Assembly (NCBI GenBank): GCA_007694915.1
Contig: REEV01000133.1
Span: forward strand, 1 to 64,000
DNA: 64,000 bases
Reading direction: 5' to 3'
Origin: Cyanobium sp. PLM2.Bin73
Lineage (GTDB): Bacteria > Cyanobacteriota > Cyanobacteriia > PCC-6307 > Cyanobiaceae
Position 1 is the stretch's first letter; each line of letters begins with the position of its first letter. This document shows positions 1 to 64,000 of the stretch, piece after piece. Below the pieces are notes generated by a model, which was given only the letters and a program-made list of their open reading frames with translations, was not told the origin of the DNA and did no database searches. The position numbers and the translations under genes are program-made.

Positions 1-19
1 CCCGTGGCGTAGCAGGCCT

Positions 20-1957
20 GGCTGCCGGGTAGCCCCGGGGAACTTCCCCCCGAGGCCCCCACAGATCCGTACGTGACACTCTCGCGTCATACGGCTCCTG
101 TCATCCAGCCACTGCCCGCTCACCGTGCCAATGGGCAAACAGGCCAGGGCGCTGTTGGCCAATCCGCGTCAGGAGCTCACGGCTGCGGCGATGCTTACGC
201 CGCAGTCGTTGGTGCTTCTGCCGCAGCCAGGCGCTCAGCTCCTGATTGAGGTAGCTGAACAACTTGGCCCTCAGCTCCGTTGGATAGAACCTGCCGTAGT
301 ACTGGATCCAGCCCCGCAGGATCGGATTCAGTCGTCTGGCAAGCTCCTCCAACGGCAGATAGGTCTGTCGTAGCAGATCAATCTGCCTGATCCTGTCACG
401 CATGCGCTTCAGCACCTGCGGACTCACCGCCGGCAGGAAGCTCGTAAAGATCTCCCCATGCCGGTTCTTGGCCATACGCGGCCGGAAGCAATAGCCCAGA
501 AAAGTGAACTGGATCTGAGGAAACTGCCCACGACGGCTGCTGTCCTTACAATAGACCACCTGGGTCTTCTGCGGATGCAGCGTAAGCCCGCAGGATGCGA
601 ATCGCTCCTGCAAGCCCGCCATGAGCCGTTCGGCCTCAGCGCGGCTGTGGCAGTGGCAGATCACATCGTCCGCATAGCGCTCAAACGGGATGTGCGGAAA
701 ACTCCGTCGCATCCAGGCGTCAAACGCATAATGCAGATACAGATTGGCAAGCAATGGACTGATGACACCACCCTGGGGCGTGCCACTGGTCCGTTCCTGG
801 AGAGACCCATCCGGCAATTCCACCGGTGCCTCCAACCAACGCTGCAGATACAGCAGCACCCAACGCTCGGAGGTATGAAACCGGAGGGCCCGCATCAGGA
901 GGTCATGATCGATCGAGTCGAAAAACCCCTTGATATCGAGATCCACTACCCAGTCATACTTCCAGCAGCGCTTGCGGCAGCTCTCCACGGCTTGGTGGGC
1001 CGACTTTCCCGGTCTGTAGCCATAGGAGTCCTGATCAAAGATCGGCTCCAACTGGGGCTCCAGCACCTGCTTGACCACCATCTGGGCAACGCGATCAGCC
1101 ACCGTGGGAATGCCCAGAGGCCTTGAACCGCCACCAGACTTGAGAATCTCCACGCGCCGAACCGGTGGGGGGAAGTAACTCCCAGATGCCATCCGGTTCC
1201 ACAGCTTATAGAGATTGTTCTCCAGGTCATGGGCAAAGTCATCGAGACTCTGACCATCCACACCAGCTGCCTTCCCGTTCCGCTTCACAAGCTGATAGGC
1301 CTTCCAGACCATCGCTTTGGTGATCGGTAGCGACTTGTCCGAACTCACCTCCTTCCTCCTGCCGGGGGCAGTTGAGGAGATTGTCCGAACCGAATGACGC
1401 AGCCCCTTCGCTCCAGGGCCATTACAGCCCCTTCATCACTACTACGAGCTGCTCCGCCCCTACCATGGGTATTGGTATTCGCCCTCGTGGTTGTGGCCAC
1501 TTGAAACTTTCCCTACCGCTCCGCGGAAGACTTCGTCTAGAACACCCCATGGCAGGTTCCCACGTTCCACATCGAGGCCTGTGATGGGCTCATGTCGCCT
1601 GTAGCCGAAGGCTTGCGCGAAGCGGTACACCGGCTGCCATGCGGACCGTAAGCAGGTGACGTCCGCACTGCTCCGGGTGTCGGCTACCTCCACCCGTCTT
1701 GACAGCGACTGAAAGCCTTTTCGTAGCCCTTGGGCTTCCGCAAAGCGGTTGCGTCAGCGGCGATTCGCTTGCGCTCATCTTTCCATCACTCACCTGACGG
1801 ATCACGTCCGCCTTTTCCCCATCGCTCACCACCGCGCCTTTTGAACGCAGCAGCATGGGGTGGTTTGGAGCCTGCCCCTGCAGGCCGGCTCCGGGAGGCC
1901 ACATTCCCATCCTTGGTGTAGTTGCGTCAGTGTTCATGGTGAACGTTTGACTCGTGG
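20..1957 (-). mobile_element. Group II intron (ribozyme plus maturase ORF); boundaries approximate
   Basis: Minus strand carries a domain V-like sequence GAGCCGTATGACGCGAGAGTGTCACGTACGG (about 66-97) just 3' of an RT/maturase ORF, followed by a domain VI-like hairpin. About 600 nt of non-coding structured sequence lies 5' of the ORF, and a GTGCCACGAG 5'-end-like motif sits near 1957. Confidence 0.8.
101..1348 (-). CDS. ltrA: Group II intron reverse transcriptase/maturase
   Basis: 415 aa; RT motifs SYGYRPGKSAHQAVE, SGTPQGGVISPLLANLYLHYAFD, FERYADDVICHC; maturase X-type C-terminus (GWIQYYGRFY). No obvious HNH domain. Confidence 0.95.
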   Translation of the reverse strand: MSSDKSLPITKAMVWKAYQLVKRNGKAAGVDGQSLDDFAHDLENNLYKLWNRMASGSYFPPPVRRVEILKSGGGSRPLGIPTVADRVAQMVVKQVLEPQLEPIFDQDSYGYRPGKSAHQAVESCRKRCWKYDWVVDLDIKGFFDSIDHDLLMRALRFHTSERWVLLYLQRWLEAPVELPDGSLQERTSGTPQGGVISPLLANLYLHYAFDAWMRRSFPHIPFERYADDVICHCHSRAEAERLMAGLQERFASCGLTLHPQKTQVVYCKDSSRRGQFPQIQFTFLGYCFRPRMAKNRHGEIFTSFLPAVSPQVLKRMRDRIRQIDLLRQTYLPLEELARRLNPILRGWIQYYGRFYPTELRAKLFSYLNQELSAWLRQKHQRLRRKHRRSRELLTRIGQQRPGLFAHWHGERAVAG

Positions 1958-1991
1958 CACAAATAGGCGAAGCCTTCTCCGTCAGGAGTAG

Positions 1992-2161
1992 CGCTCCAGA
2001 TCCCGCAGGCTCTGGCAGTTACTGAGGATTCCCAGCACCGCCACAAGCAGCAAGTACCAGGCGGGAATGCGCACCCCGCGCCGCATGCGGGGATCGGGGA
2101 TCGCCCGCAGGTAGCTGATCAAGTCGAGATCAGTTGCGGCAGAAAGGCTTTCGGACACAGG
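1992..2161 (-). pseudogene. ISAs1-family transposase N-terminal remnant
   Basis: Minus-strand reading VSESLSAATDLDLISYLRAIPDPRMRRGVRIPAWYLLLVAVLGILSNCQSLRDLERYS* resembles the ISAs1/DDE_Tnp_1-associated N-terminal domain (IPDPR..RG.R.P...L). Stops after about 57 aa. Confidence 0.65.
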
Positions 2162-2226
2162 TGGGTGGCGATTCCGCCGACCTCAGCGCATGCTGGCAGC
2201 CCCGGCCAGGGCGCTTGTGACACACC

Positions 2227-2975
2227 TTGAATCAGCCCTGGGCTGTTCTGGGGGTGATCGCCCAGTTCGCGGTGATGCCGGCCCTGGCTGCCGCTTTGGC
2301 CTGGGGGCTGCGGTTGGAGCCACCTCTGGCGGTGGGGCCAATCCTGGTGGGCTGTTGTCCGGGCGGCACCGCCAGCAACGTGGTGAGCCTGATCGCCCGG
2401 GCCGATGTGGCCCTCTCGGTGGTGATGACCACCGTGAGCACCCTGACGGCCGTGCTGCTCACGCCGGCGCTCAACCGGGCTGCTGGCCGGCCGCTACGTG
2501 CCCGTGGACGGCTGGCGGCTGTTGCTGGATGTGCTGCAGGTGGTGCTGCTGCCGGTGGCCGCCGGCGTGGCCCTCAAGCGGAGCGCGCCGCGCCTGGCCC
2601 GCACTCTCGCCCCGGTGATGCCGACCCTGGCGGTGCTGGCGATCGTGCCGATCGTGGCCAGCATCGTGGGCAGCCAGCGCCAGGCCCTGCTGGCCCAAGG
2701 TCCGCTGCTGCTGCTCGCGGCCCTGCTGCTCCATGGCATCGGCTTCCTGCTGGGCTGGCTGATCCCGGCGGCGGCGGGCCAACCGGCCGTGGTGCGGCGC
2801 ACCCTGAGCATCGAGGTGGGCATGCAGAACTCCGACCTGGCGGTGGTGCTGGCCCGCTCGGCCGTCGCCGCCTCGCCGCTCACGGCCCTGACCGGCGCCA
2901 TCTCGGCTGTGGTGCACGCCGTGCTCGGCAGCCTGCTAGCCAGTGGCTGGCGGCTGGGGGGCTCGGGGTTGCCAG
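2227..2975 (+). pseudogene. Bile acid:Na+ symporter (BASS) family transporter, N-truncated and frameshifted
   Basis: Frame 1 reads ...[47 protein letters not shown] (2227-2475). Homology continues in another frame as [30 protein letters not shown]...[16 protein letters not shown] (from about 2480). Stop codon immediately upstream of 2227; the N-terminal TM region is absent. Confidence 0.75.
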
Positions 2976-2987
2976 CGTCGTCCAGAG

Positions 2988-3356
2988 TCAGCGCTTCTGG
3001 TCGGCCACCAGCAGCAGGCCACCCACGATCGCCAGGTTCTTGAACAGCTGAATGCGCTCGGCGGGATCCCCCAGATCCCCATGGAAGATGAAGCTGGTGG
3101 GCACCAGGAACACCAGCAGCAGCACTGCCCCCAGCCGCGCCTTCCAGCCGCTGATCACCAGCGCCGACCCCACCGCCATCAGCGCCATGGCCAGCACCAG
3201 CAGCAGCGGCGCCAGCGGCAGACCCTTGGCGGCGATGGCGCCGGCAGGGCTGGCGAAGCCGGTGAGCTTGCCGATCAGCGACTGGATGAACACCAGACAC
3301 AGCAGCACCCGGGCCGTGCGGTTGAGCAGGGGCGGGGCAGGGAAGGACTCAGCCAT
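2988..3356 (-). CDS. DoxX family membrane protein
   Basis: [34 protein letters not shown]...[28 protein letters not shown], DoxX signature; four TM-like segments. Confidence 0.8.
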
Positions 3357-3376
3357 GGGATCGGGTTGACAGCGGG

Positions 3377-3781
3377 TCAGCGGCGCACCGGCACAACCTT
3401 CAGTCCGATGGGAGCCAGGGCGATCAGGGCCAGCTTGAGGTGCTGGATGCCAAAGGGGATCCCCACGATGGTGATGAAACAGGCCAGGGCGGAGCTGAGA
3501 TGGCCGATCGCCAGCCACCAGCCGGCCAGCAGAAACCAGATCACATTGCCGATCAGCCCGAAGGGTCCGGTGCCGAGATCAGCGCGGCCCGTGAGCTCAC
3601 GGCGACTCACCGCCTCGTAGCCCACCGGCCAGAAGGAGAAGTTAGCGATCACAAAACAGGCACGCGCCCAGGGAAGGCCCACGATGGTGATCGCCGCCAC
3701 CAGGCCGGCCAGCCACCAGCCCAGGCCCATCACGAACCCGCCCAGCACGAACCAGAGAACGTTGAGCAGAAATCCGATCAC
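3377..3781 (-). CDS. yccF: YccF domain membrane protein
   Basis: Two YccF repeats: LLNVLWFVLGGFVMGLGWWLAGLVAAITIVGLPWARACF and IGNVIWFLLAGWWLAIGHLSSALACFITIVGIPFGIQHLKLA. Confidence 0.85.
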   Translation of the reverse strand: MIGFLLNVLWFVLGGFVMGLGWWLAGLVAAITIVGLPWARACFVIANFSFWPVGYEAVSRRELTGRADLGTGPFGLIGNVIWFLLAGWWLAIGHLSSALACFITIVGIPFGIQHLKLALIALAPIGLKVVPVRR

Positions 3782-3838
3782 GGGCCGCAGGTGATGTCGA
3801 TCAACCAGCGATCCTGGCCGGGGCGACGGCGGGACTGC

Positions 3839-4186
3839 TCAGGCCGCCATGGGTGGGACGGAGGTATCGGCGGGCTCCAGCGCTTCCCAGAGCTTGCGGT
3901 AGGCCGCCGTGTGCAGGGTGCTCCAGGGCCTGGAGGCCGGATGGCGGGCGGCAACCCGACGGGCCAGATCCGCTCGGCTGCGAGGTACGGCCCCAAGCCC
4001 CAGCACAGCCAGGGCTGACTTGACATCCGCTGAAGCGCCCATCAGGCGGAACCGGAAAACCGGTGAGAGAGGCCCCACCTTCGCGCCCGCCGAGGGCCGG
4101 TGCAAGCCGTCGCGGCCAAGAAGGAACAAATCGTGTCCCTGGCGCCCCATCCGCCCCAGCGCCCCCAGCGGTGTGTCCCGCGGCAC
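3839..4186 (-). CDS. Hypothetical protein
   Basis: ORF with coherent C-terminal part DVKSALAVLGLGAVPRSRADLARRVAARHPASRPWSTLHTAAYRKLWEALE; start uncertain, several overlapping ORFs. Confidence 0.4.
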   Translation of the reverse strand: MPRDTPLGALGRMGRQGHDLFLLGRDGLHRPSAGAKVGPLSPVFRFRLMGASADVKSALAVLGLGAVPRSRADLARRVAARHPASRPWSTLHTAAYRKLWEALEPADTSVPPMAA

Positions 4187-4311
4187 CTCCCAAGCGCCGT
4201 AGCAACCGCTACTAAATCGCTAGATTCAGGCAACGTTGATCCACCTGATTCCGGGTGGACGCAGTCAGAGCCGCGTCAGGCAACGGGGACGCGAACACTG
4301 TGGAGACCCTG

Positions 4312-4491
4312 ATGAACGTTCTCGATCTGATCCGATCCAAGGCCCTCAAGCAGCAGCGTCTCAACGGCGCCCAATTCGTGATGGCCAAGTCGTACCGCGG
4401 CGTTCCCTATGTGGACGCCCATCACGACGACCCCAAACAGGAGGTCAAGACCAGGCAGCTCACCTACCGCGGCCAGAGCTACGACAACTGA
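4312..4491 (+). CDS. DUF4278 domain protein
   Basis: Contains SYRGVPYV and QLTYRGQSYDN; the (L)TYRG.SY motif is characteristic of cyanobacterial DUF4278. Confidence 0.75.
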   Translation: MNVLDLIRSKALKQQRLNGAQFVMAKSYRGVPYVDAHHDDPKQEVKTRQLTYRGQSYDN

Positions 4492-4534
4492 TCAAGCCGC
4501 TGGCCCGCGAGGGCAGCAGCGATCAGCGCACCCG

Positions 4535-4564
4535 GCCAGCCAGCTCGTCCTGGCTGGCTTTTTT
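4535..4564 (+). terminator. Rho-independent terminator
   Basis: Perfect 9-bp stem GCCAGCCAG-CTCGTC-CTGGCTGGC followed by TTTTTT. Confidence 0.85.
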
Positions 4565-4656
4565 GATGTCCATCCAGGCTGGGACGGCTCCGGGCCCCTG
4601 CGATACATCGCCAAGCCCACGGCTGCGTTGATGCTGGCCCCAGGATCCTGCCCTCC

Positions 4657-6756
4657 ATGAGCAACGCCCTCTACATCAGCACCACCGAGGCGGGCAGCGG
4701 CAAGGCCCTGGTGGCCCTCGGGCTGGGCCATGAGCTGCTGCGCCGCACCGCCGGGCTGCGCTTCTTCCGGCCCGTGATTCAATCCACGCCGGATGAGGAC
4801 ATCGACCTGATCCGGCACCATTTCCACCTCTCCCAGAGCGTGGAAGCCTCCTTCGGGCTCAGCACCGGGGAGATGAACGACCTGATCGCCGCCAACCGCA
4901 TCAATGAGGGGCTGGAGCGCATCATCAGCCGCTACCAGGCCCTGGCGGAGGACCAGGGCTTCATGCTCTGCGAGAGCTCCGACTATCTGGGCGAGGGTTC
5001 GGCCTTCGAGTTCAACCTCAACCAGGAGATCGCCCGCAACCTGGGCTGCCCGATCCTGATCCTGGGCAACGCCCATCAACGCTGCGACGAGGATGCCCTG
5101 CGTCCAGTGCGGCTGGCGGTGGAGACCTACCGCCGCCATGGCTGCCGGATCGTGGGGATCGTGCTCAACAAGGCCGATCCGGCCCGCGCCGATGCCCTGC
5201 GCCATGGCCTGGAACAGGAGTTCGGCGGCAGCGACTGGGTGCTGAGCGTGATTCCCTACGACCGGCGTCTGAGCAGCCCCCGGCTGCGCGACATCGCCGA
5301 TCATCTGCAGGCCGAGGTGCTCTACGGCCAGGAGGGCCTGGAGCGCCTGGCCCTGCATCAGATCGTGGCGGCGATGCAGATGCAGCACGCCCTGGGATGG
5401 CTGCAGGAGGGCAGCCTGGTGATCACCCCCGGCGACCGGGGCGACGTGATCATGGGCATGCTCCAGGCCCACCAGTCGCACAACTACCCCAGCCTGTCTG
5501 GGCTGCTGCTCACCGGCATGCCCCCGGAGCCGGCGATCGACCGGCTGATCCAGGGCCTGCCCAACCCCCTGCCGATCCTGGCGGTGCCCAGCGACACCTT
5601 CACCACGGTGGCGCGCCTGCGGGAGATTCACACCAGCCTGCGGGGCGACGACCGCGAGAAGATCGCCCTCTCGATCGCCGCCTTCGAGCGCCACGGCCAG
5701 GTGGAGCGGCTGCTGCGCACGGTGACCCTGGCCCCGCCGCCGGAGCCCACGCCGCGGATGTTCCACCACAGCCTCAGCCTGCGGGCCGGCCGTCATCTGC
5801 AGCGCATCGTGCTGCCGGAGGCCCTCGAGCCGCGCATCCTGCGGGCCGCGGCCCAGGTGCAGGCCCAAGGGCTGGCCACGCCACTGCTGCTGGGAGAGCG
5901 GGAGGAGATCCAGCGGGTGCTGCGCCGGGAGGGAATCGACCTCGATCTGGAGACGGTGGGGGTGCTGGGCCCCCACACCAGCCCGGATCTGGAGCGCTAC
6001 ATCCACACCTTCGTGGAGCTGCGGCGGCACAAGGGCAGCACGGCCGCCATCGCCCGCGACCACCTCTTGGATGGCACCACCTTCGGCACGATGATGGTGC
6101 TCTGCGGCGACGCCGACGGCATGGTGTCGGGTGCCACCCACACCACCCAGCACACGATTCGGCCCGCCCTGCAGCTGATCCGCAGTCGCCCCGGGGTGTC
6201 GCTGATCTCGTCGGTGTTCGTGATGCTGCTGGAAGACCGGGTGGTGATCTACGGCGACTGCGCCGTTAATCCCCGCCCCGACGCCGGCCAGCTGGCCCAG
6301 ATCGCCATCAGCTCCGCCGAAACGGCCCGGGCCCTGGGTCTGGAGCCGCGGGTGGCGATGCTCTCCTACTCCTCCGGCACCTCCGGCCAGGGGGAGGATG
6401 TGGAGAAGGTGCGCCAGGCCACCGGCCTGGTGCGGCAGCGCTGGCCGGAGCTGCCGATCGAGGGGCCGATTCAGTACGACGCGGCCGTGAGTGCGGAGGT
6501 GGCCCTGCAGAAACTGCCGGGATCGGCGGTGGGCGGCCGGGCCACGGTGCTGGTGTTTCCCGACCTCAACACCGGCAACAACACCTACAAGGCGGTGCAG
6601 CGCGAAACCGGGGCGGTCGCCATCGGCCCCATCCTGCAGGGCCTGAACAAACCGGTGAACGATCTCAGCCGGGGCTGCAGCGTGGAGGACATCGTGAGCA
6701 CGATCGCCATCACCGCCATCCAGGCCCAGTGGCTCAGTGGGGCTGAGCCTGCATGA
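4657..6756 (+). CDS. pta: Phosphate acetyltransferase
   Basis: 699 aa; N-terminal DRTGG/AAA-like region and C-terminal PTA domain (MVSGATHTTQHTIRPALQLI; VFPDLNTGNNTYKAVQRETGAVAIGPILQGLNKPVNDLSRGCSVEDIV). Confidence 0.95.
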   Translation: MSNALYISTTEAGSGKALVALGLGHELLRRTAGLRFFRPVIQSTPDEDIDLIRHHFHLSQSVEASFGLSTGEMNDLIAANRINEGLERIISRYQALAEDQGFMLCESSDYLGEGSAFEFNLNQEIARNLGCPILILGNAHQRCDEDALRPVRLAVETYRRHGCRIVGIVLNKADPARADALRHGLEQEFGGSDWVLSVIPYDRRLSSPRLRDIADHLQAEVLYGQEGLERLALHQIVAAMQMQHALGWLQEGSLVITPGDRGDVIMGMLQAHQSHNYPSLSGLLLTGMPPEPAIDRLIQGLPNPLPILAVPSDTFTTVARLREIHTSLRGDDREKIALSIAAFERHGQVERLLRTVTLAPPPEPTPRMFHHSLSLRAGRHLQRIVLPEALEPRILRAAAQVQAQGLATPLLLGEREEIQRVLRREGIDLDLETVGVLGPHTSPDLERYIHTFVELRRHKGSTAAIARDHLLDGTTFGTMMVLCGDADGMVSGATHTTQHTIRPALQLIRSRPGVSLISSVFVMLLEDRVVIYGDCAVNPRPDAGQLAQIAISSAETARALGLEPRVAMLSYSSGTSGQGEDVEKVRQATGLVRQRWPELPIEGPIQYDAAVSAEVALQKLPGSAVGGRATVLVFPDLNTGNNTYKAVQRETGAVAIGPILQGLNKPVNDLSRGCSVEDIVSTIAITAIQAQWLSGAEPA

Positions 6757-7567
6757 TCCGCCGGCTCTCGATCTCCCGGTAGGGGGATTCGGCCGTGGAA
6801 TCCACCGTGAACCAGGCCCAGTCGCAGCGGGGCTGGGGCTCCTCCCGCTCCAGGGGCCAGTCGATCCGCCGGTTGTTGTAGGTGAGGCCCACGCAGGTCA
6901 TTTCGGTGTCGTCGGCCAGCAGAGACCACAACAGCCGCAGGCGGCTGCGGTGGTAGTCGAGAGGCTCCGTGGTGGGCGGGCGGTCGGGCAGATAGCCCGG
7001 CCGGAACCGCACGGCCCGCGGGCCCCGGGCACTCAGGTAGGCGCCATCCTCGGTGGGATAGAACCAGCAGGCTTCGTTGTGCACGTCCCGCAGGGGCACC
7101 TGATCGAGGCAGCGGATCGCCTCCACCTGCAGCCCGGCCGTGGGATCCTCGCCGCTCGTTTCGCCGCTGCTCGCTCCGCCGCCGCTCTCTCCGCCTCCGC
7201 TGGCCAGGGAACCCTCCAGCTCATAGACCCCGAGACTGAGGGACTCCACCGCCCAGCCCGGCACCAGGGCATCACAGATCGGCCGCATCGGCGGCGCACC
7301 GCCGCCCAGCAGCTCATCGAGCGAGCCCTGCCAGTCAGCGGCAAGCGGGAACAGCCGCACCCGCTCGGCCTCGTCCACCCAGTGGCCCTGGAGCTGCGCC
7401 AGAGCGCTCCAGCCGGCGGGCTCCAGCGGCAGGTCCGGCCCCGGGGCCAGGACAAAAACAGGAACATGGAGCGGGGCCATGGCCAGATGCGGCGAGCGGA
7501 GGAACCGGGCCTCAAGAACCCCGCCCACTCTGGCGAACAATCGCTGCGCTGGCGAAAGCGCCCCCAC
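6734..7567 (-). CDS. Conserved hypothetical protein
   Basis: 277 aa ORF convergent with pta, overlapping by 23 bp; coherent composition; Gly/Ser/Glu-rich insert SGGGESGGGASSGETSGED in the middle. Confidence 0.6.
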   Translation of the reverse strand: MGALSPAQRLFARVGGVLEARFLRSPHLAMAPLHVPVFVLAPGPDLPLEPAGWSALAQLQGHWVDEAERVRLFPLAADWQGSLDELLGGGAPPMRPICDALVPGWAVESLSLGVYELEGSLASGGGESGGGASSGETSGEDPTAGLQVEAIRCLDQVPLRDVHNEACWFYPTEDGAYLSARGPRAVRFRPGYLPDRPPTTEPLDYHRSRLRLLWSLLADDTEMTCVGLTYNNRRIDWPLEREEPQPRCDWAWFTVDSTAESPYREIESRRIMQAQPH

Positions 7568-7978
7568 CGAACACCCCCACCGAACACAGCGGAAACCCCG
7601 GAGGCACCGGCCGTGCTGATGCGTAGCTGGTGATCAGCCGAGATGCCTTCCGAGACAGCAGATCTGCGGAATTCTGCACATCCAGGAATGACACCTTCCA
7701 GCGAATTGGTGCTTGCATCACGGCAAACATGCTGTAGGGTGAATCTAACGGACAGGCATCAGCGACGCTTCACCTGCGACGCTTCACATGTGACGCTGTC
7801 GGATTTACGGCAGCTGCCCTGTGATCTCGCCCCCCAGACCTGGCGATACAGCAATTGATCGTGCCCGCAGCTCGGTCCAGACAACACTGGGCCAGAGAAT
7901 GCTCAGCCCAGCGATCCGGGCGCGCAAGCGTGATGCCCTCACGACAGAGGTCCGTTTTTGACCCTACGGAGACCATCC

Positions 7979-8296
7979 ATGACCACCTCCAACCAAGCGC
8001 AAGTCGACGAACGCCTCAAGCAGGCGATTCTCGACAAACGCCAGGCCGAGATCGACGCCTGGAACACCAAGATCGTCCAGCTGCGGAGCAACCTCAACCA
8101 GCTCACCGACGACGCCCGACAGGAGACCCAGAAGCGGGTGGATCAACTGGTGCAGGCCCGTGATCAGGGCTTGGAGCAGCTGCAGCAGCTGCGCCAGGCC
8201 TCCCAGAACAACTGGGAGAGCCTCCTCCAGCAGAGCGATGCCACCTTCCAGAAGCTGGCCGACCGCTTCCACGACCTGGTGGAGAAGAACACCTGA
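7979..8296 (+). CDS. Coiled-coil hypothetical protein
   Basis: MTTSNQAQVDERLKQAILDKRQAEIDAWNTKIVQLRSNLNQL...: heptad-rich helical protein, 105 aa. Confidence 0.7.
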   Translation: MTTSNQAQVDERLKQAILDKRQAEIDAWNTKIVQLRSNLNQLTDDARQETQKRVDQLVQARDQGLEQLQQLRQASQNNWESLLQQSDATFQKLADRFHDLVEKNT

Positions 8297-8352
8297 GCCG
8301 GGGATGGGCTCACGCCCTCCCCTCAGCCCAACGTCGTCGCGCAGCCAACCAC

Positions 8353-8967
8353 ATGACCACTTCAACTCTCGATCTCACCACCGCCCTGAGCGCCGAACTC
8401 GAGCACCACACCCCGGAGGGAGCCACCGAGCGGCTGTCGGCTGAGCTGGGCCAGCTCTCCTGGTTGCTGGTGGACAGCACCATGCTGGCCGGCAGGGAGA
8501 CGGCCATGAGCCTGCGCATGCTGCTGGAGCGCGCCAGCGCCCAGGGGGTGTCGATCGCCCTAGACCTGAACTGGCAGCCCCAGCAGTGGGGGCTCGGAGC
8601 CGAGTCTCCGCCCACAGCCGAGGTGCTGCGGCGGTTCCGCACCCTGGCGGAGGCCGCGGCCCTGATCAGTGCCAGCGACCAGGAGGCTGCCTGGTTCTTC
8701 CAGACCAGCGATCCGGTATCGATCCACAGCGCCTTCTCCCAGAAGCCCGCCGTGCTGGTCTGCGACTCCAGCGGCAGCCTGCGCTGGTGCCTGGGGGGAC
8801 GCAGTGGTCAGCTGCAGGCCATCCATCACCCCGACGCCTTCCTGCGCCGGTTGATCGAGGGCCTGAACCGCCAACCCGAACTCCTGGGCCACTCCGGGCC
8901 GGGGACGGATGCTGTGGCCCAGCCCGAACAGCTCAGCAACCTGCTGCGCCAGGCGGCCGGCCCCTGA
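8353..8967 (+). CDS. Truncated PfkB-like (carbohydrate kinase family) protein, probable pseudokinase
   Basis: IALDLNWQPQQWG corresponds to the PfkB D.NWRP.W motif; the C-terminal DTTGAGDAF motif is replaced by AIHHPDAF; N-terminal half of the fold is missing. Confidence 0.6.
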   Translation: MTTSTLDLTTALSAELEHHTPEGATERLSAELGQLSWLLVDSTMLAGRETAMSLRMLLERASAQGVSIALDLNWQPQQWGLGAESPPTAEVLRRFRTLAEAAALISASDQEAAWFFQTSDPVSIHSAFSQKPAVLVCDSSGSLRWCLGGRSGQLQAIHHPDAFLRRLIEGLNRQPELLGHSGPGTDAVAQPEQLSNLLRQAAGP

Positions 8968-8990
8968 CCACACCAGCCAGGGTGGCCGCC

Positions 8991-9134
8991 TCAGCGCTGC
9001 CGCTCGGCAGCACTGCCGCTGTCGCCGTGCTGGTGGCCACCCTGCTGATCGCAATGGGCGCGGGCGGCTCCGCTGCTGAGCACGGCGCCCATCAACAGGG
9101 CGCCCATCAACAGGGCGATGAACAGACGGGGCAT
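8991..9134 (-). CDS. Small secreted His/Cys-containing protein (47 aa)
   Basis: Read directly on the minus strand: MPRLFIALLMGALLMGAVLSSGAARAHCDQQGGHQHGDSGSAAERQR*. Signal peptide with ARA|H-like cleavage site; not in the supplied ORF list. Confidence 0.5.
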   Translation of the reverse strand: MPRLFIALLMGALLMGAVLSSGAARAHCDQQGGHQHGDSGSAAERQR

Positions 9135-9278
9135 CACAGACGGTGGCAGACCCCCTGATTGTGGACAGCGTCAGCGACCCTGGCCACAACCGGCGCGGCT
9201 GATCACACCCAACCGGGCCCACCAGCCAACACCGGCTTTAGTCTGATCCGATCATCCCGAGACAGCCGCCCCCAGGCC

Positions 9279-9791
9279 ATGACCCGCGAACGCGATCCCT
9301 TCCGCATCCCCCAGGCCGGCGTGGAGATGGCCCCTCTGGCCGGCCTGGCGAGCCTGGATGTGAACCTCAACGGCGGCAGCTTCAGCTCCGGGGAGTTCGT
9401 GGCCGAATCCGCCCTCGGCGGTGTCGTGGTGTATGCCACCTATCAGGCCCTGCTCACCGGCCTGCGCACCGAGGCCCTGCGCAAGCGCGGCGCCATCAGC
9501 CGCAACGCACAGATCCGCATGGTGGCCAGCACCGTGTGGGAATCCACCAAGCAGGGGGCGGCCGTGAGCCTGCTGCTGGGGGTTGTGCTGCTGGTGTTCC
9601 CCTGGATGGGCCTGCCGCTCACGGTGCTGGGTGCGGTGGGAGCCGGCAAGGCTTCCCTGGATCTCTTCAACGCCTTCTGGGATGGCCTCGATGAAACCCA
9701 GCGGGCCGAGCTGCTCGCCGCCTCGATGGAGGCCGGCGTAAACCTGCGCCGCTTCCTCAGCGGCCACCAGAGCGGCACCGCGGTGGTCTGA
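9279..9791 (+). CDS. Conserved hypothetical membrane protein
   Basis: MTRERDPFRIPQAGVEMAPLAGLASLDVNLNGGSFSSGEFVAESALGGVVVYATYQ...; 170 aa with two hydrophobic segments. Confidence 0.65.
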   Translation: MTRERDPFRIPQAGVEMAPLAGLASLDVNLNGGSFSSGEFVAESALGGVVVYATYQALLTGLRTEALRKRGAISRNAQIRMVASTVWESTKQGAAVSLLLGVVLLVFPWMGLPLTVLGAVGAGKASLDLFNAFWDGLDETQRAELLAASMEAGVNLRRFLSGHQSGTAVV

Positions 9792-9794
9792 CGA

Positions 9795-10583
9795 TCACCA
9801 GCCAGGCAGCAGCATGGCCACGCCCATGGCCGCCATGGCCCCGTTCTCCAACAGGCTCAGCGCCCCCAGGGGCGTGCGGTTGTTGCCGCCGATGCAGGCG
9901 CAGTCGAGATCGCGCTTCTCGATCCACACCGCCCGCACCACCGACAGAGCGCCCTCGAGACCGATGGCGATGGCCAGCACACCCAGCGCTGGCAGCGGCC
10001 AGCGGCCCAGAATCGCCAGGCCCACCAGCAGCTCAAGCCACGGATAGAGCACCCCGTAGCCCTTCCAGCGGCCCATCAGCAGGTCGTAGAGGCGGAACCC
10101 GCGGCGAAACGCCCGCGGGTCCATGACTTTCAGGGTGGCCAGGAGAGTCACCGCCAGCCCCATGAAGCCCACCACACCGATGGCCAGCGTCCAGGCCGCC
10201 AGGGCCGCCACCCCGAACACCGCCAGCACCGGCCGGTAGCTGCGGCCTGTGCCGCTGGCGGGATCCTGATCAGCGGCGACAACGCCCAGGCGCACAGCCA
10301 GGTCGCTGTAGCCACCGATGCGCTCGGTGCCTGCAAACACCTGGGGAGTGGTGGTCACCCCATGGGTGGCCTGGAACTGTTCGGCCTCCTCCTGGCTGGT
10401 GAGCCGGTGGTCCTGGAAGGGAATGCCGCGCTCCTTGAGTAACTGCCGCGCTCGCTCGCCGTAGGGGCAGTGGTGATCCGGTGTATCGAGCCGGTAGAGA
10501 TGCACCGGCTGGGGGAGCAGGGCGGGATCGGAACCAGGGGCTGGGGCAGGCATCGGCGGCGGGCAAAGGCCTTCCACAACCAT
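9795..10583 (-). CDS. Glutaredoxin domain fused to MauE-like membrane domain
   Basis: N-terminus VHLYRLDTPDHHCPYGERARQLLKERGIPF...TTPQVFAGTERIGGYSDL (glutaredoxin, CPYG); C-terminal four-TM MauE/DoxX-like domain ending DLDCACIGGNNRTPLGALSLLENGAMAAMG. Confidence 0.8.
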   Translation of the reverse strand: MVVEGLCPPPMPAPAPGSDPALLPQPVHLYRLDTPDHHCPYGERARQLLKERGIPFQDHRLTSQEEAEQFQATHGVTTTPQVFAGTERIGGYSDLAVRLGVVAADQDPASGTGRSYRPVLAVFGVAALAAWTLAIGVVGFMGLAVTLLATLKVMDPRAFRRGFRLYDLLMGRWKGYGVLYPWLELLVGLAILGRWPLPALGVLAIAIGLEGALSVVRAVWIEKRDLDCACIGGNNRTPLGALSLLENGAMAAMGVAMLLPGW

Positions 10584-10655
10584 GCACCCTCCTGTTGGCG
10601 GAGAGTCAAGCGCCGCAAACCCTCTGGCTGAACGGCCAGCCCGGGCGCGGCAGGA

Positions 10656-10973
10656 TTAGAGGCGGCGGTGCTCCGCGGCCGGTTCGCCCTGAGGGGTGGG
10701 GCGGGGGTCGAGTGCGGGGCGTTCGATGCTGTCGCGGTTGAGTTCGCGCTCGAGCATGCGCACCCGCATCTCCCGCAGACAGAACTTGCAGCCGCCCGTG
10801 GTCTGCAGGTGCTTTTCAGGGGTGATCGAGATCTCCTTCACCGGATGCAACCGGCAGCGGATCTTGATCGGTGTCTTGTAGCTCTTGTAAACGATGGCCG
10901 AATAGTCGTACTTGTCACCGAAGCGCTCGTGCGCGCGCCGCAGAAACTCCTCCTTGCCGATCGGACTGCCCAT
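10656..10973 (-). CDS. Small protein with homing-endonuclease-associated (DUF723-like) Cys/His domain
   Basis: ERFGDKYDYSAIVYKSYKTPIKIRCRLHPVKEISITPEKHLQTTGGCKFCLREM matches the KYDYS...V.I.C..H......HL...GC..C pattern seen in DUF723/endonuclease-associated modules. Confidence 0.6.
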   Translation of the reverse strand: MGSPIGKEEFLRRAHERFGDKYDYSAIVYKSYKTPIKIRCRLHPVKEISITPEKHLQTTGGCKFCLREMRVRMLERELNRDSIERPALDPRPTPQGEPAAEHRRL

Positions 10974-11100
10974 GGCCGGAGACTACGGTGAACCTGGCGG
11001 GGCACCGCATCGTGTCAAGGAATGTCAAGCGCCACCTGCCCAGCCCCAGTGGTGATGGGGCAGCCTGGTGACCAAACCCCCATTGCGCCACCCACACCCA

Positions 11101-11213
11101 TGGCTCCCGATGGTTCCCAGCGGCCCGCCTGGCTGAACTGGCTGTTCCTGGCGATCTTCCTGTGGAGCAGCTGGCAGCTGGCAGGCCTGTGGTTCCAGCG
11201 CCTGGGAGGCTGA
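11101..11213 (+). CDS. Small single-TM hypothetical protein
   Basis: MAPDGSQRPAWLNWLFLAIFLWSSWQLAGLWFQRLGG; one TM helix; start uncertain. Confidence 0.4.
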
Positions 11214-11235
11214 CCCCCCAGGCGCTCTCGCCGGC

Positions 11236-12312
11236 TCAGGGGTAGCGGTTGGGCACGAAGAACTGCTCCCAGCGGGGCGGCCGCTCCAGCTCGGGATGCG
11301 TGGGGCGTGCGGGCAGCTCGATCGCCGGCGGCGTCATGTCGGTGTAGGGCACCTTGCTGAGCAGGTGCGAGATGCAGTTCAGCCGCGCCCGGCGCTTGTC
11401 GTCGGCCTCCACCGTGAACCAGGGGGCCTCGGGGATGTTGGTGTGGGCGAACATGTCGTCCTTGGCCTTGGAGAACTCCGCCCACTTCTCCCGGGCCTGC
11501 AGATCCATCGGGCTGAGCTTCCAGCGGCGGGTGGGATCTTCGGTGCGCGACTGGAAGCGGGCTTCCTGCTCCGAATCACTCACGGAGAACCAGTACTTCA
11601 GCAGCACGATTCCTGAGCGCACGAGCATGCGCTCGAACTGCGGACAGCTCTGCATGAACTCCTCCACCTGCTCGGGTGTGCAGAAGCCCATCACCCGCTC
11701 CACACCGGCGCGGTTGTACCAGCTGCGATCAAAGATCACCATCTCCCCCGCACTGGGGAAATGCTCCACATAGCGCTGGAAATACCACTGGCTCTTCTGC
11801 TGATCGCTCGGCGTGCCCAGGGCCACCACCCGACAGCCGCGGGGGTTGAGCGGCTCGGTGACGCGCTTGATCGTGCCCCCCTTGCCGGCCGCATCCCGGC
11901 CCTCGAACAGCACCATCAGCCGGAAACCGGTGGCCTTGATCCAGTACTGCATCTTCACCAGCTCCACCTGCAGCCGGGTGAGCTCCTTCTCGTAGAGCTT
12001 GCGGTCGAGCTTGCTCAGCTTGGTCCCATCCCCCGGGTAGCCGTCCCCGTTGCCGTTGTCGCCTTTCATGTCATCCATCAGGGCCGAGGGGTAGTAGCGA
12101 TCGCTGAGGGGGCCGTAGCGAGGCACCACCCGCACCAGCGACGGCTCCTGACCGCCCTTCTTGCCCTTGCCGGCCTTGGCCTTCTTGCCCTTGTCCCCGT
12201 TCGCCTCCTTCAGGCTGAAGGCGGCGGCCATGGCACTGCCCACCGAACTGTCGTCTTTTGCCTGCTTGCCCTTGGCCTTCTTGGCCTTGGTGTCCGTGTC
12301 GCTCTTGCTCAT
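11236..12312 (-). CDS. ppk2: Polyphosphate kinase 2
   Basis: LMVLFEGRDAAGKGGTIKRVTEPLNPRGCRVVALGTPSDQQKSQWYFQRYVEHFPSAGEMVIFDRSWYNRAGVERVMGF, PPK2 Walker A/B signatures; Lys-rich N-terminal extension. Confidence 0.95.
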   Translation of the reverse strand: MSKSDTDTKAKKAKGKQAKDDSSVGSAMAAAFSLKEANGDKGKKAKAGKGKKGGQEPSLVRVVPRYGPLSDRYYPSALMDDMKGDNGNGDGYPGDGTKLSKLDRKLYEKELTRLQVELVKMQYWIKATGFRLMVLFEGRDAAGKGGTIKRVTEPLNPRGCRVVALGTPSDQQKSQWYFQRYVEHFPSAGEMVIFDRSWYNRAGVERVMGFCTPEQVEEFMQSCPQFERMLVRSGIVLLKYWFSVSDSEQEARFQSRTEDPTRRWKLSPMDLQAREKWAEFSKAKDDMFAHTNIPEAPWFTVEADDKRRARLNCISHLLSKVPYTDMTPPAIELPARPTHPELERPPRWEQFFVPNRYP

Positions 12313-12336
12313 GGCTGATACCCGGGAACGGTGTGG

Positions 12337-12708
12337 TCAGGACACCCGGGGGCGTCTTGGGCGGGGGAGCAGGCAGCGCACCAGCCGCACGATGCCACCC
12401 ACGAGCAGCACCAGAGCCAGCAGCGCCACCAGAACCACCAGCGCAACGGCCAGGAGTTCGAGCAGCCCCACTACCACACCCTGAAGACCGCCGATCAATT
12501 TGGCAATGGATGTGCTGAGAAGCAGAAACGCGTCCAGCCGCTCCGGCAACTGCATCAGCCCCACCAGCATCGCCGTGCCCAGGCTCAGGTAGAGCAGGCC
12601 GGTCCAGAACAGACGCCAGCGGGTGTGGCGCCGCGGCCGCTTGCCGCCTGGCCGATCAGGAGAGCCTGTGTGGGGCAGCTGGAGCGATCGGCGCCGGGAT
12701 TCGCTCAT
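12337..12708 (-). CDS. Small hypothetical membrane protein
   Basis: MSESRRRSLQ...; two hydrophobic segments; start codon overlaps the stop of the next upstream minus gene (ATGA). Confidence 0.6.
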   Translation of the reverse strand: MSESRRRSLQLPHTGSPDRPGGKRPRRHTRWRLFWTGLLYLSLGTAMLVGLMQLPERLDAFLLLSTSIAKLIGGLQGVVVGLLELLAVALVVLVALLALVLLVGGIVRLVRCLLPRPRRPRVS

Positions 12709-12953
12709 GCCTCCAGCACATGGCCCTCGCCACGCATCCAGCGCTCGAATTCCATCAGCACCAGATCGTTGGGACAGTCGATCAGGCTGAGGCGGCCCAC
12801 GGTGCAATCGCCCTGGCCGCCGTGGTGCAGGGAGAGGTGAAAACCGTCGCCGCTCAGGCCACAGACCTCCGGGTCACTGCGCACCACCACGTCGAGGGCG
12901 GCGCCGAGGCGCGCCACCCGGATGCGCAGTTCCGACCAGGTCGTCTGGGTCAT
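12705..12953 (-). CDS. Hypothetical protein
   Basis: 82 aa, overlaps 12337..12708 by 4 bp on the same strand. Confidence 0.55.
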   Translation of the reverse strand: MTQTTWSELRIRVARLGAALDVVVRSDPEVCGLSGDGFHLSLHHGGQGDCTVGRLSLIDCPNDLVLMEFERWMRGEGHVLEA

Positions 12954-12995
12954 GGGGGTCAGTCTGTTGCGCCGCGGGCGGGCGTCAAGCGGTGG

Positions 12996-13616
12996 TCAGG
13001 GTTCGCCGCGCTGTTGCACCGCCTCCGGGGATGGGGGCAGGGGGCGCGGCTCCGGCAGCAGCAGCCCGAGGGCGGCCGCCACGGCCACGGCCACGGCACC
13101 GCCCAGCGGTGCCACCAGCCGCCGCCGCAGGGGCACCCGCTCGAGCACTTCGCGCGGGTGCAGGGGCTGGGGCTCAGGCAGCTCGAGCTTCACCTGCAGA
13201 CGGGGATCGAGGCGCAGCTGGTCGAGCACCCGCACCAGATCGGCCAGCTCGGCGTCATCGAGCTCCACCGTCAGAGGCGCCACGTCCGGCTGGCTGCTGC
13301 GCAGCTCCAGGTTGTGCCCCCCCTGCTCCCGCGGGGCGATGGTCACGGGCACGTCATCACCACCGAAGGGTCGGGCCACGCCACTGATGAGATGGCGGGC
13401 GTAGGGCAACACCGTTGCCATCAGGGCCAGCAGGTGGTCCTTGCGGCCTTCCAGTTCCGGCCGCCCGGACCAGCGCAGGCTCCAGCCGGTGATGATCCCC
13501 AGGGCCTCGCCGGCCTGGCCGATGGACACATCCGGCAGGCCCTCCACCTGCAGCCGGCAGCTCACCTGGTCGTAGCGCAGCGTCTGTTTCACCGGGCTCA
13601 GCGTCATCGGGTTCAA
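12996..13616 (-). CDS. DUF4335 domain protein
   Basis: LRYDQVSCRLQVEGLPDVS...ITGWSLRWSGRPELEGRKDHLLALMATVLPYARHLISGVARPFG; C-terminal TM; 4-bp overlap with the DUF3038 gene. Confidence 0.75.
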   Translation of the reverse strand: MNPMTLSPVKQTLRYDQVSCRLQVEGLPDVSIGQAGEALGIITGWSLRWSGRPELEGRKDHLLALMATVLPYARHLISGVARPFGGDDVPVTIAPREQGGHNLELRSSQPDVAPLTVELDDAELADLVRVLDQLRLDPRLQVKLELPEPQPLHPREVLERVPLRRRLVAPLGGAVAVAVAAALGLLLPEPRPLPPSPEAVQQRGEP

Positions 13617-14170
13617 ACCACCGGATCGTGCAGGCTGGCGCGCAGGCGTTCATAGCCGCCGCTGCCGGCGCCATAGGCCAGGGCACGGATCAGCTGGCGC
13701 CGCTGGCGCTCCCCCCGCTGGGGATCGAGCAGGGTCTGCACCCCCACCCGGCGGGGATTCATGCGTTCGCGCACCAGTTCGGCCAGCCGTCCCTCGAACA
13801 GTTGCCAGCGCTGGAGTCGCACCGACTCGGGCTCGGCGCTGGAGAGCAGGGCCCGCAACAGGGGGTAGAGGCGATCAGCCAGGGCCGAGAGGATGCGGAT
13901 CAGGGCATCGGTTTCCGCCGGGCTGAGATTGCCTCGGCGGGTGGCGCGGCGCAGGGGGTTGTGGCAGCGCCGTTTCCAGAGCTCCACCCGGTTGGCGAAC
14001 AGACCGGAGAAACCCAGCTGTTCACTCATCCACACCATCGCCTCGCCGCCGTTGAGGTCGAGGGCCTCGGCACTGAGGAGCAGCAGATCGAGCCGCTCCA
14101 GGCCGCGCCGCGACAGCGGCGGGAGCTGCGAGGCGGCGGGGGTTTCGGCTGCTGCGGGAGCTTCGGGCAT
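13613..14170 (-). CDS. DUF3038 domain protein
   Basis: RRGLERLDLLLLSAEALDLNGGEAMVWMSEQLGFSGLFANRVELWKRRCHNPLRR; adjacent to DUF4335 as in many cyanobacteria. Confidence 0.8.
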   Translation of the reverse strand: MPEAPAAAETPAASQLPPLSRRGLERLDLLLLSAEALDLNGGEAMVWMSEQLGFSGLFANRVELWKRRCHNPLRRATRRGNLSPAETDALIRILSALADRLYPLLRALLSSAEPESVRLQRWQLFEGRLAELVRERMNPRRVGVQTLLDPQRGERQRRQLIRALAYGAGSGGYERLRASLHDPVV

Positions 14171-14211
14171 GGCTGCGATGATGCCAGCCAGCGCCTCCCA
14201 CCGTCACCTCG

Positions 14212-14766
14212 ATGGCCCAGTCTCCGCACCAGCAGGCCACCGGCGGCGTCGACCTGCGGGATCTGGTGCGCGATGTGCCCGATTTCCCCAAGCCCGGCAT
14301 CCTCTTCCGCGATCTCACGCCGCTGATGCGCGATCCGGCCGGCTGGCAGGAGGTGATCCGGCGCCTGGCCGGGCTGTGTGAGCAGCTGCAGCCCGACCTG
14401 ATCGTGGGCATCGAATCCCGCGGCTTCATCGTGGGCACCGCCCTGGCCACCAGTGTGCAGCTGGGCTTCGTGCCGGTGCGCAAACCCGGCAAGCTGCCGG
14501 GTGCCGTGACCGGCGTCGACTACGCCCTGGAATACGGCAGCGACCGGCTGGAGATCCACAGCGATGCCCTGGAAGGGGGCGAGCGGGTGCTGGTGGTGGA
14601 CGACCTGCTGGCCACCGGCGGCACCGCCGCGGCCTGCGCCCAGCTGGTGGCTGCCGCCGGCGGCAGCCTCTGCGGCTTCGGGTTCGTGGCTGAACTGGCG
14701 GCCCTCGAGGGCCGCCGCCGCCTGCCCCCCGGCCAGCCGGTGGAGTCGCTGATCATCTACAGCTGA
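14212..14766 (+). CDS. apt: Adenine phosphoribosyltransferase
   Basis: [27 protein letters not shown]; PRTase motif [16 protein letters not shown]. Confidence 0.95.
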
Positions 14767-14786
14767 GGCCGCCGGGCTGAGGGCGC

Positions 14787-14999
14787 TCAGCTGTTGCCGT
14801 CCTGCCACTGGAACACCTGCTCCAGCTGCTCCAGGCTGAGCAGGCCATAGCGCCACAGCACCACCGGCAGCGGCGCCCGTTCCTGGGAGGCCTGGCGCAG
14901 CCCCAGGGCCAGGGCGTTCTCGCTCAGGCCCAGCTCCTGGCGCAGGAAGCGCAGCAGGGCCTGGGGCGGGGGCGGAAGGGGGCTGGAGCTATACACCAT
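14787..14999 (-). CDS. DUF2949 domain protein
   Basis: LLRFLRQELGLSENALALGLRQASQERAPLPVVLWRYGLLSLEQLEQVFQW. Confidence 0.75.
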   Translation of the reverse strand: MVYSSSPLPPPPQALLRFLRQELGLSENALALGLRQASQERAPLPVVLWRYGLLSLEQLEQVFQWQDGNS

Positions 15000-15010
15000 G
15001 GCCGACGGTG

Positions 15011-16288
15011 TCAGAGGGGACGGCAGGGGCCCTGGGTCATGGCGCCGAGGCTGAGGCGGCGCAGGGGAGCCAGGGCCACCAGCAGGGCCAGCGCCAGGCG
15101 GCGTAGGGGCAGCAGCAGCGGGGCGCGGTTGGAGAACAGCCGCATCAGCAGGTCGGTGGCCAGCAGGGTGAGCAGCAGGTCGGGCCAGCGGCGCCAGGCG
15201 TAAGCCGCCGGCAGCCGTTCGGCCGGCAAGCGGCCCGCCGCCACCCGGCGGGCCTGGCGGTGCAGTTCGGCCACGTCGCGCCAGCAGAGGTTGAGGCCCT
15301 GCCCCCCCACCGGATGGCAGCGGTGAGCGCTCTCGCCCACCAGCAGGGTGCGGCCCCGGGCCAGCCGCCGGGCCAGTTGCAGGGCCAGCGGGAAGGCGCG
15401 GGGCTCATCCAGCAGGGCATCGGGCTGAAAGCGGTCGGGCAGGGCGCCGGCCAGGCCATCGAGGAAGGCTCCGGCGGGGAGGCTCTCCAGCTGGCGGCAG
15501 CGGCTCGAAGGAGCGCTCCACACCAGCTGAAAGCGCCCCTGGCCGAGGGGCAGCACCGCAAACGGCCCCTCCGGACGGAACAGTTCCCAGGCCTGGTCAT
15601 CGTCGCTGCCGCGCAGCTCCACCTGGGCCGTGAGGCAGCTCTGCCGGTAGGCCAGCTGCCAGAGGCCGATGCCCAGGGCCTCGCGGCAACTGGAGTGGGG
15701 GCCGTCGGCCGCCACCACCAGATCCGGCTCACCGGCGCCATCAGCAGGCTGGGTTGCGCCCAGGCGGAGCTGGATAGCGGGATGCTCCTGCAGGTGGCGC
15801 AGCAGCACCGCCATCAGCGGGGCGTGCAGGGCGATCCAGCCCACGGCCGCATCAGGGGTGCGGCGGCAGCGCCCCGGGAGGTCGGCGATGCCGAAGGGCA
15901 CGGTGGTGCCCACCCCCAGATCACAGAGTTCCAGGCGGCGAAAGGGCACCATCACCCCGGCGAGCTCAGACCAGAGCCCCAGGCGCTCGAGCAGCCGGCG
16001 GCTGGAGTGGTTGAAGGCGTAGGCGCGGCTGCGCTGGCTGAGCTGGGCGGCGCTGAGGGGGTCGTGCAGCGTCACCGTCCATCCGGCGTCGGCCAGGGCC
16101 AGGGCGCTGAGCGCCCCGGTGGGGCCCGCTCCCAGCACCCCCGCCCGCAGGGCGGTGGCCGACGTCGGGTGGACAGAGCCGGGCGCGGCTGCGGTGGGGG
16201 CGGCGGCCAGGGAAGCGGTGCGGGGAGGGGCGGACGTCAGATCACTACGACAAAGCCGCAGCAAGTCTGCTGCGGCTGGAGGGGGCAT
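15011..16288 (-). CDS. FAD-dependent monooxygenase (UbiH/UbiF-type)
   Basis: GVLGAGPTGALSALALADAGWTVTLHDP (FAD), DLVVAADGPHSSCREALGI, LLVGESAHRCHPVGGQGLNLCWRDV. Confidence 0.85.
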   Translation of the reverse strand: MPPPAAADLLRLCRSDLTSAPPRTASLAAAPTAAAPGSVHPTSATALRAGVLGAGPTGALSALALADAGWTVTLHDPLSAAQLSQRSRAYAFNHSSRRLLERLGLWSELAGVMVPFRRLELCDLGVGTTVPFGIADLPGRCRRTPDAAVGWIALHAPLMAVLLRHLQEHPAIQLRLGATQPADGAGEPDLVVAADGPHSSCREALGIGLWQLAYRQSCLTAQVELRGSDDDQAWELFRPEGPFAVLPLGQGRFQLVWSAPSSRCRQLESLPAGAFLDGLAGALPDRFQPDALLDEPRAFPLALQLARRLARGRTLLVGESAHRCHPVGGQGLNLCWRDVAELHRQARRVAAGRLPAERLPAAYAWRRWPDLLLTLLATDLLMRLFSNRAPLLLPLRRLALALLVALAPLRRLSLGAMTQGPCRPL

Positions 16289-16326
16289 CGAGAGTGCCCC
16301 GGGGTGCGAATGGCCGCGGGTCGGGA

Positions 16327-16572
16327 TCAGCCGATGCCCAGCAGACCGCGGGTGAAGGCCTCACCGCCGAGGGCGAATTCGGTGGCCAGCAGGGCGATGA
16401 AGCCGAGCATGGCCATACGGCCGTTGAGCTTCTCGGCGCGCTCGTGGAAACCCCAGCCACGCTCAGGGCTCACCACTTCCATGCGGGGCTCGGTGGCGAA
16501 GGCGTTGAGACGGCCGCCGTCTTCGGTGGTGACGGTGGCGCCGCGGATCAGGGCAGGATTGGCTTGGGTCAT
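16327..16572 (-). CDS. hli: High-light-inducible protein (chlorophyll a/b-binding family)
   Basis: GFHERAEKLNGRMAMLGFIALLATEFALGGEAF: HLIP signature ExxNGRxAMxGF. Confidence 0.95.
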   Translation of the reverse strand: MTQANPALIRGATVTTEDGGRLNAFATEPRMEVVSPERGWGFHERAEKLNGRMAMLGFIALLATEFALGGEAFTRGLLGIG

Positions 16573-16597
16573 GGGGTGTCTCGTGCTGTCTGGAGGA

Positions 16598-16627
16598 ATT
16601 GTAACGCATTGTTGCGGTCTGTGACAA
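16598..16627 (-). promoter_or_regulatory. Putative sigma70-type promoter for hli
   Basis: Minus strand TTGTCA-18 nt-TACAAT, about 25 nt upstream of the hli start codon. Confidence 0.5.
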
Positions 16628-16643
16628 CCCCTTCAACCTTTGT

Positions 16644-17291
16644 TCAGCGCAAGCGTCGCAGGCAGAGCTCCTCGAAGGCCGGTCGCAGCAGGTAGGGATA
16701 CTCGCCCACCCACAGCTTCACCTCCGGCAGCCAGGCGTCGGTGAGCGCGCTGATGCGCGAGAAGTCCTTGCGGTCGCTGAGCACCAGGGTGCGCACCACC
16801 ATCCCGCGGCGGATCTGCTGGTGCTTCTTCTCCATCGGAAAGCGCACCCGTCCCAGGTAGCCGTCCTCGTCCTCCAGCTCCAGGGTGAGCCAGGTGCGGC
16901 GGTTCTCCACCATCTGCAGCCGCCCGCTGCGGTCGGCCTGCTCGCGCCGCTCCTCCAGCAACTCCTGGGTGAACAGATCGCCCACCTCCCCCTCGAAGAT
17001 CGCGGCGGCCGGGTAGCGGCGCAGGGTGGCGTTGCGCCGTCCAGCCTCGACGATCGGTCCCCAGAGGACGTAGAGCAGGGCCGCCACGCCCACCACCAGC
17101 AGGATCGGCGCGAACTGGCTGCGAAAGGCCAGCGTCTGGCTCACCAGCAGGCTGATCACCCCCACGATCACCGAGATCAGCACCCGCTGCAGCAGCTTGC
17201 GGGGGTCGCCGCTGCAGGCATTGAACTGGGGGCCGGTGGCCACCGCCGGGATCAGGCGCTGCAGCTCGCCGGGGCGCAGGGGGATGAGCAT
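16644..17291 (-). CDS. Conserved cyanobacterial membrane protein
   Basis: 215 aa; two TM segments followed by a soluble domain; coherent composition. Confidence 0.7.
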   Translation of the reverse strand: MLIPLRPGELQRLIPAVATGPQFNACSGDPRKLLQRVLISVIVGVISLLVSQTLAFRSQFAPILLVVGVAALLYVLWGPIVEAGRRNATLRRYPAAAIFEGEVGDLFTQELLEERREQADRSGRLQMVENRRTWLTLELEDEDGYLGRVRFPMEKKHQQIRRGMVVRTLVLSDRKDFSRISALTDAWLPEVKLWVGEYPYLLRPAFEELCLRRLR

Positions 17292-17318
17292 CAGATCGGC
17301 CCCATCAACGGCACGCCA

Positions 17319-18197
17319 TCACAGCAGCCGCTCCAGCCCGTACACCAGCCCAGGAAGCTGGCGCACCCGGCGCACGGTGAGCAGCACGCCGGGCATGTAG
17401 GCGGAGCGGTCGATCGTGTCGTGGCGCAGGGTATAGGTTTCGCCCGGGGCGCCGAACAGCACCTCCTGGTGGGCCACCAGACCGGGCAGGCGCACCGAGT
17501 GCAGGCGCAGGCCGCTCTCGCGCAGCCCGCCGCGGCAGCCGGCCAGGGTTTCCTGTTCCTCCACCTCCTGGGGGTTGAAGCTCTTGCCCAGCTCCTCCAT
17601 CAGCTCAGCGGTCTTGATGCAGGTGCCGCTGGGGGCGTCGGCCTTGCGGTTGTGGTGCAGTTCGGTGAGCTCGGCGTGGTCGTAGAAGCGGGCGGCCGCG
17701 GCGGCGGCCTGCTGCAGCAGCACCATGCCCACGGAGAAATTGGGGATCACAGCCCCACCCACCGACGCCTTGTCGGCGAAGGTGGCCAGATCGGCCAGCT
17801 GCTGGGGACTCAGGCCCGTGGTGCCGATCACCGGGTGCACGCCGTAGGCGATGGCGCCGCGGGTGTGCTCGAACACCACCGAAGGATGGGTGAAGTCCAC
17901 CAGCACGGCACCCTGGCCCGGGCCGGCGGTGCGCACCGCCTGGCTGGCCTGGCAGAGGCAACCCTCGAAGTCGGCGGTGACCGCCACCTCCAGCTCGCCC
18001 AGGCCCAGCTCGAGGCCCACATCCGCCCCCTCCTTGCCGGCAGTGGTGTCGATGGCGCCCGCCAGCCGGCAGTCGGGGGCGGCGCTCACCGCCTTCACCA
18101 CCTCGGCGCCCATGCGGCCGAGGGCACCGGCCACCACCACCGCGATCGGCTGGACGGCGGCAGGGTCGGCGGGCGGTGCAGCGGCGGAGCTGGTCAT
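17319..18197 (-). CDS. dapB: 4-hydroxy-tetrahydrodipicolinate reductase
   Basis: [18 protein letters not shown]...[14 protein letters not shown]...[22 protein letters not shown]. Confidence 0.95.
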
Positions 18198-18290
18198 GGC
18201 GCGCGGAGCATTGCTGCAGAGCCTATGCAGCCCGTTCGCGCCGGGCTTCAAGGTTCGTAAGCTCAAGGCCACAACGCCCGATCCGAGCGC

Positions 18291-21200
18291 ATGTTCACGC
18301 AGGTCCGCTCCGCCAACCGTCGTGTCAGCCCTGGCGGCGACCACAGCGGTGCGGTGATGAAGGCTGTGTACGTAGTGCTCGAGCCCCAGTACCAGAACGC
18401 CCTCACCCTGGCAGCCACCTCCCTCAACGACCAGAACGGCCCCCTGGCGATCGAGCTCAGCGGCTACCTGATCGAGGAGCTGCGTGATCCAGAGAACTAC
18501 GCCCAGTTCTGTGCCGACGTGGCGGCAGCCGATGTGTTCATCGCCTCGCTGATCTTCATCGAAGACCTGGCCCAGAAAGTGGTGGAGGCGGTGGCGCCCC
18601 ACCGCGACCGGTTGAAGGCGGCGGTGGTGTTCCCCTCGATGCCCGAGGTGATGCGCCTCAACAAGCTGGGCAGCTTCTCGATGGCCCAGCTGGGCCAGAG
18701 CAAATCGGCCATCGCCAGCTTCATGAAAAAGCGCAAGGAGGCCGGCGGCGCCGGCTTCCAGGACGCGATGTTGAAGCTGCTCAACACCCTGCCCACGGTT
18801 CTTAAATATCTGCCGGTGGAGAAGGCCCAGGACGCCCGCTCCTTCATGCTCAGCTTCCAGTACTGGCTGGGTGGCACGCCGGACAACCTCAGGAACTTCC
18901 TGTTGATGCTGGCCGACAAATACGTGTTCCCCCGCGGCGGCGACAACGCGGCGTCCGACCGGCCCGCGCTGCAGGTGGCCGAGCCGGTGGTATTCCCCGA
19001 TCTGGGCATCTGGCACCCCCTGGCGCCGGGGATGTTCGAAGACCTCAAGGAATACCTCAACTGGAGCTCCAGCCGCACCGACCTCAGCGACAGGGCCCGG
19101 CGCGGTCCGGTGATCGGCCTGGTGCTGCAGCGCAGCCACATCGTCACCGGCGATGAGGCCCACTACGTGGCCGTGATCCAGGAGATGGAATACCGCGGCG
19201 CCACCGTGATTCCGGTGTTCTGCGGCGGGCTCGACTTCACCAAGCCGGTGAATGCCTTCTTCTACGACCCGCTCAATCCCGAAACCCCACTGGTGGACGG
19301 GGTGGTGAGCCTCACCGGCTTCGCCCTGGTGGGGGGTCCGGCCCGCCAGGACCACCCCAGGGCGATCGAGGTGCTCAAAAAGCTCAACCGCCCCTACATG
19401 GTGGCCCTGCCGCTGGTGTTCCAGACCACCCAGGAATGGGAGGAGAGCGACCTGGGCCTGCACCCGGTGCAGGTGGCCCTGCAAATCGCCATCCCCGAAC
19501 TCGACGGCGCCATCGAGCCGATCGTGCTCAGCGGGCGCGACGACGCCACCGGCAAGGCCCACACACTGCAGGACCGGGTGGAGGCGATCGCCGAGCGCTC
19601 GATCCGCTGGGCCTCCCTGCGCATCAAGCCCCGGGCCCAGAAGAAGCTGGCGATCACCGTGTTCAGCTTCCCGCCCGACAAGGGCAACGTGGGCACCGCC
19701 GCCTACCTCGACGTGTTCGGCTCGATCCACCGGGTGATGGAGGAGATGGCGGCCAAGGGCTACGACGTGGGCGGCCTGCCCAAGACGGCCAAGGCGCTGA
19801 TGGAGGCGGTGCTCTCCGATCCCGAGGCGATGGAGGGGGCGCCGGAGCTGGCGATCGCCCACCGCATGAGCGTGGAGGAGTACGAGCGGCTCACCCCCTA
19901 CTCCGAGCGCCTGGAGGAGAACTGGGGCAAGCCGCCCGGCACCCTCAACAGCGACGGCACCAACCTGCTGATCTACGGCCGCCACTTCGGCAACGTGTTC
20001 GTGGGCGTGCAGCCCACCTTCGGCTACGAGGGCGACCCGATGCGGCTGCTGTATTCGCGCAGCGCCAGCCCCCACCACGGCTTCGCCGCTTACTACACCT
20101 ACCTGGAGAAGGTGTGGGGCGCCGATGCGGTGCTGCACTTCGGCACCCACGGCTCCCTGGAGTTCATGCCCGGCAAGCAGATGGGCATGAGCGACACCTG
20201 CTACCCCGATTCCCTGATCGGCGCCCTGCCCAACCTCTACTACTACGCGGCCAACAACCCCAGCGAGGCCACGATCGCCAAGCGGCGCGGCTATGCCGAA
20301 ACGATCTCCTACCTCACGCCGCCGGCCGAGAACGCCGGCCTCTACAAGGGCCTCAAGGAGCTGGGCGAACTAGTGGGCAGCTACCAGCAGCTGCGCGAGG
20401 GCAGCCGGGGTGTGCAGATCGTGAACGCGGTGGTGGAAACGGCGCGCCAGTGCAACCTCGACAAGGACGTGGCCCTGCCGGAGGCGGACGCGGCTGAGCT
20501 GGATCTGGCCGAACGCGACGGGGTGATCGGCGCGGTGTACCGCCAGCTGATGGAGATCGAGAGCCGGCTGCTGCCCTGCGGCCTGCACACGATCGGCAAG
20601 CCCCCCACCGCTGAGGAGGCGATCGCCACCCTGGTGAACATCGCCGCCCTGGAGCGGGAGGAGGAGAGCATCCGCTCCCTGCCGGGGCTGCTGGCCGAGA
20701 GCCTGGGCCGCACGATCGCCGACGTGTACAAGGGCAATGACGAGGGCGTTCTCGCCGATGTGGAACTCAACCGCCGCATCACCGAAACCAGTCGTGTCGC
20801 GGTGGGCGCCATGGTGCGCAGCGTCACCGGCAGCGATGGCCGGGTGACCCTGCGGCGCAACTTTGGCTGGCTGTTTGATTGGCTCAACTCTGTGGGCTTC
20901 AAGCTGCCCAGCCCCTGGCTGCGGGCCTGCTGCGGGGCCGGTTTTGTGAGCGTGAATTCCACCGAGCTCGACAAGCTTTTCGCCTACCTGCAGTTCTGCC
21001 TGGAGCAGATCTGCGCCGATCAGGAGATGGAGAGCCTGCTCAAGGCGCTCGACGGCGAATACGTGCTGCCCGGCCCCGGCGGCGATCCGATCCGCAACCC
21101 CGGCGTGCTGCCCAGCGGCAAGAACATCCACGCCCTCGATCCCCAGGCCATCCCCACCCGCGCCGCCATCGCCGCCGCCAAGGGCGTGGTGGACAAGCTG

Positions 21201-22307
21201 ATCGAGCGCCAGCGGCAAGAGCAGGGAACCTGGCCGGAAACGATTGCCTGCGTGCTCTGGGGCACCGACAACATCAAGACCTACGGCGAATCCCTGGCCC
21301 AGATCCTCTGGTTCATCGGCGTCAAGCCCGTGCCCGATTCCCTCGGCCGGGTGAACAAGCTCGAACTGATCTCCCTGGAGGAGCTGGGCCGGCCCCGCAT
21401 CGATGTGGTGGTGAACTGCAGCGGCGTGTTCCGCGACCTGTTCATCAACCAGATGGGCCTGATCGACCAGGGGGTGAAGATGGCCGCCGAGGCCGATGAG
21501 CCCCTGGCGATGAACTTCGTGCGCAAGCACGCCCAGGAGCAGGCCGAAAAGGAGGGCATCTCCCTGCGCGATGCCGCCACCCGCGTGTTCTCCAACGCCA
21601 GCGGCAGCTATTCCTCGAATGTGAATCTGGCGGTGGAGAACAGCACCTGGGAGGAGGAGGGCGAGTTGCAGGAGATGTACCTCTCCCGCAAGACGTTCGC
21701 CTTCAACGCCGACAACCCCGGCGAGATGAACCAGAACCGCGAGGTGTTCGAGGCGGCGATGAAAACCGCCGACGTCACCTTCCAGAACCTGGATTCCGCC
21801 GAGATTTCGCTCACCGATGTGAGCCACTACTTCGACTCCGATCCCACCAAGCTGATCCAGGGACTGCGTGACGACGGCAAAGCGCCCACGAGCTACATCG
21901 CCGACACCACCACCGCCAACGCCCAGGTGCGCTCCCTGAGCGAAACGATCCGCCTCGATTCGCGCACCAAGCTGCTCAACCCCAAGTGGTATGAGGGCAT
22001 GCTCAATTCCGGCTACGAGGGTGTGCGGGAAGTGGCCAAACGGCTCAACTTCACCCTGGGCTGGAGTGCCACCAGCGGCGCGGTGGACAACTTCGTGTAT
22101 GAGGAGGCCAACGACACCTTCATCAACGACCCGGAGATGCGCCAGCGGCTGATGGACCTCAACCCCCACAGCTTCCGCCGCATCGTGGGCACACTGCTTG
22201 AGGTGAACGGCCGCGGCTACTGGGAGACCAGCGACGAGAACATCGCCCAGCTGCAGGAGCTCTACCAGCAGATCGAGGACAAGATCGAGGGGGTGAGCGA
22301 GGGTTGA
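18291..22307 (+). CDS. chlH: Magnesium chelatase subunit H
   Basis: 1338 aa; [51 protein letters not shown] and other BchH/ChlH signatures. Confidence 0.98.
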
Positions 22308-22319
22308 TCCCCGGCCCGA

Positions 22320-24953
22320 TCACTCGCCAGTGGCGCCATCGGGGGCATCTGGGGCATCGAGGATCGTCACCTCGCCTGTGGCGCCATTCACGCGCACCTG
22401 ATCGCCGTCGTTGAGCCGCTCGGTGGCATTCATCACGCCCGCCACTGCGGGCAAGCCGTATTCGCGCGCCACGATGGAGCCGTGGGAGAGCGCACCGCCG
22501 GTCTCCATCACCAGGGCGCCGGCCTGCAGAAACAGCGGCGTCCAGGCCGGATCGGTGCCCCGGCAGACGAGCACCTCTCCCGGGGCAAGATCGGCACCGA
22601 GCGGCTGCACCACCACCTTGACGCGCCCCTGATGGGTACCGGCAGACACCGGCAGCCCCCTGAGCATGGAGTCGCCGTCCTGCGCAGGAATGCCGAAGAT
22701 GGCCTCCCCGTCGGAGCTCATCCAGCGGGGTACGGCGCGGCGGTTGATCTCCCGCTCGTAGTCGGCGCGGGCCGCCGCGGCCTTCGCCCGTAGATCGCCG
22801 GCCCTGCCTTGCTCATGGGCCAGCAGATCGTCGCAGCCCAGGAAAATCACATCCTCAACCCGATCCAGCACGCCCCTGGCCACCAGCTCGCCGCCCGCAT
22901 CCAGCAGGATCCGGCGGGCGATGGCAATCATGCGCGCGCCCTCGAATTTGGGTTGCTCGCGCAGGCCCGCCAAGCCGCGATAGCAGCGCAGCTGCCAGGC
23001 GAACAGGCGCGCCTGCAGCCCGCCCCTGACAGCCCGCACGCGGGCGATGAGATCCTGCGCAGCCCTGTCGGCCTCTGCGCGCTGGCGCTGAAACTGCGCC
23101 TCCTGATCGCCTCCTCCAGGGGCTTGCCCGTAGCTGCGCAGCAGCTCCAGCACATAGGCCGGCGCTTCGCTCCAGCGGGCCATGCCGGGATCGATCTCGC
23201 GCACGGCGCGATGGCCGAACCGGCGCAGGAAGGCGACCACCCCGGGGTGGTCGGCGGTGGGATCCACCCCCTCAGCCCGGAGACGCCTGGCCAGCCGCCA
23301 GAGCGTCAGTCCCATCTCGGTGGTGATGTTGTGTGGCAGCGCCCGCTGCAGGGGGGCAAACAGGCTGTCGTCCGCCAGCCAGGCCGCCAGCTGGCGGCGC
23401 AAGGCAGCCTCAGCCATCAGCCCGGGGGTCATCACCGCCACCGGGGTGATCCAGATGATCGCCCCTCGCCGCCCCAGCCCATCGCGGATGAACGCCACCC
23501 GGGCCCGCATCGATGGCAGCCGTTCGGCCTCCCGCTCCAGCCGGCGAATGGCGGCATCGGTTTCGGCCAGCACCCGCAGGCGTGCCTGCTCGGGGTTGAG
23601 CGCTGCCATCAGCCCACGCCAGGCCAGCCATGCGGCCAGGGGCACCAGCCGCCACCGGAAGCCGATCCCAGGGCCGCGGCCGATGATGCGCTCGCCCTCG
23701 CGCTCCCCGTAGGCCAGCAGCGCCTCGCCTGTGATCGGATCCTTGTCTGCAGCGGCCCTGGCCAGTTGCCGCCAGCGTGCGGGCTTGCGCAGAAGCTCGG
23801 TGAGATCCACGAACAGCCGCCCGGCGGCCACCTTGAGCCAGGGCAGATGGCGCTCGGGCCGCCCAGTCACGGCATGGGCAAAGCCGCCCACCAGCACCCG
23901 CCAGTAGTCGATGCCGGCAGGGGTGAAGGGCTCGAGCATCTGCTGAGCGTGAACGTTGAAGCTCAGGTAGAGACGCAACCCGGCCTCAGGACTGGGCAGC
24001 GGTTCGGGCAGCGGAAACAGCGAGGTGATCGGGCGCGACTGCACGAGATAGGGCTGCCCCGCCGCCAGGGCCCACTCCAGGTCCTGGGGGCTGCCGAAAT
24101 GCTGCTGGGCGCGAACGCCCAGGGCGGCCAGGGCCCTGACCTCATCCGGCTGCAGCGTCGGGATGCGCCGTCGGTGCTCCGGCATCGGACGCTGGATGGT
24201 TCCCACGCCCTCGCGCTGGATGAGCACCTGCTTGTCGGCCAGCTGCTGCTCGATCACCTGGCCCCGGTGATCGAGCACCCAGGTGTCGGGGCTGACATGG
24301 CCGCCCACCACCGCCTCTCCCAGGCCGAACGAGGCGGCGAGCAGCATCCGGTCTCGGCGGTGGTTGAGGGGATTGGCGGTGAACAGCACACCGGAGCGGT
24401 CTGCATCCACCATCCGCTGCACCACCACGGCGATCCCCAGGCCGGCCTGATCCAGTCCCACCCGCTGGCGGTAGGCCACCGCGCGCGGATTCCAGAGCGA
24501 GGCCCAGCAGCGACGCACCGCATCACAGACCTGATCGGGACCTTCGATGGCCAGGACGCTGTCGTGCTGGCCGGCGAAACTCGCTGTGGGGAGATCTTCA
24601 GCCGTGGCCGACGAGCGCACCACAACCAGTCCTCCCCCGAGCCGGGCATAGGCCCGCCGGATCGCATCGGCCACCGGCGTGGGAATGAAACCGGCGATCA
24701 GGCGCTCCCGCAGCGCCTGGCTGGCCTCAGCCAGATGGGCAGGATCCGCGGCGGCGATCTCCTCCACCACGGCACGCAGAGGCTCAGTGAAACCGTTCGC
24801 GGCCACAAAGTGGTGATAGGCCTGCGTCAGCACCACAAAGCCCTCGGGCACGGGCAAGCCGGCAGCGCCCAGGGCGCCGAGGCTTGCCGCCTTGCCGCCC
24901 GCCACCATCAGATCGCCGGGGCCCAGGCTCTCGAGGCTGCGGATGTAGGTCAT
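22320..24953 (-). CDS. PEP-utilizing enzyme with rifampicin-phosphotransferase (Rph)-like architecture
   Basis: N-terminal PPDK/PEPS ATP-binding domain (GGLVVVRSSATAEDLPTASFAGQHDS), large middle domain, C-terminal swivelling phospho-His domain (LVMETGGALSHGSIVAREYGLPAVAGV); no TIM-barrel PEP-binding domain. Confidence 0.8.
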   Translation of the reverse strand: MTYIRSLESLGPGDLMVAGGKAASLGALGAAGLPVPEGFVVLTQAYHHFVAANGFTEPLRAVVEEIAAADPAHLAEASQALRERLIAGFIPTPVADAIRRAYARLGGGLVVVRSSATAEDLPTASFAGQHDSVLAIEGPDQVCDAVRRCWASLWNPRAVAYRQRVGLDQAGLGIAVVVQRMVDADRSGVLFTANPLNHRRDRMLLAASFGLGEAVVGGHVSPDTWVLDHRGQVIEQQLADKQVLIQREGVGTIQRPMPEHRRRIPTLQPDEVRALAALGVRAQQHFGSPQDLEWALAAGQPYLVQSRPITSLFPLPEPLPSPEAGLRLYLSFNVHAQQMLEPFTPAGIDYWRVLVGGFAHAVTGRPERHLPWLKVAAGRLFVDLTELLRKPARWRQLARAAADKDPITGEALLAYGEREGERIIGRGPGIGFRWRLVPLAAWLAWRGLMAALNPEQARLRVLAETDAAIRRLEREAERLPSMRARVAFIRDGLGRRGAIIWITPVAVMTPGLMAEAALRRQLAAWLADDSLFAPLQRALPHNITTEMGLTLWRLARRLRAEGVDPTADHPGVVAFLRRFGHRAVREIDPGMARWSEAPAYVLELLRSYGQAPGGGDQEAQFQRQRAEADRAAQDLIARVRAVRGGLQARLFAWQLRCYRGLAGLREQPKFEGARMIAIARRILLDAGGELVARGVLDRVEDVIFLGCDDLLAHEQGRAGDLRAKAAAARADYEREINRRAVPRWMSSDGEAIFGIPAQDGDSMLRGLPVSAGTHQGRVKVVVQPLGADLAPGEVLVCRGTDPAWTPLFLQAGALVMETGGALSHGSIVAREYGLPAVAGVMNATERLNDGDQVRVNGATGEVTILDAPDAPDGATGE

Positions 24954-24985
24954 CGGCACCAGGGCAGCACCGGTGGCTGCGTGGA

Positions 24986-25849
24986 TCAGCCCACCACAGC
25001 CTGGACCATCCGCGCCACCTGGGCGATCGGGCCCACATCGTGCACCCGCAGCGCCGCCGCACCGCCGGCCACGGCCAGGGCGCACACCGCGGCGGTGCCC
25101 CAGAGGCGCGCCCGCGGGCGGGGCTCGTCCAGCACCGCACCGATGAAGCGCTTGCGCGACGGGCCCACCAGCAGGGGGAAGGGCGGCTCAGCCTGGCCGG
25201 GGCTGGCGGTGGCCAGCTCGGCCAACCGCCGCAGCAGCTCCAGGTTGTGGTCGGTGGTCTTGGCGAAGCCCAGGCCCGGGTCCCACACGATCTGCTCGCG
25301 GCGCACGCCGGCCGCCAGGGCGGCGGCGGTGGCCGCCTCCAGTTCGGCGCGCACCTCCGCCACCACGTCGCCATACACCGCCAGCTCGTCCATCGAGCGG
25401 CTGTCGCCGCGGCTGTGCATGAGCACGTAGGGGCAGCCGCGAGCGGCGATCAGGGGCAGCATCGCCGGATCGCGCCCGCTGCAGCCGCGCACGTCGTTGA
25501 TCCAGTCGGCGCCGGCGGCCAGGGCCGCCTCAGCCACCGAGGCATGAAAGGTGTCCACCGAGATCGTGATCGCCGGCTGGGCGGCGCGGATCGCCTCCAG
25601 GGGTGGCAGCAGCCGCTCCAGCTCCTGCTGGGGGCCCACCATCACGGCCCCAGGGCGGGTGCTCTGGCCGCCGAGATCGAGCACATCGGCCCCCTGGGCC
25701 ACCATCCGGGCCGCCACCCGCGCGGCCTGGTCCATGCCGGCGATGCGGCCCCCATCGCTGAAGGAATCGGGAGTGAGGTTGATCACCCCCATCACCAGGG
25801 GACGCCGACCCCAGCGGAAGCCGGAATCGCCCCGCAGCGGCCCGGTCAC
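24986..25849 (-). CDS. folP: Dihydropteroate synthase
   Basis: [19 protein letters not shown]...[14 protein letters not shown]...[20 protein letters not shown]...GPSRKRFIG. Confidence 0.97.
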
Positions 25850-26589
25850 ACCCGCGCCGGCACCTGGTAATTGGCGATGCGGGCAAAGCTCTCGGCATCC
25901 AGCGAGGCGCCGCCCACCAGCACCCCGTCGATGTCGCTCTGGGCCATCAGGTCGTCGATCGTGGCCGGGTTCACCGAGCCGCCGTACTGAACCACCACCT
26001 CCGGGTTGCCCACCCAGCCGCGGATCAGGGCGCAGATGCGGTTGGCCTCCTGGGCCGGGCAGGTCTTGCCGGTGCCGATGGCCCAGATCGGCTCGTAGGC
26101 CACGATCAGGCGGGCGGGATCCACATCCTCCAGGCCCTGCTCGATCTGGCGGTGAATCACGCGCTCCGTTTCAGCGGACTCGCGCTGGTCGAGGCTCTCG
26201 CCCACGCACAGGATCGGCACCAGCCCATGGCGCTGGGCGGTGCGGGCGCGCAGGTTGATCTGTTCGTCGCTCTCGCAGAAGTACTTACGCGGCTCGCTGT
26301 GGCCCACGATCGCGTGGCTGACGCCGTGCTCCTCGAGCATCGCCGCCGAGATCATGCCGGTGTAGGCGCCCTTCTCGTCCCAGTGCACGTTCTGGGCGGC
26401 AATCGCCACGCCGGTGCCGGCCAGGTGGCGGTTGAGGGTGGGAATGGCGGTGAATGGCGGGGCGATCACCACCTCGCGATCATCCGGAAGCTCGGCGATC
26501 AGCGGGCGGAAGGTGGCGGCGAAGGCCCGCGTCTCGGCGCAGGTCATGTGCATCTTCCAGTTGCCTGCAATGACGGCCTTGCGCACCAT
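25846..26589 (-). CDS. tpiA: Triosephosphate isomerase
   Basis: [16 protein letters not shown]...[12 protein letters not shown]...[16 protein letters not shown]...[11 protein letters not shown]. Confidence 0.98.
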
Positions 26590-26654
26590 GAGCTTGCTGA
26601 TCACCACGGCCAAACGCTAATGGGCCACCGGTCAGCTGCCCGCCGGGCCCCCTC

Positions 26655-26897
26655 TCAGCCGCCCGCCGGGCCATCAACCACCAGTTCGCGGCCATCGAGG
26701 AGCACCGCATCACCTGGAGCCAGCTGGCGGCCGCGGCGCAGCTCGATGGTGCCGTTCACGCGCACGTCACCACGCTGGATGCGCAGCTTGGCCTCGCCGC
26801 CGGTGGCCGCCAGGCCGTGGAATTTGAGGAACTGATCGAGCTTCAACGGGCGCTGAACCCCACGACCCTTAGCGTGCCGCGATGCTCGCACCTCCAC
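26655..26897 (-). CDS. S4-domain RNA-binding protein (YbcJ-like)
   Basis: LKLDQFLKFHGLAATGGEAKLRIQRGDVRVNGTIELRRGRQLAPGDAV. Confidence 0.85.
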   Translation of the reverse strand: MEVRASRHAKGRGVQRPLKLDQFLKFHGLAATGGEAKLRIQRGDVRVNGTIELRRGRQLAPGDAVLLDGRELVVDGPAGG

Positions 26898-28645
26898 CGG
26901 CGGCAGGCCGCGACAGCCTGCGGGACAGCGTGCGCAGGCTGTGGCCCCTGATGCGGCCCCACCGGCGCCGGCTCGGCGCCGGTGGGGTGTGCATCGTGAT
27001 CTACGTGCTCTGCTGGCCCCTGCTGGCGGCCCTGGCCGGCCGCCTGATCCCAGCCATCGGCGCCGGCGATCTGGCCACCACCGTGCAGGCGGTACTGCTG
27101 GCGCTGCTGGTGTTCCTGGTGCAGAAGGCTGCCCAGTTCGGCCAGGACACCCTGCTGGCCGGGCCGGCGCTGGGCGTGAGCCGAACCCTGCGCCAGCAGT
27201 TGTTCGCCCGCCTGCAGCGGCTGGAGTTCGCCTCCCTCGACAAACTCTCGGCCGGCGATCTCACCTACCGCCTCACCGAGGACGCCGACCGGGTGGGGGA
27301 GGTGATCTACAAGACGATCCAGGACACCACCCCCAGCGCCCTTCAGCTGCTGGCGGTGCTGGGCTACATGCTCTGGCTCGACTGGCCCCTGGCCCTGGCC
27401 ACCCTGCTGCTGGCGCCGCTGGTGGCGCTGCTGGTGAGCGCCTTCGGGGCGCGGGTGATGGCGGCGGCCGAGCGCAGCCAGCGCCAGGTGAGCGAGCTGG
27501 CCGGTCTGCTGGCCGAGGCCATCGCCGGCCTGCCCCTGGTGCGGGCCTATGCCGCCGAGCCCTGGCTGCAGCGGCGCTTCGACGCGGAGGTGGAGCAGCA
27601 CCGCCGCGCCCGCTACCGCACCCTGCGCCTGCTGGCCCTGCAACATCCGGTGGTGGGCTTTCTTGAGGCCGGTGGCATCCTCACCGTGCTGCTGATCGGC
27701 GCCTGGCGGATCCAGAGCGGCCAGCTCGATGCCCAGGGCTTCAGCAGCTATGTGGCGGCGCTGCTGATGCTGATTGATCCCATCGCCCACCTCACCACCA
27801 ACTTCAACGAGCTGCAGCAGGGGCAGGCCTCCCTGCAGCGCCTGCTGGCGATCGAGCGCGAGCCGGTTGAGCCGCCCGACCATCCCGGCGCCGGAACCCT
27901 GGGAGCGGTGCGCGGTGAGCTGGTGCTGGAGGCGATCGCCTTCGGCTACAACCCTGCCCAACCGGTGCTGCGCGGGCTCGATCTGCGGGTGGAGCCCGGC
28001 CAGGTGGTGGCCCTGGTGGGCCCGTCGGGGGCGGGCAAGACCACGCTGTTTTCGCTGCTGCTGCGCTTCAACGTGGCCCAGCGCGGCCGCGTGCTGCTCG
28101 ATGGCCGCGACCTGGCCGGGCTGCGCGCCGCCGAGCTGCGCCGCGCCGTGGCCCTGGTGCCCCAGCAGAGCCAGGTGTTCTCGGGCACGGTGGCCGAGGC
28201 GATCGCCTTCGGCCGGCCCGCCAGCCCCGGGCAGATTCAGCGGGCGGCGCGGCTGGCCAACGCCGACGGCTTCATCGAGGCCCTGCCCCACGGCTACGCC
28301 AGCCGGGTGGAGGAGCGGGGCCGCAACTTCTCCGGCGGTCAGCTGCAGCGCCTGGCGATCGCCCGGGCGGTGCTGGGCGATCCGGCCCTGCTGCTGCTCG
28401 ATGAGGCCACCAGCGCCCTCGACGCCGAGGCCGAGGAGGCGGTGCAACGGGGCCTGCGTCAGGCCATGGCCGGGCGCACGGTGCTGGTGATCGCCCACCG
28501 CCTGGCCACGGTGCAGCAGGCCGACCGCATCGTGGTGCTCGCGGACGGGCAGATCGTGGAGCAGGGCAGCCACAATCAGCTGATGGCCCACGGCGGCCGT
28601 TACCGCGACCTCTGCCGGCGCCAGTTCATCCAGCTTGAATCCTGA
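26882..28645 (+). CDS. ABC transporter, fused permease/ATP-binding exporter
   Basis: Walker A GPSGAGKTT, LSGG-type signature FSGGQLQRLAIARA, Walker B LLLLDEATSALD; six-TM N-terminus. Confidence 0.95.
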   Translation: MLAPPPAAGRDSLRDSVRRLWPLMRPHRRRLGAGGVCIVIYVLCWPLLAALAGRLIPAIGAGDLATTVQAVLLALLVFLVQKAAQFGQDTLLAGPALGVSRTLRQQLFARLQRLEFASLDKLSAGDLTYRLTEDADRVGEVIYKTIQDTTPSALQLLAVLGYMLWLDWPLALATLLLAPLVALLVSAFGARVMAAAERSQRQVSELAGLLAEAIAGLPLVRAYAAEPWLQRRFDAEVEQHRRARYRTLRLLALQHPVVGFLEAGGILTVLLIGAWRIQSGQLDAQGFSSYVAALLMLIDPIAHLTTNFNELQQGQASLQRLLAIEREPVEPPDHPGAGTLGAVRGELVLEAIAFGYNPAQPVLRGLDLRVEPGQVVALVGPSGAGKTTLFSLLLRFNVAQRGRVLLDGRDLAGLRAAELRRAVALVPQQSQVFSGTVAEAIAFGRPASPGQIQRAARLANADGFIEALPHGYASRVEERGRNFSGGQLQRLAIARAVLGDPALLLLDEATSALDAEAEEAVQRGLRQAMAGRTVLVIAHRLATVQQADRIVVLADGQIVEQGSHNQLMAHGGRYRDLCRRQFIQLES

Positions 28646-28667
28646 TCCCACGGGGGTCCACGCAGCC

Positions 28668-29000
28668 ATGGCCTGGGAATACCGGGTGATCCACATCGAC
28701 GTGAGCAGCGGCTCGCCGCCGGAGCCGCCCTCGCCGGAGGCCGACAGCCGGCGCCTGGACGGCGCCCTCAGCCCGGAATTTCTGGAGCGGGAATTCCCCC
28801 AGCAATACCGCGGTGCCAACGCCCGTCCCCGCCACCCGGCCGAGCAGCTGCAGTTCTTCCTCAACGCCCTCGGGCGGGAGAACTGGGAGCTGGTGGAGGC
28901 CCCCCAGGTGGGCCGGCTGCTGATGTTCGTGTTCAAGCGGCCGGCCCTTGACCTGCCCAAGCTGCCGCCCGGTGGCGGAGAGCGGGGATCCGTATCCTGA
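28668..29000 (+). CDS. DUF4177-like hypothetical protein
   Basis: MAWEYRVIHIDV...AEQLQFFLNALGRENWELVEAPQVGRLLMFVFKRP. Confidence 0.6.
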   Translation: MAWEYRVIHIDVSSGSPPEPPSPEADSRRLDGALSPEFLEREFPQQYRGANARPRHPAEQLQFFLNALGRENWELVEAPQVGRLLMFVFKRPALDLPKLPPGGGERGSVS

Positions 29001-29022
29001 GCGGGCCCTGCCGACTCCCGCC

Positions 29023-29244
29023 GTGGACAGCAACGCCCAGCAGCCTCCCGTGCTCACCTTCGAGGGCAAGCGCTACGACCTCAACTCACTGCCCGATGAG
29101 GTGAAGGAACTGGTGCGGGGCATGCAGGTGGCCGACGCCCAGCTGCGCATGCATGAGGACACCCTCAAGGTGCTGGCGGTGGGCCGGCAGTCGATGGCGA
29201 TGCAGCTCAACGAGAAGCTCCAGCAGATTGCTCCCCTGCCTTGA
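29023..29244 (+). CDS. DUF6447-like small protein
   Basis: GTG start; LTFEGKRYDLNSLPDEVKELVRGMQVADAQLRMHEDTLKVLAVGRQSMAMQLNEKL. Confidence 0.65.
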   Translation: MDSNAQQPPVLTFEGKRYDLNSLPDEVKELVRGMQVADAQLRMHEDTLKVLAVGRQSMAMQLNEKLQQIAPLP

Positions 29245-30559
29245 AGCTGTAGGCCCTGGTGAGTCGGAACACGGTTCCCGAGAGCAGCAGCAGACCGATC
29301 AGATTGGGGATCGCCATCAGGCCGTTGAGGATGTCGGCGATGGTCCAGATCACACCACCGCTCACCACGGCACCGATCACCACCACCACCACCCACAGCA
29401 GGCGGAAGGGGGTGATGGCCGCGGTGCCCGCCAGGAACTCCAGGCAGCGCTCGCTGTAGTAGCCCCAGCCGAGGATCGTGGTGGCGGTGAAGGCCACGGT
29501 GGCGAAGGTCACCAGCCAGCCGGAACCGGGCAGTTCGGCGTTGAAGGCGCTGATCGTCAGGTCCACACCGTTGGCGCCACTGCCATACAGACCGCTGAGC
29601 ACGATCACCAGCGCGGTCATGGTGCAGATCACGATCGTGTCGATGAAGGTGCCGATCATGGCCACGCTGCCCTGAAGCACCGGGTCACCGGGCCGGGCCG
29701 CCGCCTGGGCGATCGGAGCGGTGCCCAGGCCCGACTCATTGGAGAACACCCCCCGGGCGATGCCCTGACGGATCACCACCCCCAGCACGCCGCCGGCGGC
29801 AGCCTGCCCGGTGAAGGCGTCGGAGAAGATCACACCGAAGGCGGCCGGGATTTCCGGCAGGTGAATCGCCAGGATGATCAGGGCCCCGCCCACGTAGATC
29901 GCCGCCATCACCGGCACCACCACCTCCGACACCTTGCCGATGCGCTCGATGCCGCCGATCAGCACGGCGAAGGCGATCGCCCCCATCACCAGGCCCGTGG
30001 CCAGTTCCGGAACCCCCAGGGAGGTGCGCAGGGCCAGGGCCAGCTGGTTGGCCTGCACGCCGTTGCCGATGCCGAAGCCGGCCAGGGTGCCGAAGATGGC
30101 GAACAGGGTGCCCATCCAGGCCCAGCGCGGGCCGAGGCCATTGCGGATGAAGTACATCGGCCCCCCCACGTGCTCGCCGAGGGCATCCACCTCGCGGTAG
30201 TGCACCGCCAGCAGCGATTCGGCGTACTTGGTGGCCAGGCCCACGAAGGCGATCAGCCACATCCAGAACACAGCCCCTGGACCGCCCACGGCGATCGCGC
30301 TGGCCACCCCGGCCACGTTGCCGGTGCCAATGGTGGCCGCCAGGGCAGTGGAGAGGCTCTCGAAGGCGGTGACGTCGCCCTCACCCTTGCTGGAGCGGAT
30401 CGATCCGATGGCTTCGCGCAGGCCGAAGCCCAGGCGCCGCAGGGGCATGAAACGCAGGCCCACCATCAGGTAGAGGCCCGTGAGGCCGATCAGCCAGAGG
30501 GTGAGCGGGCCCCACACCACCCCATTGATCCGATCGAGGAAGTCCAAGGCAGGCTGCAT
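29207..30559 (-). CDS. Alanine/glycine:cation symporter (AGCS) family
   Basis: FESLSTALAATIGTGNVAGVASAIAVGGPGAVFWMWLIAFVGLATKYAESLLAVHYRE; NESGLGTAPIAQAAA. Confidence 0.95.
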   Translation of the reverse strand: MQPALDFLDRINGVVWGPLTLWLIGLTGLYLMVGLRFMPLRRLGFGLREAIGSIRSSKGEGDVTAFESLSTALAATIGTGNVAGVASAIAVGGPGAVFWMWLIAFVGLATKYAESLLAVHYREVDALGEHVGGPMYFIRNGLGPRWAWMGTLFAIFGTLAGFGIGNGVQANQLALALRTSLGVPELATGLVMGAIAFAVLIGGIERIGKVSEVVVPVMAAIYVGGALIILAIHLPEIPAAFGVIFSDAFTGQAAAGGVLGVVIRQGIARGVFSNESGLGTAPIAQAAARPGDPVLQGSVAMIGTFIDTIVICTMTALVIVLSGLYGSGANGVDLTISAFNAELPGSGWLVTFATVAFTATTILGWGYYSERCLEFLAGTAAITPFRLLWVVVVVIGAVVSGGVIWTIADILNGLMAIPNLIGLLLLSGTVFRLTRAYSFKAGEQSAGASR

Positions 30560-30603
30560 TGATTGGCGCCGATGGTGTCATGGCATCAGCGCCCTCGCCA
30601 GCC

Positions 30604-31347
30604 TCAGCCCAGGGGCTCGAGGGCCTCGAAGCGGAAGCGCTGGCGGCTGGCGGGGGTGTCGCCACAGGCTTCGGTCTCCACCACACGCTCGCTCAGCACC
30701 CAGGGTCCGCCCTCGCTGACGGGCACGAAGGTGTCGGTGAAGCGGCTCAGTCCGCCGCGGGGGGCGCCGCTGGCGGGATCGGCGTACTGGCTGGTGTAGC
30801 TGCGGCTCAGGTAGCCGGCGCCGGTGTGGGTGACGCTCTCGGTGAAGATCGTCACCACCGTGCCGTGGATGTGGCGGTGCACCATCGTCACCACATCGTC
30901 CTTGATGCGGTAGCGGTCCCCGGCGTTCTTGCCGCCCACGATCACCTCGGTGCCCACGGCATCGGTGTCACCGGCGCTGAAGGTGTTGTCGCCGTGGGTC
31001 TGCTCGAAGCTGCGGCGCACACGATGGATCGCCACCTCCCAGAGCTGGGAGGCCACCGCCTTGTGCACCTCGCCGTCCTCGATGCCGTCCACCTGGGCCT
31101 TGAGATCGGCGCCCACCACAAAGGTTCCCTCCAGGCGGCGGGAGGGTTCAGCGGCGTCCCCCAGCTGCTCCCAGACGCAGCGGCCGCGGTAGCCGCCGAA
31201 GGCCGGGTCCCAGGTGTAGCGGTTCTCGTAGGCGGCCCGGAAAGCGGCGCGGCAGTCGCTGCCGGGGGCCGGCGGCGTCTGGGGGGATGAGGCGCTGGCG
31301 GCCGCTCCGGTGCTGATGGCGGCAGGGCTGGCGGGGGTGGCGGTCAA
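30604..31347 (-). CDS. DUF3386 domain protein
   Basis: CRAAFRAAYENRYTWDPAFGGYRGRCVWEQ...; probable TTG start. Confidence 0.7.
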   Translation of the reverse strand: MTATPASPAAISTGAAASASSPQTPPAPGSDCRAAFRAAYENRYTWDPAFGGYRGRCVWEQLGDAAEPSRRLEGTFVVGADLKAQVDGIEDGEVHKAVASQLWEVAIHRVRRSFEQTHGDNTFSAGDTDAVGTEVIVGGKNAGDRYRIKDDVVTMVHRHIHGTVVTIFTESVTHTGAGYLSRSYTSQYADPASGAPRGGLSRFTDTFVPVSEGGPWVLSERVVETEACGDTPASRQRFRFEALEPLG

Positions 31348-31373
31348 GGCCGATCGGGCGAAGGACCTGAACC

Positions 31374-34697
<3,324 letters not shown>

Positions 34698-34815
34698 GGG
34701 TGCAATGGGCCAAACCCGCTCAGCCTTGCACGATCCCCCGCCGCTGATGGTGGCGATCCACTCGGGACCCCCGATCCCTGTCGCTAACGTGGAACCCGTT
34801 GTGACCTCCGCGTCC

Positions 34816-35451
34816 ATGAGCGAACTCCAGCGCCTCAAGGGGCTGCTGCCGCCGGAAATGCAGAGCTGGGTGTTCGTGGAAGCCGCGGCCTCGATCGATC
34901 CGCCCCTTATTGCGATCGAAGAGATCGGACGTGACGAGATCGAGATCCAGGTGGATCTCGAAACCTGGGATGGCCTGGCGCTGGACCACCGCAACCTGCT
35001 GTTCTGGCATGAGGTGGGCCGCGTCCAGAACGACGCCGTGCCGCGCGACGGCTGGGAGATGGCCGCCCTGGCCATCGGCCTGGGCGGTGCCATCGGCGAA
35101 CTCTGGGTGCAGGACGGGCTGCTGCTGCTGATGGCCCTGGGGCTGTCGGGATTCGCCGGCTACCGCCTTTACCTCAAGAACAACTCCGAAAAGCGCCTGG
35201 CCGATGCCATCGCCGCCGACGAGCGGGCGATCGACCTGGCCTGCCGCTTCGGCTACACCCTGCCCAACGCCTACAAGAGCCTGGGGGGCGCCCTCAAGGA
35301 ACTGGCCGAGCAGACCCGCAAGAAGAAGAAACGCAGCTTCTACGACGACCGCCTCGAAGCCCTGCGCAAGAGCGCCAGCCGGGCCCGGGCCGAAATGGCC
35401 CAGCAGCAGGGTTCGCGCGAGTCGGTCACCAGCGAGAACGTGTATGGCTGA
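34816..35451 (+). CDS. DUF3318 domain protein
   Basis: [73 protein letters not shown]. Confidence 0.8.
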
Positions 35452-35863
35452 CGAGAGCGCAACCAGCCAGGCCACTCCCACCAGCCCCGGCGATCCGGCC
35501 AGCGAAGCGTTGGCGCGCCTGGCGGCCGAAGCCTGCGACGACCGCAAGGCCGTGGACATCCGCCTGATCCGGGTGGATGAGGTGACCACCCTGGCCGACT
35601 GGTTTCTGATCTGCAGCGGCCTCTCCGATGTGCAGGTGCGGGCCATCGCCCGTTCGGTGGAAGACCGGCTGGAGGCCGACACGGGCCGCCTGCCCCTGCG
35701 CCGCGAGGGTCAGGCCGAAGGCCGCTGGGTGTTGCTCGACTACGGCGAGCTGATCGTGCACGTGCTGATGCCCCAGGAGCGCGAGTACTACGACCTGGAG
35801 TCGTTCTGGGGCCACGGCCAGCAGGTGCGCTACCTAGGCTCCGCCCAGGCCACCAACAGCTGA
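35444..35863 (+). CDS. rsfS: Ribosomal silencing factor
   Basis: ACDDRKAVDIRLIRVDEVTTLADWFLICSGLSDVQVRAIARSVEDRLE...WVLLDYGELIVHVLMPQEREYYDLESFWG. Confidence 0.95.
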   Translation: MADESATSQATPTSPGDPASEALARLAAEACDDRKAVDIRLIRVDEVTTLADWFLICSGLSDVQVRAIARSVEDRLEADTGRLPLRREGQAEGRWVLLDYGELIVHVLMPQEREYYDLESFWGHGQQVRYLGSAQATNS

Positions 35864-35866
35864 GCC

Positions 35867-36415
35867 ATGGGCGACGCCCTCGGCGCCACCGGCGATTTTC
35901 CTGGCGCTCCCGCCGCTCCCTGTCCGGTGCCTGCGGCCCAGCGCCCGCTCCAGCAATACCAGGAGCTGCGCGACTCCTGGTTCTTCGCCTGGCCCCGCCA
36001 CGACCTGCCCGGCCTGCTGCGGCCCCTGGCCCTGAGCTGGCTGCTGGTTCTGCCGGTCACGGTGCTGGTGAGCAGCGGCAGCTGGGTGCTGCGTCACCAC
36101 ACCCTGCAGCTGCTGCTGGCCGGAGCGGTGGCGGCCATCGTGCTGCCCACCCTGCTGCTCACCCGCCAGTGGCTGGGCTGGCGCAGCATCCACCAACGCC
36201 TGATCAGCGAGCGGGTGGAATACGAGGAATCGGGCTGGTACGACGGCCAGGTCTGGGAAAAACCCCTGAGCTGGCGCCAGCAGGATCTGCTGGTGGCCCG
36301 CCACCAGGTGCGGCCGGTGCTCCACCGCCTGCGCCAGGCGGTGGGCGGCTGCATCGCCCTGATGCTGCTGGGCAGCGCCGTCCTGCTGACGGCGGGGCTC
36401 TGGCAGGCTCAATGA
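35867..36415 (+). CDS. CGLD27/DUF1230 family protein
   Basis: RPLQQYQELRDSWFFAWP...; two TMs; VEYEESGWYDGQVWEKPLSWRQQDLLVARHQVRPVLHRL. Confidence 0.85.
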   Translation: MGDALGATGDFPGAPAAPCPVPAAQRPLQQYQELRDSWFFAWPRHDLPGLLRPLALSWLLVLPVTVLVSSGSWVLRHHTLQLLLAGAVAAIVLPTLLLTRQWLGWRSIHQRLISERVEYEESGWYDGQVWEKPLSWRQQDLLVARHQVRPVLHRLRQAVGGCIALMLLGSAVLLTAGLWQAQ

Positions 36416-36437
36416 ACTCCGGCCCCCGGCCCTGCCC

Positions 36438-37409
36438 ATGAGCCTCTCCTCCAGCTTCGGTGCCGCCACCCGCACCGACATTCCACCCCTGGAGGTGCGG
36501 CTGCTGCGCGAGGGCATCGCCGAGTCGCACCACCGGGTGCATGCGGCGGTGAGCGACGCCCGAGGACGGGTGTTGATGCGGGCCGGCGATCCGCAGCGGC
36601 TCACCTTCGTGCGCTCAGCCCTCAAACCCTTCCAGGCCTCGGTGTTCGTGGCCAGCGGCAGCGCCGATCAGGGCCAGGTGGGCGACCGCGGCCTGGCGAT
36701 CGCCTGCGCCTCCCATGCCGGCACGCCGGAACACGCCCGCGAGGCCTTCAAGCTGCTCTGGAGCGCGGAACTGGAGGCCGACCAGCTGCAGTGTCCGGTG
36801 CCCGAGGGCCGCACCAGCCCGCTGGAGCACAACTGTTCGGGCAAGCATGCGGCCTTCCTGGCCACCTGCCGCCGGCTGGGCTGGAGCACCGAGAGCTACA
36901 TGCACGCCGACCACCCCCTGCAGCAGGAGGTGCTCAAGCGGGTGGCCGAACTGCTGGCCCTGCCGGCGGCCGAGCTGGTGACGGCCCGCGACGACTGCGG
37001 CGTGCCCACCCTGCGCCTGCGCCTGGCCCAGATGGCCCTGCTGTTCGCCCACCTGGGCGCCGGCGCGCAGCCCCACCTGGAGCGGCTCAGCCGGGCCATG
37101 CTCGCCCATCCCCACCTGGTGGCGGGCGAGGGGCGCTTCGACACCGAGCTGATGCGCCGCGGCCACGGCCAGGTGATCAGCAAGGGCGGCGCCGAGGGCA
37201 TCCAGTGCATCAGCCGCGTGGGCGAAGGACTGGGTCTGGCGATCAAGGTGGAGGACGGCTCCGCCCGGGCCAAGCAGGCGGTGGCCCTGCAGCTGCTCGA
37301 GCAGCTCGACTGGCTCACCCCCATGACCCTCGAGGAGCTGCGCCAGCGCTTCCTCCACCCGGCCCCCCACCTGCGCCTGGAGGTGCTCGGCGAGCTGCGC
37401 TTCGACTGA
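36438..37409 (+). CDS. Asparaginase (L-asparaginase II family)
   Basis: RGRVLMRAGDPQRLTFVRSALKPFQA...CASHAGTPEHA...HNCSGKHAAFLATCRRLGWSTESYMHADHPLQQ. Confidence 0.9.
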   Translation: MSLSSSFGAATRTDIPPLEVRLLREGIAESHHRVHAAVSDARGRVLMRAGDPQRLTFVRSALKPFQASVFVASGSADQGQVGDRGLAIACASHAGTPEHAREAFKLLWSAELEADQLQCPVPEGRTSPLEHNCSGKHAAFLATCRRLGWSTESYMHADHPLQQEVLKRVAELLALPAAELVTARDDCGVPTLRLRLAQMALLFAHLGAGAQPHLERLSRAMLAHPHLVAGEGRFDTELMRRGHGQVISKGGAEGIQCISRVGEGLGLAIKVEDGSARAKQAVALQLLEQLDWLTPMTLEELRQRFLHPAPHLRLEVLGELRFD

Positions 37410-37497
37410 GGCGCTGGGGCTGAGCCACAGGCGCTGAGCCGCTGTGGCTTGCCGATCGGTAGCGGGGGACACCGCGCTGGTATGATCCATCCACCGG

Positions 37498-37574
<77 letters not shown>

Positions 37575-37584
37575 ATTCCAAAGG

Positions 37585-37616
37585 CCCCGGTAGTAGTCAC
37601 GCTGCCGGGTTTTTTT
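37585..37616 (+). terminator. Rho-independent terminator after tRNA
   Basis: CCCGGTAG-N8-CTGCCGGG followed by TTTTTTT. Confidence 0.8.
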
Positions 37617-37714
37617 ATGGCCGTTTTTTGCAGCCAGCGGTTTGCTGCAAATCATGGGCCATTGGCAAACCAGGCCAGGGTCCCCTGCTAAGGGTCGTGC
37701 AGACCGAGTGGTGC

Positions 37715-37861
37715 ATGACCGAGCTGCAACAGGCCCTGCTGATCTTCGCGATCGGCGCCGTGGTCACCCTGACCACCGTGATCATGATCGCCCGGGGCCA
37801 TGCCCGCTGGCACGGCCGCGATCCCTATGACGACCCCAGCCGGGCCGCCAGCCATGACTGA
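37715..37861 (+). CDS. Tiny one-TM protein upstream of SSS transporter
   Basis: MTELQQALLIFAIGAVVTLTTVIMIARGHARWHGRDPYDDPSRAASHD; stop overlaps the SSS start by 8 nt. Confidence 0.65.
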   Translation: MTELQQALLIFAIGAVVTLTTVIMIARGHARWHGRDPYDDPSRAASHD

Positions 37862-39275
37862 GGCACCGCTGCTCGATGCCGGCATTGCCTGGTTTCTGCT
37901 GGTGGCCTTCTCGGTGCTCTGGATCGCCCTGGGGGTGTGGTGGGGCAAGCGCGGCAAGGGCGATGCCGACGACTACCTGCTGGCCGGCCGCAACATCGGC
38001 CTGGCCCTGAGCACCGCCACCCTGATGGCCAGCTGGGTCACCGGCAACACCACCCTGGCGGCCCCGGAGGTGGGCTACACCCTGGGCCTGTGGGGCATGC
38101 TCGGCTACGCCCTGGCGGGCCTGGGGCTGTTTCTGTTCGCACCGCTGGCGATCCGCATCAAGCGGCTGATGCCCACGGCCCGCACCAGCGGCGACTTCGT
38201 TCGCCTGCGCTTTGGCCGGGTGTGCTGGGCGGTGTTCCTGCTGATCACCATGGCCTACACCCTCGGCTTCCTGATCACCCAGGGGATGGGAGCCGGCCTG
38301 CTGCTGCAGGCACTCTCCGGCTTCGACTACCGGCTGGGGATGGTCTGCGTGATCGGCGTGTCCACCACCTACACCCTGTTCGGCGGCATGCGCGGCGTGG
38401 TGGGCACCGACTTCATCCAGTCACTGCTGATCATGGCCCTGCTGGTGCTGGTGGCGGTGCTGGGCTACAGCCGCATCAGCGTGGAGGAGGTCTACGTGGC
38501 CCTGGAGGCCGAGTACCCGTCGCGGCTCAACATGCTGCTGCCGGCCGGGCTGCTGTTCGCCTGGAACACCGGCCTGTTCAGCATGGGCGAGGTGTTCCAC
38601 AACAACATCTGGTGGAGCCGGGTGTTCGCCAGCCGGCCCTCGGTGGTGTTCCGCTCCTTCATTCTCGGCGGCCTGGCCTGGATCACCGTGCCGATCGTGA
38701 CCGGCGCCATCGCCCTGATGGCCCTGGCCACCAACCTGGAGGTGCCCCAGGTGAACATGGTGTTTCCGCTGATCACCGCCGAGCTGCTGGGCAGCGGCGG
38801 CGCGGTGGTGGTGTTCATCATCATCTTCGCCTCGCTCACCTCCACCCTCGATTCACTGCTGGCCGCCAGCGCCGACCTGATCGCCGAGGACGTGGTGGCC
38901 CACTGGCTGCGGCCCGGCATCAGCGATGCCCAGATCCGCCAGGCGGCACGGCTGGTGGTGGTGGGGCTGGGGTTGCTCACGATGCTGCTCTCCTGGCAGT
39001 ACGTCACCTCGATGTTCCAGCTGCTGCTGTTCACCGGCCCCCTGGTGGCCTCCACCATCTGGCCGATCGCCATGGGGCTCTACTGGCCCCAGGCCAACCG
39101 CCAGGCCGCCACCGCCGCCATGGTGGTGGGCACGATCACCGGCCTGCTGGCCTACGTGCTGGTGGCGCCCTACTGCGCCGCCCTGGTGTCAGCGGCGGTA
39201 TCGGCGGCGGTGATGGGGCTCGGCAGCCACTGGAACCCGGAACGCTTCGACTGGCGCCTGCTGGCCGGCCGCTGA
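37854..39275 (+). CDS. Sodium:solute symporter (SSS) family transporter
   Basis: About 13 TMs; DDYLLAGRNIGLALSTATLMASWVTGNTTLAAPEVGYTLGLWG; GTDFIQSLLIM; SLTSTLDSLLAASADLIAEDVV. Confidence 0.92.
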   Translation: MTEAPLLDAGIAWFLLVAFSVLWIALGVWWGKRGKGDADDYLLAGRNIGLALSTATLMASWVTGNTTLAAPEVGYTLGLWGMLGYALAGLGLFLFAPLAIRIKRLMPTARTSGDFVRLRFGRVCWAVFLLITMAYTLGFLITQGMGAGLLLQALSGFDYRLGMVCVIGVSTTYTLFGGMRGVVGTDFIQSLLIMALLVLVAVLGYSRISVEEVYVALEAEYPSRLNMLLPAGLLFAWNTGLFSMGEVFHNNIWWSRVFASRPSVVFRSFILGGLAWITVPIVTGAIALMALATNLEVPQVNMVFPLITAELLGSGGAVVVFIIIFASLTSTLDSLLAASADLIAEDVVAHWLRPGISDAQIRQAARLVVVGLGLLTMLLSWQYVTSMFQLLLFTGPLVASTIWPIAMGLYWPQANRQAATAAMVVGTITGLLAYVLVAPYCAALVSAAVSAAVMGLGSHWNPERFDWRLLAGR

Positions 39276-39303
39276 TCCCTGCTCTCCCCTGCGCACCAGT
39301 GCC

Positions 39304-39507
39304 ATGCCCCTGCTGATCACCAGCCCAACCATCGCCACGGCCATCGCCACTGCCCTGGCCACAGCCCCAGCGCCGGAAACCCAGTGGCTGCTGCCCGCCA
39401 ACCTGTTCCGGCTGGTGGTGGTGGGCAGCGTCATCGGGCTGACGGTGGCCACCCTGGTGATCGTGCTGATCTGGCTGAAGGAATGGCGGCAGGGGCAGGT
39501 GTGGTGA
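39304..39507 (+). CDS. Small one-TM protein downstream of SSS transporter
   Basis: MPLLITSPTIATAIATALATAPAPETQWLLPANLFRLVVVGSVIGLTVATLVIVLIWLKEWRQGQVW. Confidence 0.6.
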   Translation: MPLLITSPTIATAIATALATAPAPETQWLLPANLFRLVVVGSVIGLTVATLVIVLIWLKEWRQGQVW

Positions 39508-39516
39508 GGCGCCACA

Positions 39517-39585
39517 ATGATCCGATTGCCACCATCCGGTGGCAATCGCTACCAATTCAGCAGGAACTGGCGGTCAAATCGGTGA
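39517..39585 (+). CDS. Putative Arg-rich leader peptide (22 aa)
   Basis: ATG ATC CGA TTG CCA CCA TCC GGT GGC AAT CGC TAC CAA TTC AGC AGG AAC TGG CGG TCA AAT CGG TGA = MIRLPPSGGNRYQFSRNWRSNR*; AGG 7 nt upstream; contains the 39523-39548 hairpin. Confidence 0.3.
   Translation: MIRLPPSGGNRYQFSRNWRSNR
39523..39548 (+). promoter_or_regulatory. Strong 11-bp inverted repeat upstream of the carbamoyltransferase gene
   Basis: CGATTGCCACC-ATCC-GGTGGCAATCG, perfect, no U-tract. Confidence 0.6.
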
Positions 39586-39712
39586 ACAAACGCAAGATCT
39601 TTCCGGCAGCCTGAGGCCTTGCACCTACACAGGGGTGTGGTGGCGGCACCCACACCCGGAGCCGCCCACCACGAGCCGCCGCCAGCCGCCGCCAGAGGCC
39701 CCACCCCTGCCC

Positions 39713-40816
39713 ATGCCGTTCAGCCCGCAGACCGCTCAGCCCACCATCCGCTTCACCCGCCTGGGGCCGGATGTCTACGGCAATGCCCACCCCCAGGCCC
39801 TGCTGCGCGCCATCCGCGAGGACAGCGACGCCCTGCGGGAGCTCACCGAGCAGCACGTGCTCTCCACCAGCCAGTACAGCGCCGTGACGCTGCTGCAGCT
39901 GTTCCGCCTGGCGGCCAAGTTCGAGAGCAACCCCAAGCGCTACACGCGGCACAACAGCCCCCTGCGGGGCAAGATCCTGATCAACGCCTTCTACGAGCCC
40001 AGCACCCGCACGCGCCTGTCCTTCGACAGCGCCTGGCACCGCCTGGGGGGCGACACGATCACGATCACCGACCGCAGCACCACCGGCATCGCCAAGGGGG
40101 AAACCCTGCGCGATGTGGCCGAGATGTTCAACAACTACGGCGACTGCGTGGTGCTGCGCGACACCCACGCCGAGGCCATCTATGAGATGACCCAGTCGCT
40201 GCGGATCCCGATCATCAACGCCGGCAACGGGATCGATGAGCATCCCACCCAGGCGATGGCGGATCTCTACACGATCTTCAAGTGGCGGCCCCAGCTGGTG
40301 GAGCGGGAGGTACCCCCCGAGCAACGCATCCGCATCGGTGTGGTGGGGATCCCCAGCCGCATGCGCACGGTGCGCTCGCTGCTGCGCATCCTGGCCCGGT
40401 TCCCGGCCATGGTGAAGGAGCTGGTGCTGTTCCACGATCCCGGCAGCGATCCGAACGACGGCTACTTCGACCCCGGCCAGCGGGAGGAGCTGGAGGCGGC
40501 CGGACTGCGGGTGAGCACCAGCGACGACCTGCTCAGCGCCGTGCCCGATCTCGATGTGATCTACATCAACGCCATCGCCTGGGTGGGCGACAGCTACGAG
40601 GTGCACGGCCGCAGCTTCCGGCTCACGGCCGATCTGCCCTACCGCAAGGACGCCATCGTGCTCCATCCCCTGGCCCGCGGCCCCGAACTGGGCACCTGCC
40701 TGGATGAGACGGCCCACAACTGGTATTTCTCCCAGGCCCGGGGTGCAGTGTTCATCCGCATGGCCCTGCTCACCTGCATGGTGGAGCGCATCGACCAGGT
40801 GATGGACATCATCTGA
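39713..40816 (+). CDS. Aspartate carbamoyltransferase-like protein with non-canonical acceptor site
   Basis: PSTRTRLSFDSAWHRLGG, AKGETLRD, INAGNGIDEHPTQAMADLYTI, RMRTVRSL, LHPLARG...WYFSQARGAVFIRMALL; the canonical TR.QKER motif is replaced by INAIAWVGD. Confidence 0.9.
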   Translation: MPFSPQTAQPTIRFTRLGPDVYGNAHPQALLRAIREDSDALRELTEQHVLSTSQYSAVTLLQLFRLAAKFESNPKRYTRHNSPLRGKILINAFYEPSTRTRLSFDSAWHRLGGDTITITDRSTTGIAKGETLRDVAEMFNNYGDCVVLRDTHAEAIYEMTQSLRIPIINAGNGIDEHPTQAMADLYTIFKWRPQLVEREVPPEQRIRIGVVGIPSRMRTVRSLLRILARFPAMVKELVLFHDPGSDPNDGYFDPGQREELEAAGLRVSTSDDLLSAVPDLDVIYINAIAWVGDSYEVHGRSFRLTADLPYRKDAIVLHPLARGPELGTCLDETAHNWYFSQARGAVFIRMALLTCMVERIDQVMDII

Positions 40817-40877
40817 CCAGCAGCAGACTGGCCAGCACCACACGACTTCGCATCAAACCCAACAGGACTCCAGGCCT

Positions 40878-42947
40878 ATGTGCGGCATCGGCGGCATCTT
40901 CCAGCGCCACAGCGATCAGACCATCGACGAGCAGCTGCTCGTGAACATGGCGGCGATCCAGGTGCACCGCGGCCCCGATGGCTTCGGGGTGCGCAGCCTG
41001 CCGGGCCAGGGGGTGGGCTTCTGCCATGCCCGCCTATCGATCATCGACCTGGACGCCAACCGCGCCCGCCAGCCGTTCGTGTCCGAGGACGGGCAGGTGC
41101 TGATGGCCCACAACGGCGAGTTCTACGACTTCCAGCGCATCCGCGCCGACCTCAGCGCCCGCGGCGTGCGCTTCACCAGCAAGAGCGATTCGGAGATCCT
41201 GCTGCGCCTGTACCAGCAGCGGGGCCTGGAGGACACCCTGCCCCTGCTGCGGGGTGAGTTCGCCTTCGCCCTGTTCGACCGGGCCCGCGACGAGCTGCTG
41301 CTGGTGCGCGACCGCTTCGGCGTCAAACCCCAGTACTGGACCCTCACCGATGAGGGGCTGGTGTTCGGCTCGGAGCTCAAGGTGCTGTTCGCCCACCCCG
41401 GCGTGACCCGGCGGTTCAGCTCCGAGGGCCTGTTCCACCAGTTAATGCAGACGGTGGTGCCGGGCAGCACGGCCTTCGAGGGGGTGCACCAGCTCAAGCC
41501 CGGCCACGTGCTCACGGTGCGCCGCACTGGCGGCACCTTCGAGATCAGCGACCGGCCCTACTGGGACGTGAACTTCCCCCGCCAGGGGGAGCGGGACGGC
41601 AGCCTCAGCGAAAGCGACCACATCGAGGCGGTGCGCGCCGCCCTGCTGCAGGCGGTGGAGGTGCGCATGGTGGCCGATGTGCCGGTGGGCTGCTACCTCT
41701 CCGGCGGTATCGATTCCTGTTCAATCCTCGGCCTGGCGGCGGCGGTGAGCCAGAACCCCGTGCGGGCCTTCACGATCGGCTTCGACGACGCCCGCTACGA
41801 CGAGACCCCGATCGCCACCGAGATGGCCGAGGCCACCGGCGCCGAGCAACTGGTGATGCGCCTGTCGGGCAACGAGCTCTACGGCCACCTGGAGGACACC
41901 ATCTGGCACGCCGAGCGCAGCATCTACAACACCCTGGCGGTGGCCAAGTTCCTGATGAGCCGGGAGGTCAACCGCTCCCACTACAAGGTTGTGATGACCG
42001 GTGAGGGCTCCGACGAGCTGTTCGGCGGCTACCCGGCCTTCCGCCGCGACATGTTCCTGCACGGCCTCGACGATCTGCCGCCGGCGGAGCGCCAGCAGTG
42101 GGAGCAGCTGCTGCAGGAGGCCAACGCCCTGGTGCAGGGGGCGATGCTGGCGGAGGAGCAGGTGCATGACCCCGCCCTGGAGCAGGTGGTGGGCTTCACC
42201 CCCAGCTGCCTGCAGCCCTGGCTGGCCTGCGCGCCGCTGGTGCCGGCGCTTCTGGCCCCCGAGCACCGCCAGGCCTGCGCCGACTACGACCCCGGCGCCG
42301 CCATCGCCGCCGGCCTCGATCCGGCCCAACTGGAGGGGCGCCACGCCCTCGACCGCGCCCAGTACGTGTGGATCAAGACGATGCTCGAGGGCCAGATCCT
42401 CACCTGGGGCGGCGACCGGGTCGACATGGCCCACGCCATGGAGGCTCGCCCCGCCTTCCTCGACCACCACCTGGCGGCGGTGGCCGTGCAGGTGCCGCCC
42501 GAGCTGCGCATCAAGGGCAAAACCGAGAAATACGTGCTCCGCGAAGCCATGCGCGGCCTGCTGCCGGAGGTGCTCTACAAACGGGAGAAGTTCGCCTTCA
42601 TGGCACCACCGGCCCATGCCGACGCCCAGAAGCGGGCGGCGATGCAGACCCTGGCCGACCTTTACCTCAACCCCGAGGCGATCGCGGCGGCGGGACTGCT
42701 CGATGCGGCCGGGGTGCAGGCCCTGTTCGAGCGCCACGACCACCCCGACACCAGCGCGGCCCAGCGGGTGCAGCTGGACGCGGTGATCAACCACCTGATC
42801 TGTGTGCAGATCATGCACAAATTGTTCGTGTCCGCCGACCTGCCCGCCCAGGCCCGGGCCATGGCCGACCGCCTGGGCTGGCGTCTGCACCAGGAGGAGC
42901 AGGCCGAGCCGGCCTACGCCCGCATCGGCATGTCCGCTGCGGACTGA
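40878..42947 (+). CDS. asnB: Asparagine synthase (glutamine-hydrolysing)-like amidotransferase
   Basis: MCGIGGIF (Cys2), RGPDGFG, LSGGIDSCSILGLAAAV, GEGSDELFGGYP. Confidence 0.93.
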   Translation: MCGIGGIFQRHSDQTIDEQLLVNMAAIQVHRGPDGFGVRSLPGQGVGFCHARLSIIDLDANRARQPFVSEDGQVLMAHNGEFYDFQRIRADLSARGVRFTSKSDSEILLRLYQQRGLEDTLPLLRGEFAFALFDRARDELLLVRDRFGVKPQYWTLTDEGLVFGSELKVLFAHPGVTRRFSSEGLFHQLMQTVVPGSTAFEGVHQLKPGHVLTVRRTGGTFEISDRPYWDVNFPRQGERDGSLSESDHIEAVRAALLQAVEVRMVADVPVGCYLSGGIDSCSILGLAAAVSQNPVRAFTIGFDDARYDETPIATEMAEATGAEQLVMRLSGNELYGHLEDTIWHAERSIYNTLAVAKFLMSREVNRSHYKVVMTGEGSDELFGGYPAFRRDMFLHGLDDLPPAERQQWEQLLQEANALVQGAMLAEEQVHDPALEQVVGFTPSCLQPWLACAPLVPALLAPEHRQACADYDPGAAIAAGLDPAQLEGRHALDRAQYVWIKTMLEGQILTWGGDRVDMAHAMEARPAFLDHHLAAVAVQVPPELRIKGKTEKYVLREAMRGLLPEVLYKREKFAFMAPPAHADAQKRAAMQTLADLYLNPEAIAAAGLLDAAGVQALFERHDHPDTSAAQRVQLDAVINHLICVQIMHKLFVSADLPAQARAMADRLGWRLHQEEQAEPAYARIGMSAAD

Positions 42948-43651
42948 GGGGCGGGCTGAGCGGAGCCCGGCTGGGCCAGACCGAGGGTGGTGGGCAGGCC
43001 AGCCCGGAAGCCGGTGTAGTAGTCGTGCTGGGTGTGGTCGAGGATCTCGCGCAGGGCCGCCAGGGGTTCGGGGTGGTGGTCCACCCGGAAATCGCAGTGG
43101 GGGTAGCTCTCCTGATGCATCACCAGCAGGGCGGCTGACTGACGGCCGCGATGGTCGCCGCCATGGGCCTCACCCGCCTCCAGGGCAAGCAGCAGCCGAT
43201 CCTCAAGCACCAGGCCCTGGCGCTCGGCGGCCATGTAGGCCTCGGCCATCGCCAGCAGCACCAGATCGGAGGCCAGGAAGTTGCCGGCCACCGCGAAACC
43301 GGGATAGCAGCGGTGGGCGGCGATGCCGGCGCAGTCGGGACCTGTCCAGGCGGCGCTGCGGCCCTGGGCATCCACCAGCATCACCTGGCGGCCGTCACGG
43401 TCCGGATCGTCGCGCAGCAGCGAGGCCAGCACCTGCTCAGCCCCCTGCTCGCCCTCACTCTGCCGCTGCACCTGCTCGAGGCGGTCGAGACCCCAGGGCC
43501 CGAAGTAGGGATTGGTGTTGGCCTGGGTGGCCACGGCCCCCACCCCGGGGCGGGCATGGGGCACCAGGGAGCCCACGGCCAGATGCTTGGTGGCCACCCC
43601 CACACCGGTCATGCCGGTGAGCGCATCCCAGGCCACGATCGAGAAGGTCAT
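42914..43651 (-). CDS. DUF1028 family protein
   Basis: MTFSIVAWDALTGMTGVGVATKHLAVGSLVPHARPGVGAVATQANTNPYFGPWGLDRLE: DUF1028 signature; overlaps the asnB 3' end by 34 bp. Confidence 0.9.
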   Translation of the reverse strand: MTFSIVAWDALTGMTGVGVATKHLAVGSLVPHARPGVGAVATQANTNPYFGPWGLDRLEQVQRQSEGEQGAEQVLASLLRDDPDRDGRQVMLVDAQGRSAAWTGPDCAGIAAHRCYPGFAVAGNFLASDLVLLAMAEAYMAAERQGLVLEDRLLLALEAGEAHGGDHRGRQSAALLVMHQESYPHCDFRVDHHPEPLAALREILDHTQHDYYTGFRAGLPTTLGLAQPGSAQPAPQSAADMPMRA

Positions 43652-43826
43652 CCCGGTGCGCGCAGCGGAGCAAGCCGCCGATCAGAGTGAATGAGGCTGA
43701 TGATTGTCCAGCGTGGGGAACCGTGTTGTCACCAAGCACACCATTGCTGGAATGGGCGGATCACCGCCCGGCCAGCCGACCCCAGCCAACCACCAGCCCG
43801 CGCCACCGCCAGCCGCTGCCCCGCCC

Positions 43827-45086
43827 ATGAGCCAGCTCCTCACCGCCACCCCCACCGACCTGGCCGCTGACGGTGCCCGGCTGGCCCGCAGCCTCGAGGA
43901 GCTCGGGCAGATCGGCCGCCTGCCCTCCGGCGCCGTGCGGCGGCTGGCCTTCAGCGCGGAGGACCAGGCCGCCCGGGTCCTGGTGCGGCGCTGGATGGAG
44001 GAGGCGGGCATGGCCGTGCGCATCGACGCCGCCGGCAACCTGATCGGCCGCTACGACGGCCTGCGCCCCGGGGCTCCGGTGATCGCCACCGGCTCCCATA
44101 TCGACACCGTGCCGGAGGGAGGCCTCTACGACGGAGCCCTGGGGGTGCTGGGCGGCATCGAGCTGGTGCGGGTGCTGGCCGAGCATCAGGTAAGGCTGCA
44201 GCACCCGATCGAGGTGATCGCCTTCGCCGACGAGGAGAGCACCATGGTGGGCTGCAAGTCGATGGTGGGGCACGCCGACGACGACCCCGCCAGCTACACC
44301 ACCGCCCTGGGGGTGCCGATCCAGGAGGGACTGGCCCGCATCGGTGGCGACTGGGAGCAGCGCCCCGGTGCCCGGCGCAGCCGCCGGGAGATTGCCGCCT
44401 TCCTGGAGCTGCACGTGGAGCAAGGGGGCGTGCTGGAGGCCGTGGGCAAGCAGATCGGCGTGGTGGAGGGGGTGGTGGGCCAGCAGCGCTACACCATCCG
44501 GGTCAGCGGCCAGGCCAACCACGCCGGTACCACACCGATGGAGATGCGCCGCGACGCCCTCACCACCGCCGCCCAGATCATCCTGGCCATCGAGGACATG
44601 GCCCTGCACTACCCCGGCGATCCGGTGGCCACGGTGGGCAAGCTCACGGTGTGGCCCAACGCCGCCAACATCGTGCCCGGCCAGGTGGAGTTCACGCTCG
44701 ACATGCGCGATCTCTCCCACGACGTGATCAACCACATGAAGGCCCAGCTGGAGCGGCGCATCGAGACGATCGCCGTAGCCCGGCGCACCCGCATTTCCAT
44801 CACGCCCCAGTTCGTGGTGGATCCCAGCCCCGCTGATCCGATGGTGCAGGAGGTGATCAGTGGGGCCTGCGCCGAGCTGGGCCTGAGCTACACCCACCTG
44901 CCCAGCCGCGCCAGCCACGACGCCCAGGAACTGGGGCGGCTCACGGCCATGGGCATGATCTTCGTGCCCAGCCGCGACGGCGTGTCGCACTCCGCCGATG
45001 AGTTCACCTCCCCCCAGCAGTGCGAGCAGGGCGTGAATGTGCTGCTGCACAGCCTGATCCGCCTGGATGCCAGCCTCTGCGGCTGA
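43827..45086 (+). CDS. M20-type hydantoinase/carbamoylase family amidase (AllC/HyuC-like)
   Basis: Metal ligands in ATGSHIDTVPEGGLYDGALGVL, IAFADEE, FLELHVEQGGVLE, PSRASHDAQEL; HSADEFTS. Confidence 0.93.
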   Translation: MSQLLTATPTDLAADGARLARSLEELGQIGRLPSGAVRRLAFSAEDQAARVLVRRWMEEAGMAVRIDAAGNLIGRYDGLRPGAPVIATGSHIDTVPEGGLYDGALGVLGGIELVRVLAEHQVRLQHPIEVIAFADEESTMVGCKSMVGHADDDPASYTTALGVPIQEGLARIGGDWEQRPGARRSRREIAAFLELHVEQGGVLEAVGKQIGVVEGVVGQQRYTIRVSGQANHAGTTPMEMRRDALTTAAQIILAIEDMALHYPGDPVATVGKLTVWPNAANIVPGQVEFTLDMRDLSHDVINHMKAQLERRIETIAVARRTRISITPQFVVDPSPADPMVQEVISGACAELGLSYTHLPSRASHDAQELGRLTAMGMIFVPSRDGVSHSADEFTSPQQCEQGVNVLLHSLIRLDASLCG

Positions 45087-46791
45087 GCGACCGTCAGCCG
45101 TGGCCCCAGAGTCCGCCGCCAGCCCGGGCCCGGCCCCCGACGCCATCGTGGTGGGCTCCGGAGCCACCGGCGGCGTGGCGGCCATGGCGCTGGCCGAGGC
45201 GGGGCTGCAGGTGCTGGTGCTGGAGGCCGGCCCCCGCCTGCAGCCGGCCCAGGCCTACGGCAGCGAACCGCTCAACAGCCTGCGCCGCCTCGCCAACCTG
45301 GCCAGCGGCAAGCAGCGCCTGCAGCGCCACCATCCCGGCTTCTGGAAGCAGAACCCCGAGTTGTTCGTCGATGAGCGCCGCAACCCCTACAGCACGCCGG
45401 CGGACCAACCCTTCCTGTGGACCCGGGGCCGCCAGGTGGGCGGCCGCAGCCTCACCTGGGGCGGCATCACCCTGCGGCTGAGCGACTACGAGTTCAAGGC
45501 CGGCGAGCGCGACGGCCGCAGCCCCAGCTGGCCGATCACCCACGCCGATCTGGCCCCCTTCTACGACTGGCTGGAGCCGCTGCTGGGGGTCCACGGCCAG
45601 GCCGATGGCCTGCCCCAGCTGCCCGATGGCCGCTACGCCCCGCCCCTGCCCTTCACCCCCGGGGAGCAGCATCTGGCCGAGGCGGTGCGCGCGGAGCTGG
45701 GCCTGCCCTTCATCCACGCCCGCGGCGTGCGCCTGCACGACGGCCGGCCCGGCCCCCACGGGCGGCAGTGGCCGCGCTCGGCCAGCCCCGGCAGCACCCT
45801 GGCCCGGGCCCTGGCCACGGGCCGCACCCGCCTGCGCAGTGAGGTAGTGGTGAGTCACGTGCTGCTCCACCCCGATCAGCGCCGGGTGCGCGGGGTGGAG
45901 GTGGTGGATGGCCGCAGCGGGGCCCGGGAGCTGCTGGAGGCCCCCCTGGTGGTGCTCTGCGCCTCCACGATCGAGACCCTGCGCATCCTGCTGCACTCCG
46001 CCGAGGACGAGCGCTGCGGGGGCCTGCTGGATCCATCGGGATCCCTGGGGCGTCACCTGATGGATCACGTCTCCACCAGCCGCTTCTTCTCCCTGCCGGA
46101 TGTGCCCAGCCCGGCAGGCCCCACTGAGCTCTCAGGTGCCGGCGGCTGCTTCATCCCCAACACGGTCAACCTGGAGGAGGCCAGCGCCGAGGGCTTCCAC
46201 CGCGGCTACGGGCTGTGGACGGCGGTGCAGCGCTTCGATCCCCCCCGGCCCCTGCGGCGCCGCGCCGGCGAGGCCTGCGGCTTCCTGATCGGCCATGGCG
46301 AGGTGCTGCCCCACCCCGACAACCGGGTGACCCTCGACCATGGCCGGCTGGATGCCTGGGGCCTGCCCGTTCCCAACATCGCCATGGCCTGGGGCGAGAA
46401 CGAGCGCGCCATGGTGCGGCACATGCAGGCGCGCATGGCGGCTGTGGTGGCTGCGGCCGGGGGCGCGATCCGGCCGATCGAAGACCTGTTCGTGCTGCCC
46501 CTGCTGGAGCCCTGGATCCGCTCCAGCCACGCCGTGAGCGCCGCAGCGCCACCACCGGGCTACTACATCCACGAACTGGGCGGGGCCCCCATGGCAACCA
46601 GCGCCGAGCAGGGGGTGGTGAACCCCTGGAACCAGTGCTGGCAGGCCCCCAACCTGCTGGTGGTGGATGGGGCCTGCTGGCCCAGCGCCGGCTGGCAGAG
46701 CCCCACGCTCACCTCGATGGCGATCAGCTGGCGGGCCTGCGCGGCGGCGGCCGAGCGGCTGCGGCGGGGCGCTGGCGTCAGCGCTCCCTGA
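45067..46791 (+). CDS. GMC family oxidoreductase
   Basis: AIVVGSGATGGVAAMALAEAGLQVLVLEAGP; GGRSLTWGGITLRLS; C-terminal LLVVDGACWPSAGWQSPTLTSMAISWRAC. Confidence 0.9.
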   Translation: MPASAAERPSAVAPESAASPGPAPDAIVVGSGATGGVAAMALAEAGLQVLVLEAGPRLQPAQAYGSEPLNSLRRLANLASGKQRLQRHHPGFWKQNPELFVDERRNPYSTPADQPFLWTRGRQVGGRSLTWGGITLRLSDYEFKAGERDGRSPSWPITHADLAPFYDWLEPLLGVHGQADGLPQLPDGRYAPPLPFTPGEQHLAEAVRAELGLPFIHARGVRLHDGRPGPHGRQWPRSASPGSTLARALATGRTRLRSEVVVSHVLLHPDQRRVRGVEVVDGRSGARELLEAPLVVLCASTIETLRILLHSAEDERCGGLLDPSGSLGRHLMDHVSTSRFFSLPDVPSPAGPTELSGAGGCFIPNTVNLEEASAEGFHRGYGLWTAVQRFDPPRPLRRRAGEACGFLIGHGEVLPHPDNRVTLDHGRLDAWGLPVPNIAMAWGENERAMVRHMQARMAAVVAAAGGAIRPIEDLFVLPLLEPWIRSSHAVSAAAPPPGYYIHELGGAPMATSAEQGVVNPWNQCWQAPNLLVVDGACWPSAGWQSPTLTSMAISWRACAAAAERLRRGAGVSAP

Positions 46792-46891
46792 CGCCGGCGG
46801 CGATCCGGTGTCGATGGCCACAACCGTGCCGGGAGGCCATGCGCACAATCGAGAGGCGACCTTTAACCGGGTCGGGCAAGGGAGAACACGA

Positions 46892-46919
46892 GCGGGGGAT
46901 GGCTCCCCCGCTTTTTTTT
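46892..46919 (+). terminator. Rho-independent terminator
   Basis: GCGGGGG-ATGGCT-CCCCCGC followed by TTTTTTTT. Confidence 0.85.
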
Positions 46920-46941
46920 GTGCGCAACACCGATCGCTTGC

Positions 46942-47211
46942 TCAACGCAGGAAGAGGCCGTTGAGGTAGTGCTGCTGCACGCAGGCGTCCTTGCAGCCGT
47001 GCTGAAACAGGAAGCCGGCCAGGGCCGAGGTGATCAGGCGGTATTGATCCCACTGCGGATGCTGATCGATGAACTGACGCATGCCGTCGAACAGCACCTC
47101 CGGCACCTCGGCCTCAAGGCTGATGGCGGCATCGCTGGGGTCCTGGGGCATGGGTGCGTCGTGGGGCATGGGCACTCCGTACTGCTCGGTAGTTCGCACC
47201 CAGTACGCCAC
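46942..47211 (-). CDS. DUF2811 domain protein
   Basis: ISLEAEVPEVLFDGMRQFIDQHPQWDQYRLITSALAGFLFQHG. Confidence 0.75.
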   Translation of the reverse strand: MAYWVRTTEQYGVPMPHDAPMPQDPSDAAISLEAEVPEVLFDGMRQFIDQHPQWDQYRLITSALAGFLFQHGCKDACVQQHYLNGLFLR

Positions 47212-47560
47212 AGGCTGGGGGCGGCGTCAAAGCGGGCCGCCGCCGGCAGAATCATCCCTGCCATTGCCGAGACTGGCCGTGGCCACTGGGATTCGGGAGA
47301 GTGCCGGCAGCGGCCCCATGGCCGCCAAAGGCGAGCAGGGGGGCTGTCAAGGCAGCGAGGGCCAGCTTTGGGCTTTCCCCAGCCAGCACGGCGGCAGCGG
47401 CGAACCGCGACGCCAGCCTGTGGAAAACCAGCCCTGAATCCGGGGAAAACCGCCGCCACATGGGGAAACGGCCCAGCAATCAGCAAACCTGATCAGCGCC
47501 AGATCGGCAGCGTCTCAGGTGCCACAAGACGGGATGGGAGACCCAGGCGAGGATGGGTCC

Positions 47561-48217
47561 ATGGCCCTACGCCTCCCCCCCTTCCAGCCCCTGCCACCGC
47601 CACCGGAAGGCCAGCCCCTGCTGGAGGTGCCGATCGCCCAGCTGCAGCCCACCCAGCTCTGCGTGGGCCTGGCGGAAGTGCGCAGCCGCCAGGCCGACTT
47701 CCGCATCGAGAACACCCGCGAGCGGCGCGACTACCTGGGCAGCAAACCCGTGCCCCTGGTGCGCAGTGCCGATGGGGCCCTGTGGATGGTCGACCGCCAT
47801 CACCGGCTGCGGGCCCTGATGGAGCTGGTGCCCCAGGCCACCGCCTTCGGCTACATCGCCCTGCAGCTCGACACCGACGACCGCAGCGCCGTCCTGGCCG
47901 ACCTGCAGCGCCGCGGCTGGCTCTACCTCTACGACGGCCGCGGCCTCGGCCCCCTCCACCCCCGGGTGCTGCCCGCCGATCTGCTGGGCCTGCAGGACGA
48001 CCCCTACCGCAGCCTGGTGTGGAAGCTCAAGCGCGAGGGGGTGGTGCAGCCGGCACCACTGATCCCCTTCCATGAGTTCCGCTGGGGCGCCTGGCTGCGG
48101 CGGCGGCCCCTGCCGCCCTTCAGTTCCGCCCGGCTGGAGCCGGCCCTGCCCTCGGCGCGGGCCCTGGCACGCTCCACGGCGGCCTCCCACCTGGCCGGCT
48201 GGACCGGCCTGCGCTGA
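47561..48217 (+). CDS. ParB-like (ParBc_2-type) protein
   Basis: EVPIAQLQPTQLCVGLAEVRSRQADF...YLGSKPVPLVRSADGALWMVDRHHRLRALME: ParB/Srx-like nuclease fold motif. Confidence 0.75.
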   Translation: MALRLPPFQPLPPPPEGQPLLEVPIAQLQPTQLCVGLAEVRSRQADFRIENTRERRDYLGSKPVPLVRSADGALWMVDRHHRLRALMELVPQATAFGYIALQLDTDDRSAVLADLQRRGWLYLYDGRGLGPLHPRVLPADLLGLQDDPYRSLVWKLKREGVVQPAPLIPFHEFRWGAWLRRRPLPPFSSARLEPALPSARALARSTAASHLAGWTGLR

Positions 48218-48254
48218 CCCGGCCAAGCTGGGCCGACCTGACCGCCCGCAGCGC

Positions 48255-50318
48255 GTGACCGCCTTCCTCACCACCAACCCCCTGGCGGTGTTCGCTCTGC
48301 TGCTGGGACTGAGCGTGGTGGTGCCGCCGCTGGTGCGGCGGCTGGGGCTGCCCGATCTGGTGGGCCTGCTGGTGGCGGGGGTGCTGATCGGTCCCCATGG
48401 GCTCGGCTGGCTCAGGGCCGAGGGCGAGGTGGTTCGCCTGTTCTCCGACCTGGGCGTGGTTTACCTGCTGTTCATCGCCGGCCTGGAGATCGATCTGGCC
48501 GAATTCGCCCGCATCCGCCAGCGCTCCTTCCGCTTCGGGCTGCTCACCTTCGTGCTGCCCCTGCTCACCGGACTGCTGCTGGGACTGGGATTCGGCTACT
48601 CGCTGCTGGCCAGCGTGCTGCTGGGCTCGATCCTCTCGTCCCACACCCCGCTCGGTTACCCGATCGTGCGCAGCTACGGGGAAGTGCGCGAGGAGTCGGT
48701 GGTGGTGGCCATCGGCGGCACGATCTTCACCGACCTGGCGGCTCTGGTGCTGCTGGCCCTGTGCATGGGGCTGCATCGGGGCGAGGCCTCGGCGCTGGAC
48801 CTGGTGGGCCTGCCCCTGCGGGTGGCCCTGTTCGGGGCCCTGGTGCTGCTGCTGATCCGCCGCATCGGGCGCCCGTTGGTGCGGCGCAGCGTGAACAACG
48901 ACACCCAGCTGTTCGTGGCGGTGCTGATGGCCCTGTTCCTGGCCTCCCTGGGGGCCGAGCTGGCCGGGGTGGAGAAGATCGTCGGCGCCTTTCTGGCGGG
49001 CCTGGCGGTGAACGGCGTGCTGCCCGAGGGCCGTGTCAAGGAGCAGGTGATCTTCGTGGGGGCGGCCCTGTTCATCCCGATCTTCTTCATCAGCCTCGGC
49101 CTGCTGCTGAATCTGCCCGCCTTCGCCAGCACCCTGATCAGTTCGCCGTTCGCCCTGCTGCTGATCACCGGACTGGTGGGTGCCAAGGGGCTGGCCTCCT
49201 GGTGGGCGGGCCGGTTCTACGGCTACACGGGCCCCCAGATGCTCACCCTCTGGTCGCTGTCGATCCCCCAGGTGGCCGCCACCCTGGCGGCCACCTTCGT
49301 GGGCTACCGGGGCGGCCTGCTGGATGAAACCGTGCTCAACAGCGTGCTGGCGCTGATGGTGGTCACCGCCACCCTGGGGCCCTACCTCACCGCCGTGGCG
49401 ATGCCGCGGCTGGGGCGCGCCAAGGCCGCCCGCCTCAACGCCGCGGCCAGCGGCGGCGGCACGCGGGCCCTGGCCCGCCGCGCCCTGCGGGTGCTGGTGC
49501 CGGTATCCAATCCCGACACCGAAGCCCCCCTGCTGCAGCTGGCCCATCTGCTGATGGGCGGTGATGCCGACCAGCCCGGCGAGCTGCTTCCCCTGGCGGT
49601 GGTCTCACCCCGCCAGGCGGAGGCCGGGGCCCAGAGCCTGACGGCCCTGGCCGGCGCCATGGCCCGGGCCCGGGGCCTGCTGCAACGGGCCGAGGCGATC
49701 TCCAGGCCGTGGCAGGTGCCCTGCCGCAGCCTGCTGCGGGTGGATCAGGACCTGGCCGGCGGCATCGCCCTGGTGGCCGTGGAGCAGGCCAGCGACCTGG
49801 TGCTGATGGGCCTGAACCCACCCAGCCCCCTGGGCCGCTGGCTGTTCGGCGATCTCGTCGATGCCACCTGCCGCCAGGCCCCCTGTCCGGTGGTGGTGGC
49901 CCACCTGCCCCGCCCGCCCGAGGAGCTGCGACGCCTGCTGGTGCCGATCAAGGACCTCACCGCCGGCGCCATGGAGCAGGTCCAGCTGGCCCAGCGCCTG
50001 GCCCTGGCCCTCGGGGGAGAGATCACCCTGCTGCATCTGCACGATCCGCGGCTGAGCCGGGTGGCGCGCCAGGAGCTGGTGGCGGAGCTGCAGCAGTGGC
50101 AGCCCAGCGCCTCGGCCGTCCCCCTGGAGGTGGTGCTGCAGAGCCACCAGGGCGTGGAGAGCGCGATCGTGGCCGCCAGCCACAGCCACGACCTGGTGAT
50201 CCTGCGCTCCCAGCGGCGGCTGGTGGCGGGCCTGCCGATTCCTGCCAGCGACCGCACCAGCCGGTTGCTGCGTCGACTCACAGGACCGGTGCTGGTGATC
50301 AGCGACCCCCTGCACTGA
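48255..50318 (+). CDS. Kef-type cation/proton antiporter with C-terminal USP-like domains
   Basis: About 12 TM CPA2 region (GLLVAGVLIGPHGLGWLRAEGEVVRLFSDLGVVYLLFIAGLEIDL) followed by two USP-like segments (LVLMGLNPPSPLGRWLFGDLVDATCRQAPCPVVVAH). GTG start. Confidence 0.9.
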   Translation: MTAFLTTNPLAVFALLLGLSVVVPPLVRRLGLPDLVGLLVAGVLIGPHGLGWLRAEGEVVRLFSDLGVVYLLFIAGLEIDLAEFARIRQRSFRFGLLTFVLPLLTGLLLGLGFGYSLLASVLLGSILSSHTPLGYPIVRSYGEVREESVVVAIGGTIFTDLAALVLLALCMGLHRGEASALDLVGLPLRVALFGALVLLLIRRIGRPLVRRSVNNDTQLFVAVLMALFLASLGAELAGVEKIVGAFLAGLAVNGVLPEGRVKEQVIFVGAALFIPIFFISLGLLLNLPAFASTLISSPFALLLITGLVGAKGLASWWAGRFYGYTGPQMLTLWSLSIPQVAATLAATFVGYRGGLLDETVLNSVLALMVVTATLGPYLTAVAMPRLGRAKAARLNAAASGGGTRALARRALRVLVPVSNPDTEAPLLQLAHLLMGGDADQPGELLPLAVVSPRQAEAGAQSLTALAGAMARARGLLQRAEAISRPWQVPCRSLLRVDQDLAGGIALVAVEQASDLVLMGLNPPSPLGRWLFGDLVDATCRQAPCPVVVAHLPRPPEELRRLLVPIKDLTAGAMEQVQLAQRLALALGGEITLLHLHDPRLSRVARQELVAELQQWQPSASAVPLEVVLQSHQGVESAIVAASHSHDLVILRSQRRLVAGLPIPASDRTSRLLRRLTGPVLVISDPLH

Positions 50319-50403
50319 GCGCCGCTGCCACCCGGCCCCTCCCCGCAGCTTGGCTGCCAAGGGCGGCGGGGTGGATTAAACCGGGTGTGTGGATCGAGCC
50401 GCG

Positions 50404-50850
50404 ATGACTGTTCAACTCCTGCTGGTGCCCACCGATGGCTCGGAGATCTCCACCCGGGCGGTGCAGAAGGCTGTGGAACTGGCCGCCGCGCTGAAGGCCC
50501 GGGTGCGCTTCCTGCACGTGCAGAACAACTACCCGATCAGCCTGGTGGGGGTGGGCGAACTGGTGGAGGCCAGCACCATCGAGGCCCTGGTGGAGGCCGC
50601 CGGCAAGCGGGGTGAGGCGATCCTGCAGGAGGCCGTCACCGTGGCCGAGACGGCCGGCGTGCAGGCCGAGCGGGCGGTGCTGATGAACCCCCTTCCCCAC
50701 AAGGCGATCCTCGAGGAGGCGAGCGCCTGCGGTGCCGACCTGATCGTGATGGGGTCCCATGGCCGCCGGGGCCTGGAGGGCCTGCTGCTCGGCAGCGAAA
50801 CCCAGCGGGTGCTGCTGGGCAGCAGCGCCCCGGTGCTGGTGGTGCGCTGA
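50404..50850 (+). CDS. Universal stress protein
   Basis: LLLVPTDGSEISTRAVQKAVELA...ADLIVMGSHGRRGLEGLLLGSETQRVLLGSSAPVLVVR. Confidence 0.95.
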   Translation: MTVQLLLVPTDGSEISTRAVQKAVELAAALKARVRFLHVQNNYPISLVGVGELVEASTIEALVEAAGKRGEAILQEAVTVAETAGVQAERAVLMNPLPHKAILEEASACGADLIVMGSHGRRGLEGLLLGSETQRVLLGSSAPVLVVR

Positions 50851-50868
50851 GGGAACGGGACAGCAGCG

Positions 50869-51507
50869 GTGAGTGATCCAGCCCTCACGGCCTTCGGGTC
50901 CAGCTTCGGGGCCATCACCCTGGCCGAGCTGGGTGACAAGACCTTCTTCATGGCCCTGATCCTGGCTGCCCGCCACCAGCGGCGCTGGGTGTTCCTGGGC
51001 AGCTTCGCCGCCCTGGCCCTGGTCACCCTGCTGTCCCTGGGGGTGGGGTTCGGCCTGCGGGAACTGCTCCCCGAGCGCCTGCTCCCCTGGCTGGCGACGT
51101 TGCTGTTCACGGGATTCGGCGTCAAGCTGCTGCTCGATGCCCGGGGGCTGGGGCGGAATGCGGCCCAGGACGAGGCCGAGGAGGCCGAACAGGCCGTGAA
51201 TGCGGCCGAAGGGCAACGGCTGATCAGCCGTCCCTGGCCAGTGACCTGGGAGGCCTTCAGCCTGGTGTTCGTGGCCGAGATGGGCGACCGCACCCAGTTC
51301 GCCACGATCGTGCTGGCGGCGGCCCCCACCTTCACCTTCCCCGGCCTGGTGGCCGGAGCCCTGGCCGGCCACGCGCTGGTCACCGCCCTGGCGGTGGGAT
51401 CGGGCCGCTGGATCGGCCAGCGGGTGAACGAGCGGCTGCTCTACCGGCTCAGCGGCGGGCTGTTCCTGCTGTTCGGCCTGGCGGCGCTGGGGCAGGCCCT
51501 GGGCTGA
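50869..51507 (+). CDS. GDT1/UPF0016 (TMEM165-like) cation exchanger
   Basis: Two ExGD(K/R) motifs: LAELGDKTFFMALILAARH and FVAEMGDRTQFATIVLAA. Confidence 0.93.
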   Translation: MSDPALTAFGSSFGAITLAELGDKTFFMALILAARHQRRWVFLGSFAALALVTLLSLGVGFGLRELLPERLLPWLATLLFTGFGVKLLLDARGLGRNAAQDEAEEAEQAVNAAEGQRLISRPWPVTWEAFSLVFVAEMGDRTQFATIVLAAAPTFTFPGLVAGALAGHALVTALAVGSGRWIGQRVNERLLYRLSGGLFLLFGLAALGQALG

Positions 51508-51540
51508 CCCCTACGCTGCCTGCCAGCTGCACGAACGCCT

Positions 51541-52185
51541 GTGGTGGCGAAGGACGAAATCAGCAGAGCCGAGGAACTCCAGGCTCTGGGCTGGCCCCCG
51601 GAGGACGTGCGTCGCTACGCCGAACTCTGGGACTACCGCCACCGCTGGGGGGCCATCAACCTCGAACCGGAGGACCGGGCCTTCCTGCGCAAAGCCGAGG
51701 CCGTCCTGCCCAAGCGCACCACCGGCAAGGGCTCCCAGAAGAAGACGCTGCAGGAGAAGTCCCACTACCGCTGGCTGGCCTTCCACCTCGAGGCGATGCG
51801 CGCCAGCGCCCAGGAGCAGGGGCTGGCCGAGGGCGAGCAGGGGGCCTGGCCGATCCTGCTGGAGGAGGAGCTGCGCCTGCTCGAGGAGCTGCAACCGGTG
51901 CTGGGCCTGCCCGACACCCTCAAGGCCCGGGATCTGGTGCCCGTGCGGGAGCAGCTGATCGCCGAGGCCGGCGCCGATGGCCGCCAGCTGAGCTTCGACT
52001 TCAATGCAGCGCTGGAGGAGCTCAGGCAGCGTGAGCGCAGCAGCTGGAAACCGCTGCGCGGCGAGGGCAACAGCGACACCAGTTATCCGGTGCTCGACGC
52101 TGAGAGCGGAGCCCGCTTGCGCGGCCGCGCGGCCGAGGTGCTGGGCGAGCGCATCCGCGCCACCTTCCCCTCCCTGCAGGACTAG
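51541..52185 (+). CDS. Conserved hypothetical protein
   Basis: 214 aa, charged helical protein: ELQALGWPPEDVRRYAELWDYRHRWGAINLEPEDRAFLRKAEAVLPKRT. Confidence 0.7.
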   Translation: MVAKDEISRAEELQALGWPPEDVRRYAELWDYRHRWGAINLEPEDRAFLRKAEAVLPKRTTGKGSQKKTLQEKSHYRWLAFHLEAMRASAQEQGLAEGEQGAWPILLEEELRLLEELQPVLGLPDTLKARDLVPVREQLIAEAGADGRQLSFDFNAALEELRQRERSSWKPLRGEGNSDTSYPVLDAESGARLRGRAAEVLGERIRATFPSLQD

Positions 52186-52212
52186 GGCATCAGGACTGGG
52201 GCATCAGGACTG
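52185..52212. repeat. 14-bp tandem duplication between convergent stops
   Basis: GGGCATCAGGACTG x2 with a further partial copy (CAGGACT) upstream. Confidence 0.8.
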
Positions 52213-53493
52213 GCGGGCGGGCCGCAGCAGCAGGTTGGCCAGCACGATGCCCACACCGGCCACCACGGCCATGGGCAGGAAAGCTCCGCTATAGCTGCCC
52301 AGCCAGTCGCGCAGCTGGCCGGTGATCAGGGTGCCGAGCAGGGCCCCGGCGCCGTAGGCCGTGAACACCAGGCCGTAGGTCTGGGCGTAGCGCTCCGGAT
52401 CGAAGCAGCGCAGGGTGGCGGCCGGGGCGATCGCCAGCCAGCCGCCGAGGCTGGCCCAGAACAGGGAGAAGGCCACCAGGTAGGTGAGCAGATCGCCCTC
52501 GCCGGCGCCGGCCATCATCAGGCTGCCCACCAGCACCAGCAGGTAGGCGAGGCTGGCCACCCGGGAGGGCCGCAGGCGATCGGACAGCCAGCCGAACAGG
52601 GGCCGGCTGACGCCGTTGAACACGGCGAACAGGGAGATGCAGCTGGCGGCCAGGGCCGGATCGATGGCGATCATCTCCAGCCCCACGGGGCTGGAGATGC
52701 CGATGGCACTGAGCCCCAGCAGGGCCCCGAGGCTGTAGCAGAGCCACAGCCCGCAGAAGCTGCGGCTGCGCAGCAGCGCGGCGGTGGTGGCGGGCTGGGG
52801 GGCCCGGGCGACGATGACGGCCGGCAGCTGGCGCCGGGGATTGGGGGGCGGCTGCCACCCCGGCGGCGGCAGCACCATGGCCAGCGCCACGGCCACCATC
52901 AGCGCCAGAAAGGCCAGCCCCAGCAGCTGCAGGGTGGCGGCCAGCCCCTGGCTGGCGATCAGGCGGTAGGCCAGCGGGGCGGTGATCAGGGGCGAGAGGC
53001 CGAAGCCCAGCACCACCAGCCCCATGGCCAGGCCCTGGCGCTCGGGGAACCAGCGCGCCGCCACCGCCAGGGGCACGCCATAGGCCAGGCCCACCCCACT
53101 GCCGACGATCACGCCGTAGCCCACCACCAGCTGACCGATCGACTGGCTGCGGCTGGCCACCAGGTAGCCCAGGGCCATCACGCCGCCGCCAAGCAGCATC
53201 AGCCGGCGCGGCCCCAGGCGCGGCAGCAGCTGACCCCCGACGGGCATCAGCAGGGCGAAACAGAGCAGGGCCGCCGTGTAGGGGAGCATGCTCTCAGTGG
53301 CCCCCAGGCCCAGGGCTTGCTCCAGGGGCTGGCGGAACACACTCCAGGAATACACGGTGCCCATGCAGAGATGGGCGACGATGCCTAGGGGAAGCAGCAG
53401 CCAGCGCCCCCGCAGCGCCGGCAGGCCGAACAGCTGCGCACCATCGCCTTGCACCCCGGCCAGGGAGGCTGCCTGAGGGAGGGATGGCCCCAT
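52204..53493 (-). CDS. MFS transporter, OFA (oxalate/formate antiporter-like) family
   Basis: GIVAHLCMGTVYSWSVFRQPLEQALG; GLAYGVPLAVAARWFPERQGLAMGLVVLGFGLSPLITAPLA. Confidence 0.88.
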   Translation of the reverse strand: MGPSLPQAASLAGVQGDGAQLFGLPALRGRWLLLPLGIVAHLCMGTVYSWSVFRQPLEQALGLGATESMLPYTAALLCFALLMPVGGQLLPRLGPRRLMLLGGGVMALGYLVASRSQSIGQLVVGYGVIVGSGVGLAYGVPLAVAARWFPERQGLAMGLVVLGFGLSPLITAPLAYRLIASQGLAATLQLLGLAFLALMVAVALAMVLPPPGWQPPPNPRRQLPAVIVARAPQPATTAALLRSRSFCGLWLCYSLGALLGLSAIGISSPVGLEMIAIDPALAASCISLFAVFNGVSRPLFGWLSDRLRPSRVASLAYLLVLVGSLMMAGAGEGDLLTYLVAFSLFWASLGGWLAIAPAATLRCFDPERYAQTYGLVFTAYGAGALLGTLITGQLRDWLGSYSGAFLPMAVVAGVGIVLANLLLRPARQS

Positions 53494-53589
53494 AGCCGCG
53501 AATCTGACGGTCAGAACCCTAAGCAGGTTGAGCGCTGCAGGACTGCAGCGCTGAGGATCCCGTGACCGTCGCAGATCCGGCTGCCGGCC

Positions 53590-54354
53590 TCAGCCCTGGC
53601 CCCCGGTGCTGAGCATGGCGGCGGCCGTCCACAGCAGGATGCCGGTGACGATGAAGCCGCCGGTGGCCACGATGTTCTGCCAGATCCGCCGAACCTGCGG
53701 GGTGGGCTGGTTGGCCAGCCAGGCGGGCCGGGGCCAGCCGGCTCCGGGAGTCCAGCCACCGGAGCCGCCGGCCGGGGCGCGGCGGGCCATCACATCGCGC
53801 CAGTAGGCGTCGTAGCGGGGAGCCTGCTGGTTGAAGGGCATCGCGCCCACCGCCCGGCCGGCCAGCACCCGCGAGCGCTGGTAGGGCACCTGGTCTTCCC
53901 CGAAGGTCTCCAGATACTCCGGCGAGTCGATCAGAGCATCGATGAAGGCCGGCAGGCCCTGTTGGGCGATCACGATCGACCAGCGGATGCGCTCCTCGTC
54001 GCCATAGACGGGACGGCCCAGCACCCGGCCCACCACCTGCTCCACCACCCGGTAGTTGCTGTTGCAGCGGTAGAAATCGTCGCGGAACTTGTCGGAGAGC
54101 AACAGCCCCCGGATGAAGCCGCGCATGGTGATCTGACCGCTGCGCAGGCGCATCTCCAGCACCGGATCCCGGTCGACGCTGAAGGCATGGAAGAAGATCT
54201 GGCGGTAGGCCTGCTCGATCAGCCCATCACTGGTGGGGCAGTCGCCGGTCAGGTTCACCGGCGACTGCCGGGGGGTCTCGTCACCAGCAGGCAGGAAGTT
54301 GGCCACGCGGGCATTGATCGCCGTCGGGCGGGTGTCGAGCAGAGGCAGGGCCAT
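53590..54354 (-). CDS. cpcL: Phycobilisome rod linker with C-terminal TM helix (CpcL/CpcG2 type)
   Basis: N-terminal PBS linker domain (LIEQAYRQIFFHAFSVDRDPVLEMRLRSGQITMRGFIRGLLLSDKFRDDFYRCNSNYRVVEQVVGRVLGR) plus C-terminal hydrophobic helix NIVATGGFIVTGILLWTAAAML. Confidence 0.88.
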   Translation of the reverse strand: MALPLLDTRPTAINARVANFLPAGDETPRQSPVNLTGDCPTSDGLIEQAYRQIFFHAFSVDRDPVLEMRLRSGQITMRGFIRGLLLSDKFRDDFYRCNSNYRVVEQVVGRVLGRPVYGDEERIRWSIVIAQQGLPAFIDALIDSPEYLETFGEDQVPYQRSRVLAGRAVGAMPFNQQAPRYDAYWRDVMARRAPAGGSGGWTPGAGWPRPAWLANQPTPQVRRIWQNIVATGGFIVTGILLWTAAAMLSTGGQG

Positions 54355-54506
54355 GACAGGGGAAAAGGTTCACCATCTGGGCGGACCGTATTCACCTGCC
54401 CCGCCCGCCACCGCGGCCGCGGCGACAACCCTCACACAAGTTCACCACCGTCGGGGCCCCGGCAGCCCGGCTGATCGACGCGGCCCCCGAGCGGGTCTGA
54501 CTCAAA

Positions 54507-56933
54507 TCAGGCCTGAAGCCCCCAGCGCCAGTGGGTGATGGCGGGGTCGTCCATGCCGTGCTCGTGGGCATAGGCGCGGTGGCCGAGGATCGCCTCCTTC
54601 ATCCGCTCCTTGATGTGGGCGGCCCGTGAGCCCAGCCCAGGTACGCGATCGATCACATCGATCACCAGATTGTAGCGATCGATCTGGTTGTTCATCGCCA
54701 GCTCCAGGGGCGTGTTGATGTTGCCCTTCTCCTTGTAGCCGCGCACGTGGATGTTGGCGTGGTTGGTGCGGTGGTAGGTGAGGCGGTGGATCAGCCACGG
54801 ATAGCCGTGGAAGTTGAACATCACCGGCTTGTTGGTGGTGAACAGGGTGTCGAAGTCACGGTCGCTCAGGCCGTGGGGATGCTCGTCGGGACTGGTGAGG
54901 GCGAACAGTTTCACCACATTCAGCACCCGGATCTTGAGACTGGGGATCTCCCGCCGCAGGATCTCCACCGCCGCCAGGGTCTCCTTGGTGGGAATGTCGC
55001 CGGCGCAGGCCATCACCACATCCGGCTCATCCGGCTCGGTGCCGCAGTCGTCGTTGCTGGCCCAGCTCCAGAGGCCGATGCCCTTGGCCACGTGGGCGCG
55101 GGCCTGCTCCAGGGTGAGGTACTGCAGGTGCTTCTGTTTGTCGCTCACGATGATGTTGCACACGTTCGGCTCCTGCAGGGCCAGCTCCGCCACCGCCAGC
55201 AGGCAGTTGGCGTCAGCGGGCAGGTACACCCGCACCACCTCACCGCTCTTGTTGCCGGCCAGGTCGATGAAGCCGGGATCCTGGTGGGTGAAACCATTGT
55301 GATCCTGTCGCCACACCGTGGAGGAGATCAGGCAGTTCCAGGGCCCGATCGGCGCCCGCCAGGGAGCGTGGTGGATGCAGCTCTCCAGCCACTTGGCGTG
55401 CTGGTTGAACATCGAGGCGATCACGTGGGCGAAGGCCTCGTAGGTGTGGAAGAAGCCGTAGCGGCCGGTGAGCAGATAGCCCTCCATCATTCCCACCAGG
55501 GTGTGCTCGCTGAGCATCTCCACCACGCGGCCGGAGCGGGCCAGCTCACTGCCGTTGAGGTCTTCGGGCAGGAAGTCTTCCATCCACACCTTCTTGCTGC
55601 GCTCATAGATCGCCTGGAGGCGGTTGGAGGCTGTTTCATCGGGTCCGAACACCCGCAGGGAATCGGGGTTGAGGCCGATGGCGTCGCGCAGCAGTTCACC
55701 CAGGGGATAGGTGTTCTCCGCCTCGATCTGGCCCGGGGCCTCGATGGCCACGGCGTAGGTTTCGATCGGCGGCAGGTGCAGCTTGTGGCGCAGCAGGCCG
55801 CCGTTGGCGTGGGGGTTGGAGCCCATGCGCCGGTGACCCTGCGGAGAGAGCTCCTGCAGCTCGGGGACGAGGGTGCCGTTGGCGTCGAAGAGTTCCTCGG
55901 GCCGGTAGCTCTTCATCCACGCTTCCAGCATCTGCAACTGGGCGGGATTACCCTGGGCAGCCGGCAGGGGCACCTGGTGGGCGCGCCAGAAGTTCTCGAT
56001 CTTCTTGTCGCCCAGGGACGCAGGCCCGGTCCACCCCTTGGGGGAACGCAGCACGATCATCGGCCAGGAGGGCCGCGCCACGTTGTTGGGGTCGCTGCTG
56101 GCGCGGGCTTCGGCCCGGATGGCCAGGATGCTGCCGATGGCGGCGTCCATGGCGGCTGCCATGGCGGCGTGCATGGCCATCGGCTCGCTGCCCTCCACGA
56201 AGATCGGTTCCCAGCCGTAGCCGCGCATCAGGCTGGCCAGCTCCTCGCGCGGGATGCGGGCCAGCAGGGTGGGGTTGGCGATCTTGTAGCCGTTCAGGTG
56301 CAGCACCGGCAGCACGGCGCCGTCGCTGATCGGGTTGAGAAACTTGTTGATGTGCCAGCTGGTGGCCAGGGGCCCGGTTTCGGCCTCACCGTCGCCCACG
56401 CAGGCGATGGCGATCAGCTCGGGACTGTCAAACACCGCCCCGCAGGCGTGGGAGAGCACGTAGCCCAGTTCGCCGCCCTCGTGGATGGAGCCGGGGGTTT
56501 CCGGCGTGCAGTGGCTGCCGATGTGGCCCGGGAACGAGAACTGCTTCATGAACCGCTGCATGCCCACAGCGTCCTGCGACTTATCCGGATAGATCTCGCT
56601 GTAGGAGCCATCCAGATAGGTGGGCGCCAGTACCCCGGGGGCGCCATGGCCGGGGCCGGACAGATAGATCATGTCCAGGTCGTGGCGGCGGATCAACCGG
56701 TTGGCGTGGGCCCAGATGAAGGACTGGCCGGGACTGGACCCCCAGTGCCCCAGCAGGCGGCTCTTGATGTGCTCGGGGCGCAGTGGCTCGCGCAGCAACG
56801 GATTGTCGCGTAGGTAGATCATTCCCACCGCCAGGTAGTTGGCGGCCCGCCACCAGGCGTCGATCGTCTGCAGCTCCTCGTGGCTGGCCGGCATGGGCGC
56901 CACTGTGGCGGTGGGCTGGAGGGTTGTGGTCAT
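54507..56933 (-). CDS. xfp: Phosphoketolase
   Basis: [76 protein letters not shown]. Confidence 0.97.
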
Positions 56934-57161
56934 GACCTAGGGAGGTTCGCTAGGAGCAGTATGAACACCTCCGGTTAAGAGCGCCCAAAGAGATGCATGC
57001 GGGTTAGGGTCGCATGACAGGCTTTTGCACCAGCATCAGAATGAGGAGCCAGTGTCACCCATTCCACACCTAGGTCCACACCCAGGAAGAGGGCATGGTG
57101 CATGTAAAGCTGATCCGCCCAGGCAGAGCGAGGCAAAGCGAGAGCGGCGGCCTCTAAAATC

Positions 57162-57199
57162 GTTACTCAATAACGTTATTCAATAAGAGTTATTCAATC
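57162..57199. repeat. Three tandem-like GTTA(C/T)TCAAT(A/C) repeats including a palindrome
   Basis: GTTACTCAATA, GTTATTCAATA, GTTATTCAATC spaced 13-14 nt; contains palindrome AATAACGTTATT. Confidence 0.75.
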
Positions 57200-58485
57200 C
57201 TCATCCGCTTGCCCTCAACTTCTTGTTGCAAAGGCTCGTACACCTCTTTGTTCGCCTCCGCCTCAACAACCTGAGGATTCTTGTAGTCAAAGATTTTCTG
57301 CCCTCCAAACACAATGCCGGGGATCACAAAGAAAACACCAGCAATATATCCAGGCACGATCCAGGGAGAGCGCTTTGCACCATCCGCGAGGGCTTGTGCT
57401 GAGCGCATCGGAAGCCTGTAGAGAGGCGGTATTGAAGCAAACAAGGCAACGCTCAAACCGTTATAGAGCAGGTGAACGATCGCAATCTGCAATGCCACAA
57501 CCTGGTAGTCTCCGGTGATTGCAGTGGCGGACATCAGAGCTGTTATGGGGGTGCCAATATTGGCCCCCAGAGTAAAGGGGTAAACCTGGGCAAGCGTGAA
57601 GATCCCAGCGCCAGCCATGGGCACAATCAGAACGGTTGTAAGGGTCGAGGACTGCACGATCAACGTTGTCACCAAACCAGAAAGAACGGCAAGAGCACCG
57701 TTCTTGCCAATGGCCGCATTAAAGAGACGACGCGCCCTGCCCGTGACAACCTTTTTCAACAAGATGTTGAGCCCGTAGATGACCGCCAAAACAGAAGCCA
57801 CGCCAACAACAATCATGACGATGCCATCAATACCCCCTGGAAGCAGCCGGATGACATCACGGATCTCGCTGATCAACGGGCGGGTGATGGCACGGACAAC
57901 GTCAAATTTCGATACCGAAAGATCGTCAGAACCCTGAAACAAATTAGCCAGATATCCCGAGAGCTGCTCTAAAGGGTGAAACAATAATTCCAGAGGCAGA
58001 AAGAGGCAGATGGTAAATAGATTAAAGAAGTCGTGAACTGTTGCCGCTGAAAAAGAACGGTTGAAAGCATCGCTATCTTTGATGTTGCCAAGTGCCGCCA
58101 GAGTGTTGGTTACGGTTGTGCCCATGTTGGAGCCCATGATCATGGGAATCGCGATGGCAATGGGCAAACCGCCGCCCACCAGGCCCACGATCACCGACGT
58201 CACCGCACTCGATGATTGAACCAATGCTGTTGCCAGAACGCCGAGAATCACGCCAACAAGGGGATTGTTGGCAAACTCGAAGATTGCAGCAGCCCCATCT
58301 GAGCCACCCGACACGGCTCGGAAGCCTTGGCTGAGGACACCCACTGAAATCATCAGCAGGTAAACAAGAACGATAATCGTGAGCCACTGCGCCCACAGCA
58401 GAGTGCTGCTCGTTTGTCCTGAGACACCTCCTGGCCCATCTCCAGGCCTGGTCGTTCCGTTGTAGCCCTTGACGTCAGTGCTCAT
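57190..58485 (-). CDS. Na/Pi symporter (NptA/PhoU-associated PNaS family)
   Basis: QSSSAVTSVIVGLVGGGLPIAIAIPMIMGSNMGTTVTNTLAALGN and QSSTLTTVLIVPMAGAGIFTLAQVYPFTLGANIGTPITALM: twin QSS repeats. Confidence 0.93.
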   Translation of the reverse strand: MSTDVKGYNGTTRPGDGPGGVSGQTSSTLLWAQWLTIIVLVYLLMISVGVLSQGFRAVSGGSDGAAAIFEFANNPLVGVILGVLATALVQSSSAVTSVIVGLVGGGLPIAIAIPMIMGSNMGTTVTNTLAALGNIKDSDAFNRSFSAATVHDFFNLFTICLFLPLELLFHPLEQLSGYLANLFQGSDDLSVSKFDVVRAITRPLISEIRDVIRLLPGGIDGIVMIVVGVASVLAVIYGLNILLKKVVTGRARRLFNAAIGKNGALAVLSGLVTTLIVQSSTLTTVLIVPMAGAGIFTLAQVYPFTLGANIGTPITALMSATAITGDYQVVALQIAIVHLLYNGLSVALFASIPPLYRLPMRSAQALADGAKRSPWIVPGYIAGVFFVIPGIVFGGQKIFDYKNPQVVEAEANKEVYEPLQQEVEGKRMRIE

Positions 58486-58912
58486 CGGCCAAGCCAAACA
58501 GAAGGGGCGCCAATCATGAGCTATTGATGCCGGGACACGGTTAAGAGCCTGATAAGGGAAACCGGCTCAAGCTGCTTGCTTTGTTGTGTTCTCCGCTACA
58601 GGGCCACAAGACATTGACAAGCTGAATTTCGGGGCCAGAAGTCTGATGATTTTCAGACACCGTCGCCACCGAATCGGGATAACCCCAAAGATTCAACTGG
58701 GAGCAAGGGTGGATCAGCTGCTGTGCGCTCTGCTCAATCAGAATCAGAATGCCATCATCATGACTACCCGTTCGCCGCCAGGAGATGGATTGATAGGATC
58801 GCACTGCTTCGCGGAAACCTTCGTGCACATCTTGATGAAAGTCTCAGTGGAACTAACTACCAGCCTTATAGTCGGCGCACTGGGAAATAAGAACGCGCCA
58901 TCCAACTAACGC

Positions 58913-60247
58913 ATGCTTTCATCATCCCATTACACATCGATTTCAGCGCTGATGAGCCGAGCACCGATCACCCCGGAGCCAGCAGCAACGAACTTCAGCC
59001 AGGACAGGCTGATCCTCGCGATTGTCGCCGCCTATGCGGCAGCGTTCATCGCCTTCGGTTTGGCCATTGATGGGCCAGGCGAGGTGGTTCGTGGTATCGC
59101 CGCGATCCTCACCTCTCGCGACACCCTGCTCACCGATTACTTCGGCATCGGCGGAATCGGCGGGAGCCTGGTGCACACCGGGATTCTGACGCTACTGGCC
59201 TGTGCCCTCTATCACCACGTGCGCGCGCCCATCGGTGGAGCGTCGTTGGCCTGTCTGTTTCTACTGCTCGGCTTCGGCCTGTTCGGCAAGAACCTGCTGA
59301 ATGTGTGGTTCATCATTGCCGGAGTATGGATCTATGCTCGATTTCGAGGCGAACCCTTCGCAAAGCACATCAATACGGCGTTCTTCGGAGCCGCGTTGGC
59401 ACCTGTCGTCACAGAGATTTTATTCAGTACGGTTCTGCCCACTGCCGTCAGTCTGCCTCTGGCCGTGGCCACCGGTCTCCTGATCAGCTTCATTCTGCCG
59501 CCGGCAGCAGCACAGCTCTCCAAGGCACACATGGGGTTTGCGCTCTATAACGTGGGCTTCACTGCTGGCCTCATTGGTGTGTTGGTCGTTGCGCTGTTGA
59601 CATCCTATGACCTTGTGCCGAAGCCGGTCTTCATTTGGACCACAGGGAACAACCTTCAGCTCGGTGTCTTCATGGGTGGGATGTTGCTGTCGTTGATGAT
59701 GCTCGGCCTGGCAATCGACAGGCGTGCGCCAGTCAGGCTCAAAGCTGTGCTGCGTTCATCCGGACAGGCGCCCAGTGACTTCATCGCCCTGGCGGGGCTG
59801 GGTGCGACACTGCTGAACATTGGTCTCACTGGCTTGCTGGCGATGGTCTACATCCTCGCCATCGGTGGCGATATCAATGGACCGGTGATTGCAGGCTTGC
59901 TCTCCGTTGCAGGGTTTGGAGCCTTTGGAAAGCATCCGTTCAACATCACGCCGGTCATGGTGGGCGTGGTGCTTGGTTCTGTGGCAAAACCATGGGGAAT
60001 TGCCGATCCAGCCATCCAGCTCGCTGCACTGTTTTCCACCAACCTGGCGCCGGTTTCAGGGCACTTCGGTTGGCGCTGGGGAACCCTGGCGGGTTACGTT
60101 CATTCCTCTGCAGCGCTCAGTGTTGGCCCTGTGCACGGTGGGCTCAATCTCTACAACAACGGCTTTGCCTCGGGGATCGTGGCCTCCGTGCTGGTGCCCG
60201 TGATCATCGCCATCAACGAGGCTCAGAAACGGCGTCGGCAACCCTGA
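58913..60247 (+). CDS. DUF1576 family integral membrane protein
   Basis: About 12 TMs; LLLGFGLFGKNLLNVWFIIAGVWIYARFRGEPFAKHINTAFFGAALAPVVTEI; GPVHGGLNLYNNGFASGIVA. Confidence 0.8.
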   Translation: MLSSSHYTSISALMSRAPITPEPAATNFSQDRLILAIVAAYAAAFIAFGLAIDGPGEVVRGIAAILTSRDTLLTDYFGIGGIGGSLVHTGILTLLACALYHHVRAPIGGASLACLFLLLGFGLFGKNLLNVWFIIAGVWIYARFRGEPFAKHINTAFFGAALAPVVTEILFSTVLPTAVSLPLAVATGLLISFILPPAAAQLSKAHMGFALYNVGFTAGLIGVLVVALLTSYDLVPKPVFIWTTGNNLQLGVFMGGMLLSLMMLGLAIDRRAPVRLKAVLRSSGQAPSDFIALAGLGATLLNIGLTGLLAMVYILAIGGDINGPVIAGLLSVAGFGAFGKHPFNITPVMVGVVLGSVAKPWGIADPAIQLAALFSTNLAPVSGHFGWRWGTLAGYVHSSAALSVGPVHGGLNLYNNGFASGIVASVLVPVIIAINEAQKRRRQP

Positions 60248-60253
60248 GTGGCA

Positions 60254-60562
60254 TCAGGCGGCATGAGGATGCCCTTCTGCGTTCATGCCCTCTGCCGCAG
60301 TGGGCGAACGCAGGCTGCGGCGACGTGGCTGCGCCGCCAGCAGCCGCCGTTCGGAATACGGGTCGAGCACGACATGCACCGGCCGCTGCCGGCGATCCTG
60401 ATAAGTCCCGAACTCCACTCCCTCGGGAACAACGGTGAGCTGACGGATGGAACCGTCACGAAACAGGAACAGGGGCATGGAACTGCTGATGCCGAGGCCT
60501 GCATTACGCCATGCGCTGGGGCAACTGTCCAGGCCAAGGGCATCTGCAATAAGACTTAGCAA
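60254..60562 (-). CDS. Hypothetical protein
   Basis: 102 aa: MPLFLFRDGSIRQLTVVPEGVEFGTYQDRRQRPVHVVLDPYSERRLLAAQPRRRSLRSP. Confidence 0.5.
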   Translation of the reverse strand: MLSLIADALGLDSCPSAWRNAGLGISSSMPLFLFRDGSIRQLTVVPEGVEFGTYQDRRQRPVHVVLDPYSERRLLAAQPRRRSLRSPTAAEGMNAEGHPHAA

Positions 60563-60582
60563 TCTGTGTCGCTGGCTACCGC

Positions 60583-62502
60583 TCAGGCCAGCAGGCCGCG
60601 CACGTGGCTGATGATTCCGGCGGAATCGATGCCCTGGTGGGGAAACTGCTCCCAGAGGCCGCCACAGCCCTCCCTCCAGGTGCCCAGATAGCCGTAGCGG
60701 GGGGTGAAGCCGCGCTCCAGCAGCCAGGTGCCGAAACGGCTGCCCAGGCCGGTGCGGCGGTTGAAGCTCTCCACCACCAACACCAAGGGCTGGCGGCCCA
60801 GCTCCGCCAGCAACGCCTCATCCACCACGTTCAGCGTGGCCTTGTTCACCAGGCCCACCTCCAGGCCCTCCTGGCGCAACTGCTCCACGGCGTCGAGGCA
60901 GCGGTAGAGGCTTTCACCGAAGCTCACGATCACCCCGTCGCTGCCGCGCCGCACCCACTCATCACGGCCCGGCTGGAACACGTAGTCCTCGCCGTAGAGG
61001 TCCTGACCCTGCTCATCGAGCAGGTTGGGCACCTTGGAGCGGGTGGAAAACACGAAGCGCAGCCCTGGATCCTCGAACACCGCCCGCACGCAGGCCTTCA
61101 TCTGGCCGGCATCGGCCGGGAAGTAGAGCCGGGTGCTGTTGCCCTCCTCAAGGCCGTTGTCGGCGAAGAGGTTGTTGAGGCCGAAGTGGCAGGTGTTGTC
61201 GGCCATGTCGTCGATGCCGGCATGGGAGAAATGGGCCAGCACACTGGCGCCGTTCAGCCGCGCCATGGTGATCTCGGAGATGCACATCTCCAGAAAGGCG
61301 CTGAAGGTGGCGAAGATCCCCTGGCGGCCGCGCTCCATGCCGAAACCGGCGGCGGCGGAGAAATTGGCGCGCTCCATGATGCCGCCACGCACGAACAGCT
61401 CCGGATAGGCCTTGCGGATCTGGGCCAGACCGCAGGAGCCCTCCAGATCGCTGTCCACGCACAGCACCCGTTGCTGACGTTGCTCCGGCGGCAGCCCCGC
61501 CAGGATCTCCACCAGGGTGTCGCCGAACACGTTGCGGTTGGCCTCCATGCGCTCGCCGCTGCCGCGGCGGCCGGTGGGGTTCTCCGGTTTGACGATCGCG
61601 CGCAGGTGGTCGGCGGCCTGCTGGCGGCCCCGCTCCTCGAGATAGGTGATCGCCCGGTCCACCGGAATCACGTCGTGGCCGTGGGTGGAGCCTTCGATGC
61701 CGGCGATGCCCACCGCCATGGGCCGGCGGTTGATCAGGGCCACCGGGCCGTCGCTGAGCACCGCCTGGCGCAGGCGCCGGTGGAGGTCGTCGAGGTCCTC
61801 CCCATCGCCGGCCAGGGTCGCCAGACCATGGCCCGCCAAGGTGCGCTCCAGGTCGTAGCCCGGCATGTAGTCGGAGGGGTGGCCGGCGATCGTCACGTCG
61901 TTGTCGTCGATCAGCAGCTTCACGTTGAGCCCGTGGGCCACGGCGAACCGAGCCGCCTCGGCGTCATCCCCCTCCTGCTGGGCGCCGTCGGAGCCCAGGC
62001 ACACCAGCACGCGATCGGGATTCGCCAGAGCCACGCCGTTCACGAACGGCCAGAGGTGGCCGAGGCGGCCGGAACTGAAGGCCACCCCGGGGGTGAGGCC
62101 CAGCTCGGGGTGGCCGGGCAGGCGGGCGTGGGCCTCGCGGTAGCGCAGCAGCGCCTCGGCCGGCAGATGGCCCTGCAGCACCGCCATCAGGTATTGGATC
62201 GCCACCCGGTGGCCGGCCTCATCAAAGAAGATCGGCACAAACCGGTCCGGGTTGCCGCGGAAGAGCGCATCCAGCAGCACCACTTCCGGCACCACGTCGT
62301 AAGGCCCGCCGGTGTGCCCGCCCACGCCCCGGGCGGCGCCGGTGGCGGTGAAGAACACGATGGCGTCGCGGCAGAGCTGGATGTTGGCCTGCAGGTCAGC
62401 CCGCTGGCTGGCTGTGAGGCCAGCCTGGGCAAGATCGAGCGACAGCGGCCTGTAGGCCGCAAGATCGATCGGGAAGGTGGCGGGGGGGCTGGTGAGGGTC
62501 AT
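60583..62502 (-). CDS. Divergent transketolase-like TPP enzyme
   Basis: TPP motif [46 protein letters not shown]-terminal transketolase pyrimidine and C domains. Confidence 0.85.
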
Positions 62503-64000
62503 GAACGCAGGGCAGGCTGACGGTGGCGGAAGCGCAGGGAATCGGGGCTGGTGGGATCGCCACTGAGCTCGATCCCGGGGTCATTGGCAGCTCGGTGGCG
62601 CAGCACCTGGTACACAGTTTCAACCCGATCGGCGGCATTGGCATCCGCTGCCAGTTCCTGCAGGGAGCGGGGCGACTCAGCGGCCTTCAGGGCCTCGAGC
62701 ACGCGGGCCTGAAGCGCCAGGATCGTCGCCGCTGCCGTCTTGCCCGCCTCCACGCCCGGCTGGTGATAGGCGTTGATGTTCACCAGCGAGGCGTAGTAGC
62801 CCACCGCCCGCTCATACAGGGCGATCAGGGCCCCTACCCGCAGGCCATCCACCTTGGGAATGGTGATTGTGATCGACTGGCGGCCGTTCTCATGCAGGGC
62901 CTGGCGGGTGCCCAGCAAAAAGCCGCAGAGGAAATCCCCGCAGGTCACACCAGGCTCCACCTCGATCGAGTCTCCCGAGCGGTCGTCCAGCACCTCGATG
63001 AAGGTGGCGAAGAAGTTGGGGATCCCCTCCCGCAGCTGTTGCACGTAGGCGTGCTGGTCGGTGGATCCCTTGTTGCCGTACACCGCGATGCCCTGATGCA
63101 CCACCTCGCCGTCGAGGTCGCGCTCCTTGCCGAGCGACTCCATCACCAGCTGCTGCAGGTAGCGGCTGAACAGCCGCAGGCTGTCCTTGTAGGGCAACAC
63201 CACCATGTCCCTGCTGCCGCGGCCGCCACCGGCGCCATGCCAGCAGAGAGCGAGCAGGGCCGCCGGATTGCGGCGGATGTCCCGCAGGCGTGTGGCCGCA
63301 TCCATCCGCCGTGCCCCCTCCAGCAGGCCGCGGATGTCGATGCCCTGCAGCGCCGCCGGCAGCAGACCCACCGCCGAAAGTTCCGAGGTGCGACCGCCCA
63401 CCCAGTCGTGCATGGCAAACCTCGCCAGCCAGTGCTCCTGCCCCGCCAGCTGGTCCAAGCGGCTGCCGGGCATGGTGATCGCCACCGCCTGAGGGGAAAA
63501 ATCGAGCCCCTGCCGCTCGAAGGCCTGCCTCACCTCAAGCATGCCGTTGCGGGGTTCCGGCGTGCCACCGGACTTGCTGGTGACCATTACCAAGATGCTG
63601 CTCAGACGCCCCTGCAGAGCGGCCAGCACCCGATCAATGCCGGCCGGGTCGGTGTTGTCGATGAAGTGGATCGTGAGGGGCGGCTGATCCGGTGCCAGGG
63701 CCGCCGCCACAAACTGGGGTCCCAGAGCCGAGCCGCCGATGCCGATCGCCAGCAAATCGGTGAAGCGCTCGGCCTGGGGCGGGCTGATGCGGCCCTGGTG
63801 AACATCGGCGGCGAAGCGCTCGATCGCCTCCAGGCCGCCGCTGATCGCCTCGCTGATCTCGGGGCTGGGGGCGCGCTGCGGGTCCCGCAGCCAGTAGTGC
63901 CCCACCATGCGCTGCTCGTCCGGATTGGCGATGGCGCCGGCTTCCAGGGCCTCCATGGCTGCAAAGGCGCGATCGAATGGCTCGGCCAGCTGGTTCACAT
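62499..64000 (-). CDS. pgi: Glucose-6-phosphate isomerase (5' end beyond window)
   Basis: [78 protein letters not shown]-terminal part not in window. Confidence 0.95.

Follow-up and report, generated by a model that had tools for sequence, protein, structure and literature searches.

Which substrate does an ATCase-like carbamoyltransferase accept when the residues that would bind the side chain of aspartate are missing? The question is raised by a gene of Cyanobium sp. PLM2.Bin73 that lies in a 64,000 nucleotide stretch of contig REEV01000133.1 (the window). The answer that we prefer, and regard as likely, is that the protein is an L-glutamine N-alpha-carbamoyltransferase of the ATCase branch that functions in a pathway to N-carbamoyl-glutamine amide (CGA); acceptor, product, direction and role are all inferred. 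The gene and the neighbours that enter into this reading are as follows.

37800..39275, + strand, sodium:solute symporter family protein (PF00474)
39713..40816, + strand, ATCase-like carbamoyltransferase (OTCase superfamily, complete carbamoyl-P site, INAIAW and HPLAR signatures)
40878..42947, + strand, AsnB-type glutamine-dependent amidotransferase of 689 aa (GATase domain with N-terminal MCGIGG, and Asn_synthase domain)
42914..43651, - strand, DUF1028 protein (PF06267, 224 bits)
43827..45086, + strand, M20 hydantoinase/carbamoylase-family amidohydrolase (TIGR01879, 420 bits, cut-off 204)

The open frame at 39713-40816 (+) encodes 367 aa with Pfam matches to OTCace_N (142.9 bits, cut-off 29.9) and OTCace (44.7 bits, cut-off 29.4). 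Alignment with E. coli PyrB (K-12 record NC_000913) shows that STRTR is kept at 97-101 and that K128, R149, H177, Q180 and R218 occupy the positions of K84, R105, H134, Q137 and R167 of E. coli ATCase. The carbamoyl-phosphate site is thus intact, as the sequence-only reading had held. In ATCase, R167 and K84 hold the alpha-carboxylate, and R229 and Q231 are the ligands of the beta-carboxylate. Both beta-carboxylate ligands had been described as replaced by Ala, and this is what the alignment gives: DILYMTRVQKER of E. coli PyrB aligns to DVIYINA-IA-----WVGD, with T228 corresponding to N286, R229 to A287 and Q231 to A289, and the KER stretch of PyrB (from about K232 on) is replaced by WVGD, the Trp of which is W290. 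Only the E. coli motif as first quoted, DVIYVTRVQKER, departs slightly from the true PyrB sequence. The INAIAWVGD stretch aligns likewise with plant and archaeal ATCases. The HPLxR motif does occur as HPLAR, at H318-R322, where PyrB has HPLPR. An AlphaFold model of the protein has a pLDDT of 83.5, and its best Foldseek matches are all ATCases, PALA complexes among them; the pocket argument rests on the alignment, not on distances in the model.

The substitutions are common to a family. A genome scan yielded 194 relatives of the carbamoyltransferase, of which 80 were kept; these come from Cyanobium, Synechococcus, Prochlorococcus and Aphanocapsa, and also from many marine or saline Gammaproteobacteria (Idiomarina, Pseudidiomarina, Aliidiomarina, Kangiella, Pleionea, Pseudoalteromonas and others). 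N286, I288, A321, R218, R149, H177, Q180 and K128 are invariant in the 34 aligned members, and W290 is conserved in at least 90% of them, with the consensus INAIAW. The residue changes therefore do not reflect chance drift of a single gene. A maximum-likelihood tree places the family in a clade of its own (100/100 support), separate from PyrB and ArgF.

Could the protein still be a divergent aspartate carbamoyltransferase for pyrimidine synthesis, or a backup PyrB? Its nearest known folds and sequences are ATCases, and it shares with PyrB (TIGR00670) the fold, a complete carbamoyl-phosphate site and the R167 equivalent, with 34% identity to the E. coli protein in the alignment. It differs from PyrB in the Ala/Ala pair, in HPLAR, in a longer N-terminus and in its location outside any pyrimidine operon, and it occurs beside a real PyrB. 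When a canonical pyrB was sought elsewhere in the host genome, three superfamily members were found: ArgF (HCLPA), a PyrB that keeps RLQKER, and the present carbamoyltransferase. The presence of a separate, normal PyrB and ArgF implies that the third protein is not the pyrimidine enzyme. Exactly three such paralogs are encoded in 14/14 further host genomes, and in the 10 of these that were inspected the other two are of the ornithine/acetylornithine and PyrB types. Moreover, the protein scores below the PyrB cut-offs (184 vs 237 bits for TIGR00670; 182 vs 263 for PRK00856) and fails the ligand test for PyrB, with Ala287 and Ala289 in place of R229 and Q231. Its patchy occurrence as an accessory gene of the Cyanobiaceae (57/271 genomes, 10/34 genera) and its constant pairing with AsnB also argue against a divergent or backup PyrB, a reading that we consider largely refuted already and to which we assign almost no weight. 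The sequence-only conclusion that this is not the pyrimidine-pathway enzyme is therefore well supported by the separate RLQKER PyrB and ArgF, the score below cut-off and the distinct clade.

The protein likewise fails the test for ornithine carbamoyltransferase, having HPLA instead of HCLP and a TIGR00658 score of 96 vs 281 bits. Transferases of the OTCase type (ornithine, N-acetylornithine, putrescine and others) share with it the superfamily and the carbamoyl-phosphate chemistry, and their various acceptors indicate that the superfamily switches its amine acceptor in evolution. The carbamoyltransferase differs from them in that it lacks HCLP, scores far lower and falls outside the sampled ArgF clade; an ornithine-type or putrescine transferase is ruled out by the profile scores. 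It belongs to the ATCase/OTCase superfamily without passing the PyrB ligand test, and we would class it as a known type of enzyme with a novel acceptor.

Gene neighbourhoods were compared across 98 loci. In 97 of them the carbamoyltransferase gene is followed, at a median gap of 21 bp, by an AsnB-type gene of the same orientation, and the sole exception is a locus at a contig end. The symporter gene is found within 4.5 kb in 54/54 proteobacterial loci outside Ectothiorhodospira and in 9/34 cyanobacterial loci plus the window, and near the carbamoyltransferase gene in 0/10 Ectothiorhodospira loci. A gene for the M20 protein, whose best solved relative is the N-carbamoyl-L-amino acid hydrolase 3n5f (324 bits), is nearby in 29/34 loci of cyanobacteria, in 10/10 of Ectothiorhodospira and in 29/54 of the others. 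The DUF1028 gene is present in 27/34 cyanobacterial loci and in no proteobacterial locus, and a gene encoding an isochorismatase-type amidohydrolase occurs in Ectothiorhodospira and eight other loci.

Most proteobacterial loci also encode a small protein of ~145-190 aa directly before the symporter gene (clusters cl4, cl50 and cl91). Inspection by eye suggests a signal peptide and a single transmembrane segment at the C-terminal end, and the protein could possibly be an accessory subunit of the symporter. Examples are listed here.

L036:7900-8439, + strand, small pre-symporter protein
L038:7883-8434, + strand, small pre-symporter protein
L068:8018-8455, + strand, small pre-symporter protein

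Other genes in the window do not recur in this way. A gene recognised from its sequence as carB (carbamoyl-phosphate synthase large chain; 31374-35093, -) is located ~4.6 kb from the carbamoyltransferase gene, probably by chance, with no recurrence noticed in other lineages. Upstream of the symporter gene is a gene of the L-asparaginase II family (PF06089; 36438-37406, +) that is not conserved with the cluster elsewhere. A functional tie to asparaginase II, to a GMC oxidoreductase or to CarB is not supported, as these neighbours fail to recur in other lineages.

The pairing of a carbamoyltransferase with an amidotransferase implies an amino acid that is carbamoylated at its amino group and amidated at its carboxylate, and thus an uncharged molecule. 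In the pathway that we propose, the carbamoyl group of carbamoyl phosphate would be transferred to the alpha-amino group of L-glutamine to form N-carbamoyl-L-glutamine, the C1 carboxylate of which would then be amidated by the AsnB-type enzyme. The symporter may serve in uptake or recovery of the solute or a precursor. Solute that is no longer needed could be broken down by the linked hydrolases, where the M20 carbamoylase would have a recycling function and its partner would be the DUF1028 protein in cyanobacteria and the isochorismatase-type amidohydrolase in Ectothiorhodospira. It is possible that the DUF1028 protein is an amidase of this catabolic branch, a role that is inferred only. Glutamine fits as the acceptor because the ligands of the alpha-carboxylate (the R167 and K84 equivalents) are kept and those of the side-chain carboxylate are lost. 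This agrees with the initial suggestion of a different acceptor, possibly one with a neutral side chain, although the acceptor itself remains an inference.

The scheme has a parallel in the NAGGN pathway (AsnO, TIGR03104), where C-terminal amidation of an N-blocked glutamine compound by an AsnB-type enzyme also leads to an uncharged osmolyte; the N-cap is acetyl there, whereas here it would be a carbamoyl group from the carbamoyltransferase. The NAGGN pathway itself was rejected as an assignment because the AsnB-type protein is far under the TIGR03104 cut-off (315 bits vs 570), and AsnB from a sister species of Ectothiorhodospira marismortui reaches 305 bits.

CGA has been reported as a compatible solute from E. 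marismortui (PMC1224877), and from this one organism only (PMC3857566). We set as a test the prediction that E. marismortui must carry the carbamoyltransferase and AsnB pair. A genome that matches E. marismortui DSM 4180 by the assembly figures printed in PMC8877833 (G336) contains a gene row of M20, isochorismatase-like hydrolase, carbamoyltransferase and AsnB, adjoined by a gene for a MarR-type regulator. The only other OTCase-superfamily proteins in G336 are PyrB (RLQRER) and ArgF (HCLPA); with these accounted for, the carbamoyltransferase is the only unassigned member of the superfamily. Gene context and occurrence in this genome together point to L-glutamine, with its neutral amide side chain, as the acceptor, an inference drawn from the product known in E. 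marismortui and not from docking. The predicted product is the same as the CGA of E. marismortui, and the cluster lies in a genome matching that organism, but CGA has been known as a compound only. In the open-access literature, which omits most subscription journals, we found no biosynthetic gene for CGA (described in 1991), no described glutamine carbamoyltransferase and no report of salt-induced expression of the carbamoyltransferase gene in marine cyanobacteria.

Of 369 sampled Gammaproteobacteria, 25 gave a match to the gene, two or three of the matches being distant paralogs (only ~40% identical), and ~6% of the 369 have the gene. Six of the 369 are phototrophs, and the gene is present in two of the six, both from the single genus Ectothiorhodospira. 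All sampled genomes of this genus contain the cluster (10/10), and 41/47 genomes of its GTDB family contain the gene. In one Ectothiorhodospira genome (G389), the encoded HiPIP is 100% identical to PDB 1hpi, the E. vacuolata protein. The structure paper for 1hpi is cited in PMC5439954. Another genome in the genus (G120; 55% GC, one HiPIP) resembles Ectothiorhodosinus mongolicus (55.6% GC), for which a genome survey found betaine and ectoine biosynthesis to be missing and named CGA among the possible solutes (PMC7824335). The carbamoyltransferase gene of Ectothiorhodospira sp. BSL-9 (L154:9653-10656, -) is interrupted, just past RLGG, by what looks like one frameshift, which marks either a recent pseudogene or a sequencing error.

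The carbamoyltransferase and its amide-forming partner probably make CGA, a product that is inferred without assay data, and several points count against it. There are no biochemical or metabolite data for any member of the family, and enzymes of the AsnB type are also capable of making side-chain amides, lactams or peptides. The gene occurs throughout Ectothiorhodospira and in most of its GTDB family, but CGA has been reported from just one of these organisms, in which it is only a minor solute. Furthermore, the tie to E. marismortui is genomic, not genetic, and the Ectothiorhodospira cluster is without a symporter. The pair might instead make the N-carbamoyl amide of another amino acid, such as asparagine or glutamate (the latter with the amide on either carboxylate), or Ectothiorhodospira and the cyanobacteria might use different acceptors. 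The identity of an acceptor cannot be read from sequence, the cyanobacterial and Ectothiorhodospira carbamoyltransferases are about 58-60% identical, and the accessory genes vary by lineage. However, the pocket signature INAIAWVGD is common to both lineages, and a glutamine derivative is the sole known product of such chemistry in a cluster-bearing organism; we regard another acceptor as unlikely, while keeping it in view.

A reversed direction is harder to defend. The cluster could scavenge nitrogen if an N-carbamoyl amino acid or amide entered through the symporter and was hydrolysed by the M20 enzyme, and if the carbamoyltransferase ran backwards to yield carbamoyl phosphate, and the combination of a symporter with an N-carbamoyl-amino-acid hydrolase does resemble an uptake-and-degradation module. 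Degradation would have no need of the constant partner (97/98), an AsnB that consumes ATP and glutamine. In addition, no hydrolase is nearby in 25/54 of the other proteobacterial loci, and no Ectothiorhodospira locus has a symporter. Scavenging thus appears very improbable to us.

If the synthesis of CGA is the correct reading, as we favour, two candidate genes for it are now named, an acceptor specificity with a clear residue basis is added to the aspartate/ornithine carbamoyltransferase superfamily, and a probable misannotation as PyrB, to be expected in many genomes, is corrected. That the solute would serve osmotically in the cyanobacteria and marine proteobacteria is an inference. With less assurance than for the enzyme itself, we lean towards a hitherto unassigned two-enzyme CGA pathway with a wide distribution among marine Synechococcus, Prochlorococcus and halophilic Gammaproteobacteria, and with CGA as a common nitrogen-rich marine solute. 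If this is true, CGA would be produced by marine Synechococcus and by Prochlorococcus, and would be a widespread marine solute and no longer an oddity of one purple sulfur bacterium. The proposal predicts in these two genera an unmeasured organic-nitrogen osmolyte with four nitrogens per molecule, which bears on marine dissolved organic nitrogen and on heterotrophs that possess the symporter and the carbamoylase.

Some additional sequences deserve mention. Three gammaproteobacterial paralogs (L164:9235-10239, L165:2495-3472 and L107:1495-2565, all on the - strand) are ~40% identical to the Kangiella protein and lack the carbamoyl-phosphate motif, with STRTR changed to NSRSHTR or VNQTR and HPTQ to HPTN or NPSQ. 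No AsnB neighbour is present at L164 and L165, the only two of these loci that were checked. These paralogs are possibly non-catalytic or repurposed transferases. On a contig labelled Trichodesmium MAG_R03 (L025, 533-1609) there is a copy of the cluster that resembles the Prochlorococcus one; its carbamoyltransferase is 63% identical to the query, a level like that of Prochlorococcus, and binning contamination is the likely cause.
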